NCBI GenBank assembly: GCA_029319145.1
Contig: CP119753.1
Location: 2,170,001 to 2,234,000 of the forward strand
DNA length: 64,000 nt
Origin: Microbacter sp. GSS18
GTDB taxonomy: Bacteria > Actinomycetota > Actinomycetes > Actinomycetales > Microbacteriaceae
Direction of reading: 5' to 3'
Below, piece after piece: positions 1 through 64,000 of the stretch (position 1 is the first letter of the stretch; every line of letters starts with the position of its first letter). A program made the translations under genes and the position numbers. Under the pieces are notes generated by a model. That model saw nothing but the letters and a program-made list of their open reading frames with translations, did no database searches and was not told the origin of the DNA.

Positions 1-2
1 GA

Positions 3-653
3 GCGGCGCTCATCGTCGCGCCGGGCGACGGGCCGTCGGCGCTGTCCGCGGCGCAGGCGCGGTACGGCACCGCGATCGGCATGATCAGCCTGGGGACCAC
101 GACCGTCGTCTCCGCCCCCGCCGCGGCGGGCATCGCCGGCGCGCTTCCCGCCGACGTCACCTACGAACTGCTCCGCGGCGACGGGCCGACCGCCGAGCGC
201 ACCGTCGAGACCGGCGACGGCTCAGGCATGTTCCAGGTCGACTGGGCCGCCCGCGTGCTGGGCTGCGCGCCCGCCGAGCTCGACGCGATCGCCGCCGGCG
301 TCTCCCGCGACGACGCGCGGCCCGACCTGCTCCCCGTCAACGACATCTGGGGCGAGCGGACCCGTTCCGGCCACGACGACCCCGTGGCCGACGGCATCCC
401 GGCGCCCGTGGTCGCCGCCACCGCCCTCCACGTCGTCGCCGACGGCGCCGTGCGCTCGCTGCGGCGCCTGGCCGACGTCACCCCGATCACGCGCGTCGTC
501 GTCACCGGCGGTGGCTGCGGATCCGCCGTCGTCCGCGAGCGGCTCGCCGCCGACACCGGCGTCGCCCTCACGGTCCTCCCCGACGCGCAGCTGGCCGCCG
601 AGGGCGCCGCGCGCGCCGCCGGGACGCACCTGGAGGGGCTGGTGGCGGCATGA
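3..653 (+). CDS. FGGY-family sugar kinase, carboxy-terminal part
   Basis: This is the end of a sugar kinase of the FGGY family, which phosphorylates a sugar or polyol with ATP. The frame is open to the left edge, so roughly half of the usual ~500 residues lies upstream. Visible landmarks are the SLGTT turn early in the fragment, the LLPVNDIWGER stretch that matches the family's 'GER' region, and the late ATP-domain motif VVVTGGGCGS. The stop overlaps the next start as ATGA at 650, so it is probably translated together with the decarboxylase genes that follow. The substrate cannot be read from this part. The family call is firm, the role in the operon is inference. Confidence 0.75.
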   Translation, partial: AALIVAPGDGPSALSAAQARYGTAIGMISLGTTTVVSAPAAAGIAGALPADVTYELLRGDGPTAERTVETGDGSGMFQVDWAARVLGCAPAELDAIAAGVSRDDARPDLLPVNDIWGERTRSGHDDPVADGIPAPVVAATALHVVADGAVRSLRRLADVTPITRVVVTGGGCGSAVVRERLAADTGVALTVLPDAQLAAEGAARAAGTHLEGLVAA

Positions 654-1237
654 CCAAGAGACTGATCGTCGCCGTCACCGGCGCCAGCGCCCCGCACTAC
701 GCACGCACGCTGCTGACGACGCTGCACGAGCGCGACGACGTCGAGACGCATCTGGTGGTCTCGCGGGCGTCGCGCCGCACGGTGCAGCTCGAGCTCGGGA
801 TGTCGATCGCCGAGTTCAGCGCCCTCGCCGACGTCGTCCACCATCCCGACGACATCGCCGCCTCGATCAGCTCGGGCTCGTTCGCCACGGCGGGCATGGT
901 CGTGCTGCCGTGCTCGATGCGCACACTCGGCGCGATCGCCGCCGGCATCGGCGACGACCTCATCACGCGCGCGGCCGACGTGACGCTGAAGGAGCGCCGC
1001 CGCCTCGTGCTCGCCGTCCGCGAGACGCCGCTGAGCCTCATCCACGTGCGCAACATGACCACCGTGACCGAGGCGGGCGCGATCGTGATGCCGCCGGTTC
1101 CGGCGTTCTACACGCAGCCGACGAGCGTCGAGGACATCGTCGACCAGTTCGTCGGGCGCGTGCTCGACATGTTCGGCATCGAGAGCGATCTCGCGCGGCC
1201 CTGGACCGGACCCGACGGCATGGGGGGCGAGTCGTGA
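650..1237 (+). CDS. UbiX-like flavin prenyltransferase
   Basis: A 195-residue flavoprotein of the UbiX/Pad1 family. These enzymes attach a dimethylallyl group to FMN to make prenylated FMN (prFMN), the cofactor of UbiD-type decarboxylases. Family features are the amino-terminal VAVTGAS flavin-phosphate loop (residues 7-13), CSMRTLG (88-94), the RETPL segment (124-128) and PPVPAFY (148-154). Length is normal. It overlaps the kinase upstream by 4 nt and the UbiD partner downstream by 4 nt (GTGA at 1234), the usual tight coupling of cofactor maker and user. Given the neighbours it serves the adjacent decarboxylase rather than ubiquinone synthesis; actinobacteria generally use menaquinone. Confidence 0.9.
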   Translation: MTKRLIVAVTGASAPHYARTLLTTLHERDDVETHLVVSRASRRTVQLELGMSIAEFSALADVVHHPDDIAASISSGSFATAGMVVLPCSMRTLGAIAAGIGDDLITRAADVTLKERRRLVLAVRETPLSLIHVRNMTTVTEAGAIVMPPVPAFYTQPTSVEDIVDQFVGRVLDMFGIESDLARPWTGPDGMGGES

Positions 1238-2628
1238 GCCAGGACCTGCGCGCATGGATCGACGCCTACGGCTCGTCGCACCCCGATGACGTCCTGCGGC
1301 TGGACTCGGCGCCCCACGCCGACCAGGACCTCACCGCTCTCGTCGAGGAGCTGGCGACGGCCGGCCGGCACCCGGTCGTGCTCGCGCCCGGCATCACCGG
1401 GACCGGCGCGGACGTCCCGGTGATCACGAACGTCTTCGCGTCGCGGTCGCGCATCGCGAGCATGTTCGGGGTCGGGGTCACCGACCTCCACGCCGAGTAC
1501 GCCCGCCGCAGCGCCGAGCCGCGTCCGATGCACGTGCTCGAGGACGGCCCCGTCCTCGAGGTCGTCACCACCGGCGACGACGTCGACCTGTCGACGCTGC
1601 CGCTCCTGACGCACTTCGCGAGCGACCTCGGTCCCTACATCACCAGCGGCGTCGTGATCGCGACCGACCCTGCCACCGGCGTCGGCAACCTCAGCTACCA
1701 CCGCGCGACGCCCGCCGGCCGCAACCGGCTGGCGCTGAGCCTGCACTCGCGCGGCGACCTGTGGCGCGCGCTGCACGGCTACGCCGAGAAGGGCGAGCGG
1801 ATGCCGGTGGCGATGGTCATCGGCGCGCACCCGCTGTTCATGCTCGCGGCGAGCGCCCGCGTGCCGCACACCGTCGACGAGCGCGAGGTCGCCGGCGGAC
1901 TGTTCGGCGACGGCCTCGAGGTCGTGCGCACGCCGGTCCACGGCATCGAGGTGCCGGCGAGCGCCGAATACGTCCTCGAGGGCTGGATCGACGCCGACGA
2001 GGACGCCGACGAGGGTCCGTTCGGCGAGTTCAGCGGCTACTCCTCGAACCGCTCGACCCGCAACGTCATGCACGTCGACGCGATCCTGCGGCGACGCTCG
2101 CCGATGCTCGTGAGCGTCGTGGGCGGGCGCAGCGCCGAGCACCTGACGCTGGCCCGCGTGCCGCGCGAGTCGGAGATGGTGCAGTCGCTGCGCGCGCGCT
2201 TCCCCCAGGTGACGGCGGTGCACTACCCGACGTCGGGCACGCACTTCCACGCATACGTCGCGCTGCGCCAGCGCCGCCCGGGCGATGCCCGGCAGGTGAT
2301 GCTGGGGCTGCTCGGGTGGGATCCCTACCTGAAGACGGTCATCGCGGTCGACGACGACATCGACATCACCGACGACGCGGCGGTGCTGTGGGCGATGGCC
2401 GTGCACATGCAGCCCGCGCGCGACCTGCTGACGGTGGACGGCCTCCCCGGCAGCCCGCTCGACCCCTCGAGCGACGCCGCCGGCACGACCAGCCGCCTGG
2501 GCATCGACGCCACACGGCCGCCCGGGTTCGAGGGCGTCCCGATCGAGATCTCGGATGCCGCGCGCGACCGCGCGGCACGACTGCTGCACCACGACGCATC
2601 CGCACCGACGGAAGGACCGGCGCAATGA
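1234..2628 (+). CDS. UbiD-family prFMN-dependent decarboxylase
   Basis: A 464-residue UbiD-family (de)carboxylase, which uses prFMN to remove CO2 from aromatic, heteroaromatic or alpha,beta-unsaturated acids. The start is GTG at 1234, overlapping the ubiX-like stop. The family's Glu-Arg-Glu catalytic triad appears intact: R157 in the NLSYHR segment, then E260 and E265 in EGPFGEF. The five-residue spacing of the two glutamates and the ~103-residue distance from the arginine match fungal Fdc1 (R173, E277, E282). Manganese/prFMN binding is expected but not provable here. The context (importer, deaminases, monooxygenase) suggests a nitrogen-containing aromatic acid as substrate. The family is certain; the substrate is unknown. 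Confidence 0.92.
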   Translation: MSQDLRAWIDAYGSSHPDDVLRLDSAPHADQDLTALVEELATAGRHPVVLAPGITGTGADVPVITNVFASRSRIASMFGVGVTDLHAEYARRSAEPRPMHVLEDGPVLEVVTTGDDVDLSTLPLLTHFASDLGPYITSGVVIATDPATGVGNLSYHRATPAGRNRLALSLHSRGDLWRALHGYAEKGERMPVAMVIGAHPLFMLAASARVPHTVDEREVAGGLFGDGLEVVRTPVHGIEVPASAEYVLEGWIDADEDADEGPFGEFSGYSSNRSTRNVMHVDAILRRRSPMLVSVVGGRSAEHLTLARVPRESEMVQSLRARFPQVTAVHYPTSGTHFHAYVALRQRRPGDARQVMLGLLGWDPYLKTVIAVDDDIDITDDAAVLWAMAVHMQPARDLLTVDGLPGSPLDPSSDAAGTTSRLGIDATRPPGFEGVPIEISDAARDRAARLLHHDASAPTEGPAQ

Positions 2629-4229
2629 CGGCGACGACCATGACGGCATCCCCCGCGGCACGGCGCCCGGCGATCCCGCCGCAGGCGATGTCGTGGGTGG
2701 CTCCCATCGTCGTGCTGGCCCTGTGGGAGATCGCGGGCCGCACCGTGCTGGTGGGCACCTACACCGTGCCGCCGCCGAGCGCGATCCTGGTGAAGTTCTT
2801 CCAGGACATCCCGTTCGCGATGCCGAACCTGATGACGACGGCCACCGAGGCGGCGCTGGGCTGGTTCTGGGGCAACCTCATCGCGGTCGTGTTCGCGGCG
2901 ATCTTCATCCTCGTGCCGTTCACGCACGTGCTGCTGTTCCGCGTCTTCGTCGCGCTGTACTGCCTGCCCGTCGTCGCGCTCGCGCCGATCCTCGCCGCGG
3001 TGCTGCCCCCGGGGCAGGCGCAGATCGTGATCGCCGCGCAGGCGGTGTTCTTCACCACGATGATCTCGGTGATCCTGGGTCTGCAGTCGGCCAGCAAGAC
3101 GAGCCTCGACCTCGTGACCGTCTCGGGCGGCGGCAGGCTGCGTCAGCTGTGGATGGTGCGCACGCACCAGGCGCTCCCCGCCCTCTTCTCGGGCCTGCGC
3201 ATCGCGGCTCCCGCCGCCGTGCTCGGCGCGGTCATCGGCGAGTACATCGGCGCCGCGCGCGGCCTCGGCGTCGCGATGGTCTACAGCCAGCAGTCGCTGG
3301 ATGTCGAGCGGACGTGGTCGCTGGCGCTGTACACGACGCTGCTGGCCGCGACGTTCTACGTGCTGACAGTGCTGGCCGAGCGCGTGTTCGTGCCGTGGAT
3401 GGCGCACACCACCGGCATCCAGGCGCTGCCGGCGCCCGTCCAGCACAGCGGCGGATGGCTGCGCCGCACCCTCGCCGTGACGGGCGGCGCGGTGCTGAGC
3501 GTCGTCACCCTGATCGCGGTGTGGTGGATCGCCGTCGAGCTCAGCGGGCTCAGCAGCTACTTCATGAAGACGCCGGCCGACGTCTTCACCTACCTCTTCC
3601 TCGACGAGGACGCCGCGATGCACCGCGACGTGCTGTTCGCGAGCCTCGCGATCACGCTGCGCGACACCGTACTCGGGTACGTCGCGGGCACGGTCGCCGC
3701 CGTGGCCCTCGCGGTGCTGATGAGCGTCTCGGTCGGCGCCCGCCGCGTCATCACCCCGTTCGCGATCGCGATGCGGGCGATCCCGCTGGTGGCGATGACC
3801 CCGCTGTTCGTGCTGATCTTCGGCCGCGGCCTCGGCGTGGTCGTCTTCATCGCCGGGCTCGTGACGTTCTTCCCCACGCTCATCCAGGTCTCGACGGCGA
3901 TGGCGCGGACGCCCCGTGCGGCCCGCGACCTCGTCGAGACCTCGGGCGGCGGCCCCTTCAAGACCGCGACGCTCGTGATGCTCCCGACCGCGCTCCCCGC
4001 GATCCTCGCGGCGGCTCGCGTGGCCGCCCCGACCGCGATGCTCGGCGCGCTGCTGGCCGAGTGGCTCGCGACCGGAGAGGGCCTCGGCTCGGACCTGCTG
4101 CGCGCCAGCGCCGAGGCCGGCTTCCTCTTCATCTGGTCGGGGGTCGCAGCCATCACGCTGTCGGCCTTCGCCCTGTACGGACTGGCGACCGCCGCCGAGT
4201 CCTGGTCGCTGCGGCGACTGGGCGGATGA
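2625..4229 (+). CDS. NitT/TauT-type ABC transporter permease, tandem fused
   Basis: A 534-residue inner-membrane permease with two complete BPD_transp_1 domains in one chain, about residues 75-270 and 345-530, each with several hydrophobic helices. Each half carries the cytoplasmic loop that contacts the ATPase (VSGGGRLRQLWMV in the first, TSGGGPFKTATLV in the second). Most NitT/TauT systems use a homodimer of a ~260-residue permease, so this fusion supplies the whole channel. The start overlaps the decarboxylase stop (ATGA at 2625). With the following lipoprotein and ATPase it forms a complete importer, probably for the substrate of the decarboxylase pathway. The exact ligand is not known. 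Confidence 0.9.
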   Translation: MTATTMTASPAARRPAIPPQAMSWVAPIVVLALWEIAGRTVLVGTYTVPPPSAILVKFFQDIPFAMPNLMTTATEAALGWFWGNLIAVVFAAIFILVPFTHVLLFRVFVALYCLPVVALAPILAAVLPPGQAQIVIAAQAVFFTTMISVILGLQSASKTSLDLVTVSGGGRLRQLWMVRTHQALPALFSGLRIAAPAAVLGAVIGEYIGAARGLGVAMVYSQQSLDVERTWSLALYTTLLAATFYVLTVLAERVFVPWMAHTTGIQALPAPVQHSGGWLRRTLAVTGGAVLSVVTLIAVWWIAVELSGLSSYFMKTPADVFTYLFLDEDAAMHRDVLFASLAITLRDTVLGYVAGTVAAVALAVLMSVSVGARRVITPFAIAMRAIPLVAMTPLFVLIFGRGLGVVVFIAGLVTFFPTLIQVSTAMARTPRAARDLVETSGGGPFKTATLVMLPTALPAILAAARVAAPTAMLGALLAEWLATGEGLGSDLLRASAEAGFLFIWSGVAAITLSAFALYGLATAAESWSLRRLGG

Positions 4230-4330
4230 CCGCCCCCACAGACCCCGCCGGCCCGCCGGCGGTCGCACCACCCGCTCCACCCGCACCACCGCACCACCGC
4301 ACTGAGAACCCCGCACCCGAAAGGACCCCT

Positions 4331-5338
4331 ATGTTCTCTCGCACCACCCGACGTGCCCTGGTCGCCGTCTCCGCCGTCGCGGCGACGAGCCTCGCCCTCG
4401 CGGGCTGCGCCTCCTCGGACGCGACCCCTTCCGACGACACCGCCTCGGTCGAGCCCACGCCCATCACCTACCAGATGGGGTGGCTCCCCACGGTCGAGTG
4501 GGCGTCGAGCTGGATCGCCATCGACGAGGGCCTGTACGAGGACGCGGGCGTCGCGTTCGAGTACCTGCCCGGCGGCCCCAACGTCTCGGACGACACCGTC
4601 GTGGCCAGCGGCCAGGCCGATGTCGGCAGCGCGAGCGTCGACTCGGTCGCGGCGGCCGTCGAGGCCGGCGCCGACTTCAAGATCATCGCGGCGGCGTTCA
4701 AGAAGAGCCCGTTCAGCATCGTGAGCCTCGCGGAGACCCCGATCGAGACCCCCGAGGACATGATCGGCAAGAAGATCGGCGTGGCTGCTGCCAACCAGAG
4801 CCAGTTCGACCTGTTCCTCGAGATCAACGAGATCGACCCCGCCGATGTCGAGGTCGTTCCGGTGCAGTTCGACCCGTCGCCCGTCGCCAACGGCGAGGTC
4901 GACGGCCAGGTCGTCTACTCGGTCAACGAGCCGGGCCAGCTGAACGTCCAAGGCATCGACACGTACACGATGCTCTTCGCCGACTTCGGCTTCGAGGTGC
5001 TGACCGACGTCTACTACGTCACGCCCGACACGATCGCCGAGAAGGGCGAGGCCCTTGCCGCGTTCCTGTCGGCGACGAGCGACGGCTGGGACGCCCTGTT
5101 CGCCGACCCGCAGCTGGGCGTCGACCTGACGCTGGAGACCTACGGCGCCGACCTCGACCTCAACGGCGACCAGCAGCTGCTGCAGGTCGCCGCGATGCAG
5201 GAGCTCATGGGCTCCGAGCCGTACCTGATCATGACCGACGACGAGATGCAGGCCTCCGTCGACACGGTCAACCTGATGGGCTACGACTTCACCGTCGAGG
5301 ACCTGTTCGACACCTCGATCCAGGAGCTGATGGGCTGA
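4331..5338 (+). CDS. NitT/TauT-type ABC substrate-binding lipoprotein
   Basis: A 335-residue solute-binding protein of the NMT1/THI5/SsuA-like class. It starts with a signal peptide ending in a lipobox LALAGC with the lipidated cysteine at residue 26, followed by a Ser/Thr/Asp-rich linker and the domain beginning [17 protein letters not shown]. Relatives bind pyrimidines (HMP precursors), riboflavin, sulfonates, nitrate or aromatic acids, so the fold does not fix the ligand. The ATG at 4331 follows a GAAAGGA ribosome site. The 101-nt gap from the permease holds a GCCGGC-repeat hairpin that may raise expression of the binding protein over the permease. The stop overlaps the ATPase start (TGATG at 5336). 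Confidence 0.9.
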
Positions 5339-6135
5339 TGACGAACGCTCCGACCACCGTGGCACAGGGGATCGAGATCTCCGGTCTCAGCAAATCGTTC
5401 CGCGCCGGCCGGAGCACCGTCGAGGCGATCGACTCGGTCGACCTCACCACCCAGGAGGGAGAGTTCATCTCCCTCCTGGGGCCCTCGGGGTGCGGCAAGT
5501 CGACGATCCTGCGGATCCTCGCGGGGCTCGAGTCCCCGACCACGGGCGAGGTCACCGTCGGCGGCCTCACCCCCAAGCAGCTGCAGGCCGAGCACCACAT
5601 CGGCATCGCCTTCCAGGAGGCGGCGCTGCTGCCGTGGCGCAACGTCGAGCGCAACATCCGCTTCCCGCGCGATGTCGCGAGCCAGCCGACGCCCGCCGAG
5701 CGGATCTCCGAGCTGATCGAGCTGGTGGGCCTGGGCGGCTTCGAGAAGTCGCGGCCCTCCCAGCTGTCCGGCGGCATGCGCCAGCGCGTCGCGATCGCCC
5801 GCGCGCTCATCACCGACCCGAAGGTGCTGCTGCTCGACGAGCCGTTCGGCGCCCTCGACGACATGACGCGTCAGCGACTGAACTTCGAGATGCAGCGCAT
5901 CTGGATGGACACCCGCCCCACGACGCTCATGGTGACGCACGGCATCACCGAGGCCGTGCTGCTCAGCGACCGCGTCGCCGTCATGAGCCCGCGCCCGGGC
6001 CGCGTGCTCGAGGTGGTCGAGATCGACCTGCCGCGCCCGCGCACCCCCGAGACGATGCGCTCGCCCCGCTTCCACGAACTGGTGGACCATCTGTCGTCGC
6101 TGCTGTTCGCCGGCGAGCAGGCATCCGTCCACTGA
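5338..6135 (+). CDS. NitT/TauT-type ABC transporter ATPase
   Basis: A 265-residue ATP-binding subunit of the SsuB/TauB type. Walker A is GPSGCGKST (residues 48-56), the signature is LSGGMRQR (from 143) and Walker [13 protein letters not shown] (from about 164), followed by the switch histidine in MVTHGITEA. It completes the importer with the fused permease and lipoprotein just upstream, and the TGATG overlap at 5336-5340 couples it to the lipoprotein gene. Downstream, a 14-bp CG-only palindrome at 6141-6154 lies in the 37-nt gap before the dehydrogenase and could act as a weak hairpin. The call is secure; the transported compound is not known. Confidence 0.93.
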
Positions 6136-6172
6136 TCCCCCGCGCCGCGGCGCGACAGACCGAAAGGAACCC

Positions 6173-7687
6173 ATGAGCGTCGAACTCGATCCCCGGCCCG
6201 CCCTCGGCGCGGCCGTCGGGCGCTTCCTCGCCGACGGGCCCAAGCGCCTGCTCATCGGCGGCGAATGGGTCGCCGCGAGCGCCGGCGAGACGTTCGCGAC
6301 GATCGACCCCGCCACCGGCGACGTGATCGCCGACGTGGCGCGCGCTCGCGCGGACGACGTCGATCGCGCGGTGCGCTCCGCCCGGGCCGCCCTCGAGTCG
6401 GATGCCTGGCACGGCATGTTCCCCGCCGAGCGGGCGAAGTTGCTGTGGCGGGTGGCCGACCTGCTCGAGCGCGACCTCGAGGAGTTCGCCGAGCTGGAGT
6501 CCCTGGACCAGGGCAAGAACTGGCGCACGTCCCGCATGGGCGAGATCCCCGCGGCGATCAACCAGTTCCGCTACTTCTCGGGCTGGGCCACCAAGATCCT
6601 GGGATCTACGGTGCCGACCTCGCTCAGCCGCACGCCCGCGGGCAAGGAGGTCTTCGCCTACACCCGGCGCGAGCCGGTGGGCGTCGTCGGCGCCATTGTG
6701 CCGTGGAACTCGCCGCTGCTCATGGCGGCGATGAAGCTCGCTCCGGCGCTCGCGGCCGGCTGCACCGTCGTGCTGAAGCCCGCCGAGAACACCCCGCTCA
6801 CGGCCATCCGGTTCGGCGAGCTGCTCGCCGAGGCCGGGATGCCGCCCGGCGTGGTCAACATCGTCACCGGCTACGGCGGCGATGCGGGTCAGGCGCTCGC
6901 CGAGCATCCGGGCGTCGCGAAGATCTCGTTCACGGGGTCGACCGCCGTGGGCAAGAAGCTCGTGCAGACCGCCGCCGGAGACCTCAAGCGGCTCACGCTC
7001 GAGCTCGGCGGCAAGTCGCCGTCGATCGTCATGCCCGACGCCGACCTGTCGCAGGCGATTCCGGGCGTCAGCCGCGGCATCTTCGACAACGGCGGGCAGG
7101 TGTGCATCGCGAGCTCCCGCATCTACGCCCACCGCGACGTGTACGAGCAGGTCGTCGAGGGCATGGCCGCGTTCGGGCAGGGGCTGAAGCTCGGGCACGG
7201 GCTCGATCCCGCCAGCGACCTCGGGCCCCTGGTGAGCCAGGTGCAGGCCGACCGCGTCGCGACGTTCATCGACGAGGGCCGTGCCGACGGCGTCGAGGTG
7301 ATCACGGGCGGCGCGCGCTCGGGCGCGATCGGCACGTTCTACGCGCCGACGGTGCTCACCGGCGTGCGCGAGGACATGCGCCTCATGCGCGAGGAGATCT
7401 TCGGCCCGGTCGCGACGGTGACGCCGTTCGACGACGTCGACGAGGTGCTCGCGTGGGCGAACGACTCGCGCTACGGCCTCGCCGCGAGCGTGTGGACCGA
7501 GGGCCTGAGCAACGCGCACCGGATCGCGGCGCGGCTCGAGGCGGGGACGGTGTGGGTGAACTGCCACTCGTTCCTCGGGCCCGAGCTCGTCAAGGGCGGG
7601 CACAAGGAATCCGGATGGGGCTATGAGAACGGGCCGCAGGGCCTGGAGAACTACCTCGAGACCAAGTCAGTTGTGGCGGTGATCTGA
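6173..7687 (+). CDS. NAD(P)-dependent aldehyde dehydrogenase
   Basis: A 504-residue aldehyde dehydrogenase that oxidises an aldehyde to the acid with NAD(P)+. The nucleophile is C311 in NGGQVCIASSR and the general base E277 in LELGGKSP; the cofactor-site IVPWNSPL and FTGSTAVG motifs are present. Length is typical. A GAAAGGAA ribosome site precedes the ATG. The gene abuts the monooxygenase gene with no spacing (stop 7685-7687, start 7688). In the operon it would oxidise an aldehyde formed by the ThDP decarboxylase, the GMC oxidoreductase or ring cleavage. The enzyme class is clear, the physiological aldehyde is inference. Confidence 0.93.
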   Translation: MSVELDPRPALGAAVGRFLADGPKRLLIGGEWVAASAGETFATIDPATGDVIADVARARADDVDRAVRSARAALESDAWHGMFPAERAKLLWRVADLLERDLEEFAELESLDQGKNWRTSRMGEIPAAINQFRYFSGWATKILGSTVPTSLSRTPAGKEVFAYTRREPVGVVGAIVPWNSPLLMAAMKLAPALAAGCTVVLKPAENTPLTAIRFGELLAEAGMPPGVVNIVTGYGGDAGQALAEHPGVAKISFTGSTAVGKKLVQTAAGDLKRLTLELGGKSPSIVMPDADLSQAIPGVSRGIFDNGGQVCIASSRIYAHRDVYEQVVEGMAAFGQGLKLGHGLDPASDLGPLVSQVQADRVATFIDEGRADGVEVITGGARSGAIGTFYAPTVLTGVREDMRLMREEIFGPVATVTPFDDVDEVLAWANDSRYGLAASVWTEGLSNAHRIAARLEAGTVWVNCHSFLGPELVKGGHKESGWGYENGPQGLENYLETKSVVAVI

Positions 7688-9082
7688 ATGACCAAGCGCA
7701 TCGCTCTCGGCGTGTTCGAGACGATCAACCCGACGAACGGGATGCCCACGTGGAACCACCCGAACGGCCGGGCGGACACGTGGGACGACCCGAGGTTCTG
7801 GACCTCCCTCGCGGTGAAGCTCGAGGACGCCGGGTTCGACTTCCTGTTCTTCGCCGACACGTACGGGTACCCGACGATCGACGGGCAGGTCCCCGACGAG
7901 ACCATCGCGCACTCGATCCAGTTCCCCGCACTGGACCCGATGCTGCTGATCTCGGCGCTCGCCGCCGCGACCGAGCGGCTCGGCTTCGTCGTGACCTCGC
8001 CGACGACGGTCGAGAAGCCCTACGCGACAGCGCGCCGCTTCGCGAGTCTCGACCACTTCACGTCGGGCCGGATCGGCTGGAACATCGTCACCGGCAGCTC
8101 GCAGGCGACCACCGACGCTCTGTTCGGGATCGCCGATTCGGGCACCCACGACAGCCGCTACGACGTCGCCGACGAGTTCGTCGACGTGTGCCTGCAGCTG
8201 TGGGAGGGCGGCTGGGAGGACGGCGCCGAGGTCCGCGACCGCGACCGCGACGTCTACGCCGACCCCGCGAAGCTGCACCGCATCGACCACGCCGGCCCCC
8301 ACTTCCCGGTGTCGGGGCAGTTCGTGGTGCCGCCGTCCGAGCAGCGCACCCCGGTGCTGTTCCAGGCCGGCACGAGCGACCGCGGCCGCGCGTTCGCGGC
8401 ACGCAACGCCGAGTCCGTGTTCATCCAGGGCCAGACGATCGCCCGGGCGGCCGAGCACGTCGCCGACATCCGTGCCAAAGCCGTCGCCCACGGGCGCGCC
8501 GCGGATGCGGTGAAGGTCGTCACCGGGATGACCGTCGTCGTCGCCCCCACGCACGACGAGGCCGTCGCACGCCGCGCCGAGCTGGAGGAGATGTACGCGA
8601 TGGCGGACGCCGCCGTCATGTTCGCCGGGTTCACCGGCGTCGATCTGCGCGACGTCGACCTCGACATGCCGCTCACCGACATCCGCAGCGATCAGGGGCA
8701 GACCCTCATCGACCGGTTCGTCCGGCCGGGAGCTCCCGTGCCGAGCGTGGGCGAGGTGCTCGACGGCTTCCGCCGCAAGGCCAACCGGGGCTTCCAGATC
8801 ACCGGGTCCTCGGACGAGGTCGCCGACGAGATCCAGGCGATCGTCGAGGGCAGCGACGTCGACGGGATCATGCTCGAGCCGACCTTCGGCGATCTCGGCG
8901 CGTACGAGGACTTCATCTCCCTCGTCCTGCCGATCCTGCGCGAGCGCGGCATCGCCGGCGACGGACCGATCGGGGCGACCCTGCGCGAGCACCTGCACCC
9001 CGCCGGCACGGCCCGGCTGCCCCAGGATCACCCGGGCGCGCGCTTCCGCATCCCCGCTGACGAGATGGAGAGGATCGCATGA
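7688..9082 (+). CDS. LLM-class FMNH2-dependent monooxygenase (NtaA/SnaA/DszA type)
   Basis: A 464-residue monooxygenase of the luciferase-like superfamily, in the nitrilotriacetate/pristinamycin/dibenzothiophene-sulfone subgroup. These two-component enzymes take reduced FMN from a separate reductase and attack C-N, C-S or ring bonds. Typical segments are EDAGFDFLFFADTYGYP near the amino end, SLDHFTSGRIGWNIVTGSS, and VLFQAGTSDRGRAFAARNAE. No flavin reductase lies in this operon, so FMNH2 may come from the reductases at 20362-22508. It overlaps the deaminase gene by 4 nt (ATGA at 9079). A clear paralogue sits at 23748-25166. The substrate is unknown. Confidence 0.9.
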   Translation: MTKRIALGVFETINPTNGMPTWNHPNGRADTWDDPRFWTSLAVKLEDAGFDFLFFADTYGYPTIDGQVPDETIAHSIQFPALDPMLLISALAAATERLGFVVTSPTTVEKPYATARRFASLDHFTSGRIGWNIVTGSSQATTDALFGIADSGTHDSRYDVADEFVDVCLQLWEGGWEDGAEVRDRDRDVYADPAKLHRIDHAGPHFPVSGQFVVPPSEQRTPVLFQAGTSDRGRAFAARNAESVFIQGQTIARAAEHVADIRAKAVAHGRAADAVKVVTGMTVVVAPTHDEAVARRAELEEMYAMADAAVMFAGFTGVDLRDVDLDMPLTDIRSDQGQTLIDRFVRPGAPVPSVGEVLDGFRRKANRGFQITGSSDEVADEIQAIVEGSDVDGIMLEPTFGDLGAYEDFISLVLPILRERGIAGDGPIGATLREHLHPAGTARLPQDHPGARFRIPADEMERIA

Positions 9083-9558
9083 CCGACCTCGATCACGATC
9101 ACTTCATGGGCTTGGCCCTCGCGGAAGCGCGAAAGGGCGCCGCGATGGGCGAGCAGCCGTTCGGCGCCGTCGTGGTGCTGGACGGCGAGGTGATCGCCGC
9201 GACGCCGTCGCTGAAGGTGCAGCGGTGCGACGCCACCGCGCACTCCGAGACGCTCGCCGTCAGCCTGGCCACGCGCGCCGCCGGACGCCGCCACATCCCC
9301 GAGGCGGCCTTCTACGCCACGTGCGAGCCGTGCCCGATGTGCCTGGGCGCGATCCTCAACGCCGGCTTCGGCACGCTCGTGCTCGGCGCCCGCAACTCCG
9401 ACATCCATGCCCTCGCCGACCTGGCGTTCAACTTCGGCGGCTACACCGTCGAGTCGTTCGCCGCGACCGTCGGCTGGGACCTCGACCTCGTCACCGGCGT
9501 CCGCCACGACGAGTGCGTCGACCTGTACCGCGAAAGCGCCGTCGAGCTGACCCGCTGA
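9079..9558 (+). CDS. Nucleoside/guanine deaminase-like zinc protein
   Basis: A 159-residue CDA-fold (CMP/dCMP deaminase) protein. The zinc site is H55 with E57 as proton shuttle, plus C85 and C88 in PCPMC. The usual HAE triplet is HSE here (H55-S56-E57), a small change that keeps the ligand and the catalytic glutamate. Relatives include guanine deaminase, tRNA adenosine deaminase and free-base deaminases; the length and PCPMC context fit a free-base or nucleoside enzyme. It is translationally coupled to the monooxygenase upstream, which points to catabolic deamination of an aminated heterocycle. The substrate is not determined. Confidence 0.85.
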   Translation: MTDLDHDHFMGLALAEARKGAAMGEQPFGAVVVLDGEVIAATPSLKVQRCDATAHSETLAVSLATRAAGRRHIPEAAFYATCEPCPMCLGAILNAGFGTLVLGARNSDIHALADLAFNFGGYTVESFAATVGWDLDLVTGVRHDECVDLYRESAVELTR

Positions 9559-9600
9559 ACCGGCATCCGCATCCACCCCGAGAAGGAACCCGCACCACCC

Positions 9601-10101
9601 ATGAGATCCGACGCCGTCGAGGCGGTGATCCGCGGCCTGAAGAAGGCCGGGGTCTCCGTCGCCACCTACCTTCCCGATTCGCTGCTGAAGGAGCTGTACC
9701 CGGCTCTGGACGCCGACCCCGACATCCGCACCATCCCCGTCACGAACGAGGGCGAGGGTGCGGCGATCGCCGGCGGCGTCTTCCTCTCGGGCAAGCGCGC
9801 CGTGCTCGTCATGGAGAACTCCGGCCTGCGCGCGGCCACCGAGCACCTGGCCCGCATGGGCCTGGGCGCCGGCATCCCGGTCGTGATGATCATGAGCTAT
9901 CGCGGCGAGATGGGCGAGAACAACTGGTGGGCGATCCCCCACGGCATCACGATGGAGCCCCTGCTGCAGGCGCTGCGCACGCCGTACACGATCGTGCGGA
10001 ACGTCGACGAGCTCGAGACCGCGATCGTCCGTGCCTATGACACCGCGTACGCGTCGTATTACCACGCCGCGATCGTCCTCGGAGGGGATCTGGTCCGATG
10101 A
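9601..10101 (+). CDS. ThDP-dependent decarboxylase, PYR-domain (alpha) subunit
   Basis: A 166-residue protein that consists only of the thiamine-diphosphate enzyme PYR domain, as in the alpha subunit of sulfopyruvate decarboxylase (ComD) or the first half of phosphonopyruvate decarboxylase. It has the VxxLKKAGVSVATYLPDS opening and the VTNEGEGAAIAGG segment; E50 or E52 should be the glutamate that activates the thiamine ring. It needs the following PP-domain protein for activity, and the two genes overlap by 4 nt (ATGA at 10098). A GAGAAGGAA ribosome site precedes the ATG at 9601. The likely substrate is a 2-oxo acid; there is no sign of coenzyme M genes nearby. Confidence 0.85.
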   Translation: MRSDAVEAVIRGLKKAGVSVATYLPDSLLKELYPALDADPDIRTIPVTNEGEGAAIAGGVFLSGKRAVLVMENSGLRAATEHLARMGLGAGIPVVMIMSYRGEMGENNWWAIPHGITMEPLLQALRTPYTIVRNVDELETAIVRAYDTAYASYYHAAIVLGGDLVR

Positions 10102-10712
10102 GCTACTCACGTTTCGAAGCCATGAAGCTGCTCGGCGCGCGCCTGGAGTCCGAGCTCGTGATCCTGTCGCTCGGCGGCGCGGTCGACGAGTGGTACAACG
10201 CAGCCCCCCACATGCGCGACGCGAGCCTGTTCCAGCAGCAGCTCGGCTGCGTCACCCCCGAGGCGTTCGGCCTCGCGGTGGGGCTGCCGCACCGCCGCAT
10301 CGTGTCGCTCGACACGGACGGCGGGCTGCTGTTCAACCTCGGGATCCTCGCGACCCTCGCCAACGAGCAGCCGAAGAACCTGTTCGTCGTGGTGTGGGAC
10401 AACGAGCAATATCAGTCGATCGGCGGTCCCCGCACGCACACGAAGGGCGGCCGCGTCGACCTCGCCGCGATCGCCCGCGGGGCCGGCGTCGAGAAGGCCT
10501 TCACCGCCGAGACGCTCGAGGAGTTCGACGCGCACTGCGCCGCGGGGCTCTCGGCAGCCGAGCCGTACATCGTCGTCGCCAAGACCGACGGCATCCTCGA
10601 GCCCGGCATCAAGCGCAAGCACTCCGACGGACGCGAGGACAAGTACATCTTCGTCCGCCACGTCGAAGACACCGAGGGCATCACCATCATGGGCCCGAGC
10701 GAGCACAACTGA
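10098..10712 (+). CDS. ThDP-dependent decarboxylase, PP-domain (beta) subunit
   Basis: A 204-residue partner of the gene before it, made of the pyrophosphate-binding domain of ThDP enzymes (ComE-like). The ThDP/metal motif is visible as LDTDGG (D72-D74-G75) with the closing N102 in WDNEQY, the expected distance of about 28 residues. Together the pair would decarboxylate a 2-oxo acid to an aldehyde, which the aldehyde dehydrogenase of the same operon could oxidise. Its stop overlaps the GMC oxidoreductase start (TGATG at 10710). The family assignment is good; the natural substrate (sulfopyruvate-like or other) is open. Confidence 0.85.
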   Translation: MSYSRFEAMKLLGARLESELVILSLGGAVDEWYNAAPHMRDASLFQQQLGCVTPEAFGLAVGLPHRRIVSLDTDGGLLFNLGILATLANEQPKNLFVVVWDNEQYQSIGGPRTHTKGGRVDLAAIARGAGVEKAFTAETLEEFDAHCAAGLSAAEPYIVVAKTDGILEPGIKRKHSDGREDKYIFVRHVEDTEGITIMGPSEHN

Positions 10713-12283
10713 TGCCCGTCGTCGCCTCCCCCGCCGCCGCCTACGACTTCGTGATCGTGGGCGGCGGCGCCGCCGGCTGCGTCCTGGCGGCGCGGCTCTC
10801 CGAGGATGCCACCGCCCGCGTCCTGCTGGTCGAAGCCGGCCCTTCGCATGAGGGCGTGCGCGAGATCCTCGAGGCGGCGCACTGGGACGCCATGATCGGC
10901 GGCCCGTACGACTACGGCTACGCATCGACCCCCACCGATCACGTGCTCGAGCGGTCGATCGCGATGCCGCGCGGGCGCGTGCTCGGCGGCAGCTCGAGCA
11001 CGAACGCGATGCTCTGGTACCGCGGCGCGCGCGCCGACTACGACGCGTGGGCGGATGCCGGTGCCACCGGCTGGGGCTACGACGACCTGCTCCCCTACTT
11101 CCGGCGGTCCGAGACGCGGCCCGGCGGCGACCCCGCGTACCGCGGGATGGACGGCCCGATGCGCGTAGCGCCGCTGACGCGCCGCCACACCATCGCCGAC
11201 GCGCTCATCGACGCGGCCGCCGAGCGCGGGATCCCCGTGATCGACGATGCCAACGCCACGTCGAACGAGGGCGCGACGTACGCCGACTACAACGCCGTCG
11301 AGGGCGAGGACGGCTCGTTCGAGCGCTGGAGTACGGCGCGCGCCTACCTCGAGCCGGCCCTCGGTCGCCCGAATCTCGATGTACTCGTCGACAGCCCGGT
11401 ACACGACCTCATGCTCGAAGGAACCGCGGTCGTCGGCATCCGTCATCGCGTCGGCGGCGCGGTCGTCACGACGCGCGCCGACCGCGTCGTGCTGGCCGCC
11501 GGCGCCTTCGACACCCCGCGCGTGCTGCAGCGGTCGGGCATCGGGGATCCCGAGCACCTGCACGACGCCGGCATCGACGTCCGTCACGCCCTGCGCGGCG
11601 TCGGCGAGAACTTCCAGGACCACCCGCTGATCCTGGGCGTCAACTTCCGCGCCCGCGCCGACCTCGGGCCCGTGCTCGGCAACGGCGGCGGCTCGATGGT
11701 CAACTGGCGCAGCTCGTACGCCGAGGCCGGCCCCGACCTGCACGCGGTCATCGCGCACGGCTCGCGCGGCGATGCGCTGCTGCACGACACGTATGACCTG
11801 TCGGGCAACCAGGTGTTCGCGATGGTGCCCGGCGTGTACCGGTCGCGCAGCGTCGGATGGGTGCGCTCGCGCTCGGCCGACCCCGACCTGCAGGCGGACT
11901 TCCACCCGAACTACCTGGGAGACCCGACCGACCTCGCCGCCATGGTCGAGGCGCTGGATGCCGTGCAGGACTTCATCGCGACCTCGGCCTTCGCCGAGAT
12001 CGGCGACGGCCCGCTCACGCCGCCGCCGTCGATGACCGATCACGCCGCGCGCGTGCGGTTCGTGCGCGAGAACATCGGGTCGTTCTTCCACGGGTCGGGC
12101 ACGGCCCGCATCGGCACCGATGAGGACGCGGTCGTGGATCCCGAGCTGAGGGTCCGGGGGCTCGACGGCCTGTGGGTGGCGGATGCCTCGGTGATGCCGA
12201 TCATCCCCACGTGCAACACGCAGGCCCCCACCGTCGCGATCGCCGAGCGCGCCGCCGACCTCATCGCCGGCAGCGTCGGCTGA
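10712..12283 (+). CDS. GMC-family FAD oxidoreductase (choline dehydrogenase-like)
   Basis: A 523-residue flavoprotein of the glucose-methanol-choline family that oxidises an alcohol to an aldehyde. The FAD dinucleotide fold is FVIVGGGAAGCVLAARLSE near the amino end, followed by the GMC signature region GRVLGGSSSTNAMLWYRG. The carboxy-terminal active site reads FFHGSGTARIG, and NTQAPTVAIAERAADLI closes the FAD site. The more usual active-site sequence is HPVGTCRMG, so the substrate pocket may differ. The start ATG at 10712 was chosen for its TGATG overlap with the upstream subunit and because the FAD motif follows within 20 residues. Confidence 0.9.
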   Translation: MPVVASPAAAYDFVIVGGGAAGCVLAARLSEDATARVLLVEAGPSHEGVREILEAAHWDAMIGGPYDYGYASTPTDHVLERSIAMPRGRVLGGSSSTNAMLWYRGARADYDAWADAGATGWGYDDLLPYFRRSETRPGGDPAYRGMDGPMRVAPLTRRHTIADALIDAAAERGIPVIDDANATSNEGATYADYNAVEGEDGSFERWSTARAYLEPALGRPNLDVLVDSPVHDLMLEGTAVVGIRHRVGGAVVTTRADRVVLAAGAFDTPRVLQRSGIGDPEHLHDAGIDVRHALRGVGENFQDHPLILGVNFRARADLGPVLGNGGGSMVNWRSSYAEAGPDLHAVIAHGSRGDALLHDTYDLSGNQVFAMVPGVYRSRSVGWVRSRSADPDLQADFHPNYLGDPTDLAAMVEALDAVQDFIATSAFAEIGDGPLTPPPSMTDHAARVRFVRENIGSFFHGSGTARIGTDEDAVVDPELRVRGLDGLWVADASVMPIIPTCNTQAPTVAIAERAADLIAGSVG

Positions 12284-12441
12284 CGCCTGACCCGGCGACA
12301 CCGCCGGGCCCACTCAACCCGCCCGACCCACCGACCGCCCGACCCACCGGGGCACCGCCCACGGGGCCACCGCCCACCGGGGGACCGCCCACCGAAGCCC
12401 GATCCACCGAAACCGCCCGACCCACCGAAGAAGGAGCACCG
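12284..12441 (+). repeat. Low-complexity C-rich spacer with CCGACCCACCG-like repeats
   Basis: The 158-bp gap between the GMC oxidoreductase and the amidohydrolase is almost free of T and is built from degenerate repeats of CCGCCCGACCCACCG and CACCGCCCACCGGG. A transcript through it would be C-rich and largely unstructured, a type of stretch that Rho uses. A GAAGGAG ribosome site ends the gap just before the ATG at 12442. No gene is evident in it. Confidence 0.6.
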
Positions 12442-13818
12442 ATGGCCGTGGACCTCGTCATCCGCAACGCGAGACACCTGTATCTCGATCGCGGCAGCGA
12501 GATCTCCGGCGGCTGGATCGCCGTCCACGGCGGGCGCGTGCACTCCGCCGGCTCGTCGGCGACCGAACCGCCCCCGGCCGTGCGCGTGATCGACGCGGGT
12601 GGCCGGCTCGTGACGCCGGGGCTCGTGAACACGCACCATCACATGTTCCAGAACCTCACGCGCAGCTTCGGGCCGGCCGTCAACGGCACGCTGTTCCAGT
12701 GGCTCACGACGCTGTACCCGATGTGGGCGGGGCTCGACGAGGAGGCGGCGTACGTGTCGGCTTACGTCGGCATGGCCGAGCTGCTGCTGGGCGGCTGCAC
12801 GACCTCGACCGACCACTGGTACGTGCACCCGGCGGCGAAGCTCATCGACGGCGAGATCGCGGCGGCGCGAGAGATCGGCTTCCGGTTCCTGCCCACGCGC
12901 GGGTCGATGAGCCGGTCGCAGGACGACGGCTACCTGCCTCCCCGCTCGGTGGTGCAGACGGCCGACGAGATCCTCGAGGACTCCGAGCGGCTCATCCGCA
13001 CCCACCACGACGCCTCCCCCGGTGCGCTCGTGCGCGTGGGTCTCGGGCCCTGCTCGCCGTTCACGGTGGACGACGACCTCATGCGCGAATCCGCCGCGAT
13101 GGCCGAGCGCTTCGACGTCCGGCTGCACACCCACCTCGCCGAGGACGTCGACGAGGAGGACTTCTGCCAGCAGATGTACGGGCGCAGCGCCGTCGAGCAC
13201 TTCGAGGACGTCGGCTGGGCCACCGACCGCACGTGGGTGGCGCACTTCGCCTACCCGAGCGACGACGAGAAGGCGCGCATGGCGCGCGCCGGCGTGGGCG
13301 TCGCGCACTGCCCGAGCTCGAACATGCTCATCTGCGGCGCGACCGCCGACGTCACCGGGCTGCGCGAGCTGGGCGCCCCGGTGGGGCTCGGGTGCGACGG
13401 CTCGGCCTCGACCGATCACGCGTCGATGTGGATGGAGGCGCGCACGGCCCTGCTGCTCGCGCGCTTCCTCGGCGGCCCGCAGGCGATGACCGCGCGCGAC
13501 GCGATCGACATCGGCACCCGCGGGTCGGCCGCGTGCCTGGGGTGGGACGACGAGATCGGCCACCTGTCGGTGGGCGCGCTCGCGGACCTGGTGATCTGGG
13601 AGATGGACCCGATCTCGAGCGCGGGCGGATGGAGCGACCCCGTGGAGGCGCTGCTGCGCTGCGCGCCCGCGAAGGCGTGGTCGACGATCGTCGGCGGCCG
13701 CGTGCTCGTCGACGCCGGCGAGGTGCGCCTCGGCGGACTGACGGACGCCCTCCGCTCGCACGAGCGGATCGCCCGCCGTCTGCAGCGGATCGGCGAAGCG
13801 CAGGTCGCCGGCTTGTGA
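12442..13818 (+). CDS. Amidohydrolase, 8-oxoguanine deaminase / AtzA-TrzN type
   Basis: A 458-residue metal-dependent hydrolase of the amidohydrolase superfamily, in the branch containing 8-oxoguanine deaminase, guanine deaminase and s-triazine hydrolases. It would remove an amino (or other leaving) group from a heteroaromatic ring. Metal ligands expected from the family are present: the HHH cluster (H65-H67) after GLVNT, the histidine of LHTHLAED, the histidine in WVAHFAYP, and D319 in GCDGSAS. The start follows GAAGGAG. It sits downstream of the GMC gene and before a second CDA-fold deaminase, which strengthens the view that the operon handles an amino-heterocycle. The exact substrate is unknown. 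Confidence 0.9.
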   Translation: MAVDLVIRNARHLYLDRGSEISGGWIAVHGGRVHSAGSSATEPPPAVRVIDAGGRLVTPGLVNTHHHMFQNLTRSFGPAVNGTLFQWLTTLYPMWAGLDEEAAYVSAYVGMAELLLGGCTTSTDHWYVHPAAKLIDGEIAAAREIGFRFLPTRGSMSRSQDDGYLPPRSVVQTADEILEDSERLIRTHHDASPGALVRVGLGPCSPFTVDDDLMRESAAMAERFDVRLHTHLAEDVDEEDFCQQMYGRSAVEHFEDVGWATDRTWVAHFAYPSDDEKARMARAGVGVAHCPSSNMLICGATADVTGLRELGAPVGLGCDGSASTDHASMWMEARTALLLARFLGGPQAMTARDAIDIGTRGSAACLGWDDEIGHLSVGALADLVIWEMDPISSAGGWSDPVEALLRCAPAKAWSTIVGGRVLVDAGEVRLGGLTDALRSHERIARRLQRIGEAQVAGL

Positions 13819-13913
13819 GGTCCGTCGCCCCGCCCGGACGGCTAGTCTGCGGTGGGGAAGCCGACGACGCTCCCGGGCCACCGGACCCGACCTGCTCGAC
13901 CGAGGGAGACCGC

Positions 13914-14504
13914 ATGAGCGACCTCGCAACCGCCTACTCGATGACGCTGCCGGACTGGCTCGTGGCCGAGATCCCGTCGCTGCCGCGCACGCTCGGCACG
14001 GACGAGGAGCGCATGGCGCTGGTGAACGCCCTCGCCGACCGCAACTGGCGCGAGGGCAACGGCGGGCCGTTCGCGGCGATCGTCGTCGACGACGCCACCG
14101 GCGAGCTGATCTCGGCCGGCGTCAACGTCGTCCTCAGCACCGGGATCAGCTCGGGCCACGCTGAGGTGATGGCACTCGCTCTCGCCCAGCGCAGGCTCGG
14201 ACGCTGGGACCTCGGCGCGCACGGTGCGCGCCTCGCCCTTGTCGTCAACTGGCGGCCGTGCGTTCAGTGCTACGGCGCCACGATGTGGAGCGGGGTGCGC
14301 TCCCTCGTGGTCGCGGGCGACGGACCCGAGCTCGAGGAGCTGACCGGCTTCGACGAGGGGCCCATGGTCGAAGACTGGGCGGACCGGTTCCGCGCCCGCG
14401 GCATCGACGTCACGATCGGCGTCGCACGCGACGATGCGCTCGCGGTCTTCCGGGCCTACGGCGCCAGCGACAGCGTCGTCTACAACGCGCGCGGCGACGA
14501 CTGA
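13914..14504 (+). CDS. CDA-fold deaminase, second copy
   Basis: A 196-residue zinc deaminase of the CMP/dCMP fold with the canonical triplet H82-A83-E84 and C116/C119 in PCVQC. It differs clearly from the deaminase at 9079: it is longer, with an amino-terminal extension (MSDLATAYSMTLPDW...) and a longer insert before the cysteines. The start ATG at 13914 follows GAGGGAGA. It is the last gene of the operon; beyond it lie tandem repeats and a strong palindrome. It likely acts in the same pathway as the amidohydrolase, giving three deaminase-type enzymes in one operon. The substrate is not known. Confidence 0.82.
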   Translation: MSDLATAYSMTLPDWLVAEIPSLPRTLGTDEERMALVNALADRNWREGNGGPFAAIVVDDATGELISAGVNVVLSTGISSGHAEVMALALAQRRLGRWDLGAHGARLALVVNWRPCVQCYGATMWSGVRSLVVAGDGPELEELTGFDEGPMVEDWADRFRARGIDVTIGVARDDALAVFRAYGASDSVVYNARGDD

Positions 14505-14600
14505 TATGCAGGGCTTCCTGTCAAGCGGGCAGGGTGAAGCGTCGGCTGGCTGCTCGGCGACGCTTCGTCGTCCGCGGTGGCGGGTGGCGGGGTGCGGCGT

Positions 14601-14680
14601 CGACTGACGCGGCGCGGCGACGACGACTGACGCGGCGCGGCGACGACTGACGCAGCGCGGCGGCGACTGACGCGGCTGCG
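14601..14680. repeat. Four-copy 20-23-bp tandem repeat
   Basis: Four imperfect copies of a unit beginning CGACTGACGCGGCGCGG start at about 14601, 14624, 14644 and 14664, in the gap between two convergent genes. The last copy runs directly into the palindrome at 14678. There are no distinct spacers of the kind seen in CRISPR arrays. Confidence 0.7.
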
Positions 14681-14697
14681 AGCGCCCGGGCGCTCGC
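14678..14697. terminator. 20-bp perfect palindrome between convergent genes
   Basis: GCGAGCGCCC followed by its exact reverse complement forms a 10-bp-arm hairpin on either strand, between the plus-strand deaminase (ends 14504) and the minus-strand adenosine-deaminase-like gene (ends 14712). It lacks a T-run, so it is at best a bidirectional, GC-stem type terminator as is common in actinobacteria. Confidence 0.5.
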
Positions 14698-14711
14698 GGA
14701 GTCGGCGGACC

Positions 14712-15773
14712 TCAGGTCGCCGGCGTGGCGGCGTCGGCGGCCAGCGCCGCGGTGAGCGCGGCGATCGTGCCGTCGACCTCGGACAGCCGGCGTTGCTTCT
14801 CATCGTCGTCGCACCACGCGATCTCGAAGCCGGTGCGCGCGATGCGCGCAGCGTCTGCGGCGCCGAACCCCATCGCCGGCAGCGCTGCGGTGTACTCCAG
14901 GCCGATGTCGGTCTTGAAGAACACCGCGTCGTCGGTGGCGAGCGACACCGGCAGCCCCGCGCGGATCATCTTCGCGATGCGGTGCTCGGGGGTGAACTCC
15001 CACGACGAGAGCATGTCGGTCGAGTGCGGCGTGCACGTGAACGGGATGCCGGTGGCCGCGACCGCATCGAGCGCCTCGGGGTCGTCGACGACGCGATAGC
15101 CGTGGTCGACGCGTTCGACCCCCAGCCCCTCGATCGCGTCGAGCACGTTCTGCGGCGACGCGTTCATCGTCTCGCCGGCGTGCGCCGTGCGCCGCAGGCC
15201 CGCGCGGGCGGCCAGCTCGTACGCGTCGCGGAAGCGCAGCGGGTCCTCGGTGAACTCCGGCGTCAGGTCGTCCTGCCCGATGCCGACGACCGCATCGCGC
15301 GGATGCGCGAGCACCGTCTCGACCAGCGCGACCGCCGACTGCGGCGGGAGCGAGCGGTTGATGGCGGCGATGATGCGGAAGCCCACGCCGAAGTCGCGCT
15401 CGGCCTGGACCAGCCCGTCGGTCATGGCGTCGATGAGGCTCGGGTAGTCGATGCCGAACGGGGCGAAGTTGTCGGGGTTGACGAAGTACTCGCGGTAGCG
15501 CAGGTTGCCGTCGCGCACGGCATCCTCGACGCCCTCGTAGGCGACGCGGGCGATCTCGTCGCCGGTCGTGAGGGCGCGGTGGGCGGCGTTGAAGACGTCG
15601 AGGAAGTCCGGCAGGCCCTCGTAGTCCAGCAGCACGTCGAGGTCATCGGTCTTCAGCGCCACGTCGTGGGTGCGGGCGAGCTCGACCAGCGTGCTCACGC
15701 GCATCGTCGAGACGAAGTGGCAGTGCAGCTCGGCCTTCGGCAGCAGTCGCAGATAGTCGTGCAGAGTCAGCAT
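14712..15773 (-). CDS. Adenosine deaminase-family protein
   Basis: A 353-residue member of the adenosine/AMP/adenine deaminase family, hydrolysing the amino group of a purine. Metal and catalytic motifs are HCH near the start (in PKAELHCHF), RTAHAGE, VDHGYR, and the paired aspartates in SLATDDAVFF. Two spots depart from the common pattern: PKAELHVHLDGS is PKAELHCHFVST here, and SLNTDDP is SLATDDA. These positions line the substrate pocket, so it may be an adenosine-deaminase-like protein with another ligand. It is convergent with the deaminase-rich operon and ends next to it. The family call is firm; specificity is open. Confidence 0.85.
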   Translation of the reverse strand: MLTLHDYLRLLPKAELHCHFVSTMRVSTLVELARTHDVALKTDDLDVLLDYEGLPDFLDVFNAAHRALTTGDEIARVAYEGVEDAVRDGNLRYREYFVNPDNFAPFGIDYPSLIDAMTDGLVQAERDFGVGFRIIAAINRSLPPQSAVALVETVLAHPRDAVVGIGQDDLTPEFTEDPLRFRDAYELAARAGLRRTAHAGETMNASPQNVLDAIEGLGVERVDHGYRVVDDPEALDAVAATGIPFTCTPHSTDMLSSWEFTPEHRIAKMIRAGLPVSLATDDAVFFKTDIGLEYTAALPAMGFGAADAARIARTGFEIAWCDDDEKQRRLSEVDGTIAALTAALAADAATPAT

Positions 15774-15819
15774 CCGTCATCCTTCACACCGCGCGGCCGG
15801 GTACCGCCGGAGAGCCAGC

Positions 15820-17595
15820 TTACGGGCGTCCGTCGAGGCCGAAGCGGTCGATGACCCACGGCGCGACGTCCGGCGCGCGCACGTCGAACGCCCACGTCAC
15901 GACCTCGCGGGCGCCCGTGTCGAGCACCGAGAAGACCGCGTGGTCGTTGCTCTGCACATACGGCTGCGGAACCCCGTCCTCGCCGGGGAACGGAGCGACC
16001 GACGGCACGACCGGCTCGAGCCCGCCCGGGTCGCCGACCGCGGCGTAGTCGGCGGCGTTCCAGGGCTCCGGCGGCACCACGCGCTCACGCCCGCTTCCGG
16101 GCCAGTGGGCGCCGTGCGTGTTGCCGACGTTCGAGGTCTCGAGATAGACGGTGCCCGACGGGGCGACGAAGCGGTTCCACAGGTGCGAGTGACCGCTCAG
16201 CACGAGGTCGACGCCCGCGTCTTCGAGCATCGCGCCCAGCGGGCGCAGCAGGTCGTTCTCGACCGGGTACTCGTAGCGGATGCCGACGAGCCCGCCGGCG
16301 TCGTCGTGCTCCTCGATCCGCACCGGGTCGGTGAAGGCGGGCGAGATGTTGGCGCCGAGGCCGTGCGGCCCCTCGTGGAGCATCACGACGCGCACGCGCG
16401 CCTGCGCGAACTCGGGCGACGCGAGCTCGGCCCGCAGCCAGTCGTGCTGGTCGCTGCCCGGCGCGAGCGAGGCGAAGATGTGCTCGCCGTGCCCCTGCTC
16501 CATCGGGTCGCCGAGTGTCGCGGGCGCCTCCTGCCAGCGCCCGGCCTTGGTGCGCTCGTCCGGGTCGGCATCGGCATCCGTCCCCCGCCACATGCGCGTG
16601 GCGAAGAGCGTGATGAGGCGGATGTCGCCGAACGTCACCGCATAGTAGGTCGCGCCGCCGGGCGAATCGTTCGGGAGCGTGAACATCTCCTCGTAGGTGC
16701 GCGTGTTGAACGAGTTGCGCTCGATCCAGGCGCGCCGCACCTCCGGGTCGCGCGTGGGGTTCACGGATGCCGCGACCGCCGAATATGCGGCCGCGGCGAC
16801 CGGGCGCGGCACCGCGCTGAAGATCGCCGAGAGCATGTTGACGCTGCCGTCCGTGCGGCCCTGCACGTCGTGATTGCCGACTGCGGGGAACAGCGGCGCG
16901 TGCTGCACGATCTCGCCGCCGCGGTAGCGCGCGAGGCCGTGACGGTCGCTGCGACCACCGCGGCCCTGGAGCAGCGCCCAGAACGCACTGCCGCGGGTGT
17001 CGTCGAACCACTCGGATGCCCGGTCGGGCAGGTTGGCCAGGTCGCCGGCGGCGAAGACCGCGTCGAAGGGGCCGGCCGCCTCGACCGCCTTCTGGAGGTT
17101 CGCCGCGACGTTGGGAGCCGCCTGGTGGTCGCTGGTCAGCAGCACCCGCAGCGGGTCGCCGGGGCACGGGGCCGGAGCGAGCGTGAACGTCGACGAGATC
17201 GCCGCCGAACGCGCGTCGAGCGACAGGACGCGATACGCGACCCGCTCCCCCGGTGCGAGCGCGTCGACGAGCGCTTCGTGGCGCCAGATCTCACGCGGCA
17301 CGATGCCGTCGCGCACCGACGGCCTGCGGTCGTCGGGGACGAACGAGCCCGCGTCCTCGGCGAGCTGCGTGAAGCGCCGCGACGCGGCCACGAAGACGTG
17401 CACCGCCGATGCGGCCGACGAGCCGAAGGCCACGGCACGCGCGGCATCCGCGCTCAGGTCTGCCACGCCGTCACCCACCAGGACGACGTGGCGCGTGCCG
17501 GGCGACTCGGTCGTCCACACGACATGGACCCCGCCCGCGTCGGGGAGCTGCAGGAACGGGTCGCTGAGCAGTGAGATGCTCTCCATCGCCTGCAC
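15820..17595 (-). CDS. Metallophosphoesterase, purple acid phosphatase-like
   Basis: A 591-residue calcineurin-like phosphoesterase. After an Ig-like amino-terminal segment with VWTTESPGTRHVVLV, the metal-binding motifs appear in family order: LLTSDHQ, AAGDLANLP, PAVGNHDV, the histidine in VVMLHEGP, and LSGHSHLWNR. This order and the amino-terminal domain resemble purple acid phosphatases. I see no convincing signal peptide, so it may be cytoplasmic or the start may lie elsewhere. The natural phosphoester is unknown. Four 23-bp tandem repeats and a strong hairpin lie upstream of its start. It is separate from the genes on either side. Confidence 0.85.
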   Translation of the reverse strand: MQAMESISLLSDPFLQLPDAGGVHVVWTTESPGTRHVVLVGDGVADLSADAARAVAFGSSAASAVHVFVAASRRFTQLAEDAGSFVPDDRRPSVRDGIVPREIWRHEALVDALAPGERVAYRVLSLDARSAAISSTFTLAPAPCPGDPLRVLLTSDHQAAPNVAANLQKAVEAAGPFDAVFAAGDLANLPDRASEWFDDTRGSAFWALLQGRGGRSDRHGLARYRGGEIVQHAPLFPAVGNHDVQGRTDGSVNMLSAIFSAVPRPVAAAAYSAVAASVNPTRDPEVRRAWIERNSFNTRTYEEMFTLPNDSPGGATYYAVTFGDIRLITLFATRMWRGTDADADPDERTKAGRWQEAPATLGDPMEQGHGEHIFASLAPGSDQHDWLRAELASPEFAQARVRVVMLHEGPHGLGANISPAFTDPVRIEEHDDAGGLVGIRYEYPVENDLLRPLGAMLEDAGVDLVLSGHSHLWNRFVAPSGTVYLETSNVGNTHGAHWPGSGRERVVPPEPWNAADYAAVGDPGGLEPVVPSVAPFPGEDGVPQPYVQSNDHAVFSVLDTGAREVVTWAFDVRAPDVAPWVIDRFGLDGRP

Positions 17596-17630
17596 GGTAC
17601 CCTTCCTCGGTTTCCGGATGCTGAACGTCC

Positions 17631-17722
17631 CCGGTCGCTCAGCGAGCCGCCTCCCGGTCGCTCAGCGAACCGCCTCCCGGTCGCTGGGCGAGCCGCCTCC
17701 CGGTCGCTGGGCGAGCCGCGGG
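17631..17722. repeat. Four tandem 23-bp repeats
   Basis: Four adjoining copies of a 23-bp unit of the form CCGGTCGCTNNGCGARCCGC plus 3 nt start at 17631, 17654, 17677 and 17700. The GGTCGCTGAGCGAG-like core contains a small dyad. They lie 36 bp upstream of the phosphoesterase start on the minus strand. No CRISPR spacers separate them. Confidence 0.8.
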
Positions 17723-17747
17723 CCAGACGATGCGCCCGACGGGAGAA

Positions 17748-17778
17748 GCGGCCCGTGCGCTGGGGACGCACGGGCCGC
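17748..17778. other. Strong 12-bp GC hairpin
   Basis: GCGGCCCGTGCG, a 7-nt spacer and the exact reverse complement CGCACGGGCCGC form a perfect 12-bp stem just beyond the 23-bp repeats. No T-run follows on either strand. It could end transcripts of the HNH gene coming from the right on the minus strand, or be a nucleoid or repeat-associated structure. Confidence 0.6.
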
Positions 17779-18062
17779 TGACCGCCAGAGAATCGCGGCT
17801 CAAGCACCCGAAGCATGGCCGGCGATGGCGGGTTTTTCAGAGCGCTGGGAAGCTCTGTGATGACAACGCTACGGACCCGCAAGCACGCTGTCTGTCGGCA
17901 CTTTGGGGGACATCGGATCGTTTCGGCTAGCTTTCATGTTCGTCGCCCCATCGGCGTTGCGTACAAGCCCGAGAGATCGCGACGCTCGCCCCGCTGCGCG
18001 GACGCCGGAACCGACGCCCCGCGCCCCACACCCCGCGCACATCCCCGCCCCGCGCCACACTG
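17779..18062. other. Non-coding stretch between the hairpin and the HNH gene
   Basis: With the repeats and hairpin this completes a 467-bp gap between two minus-strand genes. A small hairpin CAGAGC/GCTCTG occurs at 17838-17857. Short open frames here show no recognisable domain or ribosome site. I see no RNA gene. Confidence 0.4.
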
Positions 18063-19565
18063 CTACGCGGCGCGGCGGAACCTTCGCGGTGGCGGGCGCA
18101 CGCCATCCCACGCGTAGCGAAGGTGAAGTCGCCGCGGCAGCGGCAGGGGCGGCTCGCCGCCGGGTGGATGGAGTTCGAACTCATCGCTGCCGCTGCGGGT
18201 GATCCGCCACCCGCCGTGGTGCAGCGCCATGTGATGGTAGCGGCAGAGCAGGATCCCGCGATCGACGTCGGTCTTCCCGTCGGCGGCAGCCCATCCATCC
18301 ATGTGGTGCGCTTCGCAATACGACGCGGGTCGGTCGCAACTGCGCCACCGGCATCCGCCGTCGCGCACGGCGAGCGCGATCCGCTGCTTCGCCGAGAACA
18401 GACGCGATTCACGCCCCAGGTAGAGCGGATTCCCGCCGGAATCGGTGACGACCTCGGTGTAGCCGAGGTCGCAGGCTCGCCGTGCGACCAGCCACGCCGG
18501 GAGCGTCGCGCCGTCCTCTTCGAGGTGCCCGACCCCAGCGACCGATTCGGCGCTCTCGGCCATGATCACCATCCGCACGCCGGCCTGCCGAGTGCCGAAC
18601 ACCTGCTTCGCGTCGGCCAGTGCGCCCGCTCGCAGCACGTCGAGGAACAGGTCGTAGGCCAGCTGCTCGTTCGTGCGCGGGTCGGCGACGAGGTCGTCGG
18701 CCCTGCTCTTCTCGGCAGGGTCGACGAAGCGGGGCCCTCCTCGCCGGGGACGCAGACCTGCGTCCAGGATCGCGGCGGCCCACGCACCGCCCTCATCGTC
18801 GAACGAGATCGACGCGCGGCGCACGCCGTCGCCGTCGCGGTAGAGCCGGAACGATCGCCGCGCGTTGCGCTCGTCGAACCGGCGCTGCGCGCCTTCCGGG
18901 TCGAGGATGTCGCGGATCGACCGCGCCGACGTGGCGAGCTCTTCGACGGTCCGGTTCGGTGCGTCCGCGACCAGCCTCTCGACCGCCAGCGACCACGCCT
19001 CGCGCGCATCGCCGCCCGCTGATTCTGCAGGTTCGCCCAGGCCGCGCACGATCGCGTCATGCTGCGCATTGGTGATCGCGCCGAAGATCAGCGCGTCGTC
19101 GGCGGGAGCGCGCCATGCCCGCTCCATCGGCAGATCCGCGACCTGCGGCGCGATCAGCGCGTCGGCATCCTGCTCGCCGCCCGGGACCCCGGGCTCGTCC
19201 CCTCCGGCCGAATCCGTCGCGACGCCCGACACGAGCGACTCGCCGACGCGAACCGACTTCGTCGCCTCGGCCCGCGTCGAGCCGGTGATCTCCTGCACCA
19301 ACGACTCCGGCGTGCGATGCCCGCGCGTCTGCGCCGCTCCGGCGTGACCGTGGTCGCGCGTCGAGGCAGCGGCGACGACGCCCGCTGCCGTGGTTCGCAG
19401 CAGCTCGAGCGAACGGATCGCCTCGGTGACGTCGGCCATCATCTCAACCGCGGCGTCGGCGCCCAGGCCCACAACGCGCGCCGGCACTCCGGTGACATCC
19501 ACATCCTCACCGAACGTGTCTCGCACGCGGGCGATCGCCGCGTCGATATCGGTGAAAATGAGCAT
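18063..19565 (-). CDS. DUF222 / HNH endonuclease-like protein (13E12 type)
   Basis: A 500-residue protein with an amino-terminal DUF222 region and a carboxy-terminal HNH nuclease motif: RCRWRSCDRPASYCEAHH, then the downstream LCRYHHMALHH. Zinc-type cysteines and the HH/H-N-H arrangement are intact. Such proteins occur in several copies in many actinobacteria (the 13E12 repeat family of mycobacteria is one example) and are thought to be mobile or selfish, but their function is not established. It stands alone on the minus strand, and its 3' side opens into the repeat/hairpin gap. The start ATG at 19565 gives the full DUF222 amino end. Confidence 0.88.
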   Translation of the reverse strand: MLIFTDIDAAIARVRDTFGEDVDVTGVPARVVGLGADAAVEMMADVTEAIRSLELLRTTAAGVVAAASTRDHGHAGAAQTRGHRTPESLVQEITGSTRAEATKSVRVGESLVSGVATDSAGGDEPGVPGGEQDADALIAPQVADLPMERAWRAPADDALIFGAITNAQHDAIVRGLGEPAESAGGDAREAWSLAVERLVADAPNRTVEELATSARSIRDILDPEGAQRRFDERNARRSFRLYRDGDGVRRASISFDDEGGAWAAAILDAGLRPRRGGPRFVDPAEKSRADDLVADPRTNEQLAYDLFLDVLRAGALADAKQVFGTRQAGVRMVIMAESAESVAGVGHLEEDGATLPAWLVARRACDLGYTEVVTDSGGNPLYLGRESRLFSAKQRIALAVRDGGCRWRSCDRPASYCEAHHMDGWAAADGKTDVDRGILLCRYHHMALHHGGWRITRSGSDEFELHPPGGEPPLPLPRRLHLRYAWDGVRPPPRRFRRAA

Positions 19566-19636
19566 GCTTCACGCTATCGCGACCCTCAGACATTCGAAGA
19601 TATCTTCTCTATGTCGTCGGCCCGCGCGCGCCGTGC

Positions 19637-20347
19637 TCAATACGGATGCGTCACCTCGACGGTGCCCGCGATACCACGCAGGTCGTCGAGAGTCGGATAC
19701 GCCCACCGGATGAATCCGTACGGCACCTGCGCGAGCTCCGCGACGCGCTCGTGGGTCAGCTCGCCTCGCGCGATCGAATGCTGCACGGCAGCCGCGATGC
19801 GGCACTCGCGCTGGGAGCGCCGTGAAGGCCGGTCGCGGAACACCTGACCGCCGTCGGGGGTGCGCGTCGGCGGCTGGCGACGCAGTCGCACGGGCTGCCG
19901 CTCCCGCGTCTGCGCCCAGCGCCGCACGCCGTCGACATCTCGCCGCATCTGCCTGATGAGCGCGACCGTGCTGCCGAAGCGCCGCTGCGGACGCAGGTGT
20001 CGGCGCAGGTGGACGACGATCATCCGCCCGTAGAGGTCACCGGAGAAGTCGAGGAGGTGCGCCTCGAGCAGTCGCACCCCCTCGTCTCCGTAATACGTCG
20101 GCCGGTGCCCGAGCGATACCGCGGCGATGTAGCGCCGGTTCTCGACGTGGACCTCCGCGGCCCAGACGCCGTCCTCGACCCGGGTGTCCGGGCCCATGAG
20201 GAGGTTCGCGGTCGGGAATCCGAGGTCCCGTCCGCGCTGGTCGCCGACGACAACCGTCCCGACGACGGCTGCGGCGTCGCCGACGGTGTGCACCGTCGCG
20301 ACATCCGCCGGCGACGCGTCGATGTGGCCTGTTCGCGTGTTCGTCAC
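19637..20347 (-). CDS. Monofunctional riboflavin kinase with carboxy-terminal TetR-like HTH extension
   Basis: A 236-residue protein that phosphorylates riboflavin to FMN. Residues ~25-145 match the flavokinase half of RibF: GRDLGFPTANL (39-49), SLGHRPTYYG (78-87) and the E96 base in LLEAHLLDF. The FAD-synthetase half of ordinary RibF is absent. Residues ~146-180 form a basic linker. Residues ~182-226 (CRIAAAVQHSIARGELTHE, then VAELAQVPYGFIRWAYPTLDDL) follow the spacing of a TetR-type helix-turn-helix, including the closing aromatic-P-x-x-x-DL pattern. The GTG start at 20347 was chosen because the frame farther upstream only shadows the reductase gene. It is 14 nt downstream of the flavin reductase in one operon. 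It supplies FMN to the local monooxygenases; a DNA- or RNA-binding role is inference. Confidence 0.82.
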   Translation of the reverse strand: MTNTRTGHIDASPADVATVHTVGDAAAVVGTVVVGDQRGRDLGFPTANLLMGPDTRVEDGVWAAEVHVENRRYIAAVSLGHRPTYYGDEGVRLLEAHLLDFSGDLYGRMIVVHLRRHLRPQRRFGSTVALIRQMRRDVDGVRRWAQTRERQPVRLRRQPPTRTPDGGQVFRDRPSRRSQRECRIAAAVQHSIARGELTHERVAELAQVPYGFIRWAYPTLDDLRGIAGTVEVTHPY

Positions 20348-20361
20348 TGATTCCACCTGCC

Positions 20362-20910
20362 TCAGCCGATCGCGTTCAGCGAGTGGAAGCGTCGCTGGTG
20401 GTAGACCAGCGGCACGCGATCGTGGTCGACGCTCATGCCGTGCACCTGCAGGACCACGATCGTGTGGTCGCCGGCGGGTGTCGTGCTGACGATCTCGCAG
20501 TCGAGCCACATCGTCGCGTCGTCGATGAGGACCGCGCCGAGCTCGGTCTCGGTGATCGACAGGCCGGCGAAGCGGTCGCGGCTGCGCGAGGCGAGCTGCA
20601 TGCAGGCATCCGACTGGCTGTCGCCGAGGATGCTGACACCGATGCGCTCGGCGTCGCGCAGCACCGGCCACGTGCTGGAGGAGTTCTGCACCGAGAACAT
20701 CACCATCGGCGGGCTGTACGAGACGCCGGCCGAGAAGGACGTCGCGACCATGCCGACGGGACGGCCGTCGACGATAGCGCACAGCGCCGCGACACCGGAG
20801 GGGAAGCGTCCCATCGCACTGCGCACGTGCTCGGGTTCGGCGCTCATCTGGGCGCACTCTCGCACGGCCTCGGGCGTGGACGGGGACGGGGACGGGGACA
20901 GGATGGTCAT
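20362..20910 (-). CDS. Flavin reductase-like domain protein (two-component reductase)
   Basis: A 182-residue flavin reductase of the HpaC/ActVB type that uses NAD(P)H to reduce free FMN or FAD for a partner monooxygenase. Family segments are MGRFPSGVAALCAIVDGRPVGM, the ATSFSAGVSYSPPMVMFSV flavin-contact region, and DCEIVSTTPAGDHTIVV near the end. The start ATG at 20910 is favoured over upstream ATGs because GAAAGGGAG lies just before it and the family fold begins soon after. A short Ser/Pro repeat (SPSPSPS) precedes the domain. It is the first gene of the minus-strand operon with the riboflavin kinase. The upstream leader holds element A. Confidence 0.9.
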   Translation of the reverse strand: MTILSPSPSPSTPEAVRECAQMSAEPEHVRSAMGRFPSGVAALCAIVDGRPVGMVATSFSAGVSYSPPMVMFSVQNSSSTWPVLRDAERIGVSILGDSQSDACMQLASRSRDRFAGLSITETELGAVLIDDATMWLDCEIVSTTPAGDHTIVVLQVHGMSVDHDRVPLVYHQRRFHSLNAIG

Positions 20911-21021
20911 GTGCGGACTCCCTTTCGACAGCGGATGCTCGGATGGTGAGCATCGGGTCGGTAGGCGGCATGCAACGAAGCAGTCCGTCACCAGACTCGA
21001 TGCTTGCCCCCGGGGTCTTGT

Positions 21022-21066
21022 GTCCCGAGAGGGTCCACAGCGGCTCACGCTGCATCATCAGTGTGC
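21022..21066 (-). promoter_or_regulatory. Leader element A (conserved hairpin motif, copy for the minus operon)
   Basis: Read on the minus strand, this stretch matches element B at 21256-21300 on the plus strand from GCACACTGATG through TGCAGCGTGAGCCGCTGTGG and CTC. It can fold as CAGCG-loop(TGAGC)-CGCTG. The motif's ATG (minus start 21055) lies 145 nt upstream of the flavin reductase start. The frame from that ATG reads MQREPLWTL and stays open past the gene start in another frame, so RNA or DNA function is more likely than a simple leader peptide. Its presence as a pair is seen; its function is inference. Confidence 0.65.
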
Positions 21067-21255
21067 GAGACCGGGATTGCTGGTCGATCACACCGGTGTA
21101 AACGGTCGATTGCGCCGTTCCGCGGCCTCTGGAGCCGCGTGATCATGCGGCTTGCGGCGGCTCTACGCCGTGGGCGACACGATAAATCCGACGATGCCCC
21201 CGCGCCTGCACCCCGGCGTGGCCGTCCCCCTTCACACGCCCGAAACACGCGCCGG

Positions 21256-21300
21256 GCATACTGGGCATTGCAGCGTAAGCCGTTGTGGGCGCTCCGGGCC
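21256..21300 (+). promoter_or_regulatory. Leader element B (conserved hairpin motif, copy for the plus operon)
   Basis: This is the counterpart of element A in the same orientation relative to its gene: GCATACTGGGCATTG, then CAGCGTAAGCCGTTGTGG and CTC. The stem is kept as CAGCG-loop(TAAGC)-CGTTG; the C-to-T change turns a G-C pair into G-U, so pairing in RNA survives. It starts 154 nt before the FMN reductase start, with the motif's TTG 142 nt before it. CATACT at 21257-21262 resembles a -10 box, which would place a transcript start near the TTG. Confidence 0.65.
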
Positions 21301-21402
21301 AAAAGAACCTGGTGGCGTGTGGAGGAGTCGTGCGCTCCACAGCCCTGTGCGGTACGTGGTCTCACGACATCCTTCGTTCCCTGTCAATCGGTACGGATGT
21401 GA
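21268..21402 (+). CDS. Possible leader peptide upstream of the FMN reductase
   Basis: A 44-codon frame starting with TTG inside element B reads MQRKPLWALRAKRTWWRVEE and ends in a cysteine-containing, positively charged tail. Its stop is only 7 nt before the ATG of the FMN reductase, whose own ribosome site (GAGCAGCAG) is weak, so translation of the two could be coupled. The first residues resemble those of the frame at element A (MQREPLW against MQRKPLW). No known leader peptide comes to mind. This could equally be a by-product of the conserved RNA or DNA element. Confidence 0.35.
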   Translation: MQRKPLWALRAKRTWWRVEESCAPQPCAVRGLTTSFVPCQSVRM

Positions 21403-21409
21403 GCAGCAG

Positions 21410-21949
21410 ATGTCGTTGAAAGTCATGGTCGTGGTCGGCAACCCCAAGCCGGCATCCCGCACGCGCAAGGTCGCGGAGTTCCTCGTCGAGAAGCTCCTCA
21501 CGCCCGGCTCGTACGAACTCGAGGTCATCGATCTCGCCGAGTACACCGGCGAGATCTTCGCGTGGCCCTCCGAGAAGATGTCGGCGCTGAACGCCGCGGT
21601 CGCTGAGAGCGACCTCGTCGTCTTCGCGTCGCCGACCTACAAGGCGACCTACACCGGGCTTCTCAAGGCGTTCCTCGACCGGTATCCCGCGAACGGCCTG
21701 GCCGGGGTGACCGCGATCCCGGTGCACACCGGCGCGGACTTCACCCACGCCATGGGACCGACGTTCACCCTGTCTCCCCTGCTGGTGGAGCTGGGCGCGA
21801 CCGTCCCCGGCCGCGGGTTCTATCTGGCGCTCAGCCAGATGGACAAGCTCGACGAGGTCGTGGAGGCCGCCGCGGCGGAGTACACCGCGAACCTGGCCGG
21901 GCTCGCGAAGGTCGCCGGCGCCACGACACCTGCTCCCGCCCACGTCTGA
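21410..21949 (+). CDS. NAD(P)H-dependent FMN reductase (SsuE/MsuE-like)
   Basis: A 179-residue flavodoxin-fold reductase that supplies FMNH2 to LLM-type monooxygenases. The phosphate-binding loop GNPKPASRTRKVAEFL follows the first strand, and FASPTYKATYTGLLKAFLDR is the family's second flavin-contact motif. It is a different fold from the reductase at 20362, so the locus encodes two unrelated types of flavin reductase. The start ATG at 21410 is set by the beginning of the fold (LKVMVVVGNP). It is followed by the flavin reductase-domain gene, with an AAGGAGG site between them. Confidence 0.9.
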   Translation: MSLKVMVVVGNPKPASRTRKVAEFLVEKLLTPGSYELEVIDLAEYTGEIFAWPSEKMSALNAAVAESDLVVFASPTYKATYTGLLKAFLDRYPANGLAGVTAIPVHTGADFTHAMGPTFTLSPLLVELGATVPGRGFYLALSQMDKLDEVVEAAAAEYTANLAGLAKVAGATTPAPAHV

Positions 21950-21983
21950 CCGGTTGCGTCACGTAGATAAGGAGGAATCCACC

Positions 21984-22508
21984 ATGTCGCAGTCCGTCAA
22001 CACGCCCGCACCCATCGACGCTCGCCTGTTCCGAGACACCCTCGGCCACTACGCCTCGGGAATCACCATCGTCTCGGGACTCGAAGGCGACGAGCCGGTC
22101 GGCTTCACGTGCCAGTCGTTCTACTCGGTCTCCGTCGACCCGCCGCTGGTCTCCTTCAGCGTCATGAAGACGTCGACCACCTATCCGCGCATCGCCGCGG
22201 ACGGCAAGTTCGCCGTCAACGTGCTGGCGCACCACCAGGACCACATCTCCAACCAGTTCGCCCGCAAGGGAACCGACAAGTGGGCCGGTATCGACTGGCA
22301 GCCCGCGGCTTCGGGCAACCCGATCATCGCCGACACGCTCATGTGGGTCGACTGCGAGCTGTGGGCCCAGCACGAGGCCGGCGACCACCTGATCGTCATC
22401 GGCAAGGTGGTCGAGATGAGCCCCGTCGAGTGGCACACCCGCGAGCCGCTGCTCTACTTCAAGGGCGGATACCGCCACCTGCGGTCCGTCGATCAGATCG
22501 CGAGCTGA
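21984..22508 (+). CDS. Flavin reductase-like domain protein, second copy
   Basis: A 174-residue member of the flavin reductase-domain family, a paralogue of the minus-strand gene at 20362-20910. The core reads TLGHYASGITIVSGLEGDEPVGFTCQSF, then SVDPPLVSFSVMKTSTTYPRI and DCELWAQHEAGDHLIVIGKV. A strong AAGGAGG ribosome site supports the ATG at 21984. With the FMN reductase it makes a two-gene plus-strand operon. The reducing partner for LLM monooxygenases at 23748 and 7688 may be one of these three reductases; which one serves which is unknown. Confidence 0.9.
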   Translation: MSQSVNTPAPIDARLFRDTLGHYASGITIVSGLEGDEPVGFTCQSFYSVSVDPPLVSFSVMKTSTTYPRIAADGKFAVNVLAHHQDHISNQFARKGTDKWAGIDWQPAASGNPIIADTLMWVDCELWAQHEAGDHLIVIGKVVEMSPVEWHTREPLLYFKGGYRHLRSVDQIAS

Positions 22509-22579
22509 CCACAACGACGCGGTGTGCGCCCGGCTATCGTCGAGCGCACACCGCCGCCCTCCCGCCGCACACTTTTCTA

Positions 22580-22615
22580 ACGATAGGAACACTATTGTGT
22601 GCTTGGCGCTAGAAT
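22580..22615 (+). promoter_or_regulatory. Leaderless-type promoter with overlapping inverted repeat
   Basis: TAGAAT at 22610-22615 lies 7 nt before the ATG at 22623, the spacing of a leaderless actinobacterial transcript. Just upstream, ACGATAG-GAACA-CTATTGT (22580-22598) is an inverted repeat with 7-bp arms and one mismatch, in the position of a repressor site. The winged-helix part of the gene that follows is a natural candidate to bind it. Confidence 0.5.
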
Positions 22616-22622
22616 TCCACCC

Positions 22623-23237
22623 ATGGAACTGCAGCACCCGCTCGCTGTCGTCACCCCTGGCGTCGACGGACAGGTGCTGTATGCCCTGGCATCGACGGAC
22701 AGCGGCTTCACGGTCCCGCAGTTGGTCACCGTCATAGAAGACAGGTCGGCGGCGGGCATCCGGAGGTCTCTCGAGCGACTGACCGATCAGGGAATCGTGA
22801 TCCGCCAGGTCATCGGTCGAACTCAGCTCTTCTCTCTCAACGACGACCACCTCGCCGCCGGCGCCGTTCGCGAACTGGCTGCGCTGCGCTCGCAGTTCCT
22901 CGCGCGGCTGCGTGCGACGGTCGCTGATTGGCCCCACCCGCCGGTATACGCCGCGATCTACGGTTCCGCCGCGCGCGGCGACATGCGCTGGGACAGCGAC
23001 ATCGACCTCCTGCTCATCCGCCCGGACGACGCAGGAGACGAGGAGTGGACGGCTCGACTCGCAGAACTGACCTCGGCTGTCACGCGGTGGACCGGAAACG
23101 ACGCGCGGATCGTCGACATGGATGCAGACGAGGCATCGGCACGACATGACACGGCCTTCGTTCACAACATCGTGCGTGACGCCGTGGTGTTCGCAGGCCG
23201 AGACGATTGGCTCGAGCGGGCGGGACAGGGAGCATGA
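22623..23237 (+). CDS. Winged-helix / minimal nucleotidyltransferase fusion (MNT component)
   Basis: A 204-residue two-part protein. Residues ~15-80 look like an ArsR/MarR-type winged helix (LYALASTDSGFTVPQLV, RSLERLTDQGIVIRQ). Residues ~115-190 are a minimal nucleotidyltransferase with the signature GSAARGDMRW and DSDID, the GS-x10-DxD pattern that binds metal and NTP. MNT proteins paired with HEPN proteins form toxin-antitoxin systems in which the MNT can modify the HEPN toxin with AMP. The next gene is a HEPN-like protein overlapping by 4 nt (ATGA at 23234). A leaderless promoter and dyad suggest autoregulation. Confidence 0.85.
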   Translation: MELQHPLAVVTPGVDGQVLYALASTDSGFTVPQLVTVIEDRSAAGIRRSLERLTDQGIVIRQVIGRTQLFSLNDDHLAAGAVRELAALRSQFLARLRATVADWPHPPVYAAIYGSAARGDMRWDSDIDLLLIRPDDAGDEEWTARLAELTSAVTRWTGNDARIVDMDADEASARHDTAFVHNIVRDAVVFAGRDDWLERAGQGA

Positions 23238-23623
23238 CCCCGCGGGCGAGCCGCACGGCGCCGTGCTCCGCAGCGGAGCGAGACGGACGTCGAGCACGGG
23301 CCGAAGAGTTCTGGCAGTCCGCCGAGGACCTGCGCGAACTCGACGAAGGTTCGAATGCCGTGCTGTCGCTCTACGTCCTCGCCGGTATCGCCGCGTCCGA
23401 TGTGGTGTGCTGCGCGCGGCTGGGCGAGTATTCGCGGTCCGAGAATCATGCCGACGCGATCGACCTGCTCCGGCGGGCCGACCGCTCGCTCGTGCCGGCC
23501 CTCCAGCGGCTGCTCAGCAGGAAGAGCGAGTCGGCCTACGGTGTGGCGCCGATATCTGCGACGCGGGTCACCGAAGCCCGCAACGCCGCCGACAAGCTGG
23601 TCCGTGCGGCGCGACGCGCCTAA
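23234..23623 (+). CDS. HEPN-domain protein, partner of the MNT gene
   Basis: A 129-residue, largely helical protein after a short basic amino end. The stretch LSLYVLAGIAASDVVCCARLGEYSRSENHADAIDLLRR resembles HEPN-domain proteins next to nucleotidyltransferases. The catalytic Rx4-6H motif of RNase-type HEPN toxins is not obvious: the nearest is R-S-E-N-H with only three residues between. It may therefore be a non-nuclease HEPN or use a variant motif. It overlaps the MNT gene by 4 nt and is clearly its operon partner. The pairing is seen; toxin activity is inference. Confidence 0.7.
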   Translation: MTPRASRTAPCSAAERDGRRARAEEFWQSAEDLRELDEGSNAVLSLYVLAGIAASDVVCCARLGEYSRSENHADAIDLLRRADRSLVPALQRLLSRKSESAYGVAPISATRVTEARNAADKLVRAARRA

Positions 23624-23747
23624 GAAGCGTCCGAGCGCCTCGTCACCTCGCCGAAACAGGCCCCGCCTACGGTTGACCTGCTCGCTCCATCCGCCAGGGC
23701 CGTCGCGTGGGGCGCGAGCGAGATCCGACGAAAGATGGAGCACACGG

Positions 23748-25166
23748 ATGGCCGCTGCACAGCCGAACGACGCAACCCCCAAGACCCTGCATTTCGGCGT
23801 CTTCGAGGTCACCGCTCCGCAGGTGGGCGGAACGTACAGCTGGCCGCATCCGCGCAGCAGCAGCATCGACTTCCTGGACCCGCAGCACTGGATCCGCATC
23901 GCCCGCGTGCTCGAGGACGCGGGCTTCGACTTCCTGTTCTTCGCCGACGGCTACGGGTACCCGATGGTCAACGGCGACGTGGACCACGTGGCGGTCGAGA
24001 AGGGCATCAACTTCTCGGGCGTCGACCCGGCGTTCATCATCCCGGTGCTCGCACAGCACACCGACACTCTCGGCTTCGTCGTGACGCAGTCGACGGGCCT
24101 CGACCACCCCGCGCAGATGGCGCGACGCTTCTCGACTCTCGATCACCTCACGGACGGTCGCATCGGCTGGAACATCGTCACCGGCGCGTCGCAGAACGCC
24201 GTCGCCGACCTCTTCGGCCACGACGAGATGGTGTCGCACGACACCCGCTACGCGATGGCGGCGGAGTACGTCGAGCTCGCCTGCCGGTTCTGGGAGCACG
24301 CGTGGGACGACGACGCCCGCGTCGCCGATCGCGAGACCGGCCTCTATGCGCGGCGAGACGGCATCCATCGCGTCGTCTACGACGGCGAGCACTACCGATC
24401 GCGCGGATACTTCGGGGCACCGCCGTCGGCGCAGCGCAGCCCCGTGCTGTTCCAGGCCGGCACCTCGCCCGCGGGCCGCGCGTTCGCGGCCGCGAACGCG
24501 GAGTGCGTGTTCGTGCAGGCGACGACCCCGGGGCGCACGGCCGCCGCGGTGGCGGACATCCGCCGTCTCGCCGCCGACGCCGGGCGCGATCCGCGCGCGC
24601 TGAAGCTCATGGTCGGCCTCACCGTCTTCGTGGGCGAGACCGAGGAGCAGGCGCGCGCCTACGAAGCCGAGTTCGACGCCATGCAGACCGACGAGATCGT
24701 CGCGTCGCTGTACGCGGGCAATACGGGCATCGACCTGCTCACCCTCGACCCCGACCGCACGCTGCACCAGGTGCTCGACGCGGGCGGCCCGATCGGGCAG
24801 ATGGGCACGAGCAACATCGAGCGCTTCCTCGGCGAGGATGCCCCGACGGTGGGCGAGATCCTCGACCAGCTGCGCGGCCGCGGCACCCGCGGGTTCCGCG
24901 TCGTCGGCGACCCGAGGCAGGTCGCCGACGCCATCGAGGAGCTCATCGACCAGACCGATCTCGACGGGTTCCTCATCGAGCCGGTCTTCCCACCGAGCGA
25001 CCTCGAGGACTTCGGGCGCCTCGTCATGCCGATCCTGCGTGAGCGCGGGCGTCTGCGCGACGGCGTGCCGGGCAACACTCTGCGGGCTCGGCTCACCGAG
25101 CGGCGGGGCAACGACCGGCTCGGCCAACAGCACCCCGTCCTTACTGCCGGGGGCATCCAGGACTGA
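23748..25166 (+). CDS. LLM-class FMNH2-dependent monooxygenase, second paralogue
   Basis: A 472-residue monooxygenase of the NtaA/SnaA/DszA group, clearly paralogous to the one at 7688: both share EDAGFDFLFFAD.YGYP, the SLDHxTxGRIGWNIVTG region and VLFQAGTSxxGRAFAA. It would use FMNH2 from the nearby reductases to oxidise a nitrogen- or sulfur-containing compound. The ATG at 23748 is in frame with the conserved LHFGVFEVTAP start; an ATG at 23735 belongs to another frame. It lies next to the flavin reductase and riboflavin kinase genes, a sensible arrangement for an FMN-hungry enzyme. The substrate is unknown. Confidence 0.88.
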   Translation: MAAAQPNDATPKTLHFGVFEVTAPQVGGTYSWPHPRSSSIDFLDPQHWIRIARVLEDAGFDFLFFADGYGYPMVNGDVDHVAVEKGINFSGVDPAFIIPVLAQHTDTLGFVVTQSTGLDHPAQMARRFSTLDHLTDGRIGWNIVTGASQNAVADLFGHDEMVSHDTRYAMAAEYVELACRFWEHAWDDDARVADRETGLYARRDGIHRVVYDGEHYRSRGYFGAPPSAQRSPVLFQAGTSPAGRAFAAANAECVFVQATTPGRTAAAVADIRRLAADAGRDPRALKLMVGLTVFVGETEEQARAYEAEFDAMQTDEIVASLYAGNTGIDLLTLDPDRTLHQVLDAGGPIGQMGTSNIERFLGEDAPTVGEILDQLRGRGTRGFRVVGDPRQVADAIEELIDQTDLDGFLIEPVFPPSDLEDFGRLVMPILRERGRLRDGVPGNTLRARLTERRGNDRLGQQHPVLTAGGIQD

Positions 25167-25625
25167 GCAGCGGCTGCGCGCCCCAGGCGCCGTAGCGGCA
25201 TCCGGGCATACCGTCCTGAGTCCAACCGTTCAGAGTGGCCGCCGACCGAACCCCAACGTGTTCGTCCGCGGGGCCACGTCAGCGACGCCTCCGCGGACGG
25301 GAGGCCCGCGCATCTTCACCGGCACGATCCGTGGCGGTCGAGTCGTCGCGCCCGGGCCCACGCTCACCGGGGTCACCTCGGGGGCGAGTTCGTCGCTCCA
25401 TTCCCCAGGCAGCTTTGCTGGCGCCGTCTCGCGTGCGACTCGAATGTGAAAGGGATGCAAAATGCCGGACCCCTCTTCGAGAGGCATTCTTGAGCGGAGG
25501 TCGACCCGTATGGTCGATTCGGCCTCCCATAAAAAGCCTATGACCTGGGAAATTAGAACTTCTTCCTACCTCCTGGTGGCGACTTTCCTCGCGTGAAGAT
25601 CATGTAAACCGTGTGTTACTGGGGT
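25167..25625. other. Intergenic stretch, becoming AT-richer to the right
   Basis: Most of a 514-bp gap. Small hairpins occur around 25475 (CCTCT-TCG-AGAGG) and 25497-25530. A possible 85-codon minus frame at 25230-25487 has no recognisable domain and no strong ribosome site. From about 25530 the GC content falls well below that of the neighbouring genes, which may mark the edge of an acquired segment. Confidence 0.4.
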
Positions 25626-25662
25626 TTGGAATGGGACTTTTGGCCCTTACATTGCATGCAAT
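25626..25662 (+). promoter_or_regulatory. Promoter with overlapping 12-bp palindromic operator
   Basis: TTGGAA (25626-25631), a 16-nt spacer and TACATT (25648-25653) form a plausible sigma-A-type promoter. The perfect palindrome ATTGCATGCAAT (25651-25662) covers the end of the -10 box and the expected transcript start. Palindromes of the TTGNATNCAA type are common operators of FadR-like GntR regulators, and such a regulator is encoded in this cluster at 34780. Binding is inference. Confidence 0.6.
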
Positions 25663-25680
25663 CCCTCGTGAAGGAGAACC

Positions 25681-27162
25681 GTGCAGACCTCACCCCCCGT
25701 CCCAACCAGCGCTGGCGCCGTGCGCGGCACCGTACGCGATCACGACACTGCCTTTCTGGGCGTGCCCTTCGCGGCTCCGCCCGTCGGAGATCTACGCTTC
25801 GCCGCGCCTGAGCGCCCCCGGCCCTGGTCCGGAACGCGGGATGCCGTTGCGTATGGTCCGACGACGACCCGCCTGTCGAAACTCATGCGGTCACCGCACG
25901 CGATCCCCGGCGACGAAACCCTCAACCTCAACGTGTTCACGCCGGATCCGAGCACCGAAGCCGGTCTGCCGGTGCTCGTGTGGATCTACGGGGGTGCGTT
26001 CATCGCGGGAAGTGCTGCCAGTCCTCTGTATGACGGCGCTCCGTTCACACGACACGGCATCGTGTTCGTCTCGATCACCCATCGCCTGGGAATGGACGGC
26101 TTTGGCGCGATCGCGGGAGCCCCCGCCAACCGCGGCATCCGGGATCAGGTCGCAGCCCTGGAGTGGGTGCGGGAGAACGTCCGCGCCTTCGGGGGCGACC
26201 CCTCACGGGTCACCGTGTGGGGCCAGTCGTCCGGCGGATCGTCGGTCATCCGCCTTCTCACTCTTCCGCAGGCCACAGGCCTGTTCTCGGCTGCGATCGC
26301 CAGCTCGCCTGGACTCGTCCAGGTCGGAGCGACCGACGCGTTCGAGATCGCCGACGAACTCGCACGCTATCTGGGAGTTTCGCCGTCGCGGCAGGGCTTG
26401 GCCGCCGTCCCGGAAGAGGACGTTCTCGACGCGCAGTTCGAGGCCTTCGGCCCAGAGTCGCCGTTCGAGACATCGGTTCGGATGTCGACCGGAGTTCCGC
26501 AGCGATTCGGTCCGATGGTCGACGGCGACTATCTCGCGGTCGACATGGAGACCGGCCTAGCGGCCGGACTGGGCAAGGATGTGCCACTGCTGACCGGCGC
26601 GACCATGGATGAGTTCACAGCTCGCATCCCCGGCGGTGAGCAGATGAACGACCTGCCACTGCATGAGGCGCTCTCACGCGCGGGCTTCGATCACTCCTCG
26701 TCCGAGGAGTACTCGCACCGCTTTCCCGGACGCTCCGCATCCTGGATCGCAGGGCATCGGATGGGGGACCGCATATTCCGCGGGTTCGCCGGGCGCATTC
26801 TCGAGCATCGGCTCGCGGCCCCGGCGCCGACCTGGGGGTACGACTTCGCCTGGTCGCCTGCCGGATCCGAGTTCGGCGCCACCCACGGCCTCGACAACCC
26901 CCTCTTCTTCGACGCCATCGAGGCCGGGATCGCCGAAGGCGTGGACGTGGCGACCGCACCCAGACACCTCGTGGACCGCATGCACTCCGACATCAGTCAC
27001 TTCGCGACCCACCACAAGGCGCCCTGGCCCGCCTACACCTCCGCGGATCGCCTCGTTCGGCGCTACGGCGAGACCACCGAGCTGGTCTCCGATCCCTTCT
27101 CCTTTGAGCGCGACGTATTGCGGCCGGAGCCGCTCACGCTGTCGTCCCCTGACCTTCCCTGA
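25681..27162 (+). CDS. Type B carboxylesterase
   Basis: A 493-residue alpha/beta-hydrolase of the carboxylesterase type B family, hydrolysing carboxylic esters. The nucleophile elbow is G181-Q182-S183-S184-G185 (usual form GESAG), the oxyanion-hole strand reads VLVWIYGGAFIAGS, and the early FLGVPFAAPPVGDLRF block is characteristic. The GTG start at 25681 follows GAAGGAGAA. It is the first gene after the promoter/operator and probably the entry enzyme of the island, freeing an acid or alcohol from an ester substrate after import, or before it if exported; no signal peptide is visible. Confidence 0.92.
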   Translation: MQTSPPVPTSAGAVRGTVRDHDTAFLGVPFAAPPVGDLRFAAPERPRPWSGTRDAVAYGPTTTRLSKLMRSPHAIPGDETLNLNVFTPDPSTEAGLPVLVWIYGGAFIAGSAASPLYDGAPFTRHGIVFVSITHRLGMDGFGAIAGAPANRGIRDQVAALEWVRENVRAFGGDPSRVTVWGQSSGGSSVIRLLTLPQATGLFSAAIASSPGLVQVGATDAFEIADELARYLGVSPSRQGLAAVPEEDVLDAQFEAFGPESPFETSVRMSTGVPQRFGPMVDGDYLAVDMETGLAAGLGKDVPLLTGATMDEFTARIPGGEQMNDLPLHEALSRAGFDHSSSEEYSHRFPGRSASWIAGHRMGDRIFRGFAGRILEHRLAAPAPTWGYDFAWSPAGSEFGATHGLDNPLFFDAIEAGIAEGVDVATAPRHLVDRMHSDISHFATHHKAPWPAYTSADRLVRRYGETTELVSDPFSFERDVLRPEPLTLSSPDLP

Positions 27163-27211
27163 CGCACCATCCCGACCCGAGCACCACCCTCACCCGAGAG
27201 AAAGGACGCTC

Positions 27212-28750
27212 ATGCGTTCCCGCATCGCCCGTGTCGCCGCAGTCATCCCTGCTGTGGCAGCACTCACCCTCGTCGGCTGCTCCAGCTCCGGCTCCGACAC
27301 ATCCGCAGCCGACACCGACGCCCCGACGTCCATCTCCGTCGCCGCGCTCACGCCGGCTACCAACTTCGATCCCCTCACGAACTGGACCGGACCGGCATAC
27401 AACTACGTCGTCACCGCGTACGAGACGCTTGTCAGCCTCGAGACCGACGGCAGCCTGACTCCCGGCATCGCGACCTCGTGGGAGTACACGTCGCCGACCG
27501 CGCTCACGATGGACATCCGCACCGACTCGGTGTTCAGCGACGGGTCCGACCTCGACATCGACCTGGTGGTGGCGAACATCGAGCGAGTTCGTGACACGCC
27601 CAGCGCGGTGCAGTCCCGGATGAACTCCATCGACACCATCACCGCCCTCGATGAGGACACCATCGAGTTCTCCCTGAATACCCCGGACCCCTCTCTGCCT
27701 GGGGCCTTCTCCGGAGCATCCGGGATGATCGTCAGTCAGGCCGCGCTCGATGACCCGGATCTGATGCTCACCGAGACTGCCGGTTCGGGTCCGTGGATGC
27801 TGACTGACAGCGTGGCAGGCAGCTCGTACACGTACGAGCTGAATCCCGAGTACACGGGTTCGCGCGAGGTCGGCTTCGACGTCATCCAGTTCGAGGTGAT
27901 CTCGGACCTCGTCGCCCAGCTCAACGCGCTGCTGGCCGGCGACGTCGACCTCGGCGTCGCGCAATGGACTCAGCGAGAGACCGCTGAGCAGAACGGAATG
28001 GCCGGCGTGGGCTTCGCAGGCAATGTCGGCGGCATCTGGCTGTTCGACCGCGATGGCGAGGTCGTCCCCGCGCTCGCCGACGTCCGTGTCCGGCAGGCCA
28101 TCAACTACGCAATCGACCGCGAGGCGCTGGGCAACGCGCTATGGAGCTCGTACCAGCGGCCGACCGCACAGGTGTTCTCCACGCAGACCTCCGGGTATGT
28201 CGAGGAACTCGACGACTACTACGCATACGACCCCGAGCGGGCGCAGGAGCTGATGGACGAGGCCGGCTACGCAGACGGGTTCACCATGCCCGTGGTCTCG
28301 CGCGCCACCTTCGGTGACAACGCCCGACTCGAGGCGACGATCCCCTACCTCGAAGCGATCGGCATCACCGTTGAACTCGTCGATAGGACCAACGACTACG
28401 ACGACGCGATCGCAAGCGGCGAGTTCGCCGCAGCGCAGTCGCAGGCCGGTATGAACGACTCGTACGTCGGGATGACGTCGCTGCTCGCAGAGAACGCCGC
28501 GCTCAACCCCTTCGGGACGACCGATCCGGAGCTGACCGAGCTGATCGAAGCGGCATCCGCCGAACTCGACCCTGAAGCGGCGGCCGACCTCTGGCAGCAG
28601 GTTTCCACATGGGTTGTCGAGGAGGCATGGTTCGCCCCGATCTCGTACTACGAGACGCACAACTTCTACAACCCGGAAGTCGTCACCGGTGTCGAGCTGA
28701 CCCCCGGCTACGCGGTCTCGATTCCGTTCACCTGGGAGCCCGTCTCCTAA
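27212..28750 (+). CDS. ABC substrate-binding lipoprotein, family 5 (Dpp/Opp type)
   Basis: A 512-residue extracellular binding protein of the peptide/nickel family. The signal peptide ends in the lipobox LTLVGC with the lipidated cysteine at residue 23, followed by a Ser/Asp linker. Family segments include YNYVVTAYETLVSLETDGSL, VxxALADVRVRQAINYAIDREAL and the closing FYNPEVVTGVELTPGY. Family 5 proteins bind peptides, but also opines, glycosides, nickel and aromatic-acid conjugates. The ATG follows GAGAAAGGA. It is the substrate receptor of the importer encoded by the next three genes. Confidence 0.93.
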   Translation: MRSRIARVAAVIPAVAALTLVGCSSSGSDTSAADTDAPTSISVAALTPATNFDPLTNWTGPAYNYVVTAYETLVSLETDGSLTPGIATSWEYTSPTALTMDIRTDSVFSDGSDLDIDLVVANIERVRDTPSAVQSRMNSIDTITALDEDTIEFSLNTPDPSLPGAFSGASGMIVSQAALDDPDLMLTETAGSGPWMLTDSVAGSSYTYELNPEYTGSREVGFDVIQFEVISDLVAQLNALLAGDVDLGVAQWTQRETAEQNGMAGVGFAGNVGGIWLFDRDGEVVPALADVRVRQAINYAIDREALGNALWSSYQRPTAQVFSTQTSGYVEELDDYYAYDPERAQELMDEAGYADGFTMPVVSRATFGDNARLEATIPYLEAIGITVELVDRTNDYDDAIASGEFAAAQSQAGMNDSYVGMTSLLAENAALNPFGTTDPELTELIEAASAELDPEAAADLWQQVSTWVVEEAWFAPISYYETHNFYNPEVVTGVELTPGYAVSIPFTWEPVS

Positions 28751-28757
28751 CCCCGCA

Positions 28758-28786
28758 CCCGGGTCGGCGCCCCACGCCGACCCGGG
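28758..28786 (+). terminator. Intra-operon 12-bp GC hairpin
   Basis: CCCGGGTCGGCG, loop CCCCA and the exact reverse complement form a very stable stem 7 nt after the binding-protein stop and 38 nt before the permease start. No U-run follows. Such structures between binding-protein and permease genes usually protect the upstream mRNA end or partly stop transcription, giving more binding protein than permease. Confidence 0.65.
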
Positions 28787-28824
28787 CCCCTCCTCCACCC
28801 CGGCTCGCCGAAGAAAGGCAGATC

Positions 28825-29766
28825 GTGACCGCTTACGTCGCACGACGGCTCGGCATCGCGGTGCTCATGGTGTTCGTCATCACCTCCCTGGCGTTCATCC
28901 TGACCGCGTTGATGCCCAACGACGTCACGTCGACCATCCTCGGACCCGACGCGACTCCCGAACAGCGCAGCGCGCTGCGCTCCGACCTGGGCCTCGACGA
29001 GCCGCTGATCTCGCGCTTCATCGGCTTCTGGGCGTCTGCGCTGACCGGCGACCTCGGATCCTCACTCATCAGCGGCCGCCCCGTCCTCGACAGCGTCACC
29101 GAGCGACTGCCCGTCACGCTGACGCTCGCCATGGGCGGGACCTTGCTCGCCGTCATCGTCGGCGTGGCCCTCGGCACGCTCGCGGCCGTGCGCGGCGGCG
29201 CAACAGACACGACCATCCGTGGGTTCGTCGGCGTCGTCGTCGCGATCCCGAACTTCTGGCTGGCGGTGCTTCTCGTGTTCGTGTTCGCCGTCACGCTCGG
29301 TCTCTTCCCCGCGACCGGCTGGACGCCGTTCCCCGACGATCCCGGCGATTGGGCGCTTCACCTCGTGCTCCCGCTGTCGGCGATCGTCGTCGGCGCGAGC
29401 GCGGGCATCGTCCGGCAGTCCCGAGTCGCGATGCTCGATGTCCTGCAGCGCGACTACATCACGACGCTGCGCTCGGTCGGTCTGCCCGAGTGGCGCATCA
29501 TCCTCGTCCACGGGCTCCGCAACGCCGCGATCCCCGTGCTCACCGTCATCGGACTCACGTTCGTGGGGCTCTTCGGCGGCGCCGTTCTCATCGAGCAGGT
29601 CTTCTCGCTTCCAGGAATCGGCCCCCTCGCAATGACGTCCGTCAGCACGGGCGACTTCCCGGTGACTCTGGGCGTCGTCATCGTGACCTCCGCGCTCATC
29701 CTGCTCATGAATCTGGCCCTCGACATCGTGTACGGCATCATCAATCCGAAAGCGAGACTCGCATGA
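28825..29766 (+). CDS. ABC transporter permease, DppB/OppB type
   Basis: A 313-residue inner-membrane permease with an amino-terminal transmembrane helix (RRLGIAVLMVFVITSLAFIL), a periplasmic segment (LRSDLGLDEPLISRFIGF), and the five-helix core with the EAA-type loop LRSVGLPEWRIILVHGLRNA. Length and layout are those of DppB/GsiC proteins. The start GTG at 28825 follows GAAAGGCAG. Its stop overlaps the next gene (ATGA at 29763). It pairs with the DppC-like half of the following fusion protein. Confidence 0.92.
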   Translation: MTAYVARRLGIAVLMVFVITSLAFILTALMPNDVTSTILGPDATPEQRSALRSDLGLDEPLISRFIGFWASALTGDLGSSLISGRPVLDSVTERLPVTLTLAMGGTLLAVIVGVALGTLAAVRGGATDTTIRGFVGVVVAIPNFWLAVLLVFVFAVTLGLFPATGWTPFPDDPGDWALHLVLPLSAIVVGASAGIVRQSRVAMLDVLQRDYITTLRSVGLPEWRIILVHGLRNAAIPVLTVIGLTFVGLFGGAVLIEQVFSLPGIGPLAMTSVSTGDFPVTLGVVIVTSALILLMNLALDIVYGIINPKARLA

Positions 29767-31724
29767 CTCGCGCAGACGTCGCTCCCGCACCGCCCGGTCT
29801 CCGCGCCCGAAGGAAGGACACCGGCTGGCGCCGCGTCAACTCCTCGCCGGCTGCGCTGACAGCTCTGCTCTTCCTCGTGGTGCTGGCTCTGGCCTGCATC
29901 TTCGCCGACATCATCGGTCTGCAGGATCCCCTGGCCCAGGACCTCACTGCGATGCGCCAGCTGCCGTCCGCGGCCCACTGGCTGGGCACTGATGACTTCG
30001 GACGGGACGTCCTCGCGCGGCTCGTCTACGGCGGGGCGGAGACACTCGGCGGCGCTGCACTCGCCGTCGCCATCGCCACAGTGATCGGCGTTCCCCTCGG
30101 GATGATCGCCGGCTTTCGCGGCGGCGCGGCCGACATGCTGATCTCGCGGATCGCCGACGTCTTCCAGGCGCTCCCTCTCATCATCGTCCTCATCGCCGTG
30201 ATCGGCGTGTTTGGAAACGACAGCACGCTCGCGATGATCACGCTCGGCGTCGCGCTCTCGGACGGGTTCATTCGCCTCGCCCGAGCGACGACTCTGGGCG
30301 TTCGCGGCAACCTCTACATCGATGCCGCCCGTGTCGCCGGCGTGGCCTCCGGGAAGACGCTCTTCCGTCACGTGCTCCCGAGCATCCGCGGTCCCCTCCT
30401 CGTTCAGATCTCGATGGCCATGGCCGGAGCCCTGCTGATTCAAGCGGGCCTCGGGTTCCTCGGGCTGGGCAGTCCGCCGCCCGCCCCGAACTGGGGAGCG
30501 ATGGTCGCGAACGCCAGCGAGCTCATCTACATCCACCCCTGGCTCCTCGTGCCCTCCGGCGCGATCCTGATCCTGTCGATACTCGCGTTCAACACGCTCG
30601 GCGACGCGCTCGCGAGCCCGCCACGGCGACGCACACGTCACCCAGCACCCGCGCACCAGCCGCACGCGGCCGATGTTCCTGCTCCCCCGCCGGCTGACGC
30701 CGCCGTGAGCGTACGAGACTGCACTGTCCGCTTCTCGGATGACGACGGCTCCTTCGCGGTCGTGCAGGGCGTCAGCTTCGATGTCCGCCGTGGGGAGGCA
30801 CTCGGAATCGTCGGCGAGTCCGGCTGCGGAAAGAGCGTGACCGCCAAGGCTCTCCTGGGGCTGGTCGCCCGAGGCGGCGAGATCTCCGGTCATGTCCGGA
30901 TCGGGGACACCGACATCGTCGGTGCTCCTGCCCGGACCGTGCGCCGCCTTCGGGGGACGCGCATCGCGCTGATCTCGCAGGAGCCGATGTCGGCCTTGGA
31001 TCCGACCTTCACGATCGGCAGCCAGCTGCGCGAATCGATCCGTCAACACACCTCGCTCACACGGCGACGCGACGTCGAAGCGCGCGCGATCGAACTGCTG
31101 TCGATGGTCGGCATTCCCGACCCGGAGCAGGCCGCCGGGAGCTACACCTTCCAGATCTCCGGAGGAATGGCGCAGCGCGCCGCGATCGCGCTCGCGCTGA
31201 CCGGGGAGCCCGAGGTCCTCGTCGCCGACGAGCCGACCACCGCGCTGGACGTCACCGTTCAGGCGGAGATCCTGGATCTGCTGCATGACCTCCGTCAGCG
31301 GCTCGGCATGGCGTTGGTGATCGTCACCCACGACTTCGGTGTCGTCGCCGACTCCTGCGACCGCGCGATCGTGATGTACGCGGGCCAGATCGTCGAATCT
31401 GCAGAGGTCGAGGCACTGATCGAGGAACCCCAGCACCCGTACACACGGGCGCTCCTTGCCGCGATCCCGTCGCTGGCCGAGCGCGGTGTCGCGATGGAGA
31501 CGATTCCCGGAGTCGTGCCGGCTCCGCGGCAGTGGGGGACCGGATGCCGGTTCGCCGAACGCTGCTCCTTCGCCACGCCGGACTGCCGCACCGCCTCGGT
31601 CCCCTTGACGGCGACAGACGAGCGAACGGTCCGCTGTGTTCGCACCGCGGAGCTGTCGCGGAAGCTTCCGCAGCCTGAGCTGGCCCTGGCGTCGTCGGCG
31701 CCGGCCGAGAGGAGCGCATCATGA
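29763..31724 (+). CDS. DppC-DppD fusion: ABC permease joined to ATPase
   Basis: A 653-residue fusion. Residues 1-~285 form a DppC-type permease: a first helix, the GTDDFGRDVLARLVYGG motif, and the EAA loop in DAARVAGVASGKTLFRHVLPS. A Pro/Ala/His-rich linker (~285-315) leads to a DppD-type ATPase with Walker A from G351 (GESGCGKS), QISGGMAQR, Walker B VLVADEPTTALDV, and the carboxy-terminal oligopeptide-transporter region CRFAERCSFATPDC with its cysteine cluster. Such fusions occur in actinobacteria and rhizobia. It overlaps both neighbours by 4 nt. Confidence 0.92.
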   Translation: MTRADVAPAPPGLRARRKDTGWRRVNSSPAALTALLFLVVLALACIFADIIGLQDPLAQDLTAMRQLPSAAHWLGTDDFGRDVLARLVYGGAETLGGAALAVAIATVIGVPLGMIAGFRGGAADMLISRIADVFQALPLIIVLIAVIGVFGNDSTLAMITLGVALSDGFIRLARATTLGVRGNLYIDAARVAGVASGKTLFRHVLPSIRGPLLVQISMAMAGALLIQAGLGFLGLGSPPPAPNWGAMVANASELIYIHPWLLVPSGAILILSILAFNTLGDALASPPRRRTRHPAPAHQPHAADVPAPPPADAAVSVRDCTVRFSDDDGSFAVVQGVSFDVRRGEALGIVGESGCGKSVTAKALLGLVARGGEISGHVRIGDTDIVGAPARTVRRLRGTRIALISQEPMSALDPTFTIGSQLRESIRQHTSLTRRRDVEARAIELLSMVGIPDPEQAAGSYTFQISGGMAQRAAIALALTGEPEVLVADEPTTALDVTVQAEILDLLHDLRQRLGMALVIVTHDFGVVADSCDRAIVMYAGQIVESAEVEALIEEPQHPYTRALLAAIPSLAERGVAMETIPGVVPAPRQWGTGCRFAERCSFATPDCRTASVPLTATDERTVRCVRTAELSRKLPQPELALASSAPAERSAS

Positions 31725-32770
31725 CCGAGGAACTCCTCAGCATCACGGGTCTCGAGGTGCGTTTCCGGCATCCGCGTGACCGCCGGCGCGTCATCCACGC
31801 GGTCGACGACATCGACATCAGGGTGCGTCGTGGGGAGGTCGTTGGCCTCGTCGGAGAATCCGGGTCCGGAAAGAGCACGATCGGCCGCTGCGTGCTCGGC
31901 CTCGAGCAGCCGCAGTCCGGCTCGATCGTGTTCGACGGGATCGAGCTGACCTCGCACGGTCGGCTGCGCAGCCGACGCGAACTCGCCTCGAATCTCCAGG
32001 TGGTCTTCCAAGACCCATACAGCTCACTGAACCCTCATCGGACGATCGGTCAGGCGCTCGCCGAGCCCTTCCTCGAGCGGAATCCGAGCATGCGAAGTGA
32101 TGCGGACGAGAAGGCACGCATGGTGCTCAGCCAGGTCGGGCTCCCGTCGGAAGCCCTCGACCGCTACCCCAGCCAGTTCTCGGGTGGGCAACGCCAGCGG
32201 ATCGGCATCGCGCGCGCCCTCATGCTCGACCCGAGCCTCATCATCTGCGACGAGGCGGTCAGCGCCCTGGATCTGTCCACGCAGGCTCAGGTGCTCAACC
32301 TCCTGCGTGAGCTCTCGCGCGACCGCGGTCTGGCGTACCTGTTCATCGCACACGACCTCGATGTCGTGCGGTACATCGCCGACCGCACCGTCGTGCTGTA
32401 CCGCGGCCGGATCATGGAGGAGGGCCCCTCCGATGCGATCCACGATGCGCCACTGCATCCGTACACCGCGGCGCTCCTCGAGTCCGCGCCGATCGTGGAC
32501 CCGGCTGCGCAACGAGCCAAGCGGGAGGCACGAGCAGGCCGCGCGGCGAGCAAGCCCTCTGGACCCGCCACGGGCCACGCAGGGTGCCCATTCGCCGCAC
32601 GCTGTCCTGTCGTCGAGGAGGTGTGCGCTGTCGCGCGACCGCGCGACTCCCGGGTGGGCGACCGGACCGTCGCATGCCATCGCTACGACCCCGATTCGTC
32701 GTACCCCGCAGAGTCTGGCCTGAGCCCCGCAACAGCAGGCCCCTCGCGAACCCCCGCCTCCGCGGGCTGA
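31721..32770 (+). CDS. ABC transporter ATPase, DppF/OppF type
   Basis: A 349-residue second ATPase of the importer. Walker A starts at G45 (GESGSGKST); QFSGGQRQR is the signature, LIICDEAVSALDL Walker B, and the carboxy-terminal CPFAARCPVVEEVC cysteine cluster is typical of this family. Together with the lipoprotein, permease and permease-ATPase fusion it completes a family 5 ABC importer. It is translationally coupled to the fusion gene and followed after 30 nt by the isomerase-like gene. Confidence 0.93.
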   Translation: MTEELLSITGLEVRFRHPRDRRRVIHAVDDIDIRVRRGEVVGLVGESGSGKSTIGRCVLGLEQPQSGSIVFDGIELTSHGRLRSRRELASNLQVVFQDPYSSLNPHRTIGQALAEPFLERNPSMRSDADEKARMVLSQVGLPSEALDRYPSQFSGGQRQRIGIARALMLDPSLIICDEAVSALDLSTQAQVLNLLRELSRDRGLAYLFIAHDLDVVRYIADRTVVLYRGRIMEEGPSDAIHDAPLHPYTAALLESAPIVDPAAQRAKREARAGRAASKPSGPATGHAGCPFAARCPVVEEVCAVARPRDSRVGDRTVACHRYDPDSSYPAESGLSPATAGPSRTPASAG

Positions 32771-32800
32771 CCCGAACGCGAAACTGGAAAGGAATCCGCC

Positions 32801-33547
32801 ATGCCGGATGTAACTGGCTACCGATCGAAGGTGGCGGTCATCGTCCCATCGACCAACACCGTCGTCGAGCACGACCTTGCCGCAATGCGCCCTCACGGCG
32901 TCACGTTCCACACGGGCCGCATGTACATATCGGACCCTGCGCTCGACAGCGACGAGGCGGCTGAAGCGCTTCTGCTGCAGATTCGGGCGTCCATGTCGAC
33001 CGCGATCCGCGATGTCATGACCGCGAAGCCCGATCTGATGATGATGGGAATGTCCGCCGAGACCTTCTGGGGCGGGGTCGAAGGGAATGCGGCGTTCATC
33101 GAGCGCGTGCGCGCGATGTCCGACGGGCTCACGGTCTCGACGGGCGCGTCCGCCTGCCGCGCCGCACTGGAGGCGATGGGTGTGCGCAGGATCTCGGTCT
33201 TCTCCCCGTACCAGCCGGTGGCGGACGTCAACGTCGGTCGATACTTCGCCGAAGCGGGCTTCGACGTGGTGCGGATCACCGGGCTGCGCGCGCCCTCGGC
33301 GACCGCGATCGCCGAGATCACCCCCGAGGAGATCAAGCGGGTGATCGAGGAGATCGACACGCCGGAGACCGAGGCGATCGTGCAGGTCGGCACGAACCTG
33401 TCGATGGTCGGGCTCACTGACACGCTCGAGCACTGGCTGGGCAAGCCCGTGATCGCGATCAACGCCGCGACCATGTGGCACTGCCTCCGCGCCGGCGGGA
33501 TAAACGACACGTGGGGCGGATTCGGCAGCCTGCTGCGCGATTTCTGA
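32801..33547 (+). CDS. Maleate isomerase / arylmalonate decarboxylase-superfamily protein
   Basis: A 248-residue Asp/Glu-racemase-superfamily protein closest by eye to maleate cis-trans isomerases: the PSTNTVVEHDL opening, LTVSTGASACRAALEAMGVRRISVFSPYQP and the late AATMWHCLRAGGI are family-like. Maleate isomerase makes fumarate using two cysteines. By eye I do not find them at the expected places: GMSAE stands where the first (YACTSG-like) should be, and VGTNLS where the second should be; C119 lies elsewhere. It may act on another substrate or be a decarboxylase/racemase. The superfamily is secure, the reaction is not. A TGGAAAGGAA site precedes the ATG. Confidence 0.75.
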   Translation: MPDVTGYRSKVAVIVPSTNTVVEHDLAAMRPHGVTFHTGRMYISDPALDSDEAAEALLLQIRASMSTAIRDVMTAKPDLMMMGMSAETFWGGVEGNAAFIERVRAMSDGLTVSTGASACRAALEAMGVRRISVFSPYQPVADVNVGRYFAEAGFDVVRITGLRAPSATAIAEITPEEIKRVIEEIDTPETEAIVQVGTNLSMVGLTDTLEHWLGKPVIAINAATMWHCLRAGGINDTWGGFGSLLRDF

Positions 33548-33586
33548 GCCGCGTCACCATCAGTTTTCACCGAATAGGAAATCCTC

Positions 33587-34783
33587 ATGCCAGACAACTC
33601 CACAGCCTCCGCGTACGACATCGTCATCGTCGGAGGTGGCCCCGTCGGGACCACGACAGCGCTCAAGCTCGGCCGCGCCGGGTTTCGGGTTGCCCTCCTC
33701 GAGAAGCGATCGGCCGTCGCTCTCGACCACAGAGCGTCGACGTTCCATCCGCCGACGCTCGAGATGCTCGACGAGCTGGGTCTCGTCGACGACCTCCTGT
33801 CACAGGGGATCGTCGCGCGGTCCTACCAGTTCCGGGACGCGAAGCTCGGAATGATCGTCGATCTCGACTACTCCGTCCTCGACGGCGACACGCGGTTCCC
33901 GTACCGGCTCCAGGTCGAGCAGAGCCGCCTGACGGATCGCGCGATCCAGGCCCTCGAGACCGAACCGACCATCGACGCGTTCTTCGGTCGTGAGGTGATC
34001 TCCATCAGCGACACGGAGGGCGGCTACAGCGTCTCGTGGTCCGACGACGACGGGAGCGGCGTCATCCACGGCCGACGGCTGATCGGCGCCGACGGCATGC
34101 ACAGCGTCGTCCGCTCGACGCTCGGACTGGATTTCACCGGCCACACGTACCCCGAGCGATACCTCGTGGTCACAACCAAGCTGCCGCTCGAAGAGCTGCT
34201 CGACGATCTCGCCGTCGTCAACTACGTTGCCGATCCGGTCGATTGGCACGTGCTGCTGCGCAACCCGTCGGGGTGGCGAATCCTGTTCCCCACGCACGGC
34301 GAGTCCGATGCCGAGCTCCTCGACCCGGCGAACATCGAGGCGCAGATGCGCCGTGTGGTTCCGCATGCCGACCACTACCCTGTTGAGCACGTCACCCTCT
34401 ATCAGGTACACCGCAAGGTCGCCTCCTCGTTCCGTGTCGGCTCGGCCTTCCTCGTGGGTGACGCCGCGCACGTGAACAACCCGCTGGGAGGCATGGGCAT
34501 GAACAGCGGGATCCACGACGGCCAGTTCCTCGCGGACGCGATCATCGCGTTCGAGAACGGCCAAGCCGGCGAAGCCGACCTGGATGGCTGGGCAGATGCC
34601 CGACGGAAGGTCGCCCTGGAGTATGTCGGAGCGGAGACCGACAGCAACTGGAAGTCGCTCCGCGACGACGACGAACAACGACGTGAGCTCCAGCGCGAGA
34701 AGTGGCGCGCACTCGGATCCGATTCCGCCGCGCGGCGGGACTTCCTCCTGACCTCATCGATGCTCGCGAGTGTGCGGGCATGA
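33587..34783 (+). CDS. FAD-dependent aromatic-ring monooxygenase
   Basis: A 398-residue class A flavoprotein hydroxylase (PHBH fold) that adds oxygen to an aromatic or heteroaromatic ring using FAD and NAD(P)H. The FAD motif GGGPVGTTTALKLGRAGF lies near residues 13-30, the DG motif in RRLIGADGMHSVVR, and the second FAD motif GDAAHVNNPLGGMGMNSG at about 292. Length fits single-domain hydroxylases such as 6-hydroxynicotinate or salicylate types. An AATAGGAAA ribosome site precedes the ATG at 33587. Its stop overlaps the regulator start (ATGA at 34780). The substrate is unknown. Confidence 0.9.
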   Translation: MPDNSTASAYDIVIVGGGPVGTTTALKLGRAGFRVALLEKRSAVALDHRASTFHPPTLEMLDELGLVDDLLSQGIVARSYQFRDAKLGMIVDLDYSVLDGDTRFPYRLQVEQSRLTDRAIQALETEPTIDAFFGREVISISDTEGGYSVSWSDDDGSGVIHGRRLIGADGMHSVVRSTLGLDFTGHTYPERYLVVTTKLPLEELLDDLAVVNYVADPVDWHVLLRNPSGWRILFPTHGESDAELLDPANIEAQMRRVVPHADHYPVEHVTLYQVHRKVASSFRVGSAFLVGDAAHVNNPLGGMGMNSGIHDGQFLADAIIAFENGQAGEADLDGWADARRKVALEYVGAETDSNWKSLRDDDEQRRELQREKWRALGSDSAARRDFLLTSSMLASVRA

Positions 34784-35469
34784 TCGACGAGGAGTCGGCC
34801 GACGAGCTGCACCTGACCGGCGGAGACCTGGTCTACAACGCCTTGCGGTCTCGAATCGTCAGCGGCGAACTACCGCCCAAGACGGTGCTGCGTGCGCAGG
34901 CCCTCGCGGAGGAGTTCGGCACCAGCCGGACTCCGGTCCGCGAGGCCCTGCGCCGCCTGGCCGAGACGGGGCTCGTCGAATACGTGCCCAATCGGGGCGC
35001 GACCGTGATCGGATTCACACCTGAGCAGATCGTCGAGACCTACTTCGTCAGGGCAGCGCTGGAGAGCCGCGCCGCCGGGCTCGCGACCGGCCGGCTCAAC
35101 GATGAGGACCTCGTCCGACTCAGCGATCTCATCGAGGAGATGGACGGGCTGGTGAATTCGGATGACGCCGCCGACCTGCGACGACTCGGCGAACTCAACG
35201 AGCGGTTCCACCGCACGATTCTGGTCGCTTCGGGGAACTCACAGCTGGTCACCGTGGTCGAGTCGGTGACGCAGGCGCCGCTGATGATCCGCGGACTGCG
35301 CCAGTACGGCGCATCCTTCCGTGCGCGATCCAATCATCAGCACCGCGACATCCTGACCGCCCTGCAGACGCGCGACGCTCTCTGGGCCGAAGTGGCGATG
35401 CGCTCCCATGTCCTCGCCGCCCGCAACGCGGCGATGACCGCCGTCGACGCAAGCGTGTTCGAAAGCTGA
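34780..35469 (+). CDS. GntR-family regulator, FCD/FadR subgroup
   Basis: A 229-residue transcription factor. Residues ~15-78 are the GntR winged helix (DLVYNALRSRIVSGELPPKTVLR, then FGTSRTPVREALRRLAETGLVEYVPNRGA). Residues ~85-215 are the all-helical FCD ligand domain, with the metal-ligand type histidines in ERFHRTIL and the later NHQHRDIL and MRSHVLAA. Such regulators usually repress a catabolic operon until a carboxylate metabolite binds. Its location inside the cluster and the palindrome at 25651-25662 suggest that it controls the island, including itself. A 2-nt gap separates it from the MFS gene. Confidence 0.92.
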   Translation: MIDEESADELHLTGGDLVYNALRSRIVSGELPPKTVLRAQALAEEFGTSRTPVREALRRLAETGLVEYVPNRGATVIGFTPEQIVETYFVRAALESRAAGLATGRLNDEDLVRLSDLIEEMDGLVNSDDAADLRRLGELNERFHRTILVASGNSQLVTVVESVTQAPLMIRGLRQYGASFRARSNHQHRDILTALQTRDALWAEVAMRSHVLAARNAAMTAVDASVFES

Positions 35470-35471
35470 AC

Positions 35472-36704
35472 ATGGTCGTCGCATCACGCCCCACTCGAGG
35501 GCGCTCTCCTCAGCGCGCCTTCTCACGCCGTCGCGGACGGCTCGCGACCCTCGCCGCGGTGTCGACGACGGTGGTCACCGTCCTGCCGGTGTTCCTCGTG
35601 GGCGGTCTCAGCGTCCAGATGCAGGACGACATCGGCCTCACGATCAGCAGACTCGGGATCGTCATCGCCGCGTATTGGGCGGCATCAGCCCTGTTCTCCC
35701 CGGTTGCCGGGACGGTGTCCGGGCATCTGGGCTCGAAGACCACGATGATCATCGCCGCCGCGCTCGGAAGCCTCGCGCTGATCGGCATCGCCCTGGTGCA
35801 CGCCGAATGGTGGTGGATGCTCGCCCTCCTCGCGCTTGCAGGAGTCGCCAACGCTTTCGGGCACCCACCGTCGAATGCCCTGATCGCGGACCAGGTCAGC
35901 GGCCGGAATCGTGCCCTCGCGTACGGCGTGAAGCAGGCCGCCATCCCTCTGGCGACGATGCTGGCAGGTCTGGCCGTGCCGACACTCGCGCTGACCATGG
36001 GTTGGCGATGGACGTTCGTCATCGCCGCAGCCGGCGGGTTGTGCGTGCTGCTCGTGCTCGCGCTCGTCGTCCCCGGAGTCGTCGTCCGCACCCGCCGCGG
36101 CGCGGGCCGTCGCCGCCTTCCCCGTGGACTGATGCGGTTCCTCGTGCTGACCTCGCTCGCCAGCGGGCTCGGTTCCGCGCAGGCGAACGTCGTAGGCGCC
36201 TTCACCGTCAGCACGGGAGTCGCCATCGGCGTCCCCGAAGGCATGGCGGGGCTGATCCTGAGCCTCGGCAGTGTCGCCGGGGCGATCGCCCGACCACTCG
36301 TCGGTTGGCTCGCCGACCGTGGCATCGGCGGCACGCTGGCAACGGTTGCCGCGATGCTCTCCGCAGGCATGCTCGGTGCGTTGTGCATCGCCACCGGACT
36401 TCCGATCGCCTTTGCGATCGGGTGCGTTCTGGCATTCGGGCTCGGCTGGGGCTGGAACGGTCTAATCCACTACGTGGTCTCACACGTGGCCTACCCACAC
36501 AGCGCCCGCGCGACCGGCATCGTCCAGTCGGGGGCGTACATCGGGAGCGCTGCCGGGCCGTTCCTGTTCGGCTTCGTCTTCGACTCGCTCGGCGTCACCC
36601 TCGGCTGGCTCATCGCTGCGGCCGTGTCTGCCGTGGCGGCGCTCATGGCGCTCCTCGCTCACACCCGACGTCCCACAACCCAGGAAACGGAACAGAACAC
36701 ATGA
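35472..36704 (+). CDS. MFS transporter
   Basis: A 410-residue major-facilitator carrier with about twelve hydrophobic helices after a short basic amino end. The cytoplasmic loop signatures are visible as GxxSGHLGSKTTMI between helices 2 and 3 and GWLADRGIGGTLATV in the second half. The sequence fits aromatic-acid or cyanate/nitrate-like carriers, but the substrate cannot be told. It gives the island a second route of uptake or an efflux route beside the ABC importer. The stop overlaps the hydrolase start (ATGA at 36701). The codon at 35472 reads ATG, 2 nt after the regulator stop. Confidence 0.9.
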   Translation: MVVASRPTRGRSPQRAFSRRRGRLATLAAVSTTVVTVLPVFLVGGLSVQMQDDIGLTISRLGIVIAAYWAASALFSPVAGTVSGHLGSKTTMIIAAALGSLALIGIALVHAEWWWMLALLALAGVANAFGHPPSNALIADQVSGRNRALAYGVKQAAIPLATMLAGLAVPTLALTMGWRWTFVIAAAGGLCVLLVLALVVPGVVVRTRRGAGRRRLPRGLMRFLVLTSLASGLGSAQANVVGAFTVSTGVAIGVPEGMAGLILSLGSVAGAIARPLVGWLADRGIGGTLATVAAMLSAGMLGALCIATGLPIAFAIGCVLAFGLGWGWNGLIHYVVSHVAYPHSARATGIVQSGAYIGSAAGPFLFGFVFDSLGVTLGWLIAAAVSAVAALMALLAHTRRPTTQETEQNT

Positions 36705-37336
36705 CGGACACCACCGCGACCGATGACTATCTCGCGAACGGCTTCAACCAGCGACTCGGGTTCGGCAAGCGCCCCGCCCTAGTCGTGATCGACTTCGTCG
36801 ACGCCTATCTCAAGGAGGACTCGCCCCTCTACGCCGCCGTCGAGAGGGAGCTCGAGTCCGCCACGCGCATCCTCGAGGCGGCACGAGAGGCCGACATCCC
36901 GATCATCTTCACCGTCGTCGAACACGCCCCGAACGGTGCCGGGGGCGGCTTGTTCGCACGCAAGGTGAAGGGCCTTGAGACCCTTGCACTCGGCTCACCG
37001 CTCGGATCGATCGCCGAGCCGCTGACACCGCTCGAATCAGAGCCCGTCATCTCGAAGAAGTATGCGAGCTGCTTCTTCGGGACGTCGCTGGCCACCGATC
37101 TCACAGTCCTCGGGTGCGACAGCGTCATCCTCGTGGGGCTGAGCACGAGCGGATGTGTGCGTGCGACCGGCGTCGACGCGATGCAGTACGGTTTCGTCCC
37201 GATCATCGTCCGTGACGCGGTAGGAGACAGACGACCCGAACCCCACGACGCGGCGCTGTTCGATCTCGACGCGAAGTACGCCGACGTGGTCTCGGAGAAG
37301 GAGACGCTCGACTACCTGGCTGCACTGCCTGCCTAG
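36701..37336 (+). CDS. Isochorismatase-fold amidohydrolase (N-carbamoylsarcosine/maleamate amidase-like)
   Basis: A 211-residue cysteine hydrolase of the isochorismatase fold. The triad is D31 in VVIDFVDAY, the lysine in ISKKYASCFFGTSL, and C152 in GLSTSGCVRATGVDAMQYG with the cis-peptide ahead of it. The motif context resembles N-carbamoylsarcosine amidohydrolase and maleamate amidase: VRDAVGDR, then LFDLDAKYADVVS. It would release ammonia from an amide. With the isomerase-superfamily protein and the ring hydroxylase this recalls the lower maleamate pathway of pyridine-acid catabolism, though key genes for it are missing. Last gene of the island. Confidence 0.88.
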   Translation: MTDTTATDDYLANGFNQRLGFGKRPALVVIDFVDAYLKEDSPLYAAVERELESATRILEAAREADIPIIFTVVEHAPNGAGGGLFARKVKGLETLALGSPLGSIAEPLTPLESEPVISKKYASCFFGTSLATDLTVLGCDSVILVGLSTSGCVRATGVDAMQYGFVPIIVRDAVGDRRPEPHDAALFDLDAKYADVVSEKETLDYLAALPA

Positions 37337-37380
37337 GGCCGTCGCTCTCCTTGGTCAGCACGCTCATCCCCTCCTGGGCG

Positions 37381-37530
37381 CGGCCGCGTGCGCGCGGTGC
37401 CCGAGATCGCCCGGTTCGCCGGCGACCTCATGCAGTTACTGACGGCTCGGTCGAGAAGGTGGACACCATCATATGAGCGACCGGCTACGGCGCCCCGCGC
37501 AACGACGGCTGGGTGCCCACACGATCGCGA
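37381..37530 (+). pseudogene. Possible remnant of a flavin-containing monooxygenase-like gene
   Basis: In the frame starting at 37381 the sequence reads ...AVTDGSVEKVDTII, a stop (TGA, 37474-37476), then ATGYGAPRNDGWVP. The motif DxxIxATGY is the late NADP/FAD motif of flavin-containing and Baeyer-Villiger monooxygenases; the stop falls where an aromatic residue (often Trp, TGG, one base away from TGA) is expected. Nothing convincing surrounds it, so it would be a short decayed fragment. Chance cannot be excluded. The rest of the 325-bp gap holds no recognisable gene. Confidence 0.3.
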
Positions 37531-37661
37531 AGCTCGTGCTTGCCGGCACCACCCTGGGCGAGCGACTGGACGACATCGTGTTCGCCGACGAGACGCCCAG
37601 CGAGCGGACCCCTTCGATCCGCCACCGATACGTCGCGGCGGTTACGCGTTCCATGTGCGCG

Positions 37662-38309
37662 TCACCGCCGCGATTCCATGTGCGGGACCGTCGCCGCCCG
37701 CGCCGCGCGCCACCACTCCACGATCGCCACAGTCAAGAGCCCCACACACGCCCCCGTGACGTTCGCGACGATGTCGAGCACGCTCGGCACGCGCGCGTCG
37801 AGCAGCAGTGCCTGACCCGCCTCGATCGTCACGGTCGTGACGACGGCGATCGGCACGATGAGATGTCGCTGCGTGAGCAGCAGCGCGAGCAGCGCCCCGA
37901 GCGGCACGAAGTAGAGGATGTTGGCCGCGAACTCGACCCGGTCGAGTGTGACCGGGGGCACGACCTCGTTGACGGCGCCGATGAGCGGTGCGGCACCACG
38001 GTCGACCGGCGAGGGCCACCACGCGATGAGCACCAGCACGATGGCGTAGGCGACGAGCGCCCACCGGGCGATGCGGCGGGCATCCCATGTACGGGAGGCG
38101 ACCCGCTCCAACTCGCGCGCGACCGTACGGCCGGATGGGCGGCCTCCCGTGACGGGCCGAGCGGGTACCACCCAGCCGGGGAACGCGGGCTCGGGCCGCT
38201 GCACGTCCGTCGGAGCGGGCAGTGGCGGTCGCGGTGGGATCACGATGTCGTCCGCCGACGGCGGCGCGGTCGGCGGGAGCGGCGGCATCCGCTCGGTGTC
38301 GTCGGTCAT
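37662..38309 (-). CDS. VanZ-like family membrane protein
   Basis: A 215-residue protein with a Pro-rich cytoplasmic amino end (~residues 1-75) followed by four hydrophobic helices in the VanZ arrangement: RWALVAYAIVLVLIAWW, then FAANILYFVPLGALLALLL, IVPIAVVTTVTIEAGQALLL and a last helix. The conserved N-(I/V)xxFxPLG and (E)xxQxxxxxRxxxxxDIxxNxxGxxxG motifs are visible (NILYFVPLG; DARVPSVLDIVANVTGACVG). The start ATG at 38309 is supported by GGGGAGG and is preferred over an upstream ATG. Family function beyond low-level teicoplanin resistance in enterococci is unclear. Confidence 0.85.
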   Translation of the reverse strand: MTDDTERMPPLPPTAPPSADDIVIPPRPPLPAPTDVQRPEPAFPGWVVPARPVTGGRPSGRTVARELERVASRTWDARRIARWALVAYAIVLVLIAWWPSPVDRGAAPLIGAVNEVVPPVTLDRVEFAANILYFVPLGALLALLLTQRHLIVPIAVVTTVTIEAGQALLLDARVPSVLDIVANVTGACVGLLTVAIVEWWRAARAATVPHMESRR

Positions 38310-38523
38310 GCGGCCTCCCCTCTCGGGCGCCGCGACCTCGCCGCGCGTGTGGGGCGAGCATAGCCCAGCGCCCAGGGGCATCCCGTGACGAATCGACGCT
38401 CCCCCTCACCCGCCATCGCCGCCCGGATGCCGAGCCAGCAGCGCCGGATTGGCTCGCGACAGCGCGCCACGTCAGGAGTTGGCTGGAGCCACGTCAGCGC
38501 ATTCGACCGAAAGGAGCGGTGTC

Positions 38524-38655
38524 GTGCTCATCCTCGTTCTGTTCGTCCTCCTCTCGATTGCGGGTGCCATCGCCTCGGTCGCCGCGCTCCGCACCGACGG
38601 TCACCGGCGCATCCCGACGCGCAGCGCCTTCGACACGCGCGTGCCGGCGCCCTGA
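38524..38655 (+). CDS. Small single-span membrane protein
   Basis: A 43-residue peptide starting GTG at 38524 after a CGAAAGGAG ribosome site. It has one hydrophobic helix (LILVLFVLLSIAGAIASVAA) followed by a short basic tail RTDGHRRIPTRSAFDTR. The good ribosome site, codon use like neighbouring genes, and the typical 'helix plus DGxRRxPTR' layout of small actinobacterial membrane proteins support it. Function unknown. Confidence 0.65.
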   Translation: MLILVLFVLLSIAGAIASVAALRTDGHRRIPTRSAFDTRVPAP

Positions 38656-38746
38656 CCCTGGCAGCGCCCGCGGGGCTGGACCGGCCGCGCGCCCGGCTGT
38701 ACCGTTTCTCGCACTCGGTGAGTGTCGATGCGACGGTGGGGGCGAC

Positions 38747-40156
38747 ATGCGCGACGACGACCTGTACAACCTGCTCGTGCCGGATGCTCCGGAGCACCGG
38801 CGCACCGAGCGCGACGAACCGGGCCGCGCCGCCCGCGGGCTCGCGCCCGGAGCGACGCCGCGCGAGCCGCGGCCGGGCCTGCAGGAGCCGTCGCTGATCC
38901 CGAGCGCCGACGGCGCGATCGAGCGAATACTGTTCGTGCTGCCCACCTGGGCGCTGACGCGCCCCGACCTCGTCGAGGGGTACCGGTCGGTGATCCGCGA
39001 GCTGCGGCCCGGCACGCACTTCGTGGTGGTGCACCAGGATGCCGCCGACGAGGTCGCGGCGTGGTTCGCCGACGCCGGACACGAGCCCGGGAACGTCACC
39101 CTGGTGCCGGTGCCCGAGCACGTCGCGCTGACCGACTGGGCCGAGGATGCCTACGCGGCACTGAAGGACACCGATTCGCCGCAGACGATCCTCATGGAGC
39201 CATGGGAGTTCGCCCGCGCGGGCGACGCCCTCATCGCCCAGTACGTGCAGGACTACGCCGGGATCCCCGCGAGCCAGGCGCCGCTCATCTTCCAGGGCGG
39301 CAACATCCTGGTCGGCGGGTCGTTCTGGCTGCTGGGGCGCGACTACGTCGCCGAGTCCGAGGAACTGCTCACCGGTGGGCGCCCGCCCGTGAATCTTCCG
39401 GCGGATCGGCCGGTCACCGACGCGCTCGCAAGCCTGTTCGCCGAGTATCTCGAGGCGCAGCGCGAGCTGCTCGTGCTCGGCACCGACGAGCCCATCGGGC
39501 TGCGCGACTACTACGGCGCGATGTCCGAGCGCGGGTTCACCCTCGACATGCCGTCGGGCGGCGCCGGGATGTACCAGCCGATCTTCCACATCGACATGTT
39601 CGTGACGCTGCTGGGGCCGGCATCCGATGGACGGTACGAGGTCACGGTCGGCAGTCCGCGGCTGGCCGACGAGGCCCTCGGCACGTCGTCGCCGTACGCG
39701 CTCGACGACGTCTACGACGCGGCCGCCGCCGCGCTCGAAGCGACGGGAGCGAGGGTGAGCCGCAATCCGCTGGTGCATCACGCGACGTTCCGCGGCACGA
39801 CGAACCTCGCGACCCTCGACCAGGCGGCCGCCGACTACGGCTCCGAAGACCTGCGGCTCGCCGCCGCTGCGCTGCGCGACCTCGGCGCGGGCCCCGACGA
39901 CGAGGTCCACCTGCGCGACTGGCACCACATCACGTGGAACAACTGCCTCGTCGAGAACAGCGAGTGCGAGGGCAGGCACGTGTACATGCCGACGTACGGC
40001 GCGAGCTATCCCGAACTCGCCCCGCTCGACGACCGGATGGAGCAGTGGTGGACCGAACGCGGATTCACGGTGCACCGCCTCGCCGACTTCAGCCCGTTCG
40101 CCGAGCGCCAGGGCGTCGTGCACTGCATCACGAAGTACCTCGGGCGGTCGGCGTAG
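38747..40156 (+). CDS. Deiminase-fold protein, agmatine deiminase/peptidylarginine deiminase-like
   Basis: A 469-residue protein of the guanidino-group-modifying (pentein) superfamily. Landmarks are TDWAEDAY, LIFQGGNILVGG, the histidine H281 in FHIDMFVTLLG, and the late nucleophile C460 in GVVHCITKYLGR. These correspond to the Asp/Glu-His-Cys catalytic set of agmatine deiminases, which convert agmatine to N-carbamoylputrescine; the protein is about 100 residues longer than typical AguA and has a charged amino-terminal extension (residues 1-50). The start at 38747 has only a weak ribosome site. Exact substrate uncertain; the superfamily is fairly clear. Confidence 0.72.
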   Translation: MRDDDLYNLLVPDAPEHRRTERDEPGRAARGLAPGATPREPRPGLQEPSLIPSADGAIERILFVLPTWALTRPDLVEGYRSVIRELRPGTHFVVVHQDAADEVAAWFADAGHEPGNVTLVPVPEHVALTDWAEDAYAALKDTDSPQTILMEPWEFARAGDALIAQYVQDYAGIPASQAPLIFQGGNILVGGSFWLLGRDYVAESEELLTGGRPPVNLPADRPVTDALASLFAEYLEAQRELLVLGTDEPIGLRDYYGAMSERGFTLDMPSGGAGMYQPIFHIDMFVTLLGPASDGRYEVTVGSPRLADEALGTSSPYALDDVYDAAAAALEATGARVSRNPLVHHATFRGTTNLATLDQAAADYGSEDLRLAAAALRDLGAGPDDEVHLRDWHHITWNNCLVENSECEGRHVYMPTYGASYPELAPLDDRMEQWWTERGFTVHRLADFSPFAERQGVVHCITKYLGRSA

Positions 40157-40219
40157 ATCCGACGAGATCAGTTTCACGCGGCGAGCGCCGTGCAAGAATC
40201 TGAACCACCCGAGGTGATG

Positions 40220-41590
40220 ATGACCACGCTGATCTCGATCTCTCTCGCGGTCGGCACGCTTGTCGTCACCGCCATCGTGCTCATCGCGACGCGCCGGCGC
40301 GCCGAGCGCGACATCACCGTCGGCGCACGCAGCGCCGCGATCACCGGCAGCCTCCCGGTGTCTCCCGACGACGCGCCGGATGCCGCAGCCACGCTCGCCG
40401 CGGCGGAGGCGGTCGGCCGCGCCATGACGCAGGCCGGATACTCCGTCGAGACGATCCAGGACGTGCTGCGCGACATCGCCCGCGTCAACGGGCTGCCCGA
40501 GAGCGAAGTGCTCGCGTTCCCGAATGCGATCCTCATCTCGGCGCGGGGAGCCGGCCAGCATCAGACCGGCGCCATCGCCAGCAACGACGCCCGACTGCTG
40601 CTGTCGCAGATCGACGAGGTCCACCGCACGGTCGACGCCGCCCGCACCGGCCTGCTGGGTCCGCGGTCGGTGGTCGAGAAGATCGGCCGCGTCATGGCGG
40701 CTCCCCCGACCTACGGACCGGTCATGCGCGTGGTCGGGTACGCGTTCGTCAGCGGCGCCCTCGCCGTGATGCTCGGCGCCTCATGGCGCGGGGTGTGGGT
40801 CGCCGGCGCTCTCGGCCTCGGCGCCGGCGCTCTGCTGCTCGTCTCGGAGCGCCTGCCACGCCGCTACTCGGCGCTGATCATGGTCGGCCTGTCGTTCGCC
40901 GTCGCCGTCGTGGTGTTCCTCGCGCTGCGAGCCGGGTTCGGCTATGGCGTCCTGCCCGCGCTCCTCGCGCCGATCGTGGTCCTCTTGCCGGGGACGCTCC
41001 TGACCACCTCGGTGCTCGAACTCGCCACCGGGCACCTCATCTCCGGCGCCGGACGCCTCGCGGGCGGTGTGATCCAGCTCGTGCTGCTGGGGGCCGGCAT
41101 CCTCACCGCCGGCGCCGTCGTCGGCGTCGCGGGGGTGAACCTCAACACCGAGATCCAGCTGCTCGGTCCGTGGGCGCCCTGGGTCGCGGTCGGCGTGTTC
41201 GGGGTGGGCATCTCGGTGTACGCCAGCGCTCCGCAGCGCGCCCTGCCGTGGATGCTGCTCGTGCTCTATGCCGCCTACGCCGCCCAGGTGCTCGGCGATC
41301 AGCTCGTCGGCGGCGTCATCTCGGCGTTCTTCGGCGCGCTGGTCCTCACCCCGGTCGCGTCGCTGGTCGCACGCCAGCCGTCGGGCCCCGCGGCGCTCGT
41401 GACGTTCACCGCCGGCTACTGGCTGCTCGTCCCGGGCGCACTCGGGCTCATCGGGGTCGCGGACCTGCTCGATCGGGATGCCGCGGCATCCGCCTCACTG
41501 GTGGCGACGCTCTCGACGATGGTCGCGATCGCGCTCGGGGTTCTCGCCGGCTCGGCGTTCTCGAACTGGCTGCGCCGGCCGGCGCTGTGA
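40220..41590 (+). CDS. ThrE-like threonine/serine exporter family protein
   Basis: A 456-residue membrane protein combining an amino-terminal soluble DUF1212/ThrE domain (ETIQDVLRDIARVNGLPESEVLAFPNAILIS) with about ten hydrophobic helices. Corynebacterium ThrE exports threonine and serine; other members have unknown cargo. One helix (TLISISLAVGTLVVTAIVLIA) precedes the soluble part. I chose ATG at 40220, spaced correctly from GAGGTGAT; the ATG directly before it (40217) and a GTG at 40190 are alternatives. The gene stands alone, convergent with the hydrolase that follows. Confidence 0.85.
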   Translation: MTTLISISLAVGTLVVTAIVLIATRRRAERDITVGARSAAITGSLPVSPDDAPDAAATLAAAEAVGRAMTQAGYSVETIQDVLRDIARVNGLPESEVLAFPNAILISARGAGQHQTGAIASNDARLLLSQIDEVHRTVDAARTGLLGPRSVVEKIGRVMAAPPTYGPVMRVVGYAFVSGALAVMLGASWRGVWVAGALGLGAGALLLVSERLPRRYSALIMVGLSFAVAVVVFLALRAGFGYGVLPALLAPIVVLLPGTLLTTSVLELATGHLISGAGRLAGGVIQLVLLGAGILTAGAVVGVAGVNLNTEIQLLGPWAPWVAVGVFGVGISVYASAPQRALPWMLLVLYAAYAAQVLGDQLVGGVISAFFGALVLTPVASLVARQPSGPAALVTFTAGYWLLVPGALGLIGVADLLDRDAAASASLVATLSTMVAIALGVLAGSAFSNWLRRPAL

Positions 41591-41662
41591 CGCCCGACCG
41601 GGTGCCGATGCCCGTTCGGGAGGGCCCGGGCTCGGCGATGCGGCCCTCGCGCGCGATCGCTG

Positions 41663-42430
41663 CTAGGCGCTCCACCACGGCTTCTTGCGCAGCCGCTCCG
41701 TCAAGAACTCGCGAACCTCGGCGATCGCACGGTCGCTCGCATCCGGTCCGGTCAGCGTCGAGTGGGCGACCCACCGGGGCTTCGCGAGCGTCGTGACGAC
41801 GACGCGATCGCCCAGCATCCGCTTCGCCGCGACGGCCTTGGCCGCGGGAGCCATGGCGTCGCACCCGAACCGGTAGGCGCGGACCTCGAGGTCATCGTTC
41901 TCCTCGAGCGCTGCCTGATCGGCTTTCGACAGGCCGAGGCTCCGCACCGGAAGGATCGGCGTCGCATGCTGCGCGACCACCGCGGCGGCGACCGAAGGAT
42001 CGACGGCGAGCGCGAGCGCGTACCCGCCGCTGAAGCACATGCCGATCACGCCATACCGGCCGTTCGGCGCGAGGTGCTCGGCGGCGAACGCCTTCAGCCA
42101 TCCGGTGGAGCGGCTGACCGCGTCGCTGCCGAACAGGTGCACTTCACGCCGAACGCAGATCTCGCGCGCGCTGCCGGCCATGCTCGGCGAGCCGTCCCTT
42201 CCGAGGATCGAGGGGACGAAGACCCGGAAGTCCTCCGACAGCGTGTCGGCGAGCTCGACGAGGTGCTCGGTGATGCCGGGGAGCTCGTGAAGCAGCAGAA
42301 CCGCCGGCCGCCGCTTCCGAGACGTTCCGTGCTGCGCTTCGTAGTACACGTAGGTGCGGTCGCCGTGCACGAACGTGTCGCGGCGCCAGCCCTCGGGACA
42401 CCACGGCGGATCCTGCGGCGGATGTATCAT
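41663..42430 (-). CDS. Dienelactone hydrolase-family protein
   Basis: A 255-residue alpha/beta-hydrolase. The oxyanion region reads PAVLLLHELPGITEH, the nucleophile elbow is G-M-C-F-S-G-G (YGVIGMCFSGGYALA), where the cysteine takes the nucleophile place as in dienelactone hydrolases, and a carboxy-terminal histidine in WVAHSTLTG completes the site. Dienelactone hydrolase opens 4-carboxymethylenebutenolide in chlorocatechol catabolism, but many family members act on other substrates. The start at 42430 was chosen because upstream in-frame codons shadow the promoter of the divergent gene. Confidence 0.85.
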   Translation of the reverse strand: MIHPPQDPPWCPEGWRRDTFVHGDRTYVYYEAQHGTSRKRRPAVLLLHELPGITEHLVELADTLSEDFRVFVPSILGRDGSPSMAGSAREICVRREVHLFGSDAVSRSTGWLKAFAAEHLAPNGRYGVIGMCFSGGYALALAVDPSVAAAVVAQHATPILPVRSLGLSKADQAALEENDDLEVRAYRFGCDAMAPAAKAVAAKRMLGDRVVVTTLAKPRWVAHSTLTGPDASDRAIAEVREFLTERLRKKPWWSA

Positions 42431-42541
42431 CGCGCGCCCCTCTGTCCTCTGGGATGAATGCGGGAAGACTAGCCGCAGCGTGGTCGGCAGGCAATGAATC
42501 GGCTCTATCCGTGGGGTCTTGCCTGCACTACAGTCACGCAT

Positions 42542-42558
42542 CAACACTGGGGATGTTG
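42542..42558 (+). promoter_or_regulatory. Short inverted repeat before the membrane hydrolase gene
   Basis: CAACA, a 7-nt spacer and TGTTG lie 14 nt before the ATG at 42572, in the divergent promoter region shared with the dienelactone hydrolase-like gene. It could be an operator half-site pair or a small 5' hairpin. Significance is limited because of the short arms. Confidence 0.3.
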
Positions 42559-42571
42559 TTAGGGGCCTGCG

Positions 42572-45091
42572 ATGAAGACATCCGAGAAGTGGTGTCCGGA
42601 GGAGGAGCCCGGCGCGCGGGTCCTGGAGATTCGGGTCCATGGCGTGAACAACACCAAGCCCGCGGTGATGCTCGACGCAGATCAGACCCAGTTGACCCAG
42701 ATCTCGCCACCTGGGCCGACGGCGTTCTGGCGACTCAACACCAGTGCCGAGTCGACGCCGAGGGTCCCGCCCGGCGTCCAGCGCGAGGCGTACTCGTGGG
42801 GAGGACTGGTCCGGTCACCCGACGCTCCGCGAGGGCAGCAGCGGCTGGCGGCCTTTACCCTGGCGTTCCAGATTCTCGCCCTGCCCTTCCGGATCGGCAA
42901 CGTGACCATATGGACCCGACAGCTGACGATGCCGGGTGTGACCGGGTGGGAGCGGATTCAGGCGGGAGCCACCGCCGCCGCCGCACGCCTGTTCGGACTC
43001 ATCCTCACCCTGCTCTTCGCGATGACCGCCGCCATCGTCATGATCGATCTCGTTGCGCTGCAGTGCGTCGTCGGCCGCGAGACCTGCTTCCTGATCCCGG
43101 ATCCGATCCCATTCCTGACGACACAGGGCCGAGTTCTCGCGGTCGCTTCGCTGCTCGGCCCGATCGCCGCGGTGGGGGCGCTCGCGTACTTCGCGAAGAG
43201 GTCCCGAAAGACCTACGACATGCTCGGCGAGCACACCGGGACGCTGGGCGACAACGCGCGCGCGGCGATGCGCTCTGCTGACGAGGGCGGGTACAAGAAG
43301 GCAACCAAGAGAGGCCAGGCGATCATCGCTCACGCGGCGTTCTGGTCCAACCGGATCACCGCGCATCTCGCGCGCGTGCACCTGGCCGCGGCGATCGCGC
43401 TGACAACGGGCATCGTTGCGCTGCACGTGACCGCGGAGCGGGCGGCTGGCCTCTGCCAAGAGTCGATCGACGCCTGCGCCGAGTTCTTCGTCTCCTCGAA
43501 CGATCGCGCGCTGTCGTCGCTGTTCGTCGCAGCCGTCGCGGTGCTGCTGCTCGCTGTCGTCGCCGCGTGCGCGCTCCCGACGATGGCGATCACGCAGAAG
43601 ACCAAGGGCGGGGGGACGGGGCCGGCTCTCGCTTCGTGGACGCTCATCATCGCAAGCGTGCTCGTCTACGCCGGCCTGTTCATCTGGCTCTTCCTGGACA
43701 CCACCGAACCCCGCCCGGGAGAAAGGTCCCTCTTCGGCGCGCAGTGGCTCGTTTTCGTGCTTGTCGCGATTGCTGCAGGGATCGCCGCGACCGGGTTGGT
43801 GTGGCGACGCGACAAGGTGCGCCAGACCGTGGCGTGGGCGGGCACGGGGCCGGCGATCTTCATGACACTCTCGCTGGGCCTCGCCGTCGTGACGAGCGCC
43901 GCGACGATCACGATCGCGAGCATCCTCCTGCGGTGGAGATGGGGCGACCTGCTCGCCGACGTCCCCCTCGCTTTCGCCTATCCGGGCGGGCTATGCGCCA
44001 TCGCGATCGCAGCCGTCGGAGTGAGCGTGTGGGTGAGCGGGCGGCGACCACCCCGCAGGACCTACCGAGTTCGCGAAGAAGCGTGGATCGGTCCGCGCGA
44101 CATCTCGGACGATCTTTCGGGCAGGATCGAGTCCGCGAGGCGCGCCGCCACGGTCTATCAGTCGGTCGAGTTCATCGCGCTGGTGCTCTGCGCCCTGTTG
44201 GCAGCAGCGCTGGCCGTCGGCCTCGTCATCGCGGGCCTGACGCTGACCGATCGTCCCACAAGCGGGTTCGGCTGGCTGCCGAACACGTCGGCGATCGCGT
44301 CCATGGTCGTCGGTGTCTTCCTCACGGGCATCGTCTACTACTTCACTCGGTGGAAGCCGTTCTCTTCGCTCGTCGCGATCGTGTGGGACGTCGCGTGCTT
44401 CCTGCCTCGAACCGCGCAGCCTTTCGGGCCTCCGTGCTACGCGGAGCTTGCCGTGCCGCAGCTGGCGCAGCGGATCCTGTGCTGGCTGGAGAAGGTGCCC
44501 GCCAGGACCGTGGTGCTGTCTGCACACAGCATGGGCGCGGTCATCGCTGTCGCGAGCCTGGGCCTGTTGCGTCACGCCGAAGGGCCGGACGAGAAGCCCG
44601 TGCTGCCCCGCATCGCCCTTCTGACCTACGGCGTACAGCTGAGGACGTACTTCGGCAGGATCCTTCCAGAGCTCATGGGCCCGAAGGTCCTGGGCGTGTT
44701 TCCCGCACGAATGCCGTCTCCGTGGGGTTCGTCGCCCTGGAGCAGCGATGACGACACCGAGCACGGCGGGCGCGACATCCCACGCACCGCCCGCAACATC
44801 AACGGCACGCTTCTCCCCGGTGAGGGAATCCGATGGGTGAGCCTATGGCGCCTGACCGACTACCTGGGTTTCCCTGCGTTCGCAGGGTGGAGGAGGTACT
44901 CACCAGCTCGCGGGGGCGTCGGATCCCCCGAACCGGCAGTGCTCGAGAACGAGATCGACCGCTACGCCGAGGAGTACCGGGACGACGGGGACGAGGTGGA
45001 CACGCATTCCTTCTACGAGCGAAGCGGCGCCTATGCCGCGGCGCTCACCGACCTCGTCTCGCACCTCGAGGCGCGCGTGGGCCAGACGTAG
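42572..45091 (+). CDS. Large membrane protein with split alpha/beta-hydrolase domain
   Basis: An 839-residue protein without an assigned function. At the amino end VLEIRVHGVNNTKP (H23-G24) looks like the oxyanion strand of a lipase. About ten hydrophobic helices follow between residues ~90 and ~600, with soluble stretches between. Then comes a nucleophile elbow, VVLSAHSMGAVIAVASLGLL, with S653 as the nucleophile. So one hydrolase fold seems to be interrupted by a long membrane segment. The carboxy end is soluble, with a DDTEHGG loop and many acidic residues. It may be a membrane-bound lipase or esterase. The start has GTTAGGGG upstream. Domains are seen; activity is inference. Confidence 0.75.
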   Translation: MKTSEKWCPEEEPGARVLEIRVHGVNNTKPAVMLDADQTQLTQISPPGPTAFWRLNTSAESTPRVPPGVQREAYSWGGLVRSPDAPRGQQRLAAFTLAFQILALPFRIGNVTIWTRQLTMPGVTGWERIQAGATAAAARLFGLILTLLFAMTAAIVMIDLVALQCVVGRETCFLIPDPIPFLTTQGRVLAVASLLGPIAAVGALAYFAKRSRKTYDMLGEHTGTLGDNARAAMRSADEGGYKKATKRGQAIIAHAAFWSNRITAHLARVHLAAAIALTTGIVALHVTAERAAGLCQESIDACAEFFVSSNDRALSSLFVAAVAVLLLAVVAACALPTMAITQKTKGGGTGPALASWTLIIASVLVYAGLFIWLFLDTTEPRPGERSLFGAQWLVFVLVAIAAGIAATGLVWRRDKVRQTVAWAGTGPAIFMTLSLGLAVVTSAATITIASILLRWRWGDLLADVPLAFAYPGGLCAIAIAAVGVSVWVSGRRPPRRTYRVREEAWIGPRDISDDLSGRIESARRAATVYQSVEFIALVLCALLAAALAVGLVIAGLTLTDRPTSGFGWLPNTSAIASMVVGVFLTGIVYYFTRWKPFSSLVAIVWDVACFLPRTAQPFGPPCYAELAVPQLAQRILCWLEKVPARTVVLSAHSMGAVIAVASLGLLRHAEGPDEKPVLPRIALLTYGVQLRTYFGRILPELMGPKVLGVFPARMPSPWGSSPWSSDDDTEHGGRDIPRTARNINGTLLPGEGIRWVSLWRLTDYLGFPAFAGWRRYSPARGGVGSPEPAVLENEIDRYAEEYRDDGDEVDTHSFYERSGAYAAALTDLVSHLEARVGQT

Positions 45092-45107
45092 ATCAGGCGC
45101 AGCCGAG

Positions 45108-46031
45108 CTACCCCAGCCACGTCCCCGCGAGCGCGAGCACCACGAAGCTGGCGTTGTAGACGACGTGCACGAGCACGGCGCCCCAGATGCGCCCGGTCAG
45201 CAGCACCAGCGCCGCGCACACGACGCCGAGCAACGCGAGCGGGATGATCTCGCCGGCGCCGGTCGCGCCGACCATCCAGTGGCCGAGGACGAAGAGTCCA
45301 GCGCTGACGAGCCCCGCCGCGAGTCCCGCGACGAACTTGCCGAACGGCCGGCGCAGGATCGTGTAGAGCGAGACGAGCACGACGGCGCGGAAGAAGAACT
45401 CCTCGAGCACCGGCGCGATCGCGACCGGCGCGATCAGGTCGGCGAACACCCATCCGGCGGGCAGCGAGCCGCCGATCGTGGGATACGACGGCAGCGCTCC
45501 CGAACCTCCGGTGGCGATGTCGATCCAGCCCTGGCACGTGCGCAGGATGATGCCGAGGCCGAGCCCCCAGACGAGGTCCTTCGCAGAGAACCTCAGCAGA
45601 TACGCCGGCCGCGAGCGCCAGAACGCCCACACGACTGTGCCGAGCATCGCGGCCCACAGCACCGCGGTGCCGACGATCCCCGAGACGGATGCCGGCAGCA
45701 GCAGATCGGCCGCTCCCCCGATCAGCACAGCGGCGCCCATCGCGACGATCGCGACACCGAGCACCAGTTCGCGCCACCGCGCGGTGGTTCGCCCGCCGAG
45801 TCGCCAGTCGGTGCGGCGCGAGTCGCGGGCTCGCGACCGGCGGGTCTCGGGCTGCACCGGCTCTCCGGCATCCGCATCGGGCTCGTCGCCGGCGGGCTCG
45901 GGGTCGCCTGCCGGGACGGACTCCTCGCCGAGGGCGGGGTGGACGGCTGCGTCGTCGAGCGGCACGTCGTCGACCCGGCTGTCCGGCGTGTCGACGGGCT
46001 CGTCGAGCGCTTCGGAGGAGTGGGACGGCAC
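45108..46031 (-). CDS. CPBP family intramembrane protease
   Basis: A 307-residue protein with a long acidic, disordered amino end (residues ~1-80) followed by about seven helices. The catalytic motif EExxxR is present as LEEFFFRAVV, with the second-motif histidines in FVLGHWMVG and LVHVVYNASF. These Rce1-like CAAX-protease/bacteriocin-immunity proteins cut within the membrane; bacterial members have roles in bacteriocin maturation or immunity or are of unknown function. The gene is convergent with the previous one and close to the acyltransferase upstream (24-nt gap). Confidence 0.88.
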   Translation of the reverse strand: MPSHSSEALDEPVDTPDSRVDDVPLDDAAVHPALGEESVPAGDPEPAGDEPDADAGEPVQPETRRSRARDSRRTDWRLGGRTTARWRELVLGVAIVAMGAAVLIGGAADLLLPASVSGIVGTAVLWAAMLGTVVWAFWRSRPAYLLRFSAKDLVWGLGLGIILRTCQGWIDIATGGSGALPSYPTIGGSLPAGWVFADLIAPVAIAPVLEEFFFRAVVLVSLYTILRRPFGKFVAGLAAGLVSAGLFVLGHWMVGATGAGEIIPLALLGVVCAALVLLTGRIWGAVLVHVVYNASFVVLALAGTWLG

Positions 46032-46055
46032 GCGCTCTACGGTACCGGCCGCACC

Positions 46056-47228
46056 TCAGGCCGCCCGCGCGAGGTCATCGACGACGCGCGAACCGCCCCA
46101 CCGGGCCTTCAGCAGGCGCCCGATCTTGACCGCCGCCCACACCGCCGCCACGAATGCCGCCGACATCGCGATCCCGGCGACGCCGTTCGGGGCCCAGACG
46201 CGCTCGGCGATCAGGTTCAGCACGATGTTCGCGGCCGTGAACGCGAGCAGCGACGACCTGCCGAACGGCCCCGGCGGCCGGGCCCGTGTGACGCCGAACT
46301 TCTCGACGATGAGGGAGCAGAGCAGCAGCACGACGACCGCCGCAAGGAACCCGAGCACGAAGTAGCCCCAGTGGTTGTCGCTGCGGAACCCGCTGAGGGT
46401 CCGCCACATCCGCACCGTCTCGCCCGCGCCGTGCTGCGCCACGAGCACCGTCGCGGCCACGACGGCCGCGCCGACCAGCACGCTCGCCTGGATCGCGACA
46501 CGGCGGGGCACCGGGCCCCGCAGTCGCGCCTTCACGACCTCTCCGAGCACCATGCCGGCCGCCACGAGCGCCAGTCCGTGCAGGACGGACGGCCCCATTC
46601 CCGAGCCCAGGCCGAACACGCGCAGCAGGACGAACCCGCCGTCCTCTCCGACGAGCGGATCGATGAGGGCGGCGATCGGCCACCAGGCCAGGCAGAGGAG
46701 CAGCACACCGACGGTGCCGATGCGGTTGCGCAGCGGGATGAGCGCCAGACACGCGAGGCACGCGAGCGCGTAGAACGACAGCACGTTGCCCAGGGGCACC
46801 GCCTGCTGCAGCGCAAGGCTGGGAATCAGACCTCGCCAGGCCATCCGGCCCCCGATGATCGCGGCGAGCGCGATGAGCGCGTACCCGAGGTAGCACTGCA
46901 GGGCCCGCTTGAGGAGTGCCCGGCGCACGCGCGCGGTCTCGCCCGCCTGCCACCGCGGCACGTGCACGAGTTCGACGGCGATGCCGAAGATCACGAAGAA
47001 CGTGGGCGTTCCCGATCGGATGAGCGCGTCCATCACAGCCCACGTGCCCTCGGGCATCCCGGTGCCGCGGCCCTCGAACGCGCTCATGGCGTGGGCGAAC
47101 AGCACGAGCGCGATCGCCGATCCCCGGGCCCGGTCGACGTAGACGGCTCGTCCGCGCAGGCGACCGTCAGGCGCCACAGGGTCGGGGGCCGCCGCATCGT
47201 CGCGCGCGCCCGGCATCTGCCCAGCCAC
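46056..47228 (-). CDS. Acyltransferase-3-like membrane protein
   Basis: A 390-residue multi-span protein. YVDRARGSAIALVLFAHAMSAF near the amino end is the helix with the catalytic-type histidine of membrane acyltransferases (AT3 and heparan-glucosaminide N-acetyltransferase-like families), and TPTFFVIFGIAVELVHV is the typical second helix. About ten helices follow. The reaction would be O- or N-acetylation of a cell-surface glycan. It lies between the CPBP gene and the exopolysaccharide cluster, but divergent from the latter. Which acyltransferase subfamily applies cannot be settled by eye. Confidence 0.75.
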   Translation of the reverse strand: MAGQMPGARDDAAAPDPVAPDGRLRGRAVYVDRARGSAIALVLFAHAMSAFEGRGTGMPEGTWAVMDALIRSGTPTFFVIFGIAVELVHVPRWQAGETARVRRALLKRALQCYLGYALIALAAIIGGRMAWRGLIPSLALQQAVPLGNVLSFYALACLACLALIPLRNRIGTVGVLLLCLAWWPIAALIDPLVGEDGGFVLLRVFGLGSGMGPSVLHGLALVAAGMVLGEVVKARLRGPVPRRVAIQASVLVGAAVVAATVLVAQHGAGETVRMWRTLSGFRSDNHWGYFVLGFLAAVVVLLLCSLIVEKFGVTRARPPGPFGRSSLLAFTAANIVLNLIAERVWAPNGVAGIAMSAAFVAAVWAAVKIGRLLKARWGGSRVVDDLARAA

Positions 47229-47347
47229 CCTGCCGTCCTCCCAGACGTCTCAACCGTGCCTTCGCCCGACGTCGATAGAGTGGGGCGGCACGCGCCCTAA
47301 CGATAACCCCTCCCTTCGCGCCCCGCCTCACATCACGGAGCCCCGCC

Positions 47348-47947
47348 TTGGTCGAGATCCTCACCGTCTGCACGGGCAACATCTGCCGTTCCCCGCTCGC
47401 GGAGCTGCTGCTGCGCACACGCCTGGCCGACCTGCATCCGACGATCGCGAGCGCCGGCACGCGCGGGCTGCGCAGCGCCCCGATGACCCCCGAGGCGGTA
47501 TCGCTCGCCGATCAGCTGGGCGTCCCCGCCGACGTCGCGTCGCAGCATCGCTCGCGCTTCCTCACCGAGAACCTGCTGACCAGCCCCGACCTCATCCTCG
47601 CGATGACCCGCAACCATCGCCGCGCGATCGCCGAGCTCGCCCCCGCCCGCATGCGGTCGACCTTCACGGTGCGAGAGTTCGCGCGCCTCTCCGCAGACCT
47701 CACCGACGCCGAGATCACTGAAGCCGCCACGACCGCAGGGACGGATGCCGCCTCTCGCGTCCGCGCCGCCGCCGCGCTCGTCGCCTCACGCCGCGGGCTG
47801 GCCGTGCCGCCGGCATCGCCCGACGACGACGACGTCGTCGACCCCTACGGGCGCTCGTGGCAGACGTACGTGACGACTGCGAACCAGCTCGTGCCGGCCC
47901 TGGACGAGGTCGAGCGGGTGGTGCGGGCGGCGCTGGCTGCCGGCTGA
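47348..47947 (+). CDS. Low-molecular-weight protein tyrosine phosphatase
   Basis: A 199-residue phosphatase with the P-loop C8-TGNIC-R14-S near the amino end and the general acid D165 in DPYGRSW. It begins with an uncommon TTG codon at 47348; no in-frame ATG or GTG precedes the P-loop, and a CGGAG ribosome site lies upstream. Wzb-like phosphatases remove phosphate from the tyrosine cluster of the BY-kinase that controls polysaccharide export, and here that kinase is encoded just downstream (48058). The insert between residues 90 and 150 makes it longer than the usual ~150 residues. Confidence 0.88.
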   Translation: MVEILTVCTGNICRSPLAELLLRTRLADLHPTIASAGTRGLRSAPMTPEAVSLADQLGVPADVASQHRSRFLTENLLTSPDLILAMTRNHRRAIAELAPARMRSTFTVREFARLSADLTDAEITEAATTAGTDAASRVRAAAALVASRRGLAVPPASPDDDDVVDPYGRSWQTYVTTANQLVPALDEVERVVRAALAAG

Positions 47948-48029
47948 CCCACACGGCCGTTTACAACCCCGCAACCCCTCCATGTGAAGATGGGACCACT
48001 GCGGGGGCAGCGACACAGTTCGCGTGACG

Positions 48030-48057
48030 GACGCCTCCCGCACGAGCGGAAGGCGTC
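48030..48057 (+). promoter_or_regulatory. Hairpin covering the ribosome-binding site of the BY-kinase gene
   Basis: GACGCCTCCCGC, loop ACGA and GCGGAAGGCGTC form a 12-pair stem with one C/A mismatch. Its 3' arm contains the GGAAGG ribosome site (48048-48053) and ends on the base before the ATG at 48058. If formed in the mRNA it would block translation until melted or bound. A wider imperfect repeat, CCCCGCA (47967) with TGCGGGG (48000), lies upstream. Confidence 0.6.
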
Positions 48058-49527
48058 ATGGAGCTCACCGACTACATCCGGATCCTGCGCAAGAACTGGT
48101 TGATCATCGTTCTCGCGACGCTGATCGGAGTCGGTGCGGCCGCGGGCTACTCGCTGTCGCGGACCCCCATGTACGAGTCGCAGAGCACGGTGTTCGTGTC
48201 CTCGCAGTCGGGCAGCACGATCGGCGAACTGCAGCAGGGCTCGAACTTCACGCAGTCGCGCGTGACCACCTACACGAACCTCGTCACGACCCCGATCGTG
48301 ATGAACCCGGTGATCGCCGAGCTCGAGCTGGGACTCAGCCCCAACGATCTCGCCGGCAAGGTCACCGCTTCAAGCCCGCTCAACACCACCCTGATCACGA
48401 TCTCGGTCACGGATGCTGACCCCATCGCCGCAGCCGACATGGCCAACGCGCTGGCCGCGAGTCTGACGAGCGCCGTCGAGGCGATCGAGACCCCGAACGG
48501 CGCCGAGACGAGCCCGGTGCGACTCACACGTGTGAAGGACGCGCAGCCGGCGCTCGAGCCGTCGAGCCCGAACGTGCTGATGAATCTTGCGCTCGGCGGC
48601 TTGGTCGGCTTCGCTCTCGGCATCGGAGTCGCTGTGCTCCGGACCGTGCTCGACACCCGGGTGCGTACCCCGCAGGACCTTCGCGACGTCTCGGACTCGC
48701 CACTGATCGGCGCGATCGCGTTCGACCCGAAGGCGAAGGATCGCCCGCTCATCGTCCACGCCGACCCGCTGAGTCCTCGCGCGGAGTCGTTCCGCGCGCT
48801 GCGCACGAACCTGCAGTTCCTCGACATGGAGGGCCGGTCGAGCTTCGTCATCACCTCGAGCGTTCCCGGAGAAGGCAAGTCGACGAGCGCCATCAACCTG
48901 GCGATCGCGCTCGCGGACGCCGGCAAGAAGGTCGCCCTCATCGATGCCGATCTGCGCAAGCCCAAGGTGGCCGAGTACCTCGGTATCGAGGGCGGGGCGG
49001 GCCTGACCGACGTGCTCATCGGCCGCACGCGCGTCGGCGATGTCATGCTCCCGTGGGGTGGACGAAGCCTCTATGTGCTGCCTGCAGGCAAGATCCCGCC
49101 GAACCCGAGCGAGCTGCTCGGGTCGCACCAGATGCAGACGCTCCTGCAGATTCTCGAGCGCGACTTCGACGTCGTGATCTGCGACGCTCCCCCACTGCTG
49201 CCGGTCACGGACGCCGCGATCCTGTCGAAGGAGACCAGCGGCGCGATCGTCGTCGTGGCCGCCGGCCGCACAACCCGTCACCAGGTCGGGCACGCCCTCG
49301 ATGCGCTCGACACCGTCGGCGCCAAGGTCGCGGGCCTCGTTCTGTCGATGGTGCCGACGCGGGGGCCGGATGCTTACGCCTACAGCAACGCGTATGGCTA
49401 CGGGTATGGCTATGGCTACCGCCTGCAGCCCGAGCGCGACCCGCAGTCGTCGAGACGCCGCGGCAACGGTGCTTCGGCTCTTCCGGCCGCTGACAGCGCG
49501 GCGGACGACCCCGCCGCGATCCGCTGA
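48058..49527 (+). CDS. Wzz-like chain-length domain fused to BY-kinase (polysaccharide autokinase)
   Basis: A 489-residue protein controlling exopolysaccharide chain length and export. Residues 1-~205 are the Wzz part with helices at ~14-34 and ~178-200. Then comes a bacterial tyrosine kinase: Walker A S268-VPGEGKST, Walker A' ALIDADLRKP and Walker B VVICDAPPL. The tail carries a tyrosine cluster, YAYSNAYGYGYGYGYR (about 437-455), the autophosphorylation region that a Wzb-type phosphatase would reverse. The gene coding for such a phosphatase lies 110 bp upstream. One-chain fusions of Wzz and kinase are normal in actinobacteria. Translation may be governed by the hairpin before the start. Confidence 0.93.
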   Translation: MELTDYIRILRKNWLIIVLATLIGVGAAAGYSLSRTPMYESQSTVFVSSQSGSTIGELQQGSNFTQSRVTTYTNLVTTPIVMNPVIAELELGLSPNDLAGKVTASSPLNTTLITISVTDADPIAAADMANALAASLTSAVEAIETPNGAETSPVRLTRVKDAQPALEPSSPNVLMNLALGGLVGFALGIGVAVLRTVLDTRVRTPQDLRDVSDSPLIGAIAFDPKAKDRPLIVHADPLSPRAESFRALRTNLQFLDMEGRSSFVITSSVPGEGKSTSAINLAIALADAGKKVALIDADLRKPKVAEYLGIEGGAGLTDVLIGRTRVGDVMLPWGGRSLYVLPAGKIPPNPSELLGSHQMQTLLQILERDFDVVICDAPPLLPVTDAAILSKETSGAIVVVAAGRTTRHQVGHALDALDTVGAKVAGLVLSMVPTRGPDAYAYSNAYGYGYGYGYRLQPERDPQSSRRRGNGASALPAADSAADDPAAIR

Positions 49528-49535
49528 GTCCTGCT

Positions 49536-50456
49536 ATGGCCGGTCAATGGCGGCGCGGGACTTCCGCGCGCGAGGTCGCAGGCGTCGTGGCCGCCGTCGC
49601 GGTCGCCGGGATCGTCGGCGCCCTGAGCGTCTTCGCCTGGCAACACGGGTATCCGACCGCGACGACCGCGTCAGCGGCGCCGGTCCCGACGTTCACGCTC
49701 GGCGTCCGCACGCCGACCCCGACGCCGACGCGGACGGCACCGGCCGTGACCGCGCCGGGCGCCGAAGAGCGGTTCCTCGCTCTCGGCTCCGGCGTCATGT
49801 GGCGCGCGACTGCGGGAGCCTGCAACGGCGCCGCCCCGATGCTCGAGCGCTCCGATGACGGAGGTGCCAACTGGCTCGACGTCACACCTGGTTATCGAGA
49901 TGTCCGTCAGATCGTCGCGCTGCAGTCGTTCTCGGGCACGGAAGCAGACATCGTCGCGGGGGTCGGGGATGCCTGCGAGGTCCAGGGACTGCGCACATAC
50001 ACCGAGGGGGAATTCTGGGCCCCCGACGATCAGGTTCTGAACACGCTCAGTTACATTTCCCCCTCGGAGTCGAGCACGGTCGTGACGCCAGCCGGGTCGA
50101 TCGACGCACCGTGCGCCCAGCCATGGAGCGTCGCCACCGCGAACGACTCGATTGCGGTCGTTTGCGACGGAACCCCGATGGTCACCAACGGCGAGGAATG
50201 GACTTCGTTCGGCATCCCGACCGCACACGTACTTGCGGCCGGCGAAGGGGAGCTCGTCCTGGTATTCGATGACTCCGAATGCGAGGGTCTCGCGTTGAAG
50301 CGGTCTCCGATCGACGGACTGGCAGGTCAGGAAACCCGCGTCATATGCCTCGATGTCGATCCCACCGCCTCGGAAGCATCCGCCGCCATTGCGACCGCCG
50401 GCGGACAGGCAGTGGTCTGGGCAGGAGACTCGGTCATCGCGGCGCCTCAGGAATAG
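49536..50456 (+). CDS. Membrane-anchored protein with Asp-box repeat, function unknown
   Basis: A 306-residue protein with one amino-terminal helix (VAGVVAAVAVAGIVGALSVFAW), a Thr/Pro-rich spacer (VRTPTPTPTRTAPAVTAPG) and an extracellular domain. SDDGGANW (about residue 110) is an Asp-box as in sialidase/BNR beta-propellers, and weaker repeats follow, so a propeller or YCF48-like fold is possible. Paired cysteines fit an exported domain. Its place between the export kinase and the initiating transferase suggests a role at the cell-surface end of polysaccharide assembly, but no function is known. Confidence 0.75.
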   Translation: MAGQWRRGTSAREVAGVVAAVAVAGIVGALSVFAWQHGYPTATTASAAPVPTFTLGVRTPTPTPTRTAPAVTAPGAEERFLALGSGVMWRATAGACNGAAPMLERSDDGGANWLDVTPGYRDVRQIVALQSFSGTEADIVAGVGDACEVQGLRTYTEGEFWAPDDQVLNTLSYISPSESSTVVTPAGSIDAPCAQPWSVATANDSIAVVCDGTPMVTNGEEWTSFGIPTAHVLAAGEGELVLVFDDSECEGLALKRSPIDGLAGQETRVICLDVDPTASEASAAIATAGGQAVVWAGDSVIAAPQE

Positions 50457-50640
50457 CTCAGATTCACGCGGACTGGCCCAGGCTTTGAGACCGAAAGTGT
50501 CAAACTGGTCCTTCATCCTCCAATTCTTCTTCGCTCCCGCACAAGAAGCTCACCGCCATGGACTGTCAGGATCCCGTCACTCGCGCGACACACATCGTCG
50601 CTACTGTGCGATCTGGGGTATCTGGAGGAAAGGACTGTCC

Positions 50641-52215
50641 GTGACGTCGAACCTCGAAGGGGTCGACGCGACGAGGACGTCGCAATCGAGCACCGAGAAC
50701 GAAGGCGTGCGTGAACGCCCGTCGACAGCAGACACACCCGAACCGACGACGTCGCCGATCCCCGTCGTCCCCGCGCTCGACGGTTGGCGCGAGCGCTACG
50801 CACGTCGAATCTGGATCAGTGATCTGCTCGTGCTGGTTTGGGTCGTCTACGGTACCCAGATCGCGTGGTTCGGGCTGGGCAACGCCGAGGTCTCGATGCG
50901 AGAAGACCACCGACTGAGCGACATCTCCTATTGGCTGTTCTCTGCCGGCCTGATCATCACGTGGATGTGGGTGCTCAGTCTGTCTGACTCGCGCAGCGCA
51001 CGGATCATGGGCGCTGGCAGTACGGAGTACATCCGGATCGTCGACTCGAGCGTTCGTCTGTTCGGTTTGATCGCGATCGCCGCGTTCCTGTTCCGCGTCG
51101 ACGTCGCGCGCGGCTTCCTCCTGATCAGCCTTCCTCTCGGCGTCACTGTACTGCTGTTCGAGCGGTGGCTCTGGAGACAGTGGCTGATCTCCCAACGTCA
51201 CGTTGGGAAGTACTCGGCACGTGTACTGCTCGTCGGTTCCGAGAACTCGGTCCGAGAGATCGCCAGAGAGCTAGGCCGTGCGCCAAGCGCGGGCTATCGA
51301 GTGGTTGGCGCTTGCGTTCCATCCGGGCGCGTCGCCGACATGATCGAGGGCACCGACATCCCGATCATGGGGAATGTCAGCTCAGTTGAGCGCGCGATGG
51401 CTACGACCGCGGCCGACACCGTTGCGGTGACAAGCACGGATGACCTCCCACCGCACAAAGTGAAGCAGATCTCTTGGGGTCTCGAGGCCGGAAAGCAACA
51501 CCTGGTCCTGGCCCCAAGCATCGTCGACATCGCGGGGCCACGCATCCACACTCGCCCGGTCTCCGGACTACCTCTGATTCATGTCGAAACCCCTCGATTC
51601 AGCATGGGCCAGCGGTTTGCAAAGCGCACCATGGATCTGGTCACCTCGGTTGCAGGCATCGTGGCAATCAGCCCGCTCTTGGCGCTGCTGGCGATTGGTG
51701 TTCGTGTGTCCGGGCCTGGGTCCATTCTCTTCCGGCAGACGCGAGTTGGGCTCCGTGGGGAGGAGTTCACGATGCTCAAGTTTCGCTCGATGGTGCCCAA
51801 CGCCGAGACTCTGCTCGCGCAACTTCAGACGCAGGATCGCGATGCCGGGAACGAGGTCCTCTTCAAGCTAAAGAACGATCCTCGCGTAACGCCTATCGGA
51901 CGAGTCATGCGCAAGTACAGCCTCGACGAGCTGCCACAGTTGCTGAACGTGATTGGCGGCTCTATGTCGCTCGTAGGACCGCGGCCTCCGCTCCCTTCGG
52001 AAGTGGAACAGTACGCCGATCACGTGCACCGTCGATTTCTCGCAAAGCCAGGCATCACAGGCCTCTGGCAGGTCAGTGGTCGTTCAACATTGTCGTGGGA
52101 TGAGTCAGTTCGGTTGGACCTCTCCTACGTCGAAAACTGGTCGCTCGTCGGCGACGTGGCAATCCTTGCGAAGACTGCAAGGGCCGCACTGGCTCCGGGA
52201 GAGACCGCGCACTAG
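50641..52215 (+). CDS. Exopolysaccharide initiating sugar-phosphate transferase (WbaP/CpsE type)
   Basis: A 524-residue polyprenyl-phosphate sugar-1-phosphate transferase that loads the first sugar onto the lipid carrier. Four amino-terminal helices, a CoA-binding-like middle domain ([20 protein letters not shown]) and the catalytic domain are present: [40 protein letters not shown], and [29 protein letters not shown]. The GTG start at 50641 follows AGGAAAGG. It is the committing enzyme of the cluster. Which sugar it uses (Glc, Gal or other) cannot be told. Confidence 0.93.
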
Positions 52216-52318
52216 GGCAGCGGGCGGCACAAAGGGCAATCGCGCGGAGGCTTGTCAGGCCACAGGGATTGGTGGGCGCCCGTCATGCGGTCGCGAGACG
52301 CTCTGACCGCTTGACGGG

Positions 52319-53443
52319 TTACGACGAAACACCATGCTCACTCGACCCCGCCTTCGAATGCGTGCCCACGTGAGTTGCGACGCCGACGCTATCGGCCTGC
52401 GACCGGGAATCTAGCTTCTTTCGCAGTCGATTGGCGGGGCGCTCAACCGCGTACCAACTGATTGTGGCCGCGACGAGCGTCGCGGCTGCCGAGAGCAGCG
52501 GCCCAGCGTCGCCCAGATCAGCTTCGGCCAGCCAGACAACGATTGGCTTGTTCCACAAATAGGCCGCATATGAAATGATTCCGAGCCATAGGAGCGGCCG
52601 CAGCCACGGGACTGGGATGATTTCCCACCGCGTGAGGAAGAAGATTAGTACGACAGTAGCGGCGCTCGTCAACAAGCCCAACACGAAGTACAACCACCAT
52701 TGTGACTTTGCATCCGGGGCAAACGACAAGAGGACGATACAACCGAGAGCCATGCCTGCGGACATGCGCGCCCGACGGCTACTCCGATCGAGAATATCCA
52801 TCACTTTGCGCTTCCCTAGTTGCGCCGCGGCACCGATCACCATTGACACTGCCCACGTAGTCGGCCACGCGTAGACCCGGTCGTAGCCCGGCGCGACGAC
52901 GAGAAGTGACGTCCCTAGTGCCACCAGGAGGACCGTGCCTGACGCGATCACGGCCAGACGCAACTTCCGCAGACGGATGCCGAGCACAAGGACAAGCGGC
53001 CAAACCAGGTAGAACTGCTCTTCTGTGGCGAGTGTCCACAAATGGTTCACCGCGCCATTTGTCTCCCCTGTACCCGGGATATTCATCGTGTACGTAATCC
53101 CAAGCAGAAGGCTTCGGGGGACAAGATCCTGACGGCCCGTCCAGTCGAACACACCGTCCACCATCGCGAAGACGACGAGCATCATCGCGAGCGCTGGGAG
53201 CAGGCGCACTGCTCGATGGAAGTAGAACCGTCCATAACGGACGCGGCCATACCGCCTTAGGTCGTCGACAAGCAGTCCCGTGATGAGATACCCACTCAAC
53301 GCAAAGAACGTGACGACGCCGACGATGCCAGCACCACCGAACACATCTGGCCAAGAATGACGAACGATGACGAGCAAGATGGCTATGCCCCGGAGGAGGT
53401 CAAGACCCTCGATCCGTCGCGCCGTGCTGGAAGTGACCGGCAT
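52319..53443 (-). CDS. Acyltransferase 3 family O-acetyltransferase
   Basis: A 374-residue membrane acyltransferase of the OafA/ExoZ kind that adds acyl groups to polysaccharides. RIEGLDLLRGIAILLVIVRHSWPD contains the conserved histidine, and VVTFFALSGYLITGLLVDDL follows, as expected. About ten helices span the rest. The start at 53443 is supported by the family beginning and preferred over an upstream frame that runs into the IS element. It faces away from the plus-strand genes and is separated from them by the IS remnant. Confidence 0.9.
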   Translation of the reverse strand: MPVTSSTARRIEGLDLLRGIAILLVIVRHSWPDVFGGAGIVGVVTFFALSGYLITGLLVDDLRRYGRVRYGRFYFHRAVRLLPALAMMLVVFAMVDGVFDWTGRQDLVPRSLLLGITYTMNIPGTGETNGAVNHLWTLATEEQFYLVWPLVLVLGIRLRKLRLAVIASGTVLLVALGTSLLVVAPGYDRVYAWPTTWAVSMVIGAAAQLGKRKVMDILDRSSRRARMSAGMALGCIVLLSFAPDAKSQWWLYFVLGLLTSAATVVLIFFLTRWEIIPVPWLRPLLWLGIISYAAYLWNKPIVVWLAEADLGDAGPLLSAAATLVAATISWYAVERPANRLRKKLDSRSQADSVGVATHVGTHSKAGSSEHGVSS

Positions 53444-53499
53444 GACGTCAACATAGCCGCGCGTTGTTAACGGCGCGTGAAGATGTGCCTGCCACGGGC

Positions 53500-53521
53500 C
53501 TTGACCCTCGATCGTGGACAC
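53500..53521. repeat. IS3 terminal inverted repeat, left
   Basis: A 22-bp end, CTTGACCCTCGATCGTGGAC plus 2 nt, which matches the reverse complement of the right end at all but three positions. Confidence 0.8.
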
Positions 53522-53534
53522 GGTGTCGGTTGGG

Positions 53535-53882
53535 TTATGCCGCTTCCGCGTTGGTAGCGGAGGTGGTCGACGCGTAGGCGTTCTCGTAGCTGTTCGGGGT
53601 GATCTGGCCGATCGCGGAGTGGCGTCGGCGCGTGTTGTAGCGGTTCGCCCACCGGAACACGGCCCGGTAGGCGGGCGGGGTCCTGCAGCACCCGGATCCG
53701 CTCAGCGAGGGCAGCATCGTCGGCGGCCTTCGCGGCTCGCCTGGGGGCGGCGTCCAGCCAGGCGTAGAACGACGACCTGCCGATCTCGACGACCTCGCAC
53801 AACCGCTTCACGCCGTAGGCGTCCTTGTGCGCTTCACGCCGTAGGCGTCCTTGTGGTCATCGACGAACTGGAAGCGGTTCAC
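53535..53882 (-). pseudogene. IS3 transposase orfB, disrupted
   Basis: The amino end reads VNRFQFVDDHKDAYGVKR, then a 26-bp duplication (53804-53855) shifts the frame. The next piece, RLCEVVEIGRSSFYAWLDAAPRR to RIRVLQDP, continues in another frame and jumps to the carboxy end FRWANRYNTRRRHSAIGQI. Roughly 200 residues, covering the DDE integrase core, are deleted. Intact orfB proteins have about 280-300 residues. No working transposase can be made from it. Confidence 0.85.
53804..53855. repeat. 26-bp exact tandem duplication inside orfB
   Basis: The 26-bp unit starting CGCTTCACGCCGTAGGCGTC occurs twice in a row, at 53804-53829 and 53830-53855. Because 26 is not a multiple of three it breaks the orfB frame. 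It looks like a replication-slippage or repair event rather than part of the original element. Confidence 0.9.
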
Positions 53883-54208
53883 CAGTTCGTCTCCCCGGCG
53901 AAATACTTCGCCGCCTGACGGAGGATGTCCCGCTCCGTCTCGAGCTTCAGCTTCTCCGCCTTCGACTCGGCCAGCTCGGCCTCGAGCCTTGCGATCCGCG
54001 CCGCCTGCGACTCCTGCCGACCCGCCGCCGGCGCCGGCCCTGTCCCGGCGGTCGTGGTGCCGGAGCCGTGCTTCTCGACCCACTCCCGCAGCGCACCGCG
54101 GGAGATCCCCAAATCCGCCGCGATGCCCTTCAACGTCGCTCCAGGCGTCGACTCGTACAAGTCCACCGCCCGCTGCCGGAACTCGTCCGTGTAGTTCTTC
54201 CTTGCCAT
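53879..54208 (-). CDS. IS3-family transposase orfA
   Basis: A 109-residue DNA-binding component with the helix-turn-helix of IS3 orfA proteins: RKNYTDEFRQRAVDLYESTP, then LKGIAADLGISRGALREWV. A leucine-zipper-like coiled coil (ARIARLEAELAESKAEKLKLETERDILRQAAKYFA) follows at the end and normally pairs with orfB. In active elements it is joined to orfB by -1 frameshifting near the A-rich junction; here orfB is broken, so orfA is a leftover. It may still bind the terminal repeats. Confidence 0.9.
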   Translation of the reverse strand: MARKNYTDEFRQRAVDLYESTPGATLKGIAADLGISRGALREWVEKHGSGTTTAGTGPAPAAGRQESQAARIARLEAELAESKAEKLKLETERDILRQAAKYFAGETNW

Positions 54209-54249
54209 CCCTTGGATTCTCGCTCCCCCAGCAACGTGCTGGAATCAGC

Positions 54250-54271
54250 GTGTCCAAGATCAGGGGTCAAG
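54250..54271. repeat. IS3 terminal inverted repeat, right
   Basis: A 22-bp end, GTGTCCAAGATCAGGGGTCA plus 2 nt. It lies upstream of orfA, as the left end of IS3 elements usually does relative to transcription, so it should hold the orfA promoter. Confidence 0.8.
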
Positions 54272-54346
54272 CGCCCACCGCGCGGAGCGCCTGGAGTTCA
54301 GCTTTGTTATTCGGACGTAACTGGCCCTGGTGTAGCTTCCAGACGT

Positions 54347-54844
54347 ATGGGGCAACTGCGTCAATGGATCATCAACGGGCCGCTCGCGTCCGGGCTCGTG
54401 CCTCACTGGCACCGTTGGCGACTCCTGCGTCTTGCCGGCGTAGCTATTCCAATGCGTGCCATGATCCATGACCGATGCTACTTTGGTGGCACCAACGTCT
54501 CGATCGGGCCCGGGACGTTCGTCAATAGCCAGGTCTACTTCGATGACGGAGCACCGATCACGGTCGGCCGGAAGGTCGATATCGGGATGAGGGTGACCAT
54601 CATCACGAGCAATCACATAATCGGGCCGTCTCACGACAGGGTGCAGCCTGGATCCTGGGACCCGCAACCCGTCATCATTGGGGATGGGGCTTGGATCGGC
54701 GCGGGGGCGATGATCCTACCTGGCGTTAGAATCGGACAGGGAGCCGTCGTGGCTTCTGGCGCGGTCGTTACTCGCGACGTCGACGCTAATCTTCTAGTCG
54801 CTGGCGTCCCCGCGCGGCAAGTGAGGACGCTGTCCGAAGAATGA
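54347..54844 (+). CDS. Left-handed beta-helix acyltransferase (serine/sugar O-acetyltransferase-like)
   Basis: A 165-residue hexapeptide-repeat acyltransferase that adds acetyl groups from acetyl-CoA to a sugar. Repeats of the form [I/V]GxxxxI run through ITVGRKVDIGMRVTIIT, VIIGDGAWIGAGAMILPGVRIGQGAVVASGAVV, and the closing VAGVPARQVR is typical. The catalytic histidine should be the one in ITSNHIIG. It overlaps the polymerase gene by 4 nt (ATGA at 54841). The start at 54347 lies 78 bp from the IS end, so the insertion may have changed its promoter. Confidence 0.88.
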   Translation: MGQLRQWIINGPLASGLVPHWHRWRLLRLAGVAIPMRAMIHDRCYFGGTNVSIGPGTFVNSQVYFDDGAPITVGRKVDIGMRVTIITSNHIIGPSHDRVQPGSWDPQPVIIGDGAWIGAGAMILPGVRIGQGAVVASGAVVTRDVDANLLVAGVPARQVRTLSEE

Positions 54845-56265
54845 GACATCGTGCACTAGCAGGGGTTCTGCTATTCACCGGAGCGTGGGTAGGCCTGTCG
54901 GGATGGATCCTCGTCCGAGACCCATGGCTTGGTGTCGCGTTCGGGTTGGCGCCTTTGGCGGTCTGGACGCTGCTGCGCTTCTCGTGGGCTCGGCTTATTG
55001 CAGTCGTTGGTGGCGGGCTTGCCGTTCTAGGATCGTCGTCCGAGCTCAGCATCACCAAGTTCATCTACGCCGGCGTCATTGTGTTCTGCGCAGTCATTTC
55101 GACTGCCCGAATCGCTTCAGATCCGCCGCCTATTGCCCGCGTGTTTCGCCCCCTCATCTGGACGGGGAGCCTGTTCCTCTTTACGGTTATCGTCGGTGCA
55201 CTGATCTCACCCGAGGGCTTCAGCGTTGCGACGTTCGGGCGGCAGATTATCTTCTACGCGCTCATTGTGCTTGGGCCGATCGTAGGAATTGATGCTGGCC
55301 GCGAACTATCCCCTCGCGTCGTGTATGCCGTACTTTGGCTGGTTGGGATAGTCGCCGCTGTCGGATTCGCGGTGGACTGGCTGGACCGAAGGGGGGTTAC
55401 GAGCCTGCCATTCGGTCGCTTTGTGCTTTCGAGCCTGATCCTGCCAGGAATGGTGTTCGCGCTGGCCCTCGTGCTTGTCGCCCACCGCCGCAGAATTCTC
55501 TCCCGGGCGATCTGGCTCTTGGCCGTCGTTGTCATTCCCGTCGCCATGCTCATTACTGGAACGCGGACCAACCTCATTATCTTTGGGACTGTCCCGCTCG
55601 TCATGGGACGTCTTCGCAATTCCCGAGTTCCACTTCCGCGGATGATTGTCATCCTGTCGGCCGCCGCGCTAGTCGGACTCGCCGCGTTCCCCCTAGTTGA
55701 GTCATTCCTGATCAACGACCCCCATTTCATCGATAGAAGACTCGCTGCACTGCTTACCGTCGTTGACGGGAACGCCGCGCAAGACCAGTCCTACTCGTGG
55801 CGCAGCCTGCAGTATGCGTCCGCTTGGGAACTCATTCAGGATCACCCCCTGGTGGGTCTTGGGCTCGGCTGGACGCTCAGCTACACAATCGACTCCCCGC
55901 TTCTCTCCGTAGTTAGGCTCGGGTGGCTAGGAGTCCTGACTATGACGCTGTATCTAGTCTCGCTGGGGTCGGCGGTTTGGCGCAGCCGCAAGCTGTATGG
56001 GCCGTCTCCTGCGATTACGGCGTTCTGGGGGCTGATCGGGCTCACCGTGTTGAGCCTGCCGTTCGGCACGCCGCTCGAGGATCGCGGCTTCGGATTCGCG
56101 ATCATGCTCATCACCATGGCGATCAGCGCTGAAGTCTCCCAGCGTCCTTCCACCGCACAGTTCGTAACCGAACTACGGACGGGTCGCAGACAGAAACAGC
56201 GCGGCCGAGAACCCGCCGCCGGCACCGCACCATACTCCGGCGCCCAGAATCGCGTACGCGGCTAG
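54841..56265 (+). CDS. O-antigen ligase/polymerase-like membrane protein (Wzy)
   Basis: A 474-residue protein with about eleven hydrophobic helices and a large loop between residues ~285 and ~345. That loop holds SYSWRSLQYASAWELIQDHPLVGLGLGW, the Wzy_C-type motif in which R and the H-P-L-x-G-x-G turn are conserved among O-antigen polymerases and ligases. It would join repeat units at the outer face of the membrane. A basic, hydrophilic tail follows the last helix. Coupled by ATGA to the acetyltransferase upstream; convergent with the glycosyltransferase operon. Confidence 0.85.
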   Translation: MRHRALAGVLLFTGAWVGLSGWILVRDPWLGVAFGLAPLAVWTLLRFSWARLIAVVGGGLAVLGSSSELSITKFIYAGVIVFCAVISTARIASDPPPIARVFRPLIWTGSLFLFTVIVGALISPEGFSVATFGRQIIFYALIVLGPIVGIDAGRELSPRVVYAVLWLVGIVAAVGFAVDWLDRRGVTSLPFGRFVLSSLILPGMVFALALVLVAHRRRILSRAIWLLAVVVIPVAMLITGTRTNLIIFGTVPLVMGRLRNSRVPLPRMIVILSAAALVGLAAFPLVESFLINDPHFIDRRLAALLTVVDGNAAQDQSYSWRSLQYASAWELIQDHPLVGLGLGWTLSYTIDSPLLSVVRLGWLGVLTMTLYLVSLGSAVWRSRKLYGPSPAITAFWGLIGLTVLSLPFGTPLEDRGFGFAIMLITMAISAEVSQRPSTAQFVTELRTGRRQKQRGREPAAGTAPYSGAQNRVRG

Positions 56266-56400
56266 ACCGAGCCCACGCCGCGAAGCGACTCGCGGGGCCG
56301 CTCCCGGAAGCCGTTCGGCTCTACGAGGGGCGATGTCGCTCCTGAAAGCGATCACTCGAGTCAAGGTCGCTCTCACCGCGAGACTCGTCTGAGCTTGGAC

Positions 56401-57408
56401 TCACGAAGTGTGTCGGCGTTGAATCGCGGGCGGAATCTGAGCCGGTCTCTCGAGCAGTTTCGCAAAGTGGCGGACCGTGTGCGCAACGAGGTCAATGCAG
56501 AGCCGGGGAAGCGAACGCCCCCACAGCCCGCACTTCCTACCAACGACATCGACGAATCTGTCGCGCTCTGCCTCCCAGAACCAGCTGTCCTCCATGGTCA
56601 ACGCAGTGCGGAGAGAACGGAAGCCACGTTCCTTCTCGGCGGGCAAGTGCCACAACGACAATCCACGTTCATCGCCCCGAACACTTCGATGGCCGTGCGC
56701 CGTCCATATTCGACGCACGTAGGGCGAGACGTCTGTTACCTTCACACGTCGCAACGCGAAGTTCATCACGTGCTCCTCCGTCCGAAAGTGCAGCTCCCTC
56801 CGCTCGTGACGACTGAGAGAATCCGCCCAGGCCACCGATACACCGTGGCGCACCTCAGCCACTACTCGTTGCGGAATGACATAGGCCTCTCCGCCGAAGT
56901 GACATGGTGTGGACCTCTCCTCGCCAAGCTGGGCGTGGATGACAGCGGCATCAAGGGCGCTAAGCCCATTCACCGGCTTGTCAGGTGCGTACTCTATCGG
57001 CAAGACGCCGACCGAGTCGTCTGGAACAGCTTCCAGGAGCGGGGCGAGCGGCCCCACACAGACGACGTCGGGGTCGATGATGATGAGCGTCGAAGCTTCC
57101 ATGACGCTCACTACATCGAGCAGAAACAGAGAGCCCAGGAAAGTTGGGGCAAAACCCGCAGGCGGCGCGTGGTCGAACGCAATCAAGCGATGCTGAACCC
57201 CAATGCCCGCCAGTTGGCTCAGGCGAGACTGCCCGACCTCATGATCTGTGGCAAGCACGAGCTCAAGGTCTGGATTCCACCGCCTAAGAGACGAGAATGC
57301 CACCAAAGCTGCGTCCAGGTATACGTCGGCGGATGATCCACCGCCTTTCCGAAGGTTGGGGTTCTGCGCGCGGGGCGCGCTCGCGAAAGGAATGACTACA
57401 GTGGCCAT
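56401..57408 (-). CDS. GT-A-fold glycosyltransferase, specificity unknown
   Basis: A 335-residue soluble protein. The beginning (VVIPFASAPR, then DVYLDAALVAFSSLRRWNPDLELVLATDHE) resembles GT-A transferases working on nucleotide sugars, and LIIIDPDVVCVGPL supplies a DxD metal motif at about residue 110. Other landmarks of a known family are not clear. It is the last gene of the minus-strand operon, 2 nt after the GT4 gene, and must belong to polysaccharide assembly. Donor and acceptor unknown. Confidence 0.7.
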   Translation of the reverse strand: MATVVIPFASAPRAQNPNLRKGGGSSADVYLDAALVAFSSLRRWNPDLELVLATDHEVGQSRLSQLAGIGVQHRLIAFDHAPPAGFAPTFLGSLFLLDVVSVMEASTLIIIDPDVVCVGPLAPLLEAVPDDSVGVLPIEYAPDKPVNGLSALDAAVIHAQLGEERSTPCHFGGEAYVIPQRVVAEVRHGVSVAWADSLSRHERRELHFRTEEHVMNFALRRVKVTDVSPYVRRIWTAHGHRSVRGDERGLSLWHLPAEKERGFRSLRTALTMEDSWFWEAERDRFVDVVGRKCGLWGRSLPRLCIDLVAHTVRHFAKLLERPAQIPPAIQRRHTS

Positions 57409-57410
57409 CG

Positions 57411-58682
57411 CTAGATCACCGCCTCTGAAGTATCCCCAAGTGGTCTCAGGATCGCGGCGAGAGCGACGGCGACGGCATCACCGTAACTGTCCCACCCACC
57501 CAACGAAGTGGCCAGCGTGCGCGCCTCCCCCGAGTAGTCGCGCCTAGTCTGCGAATCGCCCGCAATGAAGTCGATCGCCCCAGCTATCGGGTCAGCTGAA
57601 CCGGCTGAGAAGACAAGGCCCGCTCGCCCATGAAGCCCAGCGTCTACGGCGCCGGTTCGATCCGAGGCAATCACCGGCAGGCCGTGCGCTAGCGCCTCAT
57701 TGATGACGTTCCCGTATCCCTCTGCCAAGGAGGGAAACACCAGCGCGTGATGAGCGCCCATAAGTGCCCAGAGTGATTCCTGATCAAGCGATCCCACATA
57801 TGACATCTCGACAGATGGGTATGCGCGGGCCAACTCCGGGACCATCTTGAGCGGGTCGGGCCCGACGAGGGTGAGTGCCACCGCCTTGGTTCGAAGGCTC
57901 TCGATGGCTTCGAAGAGATAGCTAAGACCCTTCCGTTGGCTCATCTGCCCAGCAAACAGGAGCTTGATGGGGCCTCTGGCATCGGCTTCGCGCTGTACTT
58001 CAGTTCGGGCCAGCAGCTTTGGCGGGATCGCTAGGGGAGCCACGATGAGCGGCTTGTCCAACTCCTGCGAATATGTTGAGGCCGTGAACCTACTGTTCGC
58101 GACCACGACCGCTGCGCTCGCCGCTTCGTCCTTGGCATGCGGATCCGATTCGAGACGCCCGGTAGATCGAAACTGCAAGTAGGTGCTCCAGCGCGGGTTG
58201 CTGACCGCTTCCCCATCCATGAGGCGGTGAAGGACGGGCAGGTATGGCAAGGGCGTGTAGATCGCCAGCCGGCACGCACGATCTAGGTGACGGTGGACGC
58301 CCGATTGGGTATTGGTGGGTACTAGCGCGACATCCGGTTCACGCTCGCCCCACAGCATCGACGTGAAAGTATCAGCCACAATGCGATTCCGCCGTGTCAG
58401 CCACCGACGCTCGCCCAGGACATTGCCTCGCCGCTTAGCATAGGTCGCAGCGAGGTCGGCCAGGAGGCCGGTCCTGTTCAGATCGGGTCGGCTCAAACTA
58501 TGAGGCAATGTTCGCGCCCCTAGACCGCGATCCAATCCGAGCGCGGCAAGACGGGCCCGCTCTTGACTAGTGAACTGAAGCGCCGTTGCGTAGCCAGCAA
58601 GTTCGCCCCGTCCGGCGAGCGCGGCGGCGATCCATGCGAGCGCAGGATGAGAACCTGGGTTGTAGACAGCGGTTCTAGGCAC
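57411..58682 (-). CDS. Glycosyltransferase family 4
   Basis: A 423-residue GT-B-fold transferase. The carboxy half is typical of GT4: LLFAGQMSQRKGLSYLFEAI, ALTLVGPDPLK, then VFPSLAEGYGNVINEALAHGLPVIASDRTGAVD, which includes the ExxxxxxxE nucleotide-sugar motif. The amino half is less conserved and should bind the acceptor. It sits between the flippase (31-nt gap) and the next glycosyltransferase. Linkage and sugar unknown. Confidence 0.9.
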   Translation of the reverse strand: MPRTAVYNPGSHPALAWIAAALAGRGELAGYATALQFTSQERARLAALGLDRGLGARTLPHSLSRPDLNRTGLLADLAATYAKRRGNVLGERRWLTRRNRIVADTFTSMLWGEREPDVALVPTNTQSGVHRHLDRACRLAIYTPLPYLPVLHRLMDGEAVSNPRWSTYLQFRSTGRLESDPHAKDEAASAAVVVANSRFTASTYSQELDKPLIVAPLAIPPKLLARTEVQREADARGPIKLLFAGQMSQRKGLSYLFEAIESLRTKAVALTLVGPDPLKMVPELARAYPSVEMSYVGSLDQESLWALMGAHHALVFPSLAEGYGNVINEALAHGLPVIASDRTGAVDAGLHGRAGLVFSAGSADPIAGAIDFIAGDSQTRRDYSGEARTLATSLGGWDSYGDAVAVALAAILRPLGDTSEAVI

Positions 58683-58712
58683 AGCACACCTCCTTGACCA
58701 TTTTCGAGACCG

Positions 58713-59918
58713 TCAGTTCGAGCTCTGTCTGCGTAGATGGGCGGTTGCCACGAACCAAGGACCCACTATTGAAGCCGCAAAGAGAAACTGCATTGCGACT
58801 AGGCCGACGGCCGCTCCGACAAGCCCCATAGCCACCGACAGAGTCCAGATCGAAGCCAGACCGCCGAGCACTGCGACCCACATCAACGCTGGGACTATCA
58901 CAGGGACTCGCTCCGAGTAGAACCATGCCAGATGGATCTGCGATACCGCCGATAAGCCTGCACCCACGAATACCGCGACAGCGACGGGTGCAGCCCCAGC
59001 GAAGGACTCGCCGTACAACAAGACCACAATCTGCGGGGCGACGAATGACGCCGCGATGAGCGCGACGGAGAATCCGTACACAAGCAACCGAGCGCGCCGG
59101 AAGACTGCCATCTTGCGAGCACCGCTCCCAGCCGAGGCGAGCTCCGGAATGAGTACCTGCAGGAGCGTGGCAATCAACATGCTGATGGGGTTGAAGAGAC
59201 GTGTCGCGGAGGCAAACAGGCCAGCATCGACCGACCCCAGCCGTCCGTTCACGACTGCAACGTCGAGTTGCGACGTATTGGCCGCACCGCCGCTGAACAT
59301 GACACCGAGGTTCTCTCGAATCAGCGATACGAGACTCCGCGGTCTTGCCAGCCGATGCAAGACGAGCGAGCCGAACAGCACAATCCCTGCGGCTGCGGCT
59401 GAGAGCGCCCCCACGAGCGCACCCTGCTCACTACTCACAATCAGGATGGGCACCAATGCCGCTGCTCGCCTCGAAACCAGTACCGCCATCGCGGCCCAAC
59501 TTCGGCGCTCGCCCTGAAGAATGCCAACCGCAAGATCACCCGTCGCCTCGCCCGCAGCATATACGGCCGCGGTCACCGCGAGCACTGTTGGAATATCGAG
59601 TAGCTGCGCGTACCCTAGCGCTGCGAACGGGAGCACTATGATCAACCCGGCTCGCACCAGCGCAAAGGTCGTCAGAGATGACCGACCCGTCGAGTCCGAT
59701 CCAGCTCGAAGGACTCGGGCCCCCATGCCCAGTTCGAGTACCGACATCGCAACCAGCGTGACGGAGATGACTGTCGCGAAGTACCCAAAGCCGCTGACAC
59801 CAAGGAGTCGTGCGAATAGCGCAAAAACGCCAACCTGCAGCAATGCTGCGACGATTCGCCCCACAAAAGAGACTGAGAAGCGCCTAAGCAAGCCTCCTCC
59901 CTTTGTCAGCGATGGCAC
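58713..59918 (-). CDS. Wzx-like flippase (polysaccharide biosynthesis protein)
   Basis: A 401-residue membrane protein with about twelve helices of the MATE/PST type. The amino end LLRRFSVSFVGRIVAALLQVGVFALFARLLGVSGFGYFATVIS is characteristic of the Wzx family. It would move undecaprenyl-linked repeat units across the membrane for the Wzy-like polymerase at 54841. The start at 59918 overlaps the stop of the next upstream gene by about 35 nt, so a slightly later start is possible. Confidence 0.85.
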   Translation of the reverse strand: MPSLTKGGGLLRRFSVSFVGRIVAALLQVGVFALFARLLGVSGFGYFATVISVTLVAMSVLELGMGARVLRAGSDSTGRSSLTTFALVRAGLIIVLPFAALGYAQLLDIPTVLAVTAAVYAAGEATGDLAVGILQGERRSWAAMAVLVSRRAAALVPILIVSSEQGALVGALSAAAAGIVLFGSLVLHRLARPRSLVSLIRENLGVMFSGGAANTSQLDVAVVNGRLGSVDAGLFASATRLFNPISMLIATLLQVLIPELASAGSGARKMAVFRRARLLVYGFSVALIAASFVAPQIVVLLYGESFAGAAPVAVAVFVGAGLSAVSQIHLAWFYSERVPVIVPALMWVAVLGGLASIWTLSVAMGLVGAAVGLVAMQFLFAASIVGPWFVATAHLRRQSSN

Positions 59919-61020
59919 CGCGCCCGCAAGTCGCTAGCGCTGCCCACTGGCTCAGGCACTCGTTGCGGATCTGATCCAGCGCATCTCGATCTACACGCAC
60001 AGCGGAAAGCGACAGGACCGTATCAGCGATCTCGTTCGGGCTGAGAGAGGCAACGGCGGAACCGATGCCCAGGCGCTCCAAGGCAGCATTGACCGATTCG
60101 TTTCGGTACCCAATTGCTGGGATCCCCCTCACAAGGGCATGAGTCAGAAGACCACTACTCCCAGCTTCGTTGGTATAGAGCAGTGCGAGCGCGTCGAGTG
60201 AGTCAAGAACGACACCGAATTCCTCCACGGTCAAGGACCGCAGGAGTCCTTTCGCGTCAGCGCCAAGCGCAGATAGCTGAGCCGCGTAACGTCCCGCCAG
60301 TGCGTCGGAACTCGGCTTGCCCGCGAGAAGGACTCGGAAGGATTGTGCCGCACTCGCACCCAGCAATAGTTGCTCCACCGACTTTCGCTCGTTGAGCACG
60401 CCGACGATGCCCACGACGGGCTTGGGGGACGACGCGCGCCACGCCTGCAGGTCTCTCGCGAGGTCCGACATCCCGACGGGACCGCCGCTTCTCCGATCGA
60501 GCAGACCACTGGGGTCGATAAGGCTGAACGCACCGCGCTCAGCAGCGGTTGGCGAAACGAGATCTCGCAGGTCGTATCCGCGAGCGCGGAGCACTCTCAC
60601 CAACCCGTTCTTGATCCACGAGCGCCACCGCACTGGCCCAGCGGGCCGCATGACAACCCCCCGCACGATGAGCGTCGGAAAGAATAGCCCGCAGATGGCC
60701 AAGGCGGCCAGTTTCTCGTCGACGTTGGGAATCACTATGCACGAGCTTTCGCGCTTTGCTGTCGCTAGAATGCGCCAAGTATTGACAAAGTTCGACCAGA
60801 TCGTGGAGTGCCGAATTAGCGAGGCGCCTCTCGCGCAAATTGGCCTAACGTCTGCAAGCTCGCGCTGATACTCCTCGCTCGCGTGCGCCTCTTCCGAGGT
60901 GAGAATGGTCGCGGTAATGCCTGCCGCTCTCGCCATCTCGAGGAGAACACGTACGTACTCAAGACGGTGGCCAGTGTTTGACTGCTCGGCGATCAGTACG
61001 CCTGTGACGTCAGCGGCCAC
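59884..61020 (-). CDS. Glycosyltransferase, GT-B-like
   Basis: A 378-residue protein beginning VLIAEQSNTGHRLEYVRVLLEMARAAG, a GT-B-type acceptor half. The second half has PKPVVGIVGVLNERKSVEQLL and ALALLYTNEAGSSGLLTHALVRGIPAIGYRNESVNAALE, a diverged version of the GT4 donor-binding region. It overlaps the GT4 gene at 61010 by 11 nt. It is less conserved than its neighbours, so the exact family is not certain. Role in the repeat unit unknown. Confidence 0.75.
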   Translation of the reverse strand: MAADVTGVLIAEQSNTGHRLEYVRVLLEMARAAGITATILTSEEAHASEEYQRELADVRPICARGASLIRHSTIWSNFVNTWRILATAKRESSCIVIPNVDEKLAALAICGLFFPTLIVRGVVMRPAGPVRWRSWIKNGLVRVLRARGYDLRDLVSPTAAERGAFSLIDPSGLLDRRSGGPVGMSDLARDLQAWRASSPKPVVGIVGVLNERKSVEQLLLGASAAQSFRVLLAGKPSSDALAGRYAAQLSALGADAKGLLRSLTVEEFGVVLDSLDALALLYTNEAGSSGLLTHALVRGIPAIGYRNESVNAALERLGIGSAVASLSPNEIADTVLSLSAVRVDRDALDQIRNECLSQWAALATCGRGAIADKGRRLA

Positions 61021-62116
61021 GCGATCGCTCCGAAAGCATCTCCCGGATACCAGCGCTGAAATTCGCTACCATCCCCGCCAGAGTGGGGTAGTTCCATTGT
61101 CCGTCCCGCCGCGGCATCTCAGCGATTCGTTCGAGCGCAGCCGCGTAGTCGCTTGGCCTGTCCCTGGTCGTCACCAACGACTCTCCTTCGCGTAGATACT
61201 CAATCTCCGGTGCGTGGTAGCTAGATGCAGTTGTGACAACGGGAATGCCTGCGACGAGTCCGTCGACGGCCACCAATCCCACTCGCCCCGGACAAGCAAT
61301 TGCGTGCGACATAGCAAGCAACCTAGCCTTCTCGTCATCCACCACATGGCCGACAAGTGTCGCCTGACCGCGCGAAACAGCGTCAGCCAGGAGGTCCACC
61401 TGCGCTCCGTTCCCAGCGACTACGAGGTGCAAGTTACTGCCCTTCGCGAACAGCACATCCAGAGCACGAGCCAGTAGCGCGATGCGCTTCGTCGCATCCA
61501 GCCCACCGACATAGCAGACTATGGGCCCGGCGGGAAGGCGCCACTTGGAGCGGAACGCGCGAGTGTCTGAGCCGCCGATGGCTTCAAGCCGCGCACCGAG
61601 ATCCTCGCTGTTAGTGGCGTTCATAACCGTAGTCACGCGAATCGGGTCGACGCCGGCGCGGACTGCGAAGTCGGCTCCTCCAGGCGTATACGCAAAGACG
61701 CGGTCGGCCCGCCGCAGTTGCCATTGCTCGATCGCCGCGTCAAGCGGATGGGGCGGAGACACATAGGGGGCGATGTGACCCCAGACACCCACCTTGGCCG
61801 AGGCAGGCACCACAAGAGCCGACAATGCATCGAGCGAGCTACCCATGTGAGGAACGACTACCGCAGCCGCGCTCCTCCAATAGCGACGTGTTGATGTGAG
61901 TGTCACGGTGCGCCCGAAAGCGCGGAGTTGACGATCCCGCGCGACGTGCAACCAGTCCGGATGGGCAGCGTCGCCCCGCAACAGCTGATCATCGCGCGCG
62001 CGGCCAGCCACGACGTTCAGCTCAACATCGCTGGTTGCCAGATCGGCCGCCAGAGACTCGAAGAAAGGTACTCGGTAACCCGGAACGTAGGGCTGGACAA
62101 CCCAGACACTGCTCAC
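61010..62116 (-). CDS. Glycosyltransferase family 4-like
   Basis: A 368-residue GT-B transferase: VWVVQPYVPGYRVPFFESLAADL at the start is typical of sugar transferases in capsule clusters, and IVCYVGGLDATKRIALLARAL, HLVVAGNG and GLVAVDGLVAGIPVVTT form the donor half. It overlaps both neighbours (11 nt and 4 nt), so the operon is translated as one unit. Donor and acceptor unknown. Confidence 0.85.
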   Translation of the reverse strand: MSSVWVVQPYVPGYRVPFFESLAADLATSDVELNVVAGRARDDQLLRGDAAHPDWLHVARDRQLRAFGRTVTLTSTRRYWRSAAAVVVPHMGSSLDALSALVVPASAKVGVWGHIAPYVSPPHPLDAAIEQWQLRRADRVFAYTPGGADFAVRAGVDPIRVTTVMNATNSEDLGARLEAIGGSDTRAFRSKWRLPAGPIVCYVGGLDATKRIALLARALDVLFAKGSNLHLVVAGNGAQVDLLADAVSRGQATLVGHVVDDEKARLLAMSHAIACPGRVGLVAVDGLVAGIPVVTTASSYHAPEIEYLREGESLVTTRDRPSDYAAALERIAEMPRRDGQWNYPTLAGMVANFSAGIREMLSERSRGR

Positions 62117-63258
62117 GGCTGGCCTGGCTCGATCATCGCATAGATGCCCTCAAGCTCTTTCGCGATGAGGTCGATGTCGAGCAACGCGCGCACGTAGTTC
62201 AACCCCCCGTCGCGCAACGAGTCGACCTGACCATCCGTCGTCAGAAGTTCAAACGTCGACTCGGCGAGCTGCTTTGGGCTTCCGTCCGTAACTCGCGCCG
62301 CACCAAACGCCCGACACTCTGCCGCGATTCCAAGAGATTCAGTTGTCACTACCGGAGTACCGCTCTGCAGTGCTTCGAGAATCGTCATTGGGAAGACCTC
62401 GTTGAAGGATGGCAGCACGTAGGCACGGGCGCTCGCCATGAGCGCACTGGTCTTCTGAGGCGAAACCGCCCCTATCCACTCGAGACGATTGCCCATCCCC
62501 GACGCCTGAATCGCATTGCTCACAGCCGGACCTTCACCCTCGTCGGGACCGACCAGCACGAACTTCGTGGTTGGCAACCTATCTTTCAGCATCCTCGCCA
62601 TCTCGACGAACGCCATGGGACGCTTGCGCACGTGCAGTCTGGCGAGGAAGAGAACAATGTCATCGCGTCCGGCATACGCCGGGAGATCTCCAACTCGCAC
62701 CCCGTTCGCTATCTTGCGCGGGCGAACGGATCGATCCACTTCCGCGATATCCGCCATCTCTCTATCGGTGAGAGCGAGAACGGAGAGCGCGCCCCGGAGG
62801 ATCGGCCTCGTGGCGAAGCGGTCGAGCGGCTCCGCAAGGGGGTTGCTGCTCGCATCTATCATCCCGTGCGGTTGAACCACATACTTTGACCGAGCCCGTA
62901 GAAGGGTTCTCGCAGCAGGAATAGTCACAAGATCACGCGCGAGATGAACGTGCGCGACATCGAACTCTTTCACGTCCTTCCTGAGCGCCCGCACGAGTTG
63001 TGGGGCGACGAGAGACGCGAATCCTCCAGCTCGAAGGACCTTCCGTGCTGGATATGTCCGCAGCTCGAACCCCTCCTGAAGTGACACCGACGCGGCTTTG
63101 TCCGGTGCGCCGGCATAAACCGTCACTTCGTGGCCCCTGCGCGCAAGCGCCGCGGCTTGGTTGAGCGCGACGCGCACAGGCCCTCCAAATGCACCGTCGG
63201 GCGAGATGTACGTCACGATATGTGCAATTCTCAAGACGCGTATCCACCCACTTGGCAT
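62113..63258 (-). CDS. Glycosyltransferase family 4
   Basis: A 381-residue GT4 protein: RIAHIVTYISPDGAFGGPVRVALNQAAALARRGHEVTVYAG at the amino end and VLFLARLHVRKRPMAFVEMARML, then AYVLPSFNEVFPMTILEALQSGTPVVTTESLG in the donor half with the EX7E pattern. I chose ATG 63258; an in-frame ATG 39 nt farther out and an internal TTG are alternatives. It is translationally coupled to the gene at 61010. Linkage unknown. Confidence 0.87.
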   Translation of the reverse strand: MPSGWIRVLRIAHIVTYISPDGAFGGPVRVALNQAAALARRGHEVTVYAGAPDKAASVSLQEGFELRTYPARKVLRAGGFASLVAPQLVRALRKDVKEFDVAHVHLARDLVTIPAARTLLRARSKYVVQPHGMIDASSNPLAEPLDRFATRPILRGALSVLALTDREMADIAEVDRSVRPRKIANGVRVGDLPAYAGRDDIVLFLARLHVRKRPMAFVEMARMLKDRLPTTKFVLVGPDEGEGPAVSNAIQASGMGNRLEWIGAVSPQKTSALMASARAYVLPSFNEVFPMTILEALQSGTPVVTTESLGIAAECRAFGAARVTDGSPKQLAESTFELLTTDGQVDSLRDGGLNYVRALLDIDLIAKELEGIYAMIEPGQP

Positions 63259-63342
63259 ATTGACCTGCCATGCATGCGCTCTGGGCGATTGCTGCATACC
63301 AGCGATGCTGGCGCCTCAGTCATGTAAGTATGCAACGTCATC

Positions 63343-63906
63343 TCAGGCCGCCGAGTACCGGTGTGCAAGGAAGCCAGCAGGGTTGCCGCCCCAGACCTCA
63401 CCGGGGGGAACACTCTGGCCATCGACGAGACTGAGCGGGCGAATCAGCGCGCAGGTGCCGATGCGCGTACCCCCGAGAACTACGCATCGTGCGGTGATCC
63501 AGGCGCCGGCTTGAATGTGAATGGGCCTAGTAACGAGCGCCATGTCTCGGCGATGCGCGTGTGATCCAGTCGTCAGGAAGGTCTCCTGCGAGATCACAAC
63601 GTCGTTCGCAACCCGAATGTGATCCTGATTATGGAACCACACGCCCTCTCCGATCCAGCACCGGTCACCAATCTGCAGCTTCCAAGGGAATCTCACTCGT
63701 GTCCGCGGGCGAAATATGACCCCATCTCCAACCTCCGCGCCGAACAGCCGGAGCATACGAACACGGAGCGCAGAACTGACCTGCCACGGGTTGGTCACGA
63801 ACAGCAGTTCGCACACCCCCCACAGATAGACGAGCCAGACAGGCCGGTCCCACGCGGCCCGCTCCCCCGGGGCCTTCGACAGGTCGATCACCGGAACCTC
63901 TGACAT
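63343..63906 (-). CDS. Hexapeptide acetyltransferase, WcaF-like
   Basis: A 187-residue left-handed beta-helix acetyltransferase of the colanic-acid WcaF type. VWLVYLWGVCELLFVTNPWQVSSALRVRMLRLFGAEVGDGVIFRPRTRVRFPWKLQIGDRCWIGEGVWFHNQDHIRVANDVVIS carries the typical long amino part and the hexapeptide repeats; the catalytic-type histidines follow in SHAHRR. It acetylates a sugar of the exopolysaccharide. First gene of the minus-strand operon, divergent from the glycosyltransferase that leaves the window. Confidence 0.88.
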   Translation of the reverse strand: MSEVPVIDLSKAPGERAAWDRPVWLVYLWGVCELLFVTNPWQVSSALRVRMLRLFGAEVGDGVIFRPRTRVRFPWKLQIGDRCWIGEGVWFHNQDHIRVANDVVISQETFLTTGSHAHRRDMALVTRPIHIQAGAWITARCVVLGGTRIGTCALIRPLSLVDGQSVPPGEVWGGNPAGFLAHRYSAA

Positions 63907-63949
63907 ACGGTGCTTCCCATCCCGTTACTCATTTGAAACGACAAGTCTC

Positions 63950-63955
63950 TAGTCT
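63950..63955 (+). promoter_or_regulatory. Putative -10 box of a leaderless transcript
   Basis: TAGTCT ends 7 nt before the ATG at 63963, the spacing of leaderless actinobacterial mRNAs. No good ribosome site or -35 box is evident. Confidence 0.35.
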
Positions 63956-63962
63956 CAAGGGT

Positions 63963-64000
63963 ATGACCTCGCCGCGCGTACTCGTGCTCGGGCTGAACTA
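63963..64000 (+). CDS. Glycosyltransferase (WcaI/GT4-like), amino-terminal fragment
   Basis: Only the first 12-13 residues, MTSPRVLVLGLNY, are inside the window. The RVLVLGLNY start is typical of WcaI-like and other GT4 transferases (which continue with a PExxG turn). It diverges from the acetyltransferase and shows that the polysaccharide cluster continues beyond the right edge. Confidence 0.5.
   Translation, partial: MTSPRVLVLGLN

Follow-up and report, generated by a model that had tools for sequence, protein, structure and literature searches.

A conserved two-hairpin leader RNA upstream of flavin reductase genes in Actinobacteria and a few Alphaproteobacteria

Two divergent flavin operons in the window, the whole 64,000-nucleotide stretch of DNA analysed here, are each preceded by a copy of a small RNA that is found before flavin reductase genes in other bacteria as well. 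This leader RNA is new, and both its existence and its association with these genes are well supported. The two copies in the window, A and B, are almost certainly copies of a functional cis-regulatory RNA. The RNA consists of two hairpins at the likely start of mRNAs that encode flavin-reducing enzymes in various soil bacteria, and it probably controls those enzymes. We put the probability that it is an uncatalogued cis-regulatory leader RNA, most likely metabolite-sensing, which controls the translation of flavin reductase, at slightly below 60%.

Flavin reductases supply reduced flavin to luciferase-like monooxygenases, which degrade unusual carbon, nitrogen and sulphur compounds. To our knowledge, little is known about how cells match the supply of this reactive reduced flavin to demand. 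A dedicated leader RNA in several actinobacterial groups and a few Alphaproteobacteria provides a compact element of ~48 nt for ligand tests, and reductase operons of this type can be recognised by it. Should the ligand be a redox form of flavin, the element would act as an RNA sensor of the flavin redox state.

The divergent flavin locus and its two copies of the element

A preliminary description of this region had reported one hairpin element before both divergent flavin genes. The repeat is real: the window contains exactly two copies of the 20-nt motif TGCAGCGTRAGCCGYTGTGG, one at 21035-21054 on the minus strand (A) and one at 21269-21288 on the plus strand (B), which lie back to back and are flanked by the divergent genes. 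When up to three mismatches to TGCAGCGTRAGCCGYTGTGG were allowed, shuffled sequences gave on average 0.05 matches and never two. In the 4.03-Mb single-contig genome the motif has two exact copies; two additional matches with three mismatches are within background, since a reversed control pattern matched 22 times. A covariance model likewise finds exactly two matches in the whole genome.

The earlier observation was right but understated, as the repeated hairpin is half of a two-hairpin RNA. Hairpin P1 of element A (GCAGCG-UGAGC-CGCUGU; 21037..21053, minus strand) scores 59.5 bits with covariance model R1, and that of element B (GCAGCG-UAAGC-CGUUGU; 21270..21286, plus strand) 64.4 bits. Its loop was correctly given as TRAGC, while the stem, previously CAGCG/CGYTG, actually has six base pairs, GCAGCG/CGYTGY. 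Outside the motif the leaders are indeed unlike in sequence, but not in structure: alignment and folding place a second hairpin, P2, after both copies, with the parts CUCUCGGG-ACACAAGAC-CCCGGGGG in A (21007..21031, minus strand) and the loop CCAAAAGAA in B (21289..21318, plus strand). Also correct are the distances to the start codons, 145 nt (start at 20910) and 142 nt (start at 21410). Equal spacing is not a rule, however, since the distance from P1 to the start codon ranges from about 109 to 227 nt (median 147) across 47 leaders.

Downstream of A, a domain search identifies a flavin reductase gene (PF01613; 20362..20910, minus strand). Behind it lies a gene with a riboflavin-kinase domain (PF01687; 19637..20347, minus strand, with a GTG start picked by eye). 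The score of this gene is under the RibF equivalog cut-offs, and genes related to it precede FMN reductase at loci L069, L071, L079 and L080. On the B side, domain searches find an NADPH-dependent FMN reductase gene of the SsuE/MsuE-like type (PF03358; 21410..21949, plus strand) and an HpaC/HsaB-like flavin reductase gene (PF01613; 21984..22508, plus strand). These are followed by a nucleotidyltransferase-like gene and then by the gene of an NtaA/DmoA-family FMN-dependent monooxygenase (23748..25166, plus strand; TIGR03860 above cut-off, start picked by eye), which likely uses the reduced flavin.

Structure and covariation of the RNA

In its general form, the RNA comprises P1, with 6 bp and the loop URAG[C/A], and then P2, with about 8 bp and usually a 9-nt loop, [C/A]CANAARA; the core of the model spans 48 positions. 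Alignment A1 (37 rows, 36 distinct) contains 37 of the 47 strong R1 matches and omits L021, L024, L025, L029, L031, L036, L047, L052, L054 and L066. Both sides change in 11 of its 14 pairs, and 93.0% of the cells are paired. For the 39 more diverse rows of alignment A3, which omits some near-duplicates as well as L083, because MAFFT had misaligned the latter in alignment A2, the corresponding values are 12 of 14 pairs and 91.3%. None of 500 shuffles of A1 or A3 scored as high on any of five measures, and sliding the partner columns by 1-3 positions lowered the pairing to 33-53%; as the structure was derived from the same sequences and many rows are close relatives, these controls overstate the significance, and the values are counts rather than probabilities. 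RNAalifold, unprompted, proposed 13 of the 14 pairs. Many members have an imperfect P2, with 37 cells of other kinds and 9 A-C cells among 312.

The loops are among the most conserved positions of the RNA. Distant copies keep them and have altered stems: P1 is GCAACG/CGUUGC in most copies, GCACCA/UGGUGC in Streptomyces and CGCCCUGG/CCGGGGCG at L083. By folding energy alone the window copies are ordinary (z -0.41 and -0.75 for 51 nt), and the case rests on the comparative evidence; the fold of the whole leader B is ordinary, too (z 0.12). When only the first 51 nt are folded, the minimum-energy structure contains P1 in 43 of 47 leaders; when whole leaders are folded, the number drops to 29 of 47. 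The Streptomyces core, folded in isolation, prefers a different hairpin. The predicted whole-leader folds that lack P1 could represent an alternative state or be a sign against P1.

The element had been proposed as a shared cis-regulator of flavin reductase synthesis in the form of an RNA, of a dyad in the DNA or of a short peptide frame. A shared regulator is supported and so is the RNA form, while the other two forms are disfavoured. Of the 234 cells in P1 pairs, 208 are Watson-Crick, 25 are G-U and one is A-C; 12 of the G-U cells fall in one pair, a clustering that is partly due to shared descent. A DNA dyad is expected to show A-C as readily as G-T, so the excess of G-U favours an RNA, and the dyad was rejected for P1. 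A repressor or activator that uses P1 as its operator is very unlikely for further reasons: the conserved P1 loop is asymmetric, the second hairpin also covaries, and the stems of L083 and Streptomyces differ although their loops are of the same kind. What speaks for an operator is that GCAACG-N5-CGTTGC forms an inverted repeat in the DNA directly downstream of the promoter, with other likely DNA sites, a GlnR-type box and a palindrome, close by. A translated leader peptide that regulates by attenuation is scarcely credible. Translated, the two window copies give MQR[E/K]PLW (MQREPLW and MQRKPLW), and their CTG/TTG change is synonymous, but only 9 of 34 homologues keep the start codon and 3 of 34 the Trp codon. 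The frame was therefore rejected and is regarded as a by-product of the RNA sequence. In addition, the position of P1 at the inferred transcript start leaves no room for a Shine-Dalgarno sequence of such a peptide. With a start-like codon in 9 of 34 homologues and no intrinsic terminator in the window leaders (20880-21430), the element does not belong to the leader-peptide attenuators.

Distribution and gene association

A lack of further copies before related genes in other genomes had been named as evidence against a shared regulator, and such copies exist. Among 80 loci with relatives of the FMN reductase, the best 80 of 308, strong copies are present in 44, with a second copy on the other strand at L018. 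Three loci have weaker, divergent copies at the correct place, L053 and L055 from Streptomyces and L076 from Nocardia. Their scores of 27.9-29.5 bits with R1 lie in the same range as those of rejected matches, and accepting them was a judgement call, made because they lie 130-150 nt before FMN reductase and keep the loops, with compensated stems in L053 and L055. The other 33 loci gave no accepted model match; 28 of these have a protein identity of at most 58%, the exceptions being L042, L043, L046, L059 and L060 (61-71%). Hence, the element follows the closer relatives of the FMN reductase. A hairpin scan and inspection by eye of these 33 loci revealed a clear copy in L083 and a possible one in L078; a regular-expression match in L042 at 12279 was dismissed as chance. 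In the alphaproteobacterial leaders L043, L046 and L167, two tandem P2-type hairpins (loops CCAAAANAC) replace P1 and P2.

The actinobacterial records with copies belong to Microbacterium, Herbiconiux, Subtercola, Leucobacter, Glaciihabitans, Cryobacterium, Nocardioides, Pseudonocardia, Kineosporia, Dactylosporangium, Occultella, Streptomyces and Nocardia. Among the Alphaproteobacteria, copies occur in a Hyphomicrobiales metagenome-assembled genome (MAG), which has two, in Pseudodonghicola and in Mesorhizobium. Of 34 FMN-reductase loci from two further orders, three have credible matches: L202 is new, and L173 and L203 are repeats of L076 and L062. The remaining 31 gave no credible match.

Searches of whole genomes with the RNA model, for which stricter filters were used in the large sets, test the association without recourse to the genes themselves. 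In the family (398 genomes, E of 1e-4 or better), the RNA model alone found 29 places in 26 genomes, and all 29 precede an FMN reductase or flavin reductase gene, albeit with a model trained on such leaders. At locus L134, which lies at the end of a contig, the beginning of the reading frame was identified by eye. In the class (394 genomes, E 0.01), 11 genomes match; eight strong places in five of them precede the same reductase genes, and seven weak places in the other six were judged chance. The class of the Hyphomicrobiales MAG (337 genomes) has accepted copies in that MAG only, and the order of Streptomyces (293 genomes) in the seed genome only, each with one weak match judged chance. In the order of Nocardioides (102 genomes), there are matches in the seed and in genome G1861. 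In the latter, the copy lies before genes for FMN reductase and flavin reductase, at what looks like the locus of G172.

Copies before a flavin reductase gene alone are A in the window, the minus-strand copy of L018, G326 (L139), L056 and the second site of G404 (L137). When the neighbouring genes of 64 loci with or without the element were clustered, a luciferase-like monooxygenase was found in 28 and an ABC-transporter ATPase in 18, and of the 33 gene clusters only the two reductases are widespread. The element is thus a conserved, covarying leader RNA tied to one pathway, in keeping with the functional description of riboswitches.

Several searches gave only chance matches or no information. 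The exact 20-nt pattern with two mismatches was uninformative in 98 relatives, where the reversed control matched more often, as the covariation of the stem hides relatives from a search of this kind. Weak model matches of 26-32 bits (L103-L108, L112, L162, L163) and 26-28 bits (L159-L161) were inspected and judged chance, as were, on their scores, 22 exact P1 matches in viral contigs (21.6-29.5 bits with R2).

On plasmids, 155 records match the FMN reductase, and eight of these were examined for the RNA. The Rhodococcus loci L166 and L168 have credible model matches (29.1 and 35.1 bits), and L167 has half a match, to the P2-type variant only; L164, L169, L170 and L171 have no copy. The third Rhodococcus locus, L165, shows a weak match of 19.6 bits (4299-4346), whose P1 lies 160 nt before an NtaA/DmoA monooxygenase gene, and a second copy before FMN reductase, identified by eye and scan. 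The former is the only copy noticed directly ahead of a monooxygenase gene. A blastn search of the plasmids with the leader gave one stray match. In the plasmid relatives L167, L169 and L171 the reductases adjoin Rid-family and alpha/beta-hydrolase genes, a neighbourhood that presumably resembles the Rut pathway for pyrimidine nitrogen. The RNA is absent from L169 and L171, and L167 has the P2-type variant only.

Probable transcript start, predicted downstream pairing and possible signal

The shared GCAYACT, which had been counted as part of the hairpin element, holds a -10-like hexamer of a putative promoter: CACACT in A (21060..21065, minus strand), 6 nt before P1, and CATACT in B (21257..21262, plus strand), 7 nt before P1. 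The best -10-like hexamer ends 5-8 nt upstream of P1 in 42 of 47 copies, a position where about a fifth would be expected by chance, as 18 positions were allowed and the weights were set by hand. P1 therefore probably opens the mRNA, and transcription starting at or within a few bases of P1 is supported but unproven. No pair in the window leaders passes a strict scan for sigma-70-type promoters.

Upstream of promoter B lies a GlnR-type box, TTCAC-acgccc-GAAAC (21231..21246, plus strand), with one mismatch to the consensus; the best site of A has three mismatches. The pattern GTNAC-N6-G[AT]AAC corresponds to the GlnR consensus and arrangement given in PMC10704036. With at most one mismatch it is present in 23 of 51 copies, compared with a mean of 0.82 and a maximum of 4 in 100 shuffles, for a pattern that was chosen after the sequences had been viewed. 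In 20 of 51 copies the best site begins 38-40 nt upstream of P1, and in 7 of 51 it begins 60-61 nt upstream, a phase of 22 nt. This suggests that the flavin reductase operons may be under nitrogen-limitation control through the GlnR-type box. The protein that binds there may be GlnR or MtrA, since MtrA competes with GlnR on nitrogen genes (PMC10704036). Upstream of promoter A an imperfect palindrome, CGATCACACCGGTGTAAACG (21085..21104), may be an operator or other regulator site, or a weak GlnR-type site.

Downstream of P2, a segment that often reads CGGCU is complementary to the loop and 3' strand of P1. CGGCT is present in 25 of 47 leaders, compared with 7.3 on average in shuffles. The duplex of P1 with this anti-P1 segment was compared with shuffles in 40 of the 47 leaders (L021, L025, L036, L052, L054, L055 and L066 were skipped, and leader A is outside the set). 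The mean z was -1.27, with 15 of 40 below -1.5 and the strongest cases in L057, L061 and L044; three control segments gave z values of -0.03 to 0.33. P1 and the anti-P1 helix would be mutually exclusive, which fits the 18 of 47 whole-leader folds that lack P1, and the anti-P1 pairing is a supported, if unproven, feature. In leader A, GCUCAC (20946..20951, minus strand), the complement of GUGAGC in P1, is a possible anti-P1 segment.

A second pairing is predicted in leaders of the A type, where GGACCCU, from the linker and the P2 5' strand, could form a helix with AGGGAGUCC in the Shine-Dalgarno region; in A itself, the complement of the GGACCCU between P1 and P2 is GGGAGUCC (20915..20922, minus strand). 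The free fold beats the fold with enforced P1 and P2 by 5.5 (A), 4.8 (L101) and 0.3 (L018) kcal/mol, and it opens P1 in A and L101. In the 40 leaders, the Shine-Dalgarno accessibility is slightly below that of shuffles (0.33 compared with 0.40; lower in 27 of 40, mean z -0.50). A proposed hairpin at the Shine-Dalgarno region covaries weakly at best (alignment A4), as between 20 and 102 of 500 shuffles reached its values, depending on which of the five measures is taken, and RNAalifold proposes no pairs for this alignment. Leader B has no anti-P1 signal (z -0.30) and does not hide its Shine-Dalgarno sequence (0.35 compared with 0.35). Since the covariation is weak and leader B backs neither feature, we infer translational control rather than observe it, and the signal may be a small molecule, either a form of flavin or a substrate of the two-component monooxygenases.

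In the mechanism we propose, two small hairpins with conserved loops and freely varying stems would open the mRNA and would together form a metabolite-sensing domain, a riboswitch, that governs the translation of the flavin reductase genes. While the domain is folded, segments such as the P1-P2 linker, the 5' strand of P2 or the 3' half of P1 would be unavailable for downstream pairing; once it unfolds, the same segments could pair with the anti-P1 segment or with the Shine-Dalgarno region. A small-molecule riboswitch is the most likely form, at somewhat better than even odds, and a protein-bound leader is its main rival. Tentatively, and with distinctly less confidence, we suggest a new riboswitch class made of two tiny tandem hairpins at the 5' end, which would respond to a flavin state that escapes the classic FMN riboswitch, such as reduced FMN, or else to a monooxygenase substrate that contains nitrogen. 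Under nitrogen control of the GlnR type, it would adjust how much reduced flavin the two-component monooxygenases receive.

A protein that binds both hairpin loops, be it one of the flavin reductases in an autoregulatory manner or an RNA-binding regulator acting in trans, is a serious contender, albeit clearly less probable than a riboswitch. Dimeric RNA-binding proteins bind to tandem hairpins of this sort, in which the loops are conserved and the stems free, as in ANTAR targets; some copies have two similar hairpins of the P2 type (L043, L046, L167), the genes that regularly adjoin the RNA are the reductases themselves, and loops of 5 and 9 nt would suit a protein, too. On the other hand, ANTAR hexaloops are absent, and besides the two reductases none of the ten annotated neighbourhood clusters is an RNA-binding protein, 12 of the 33 clusters being annotated and 21 not. 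We regard it as improbable that the element serves solely to set mRNA stability or as a small-RNA target, with hairpins that shield the 5' end and sense nothing. 5' hairpins do stabilise mRNAs, and the element is located at the inferred transcript start. However, stabilisers do not need conserved loops, which are here among the most conserved positions, and a confinement to one gene type, with 29 of 29 family matches before the same kinds of genes, would be unexpected.

Among known systems, ANTAR-protein targets (such as the nasF and eut leaders) likewise have two tandem hairpins in nitrogen-linked leaders. Both of their loops are hexaloops, with A in position 1 and G in position 4, whereas the element has one loop of 5 nt and one that usually has 9 nt, and in the window leaders it is not followed by a terminator. 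The guanidine-II riboswitch (mini-ykkC) shares the plan of two small tandem leader hairpins with conserved loops, which are ACGR there and URAG[CA] and usually [CA]CANAARA here, and the element has no Rfam match. By the loop sizes and the loop sequences generally ascribed to them, respectively, the element is neither an ANTAR target nor a guanidine-II RNA. With Rfam 15, no family reaches its gathering cut-off in the window or in 12 homologous loci; other Rfam scans, among them one of 20900-21430 up to E 10, gave only sub-threshold matches. Many motifs of the 224-RNA study are reportedly in Rfam. Among the open-licence papers listed, titles and abstract openings contained no report of such an RNA. 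The closest likeness in kind is to narrowly distributed, structured orphan leader RNAs that are ligandless so far (PMC2864571, PMC8632094, PMC6429828); in the main texts of these papers the words 'flavin' and 'monooxygenase' are absent, and 'FMN' and 'reductase' appear in the reference lists only. As a cis-regulatory leader RNA the element is of a known kind, and its architecture is a member of no family tested.

Like the FMN riboswitch (RFN element, RF00050), it is a leader RNA tied to flavin metabolism, but the RF00050 model has 138 positions compared with a core of 48 here. The claim that neither leader contains a canonical FMN riboswitch holds, as Rfam gave no match there: RF00050 has no gathering-level match in the window, is absent from the six matches up to E 10 in 20900-21430 and is not found in the 12 homologous loci. 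The genome does carry a canonical FMN riboswitch elsewhere, at G000:C1:1993047-1993206 (L228), with 69.5 bits, above the cut-off.
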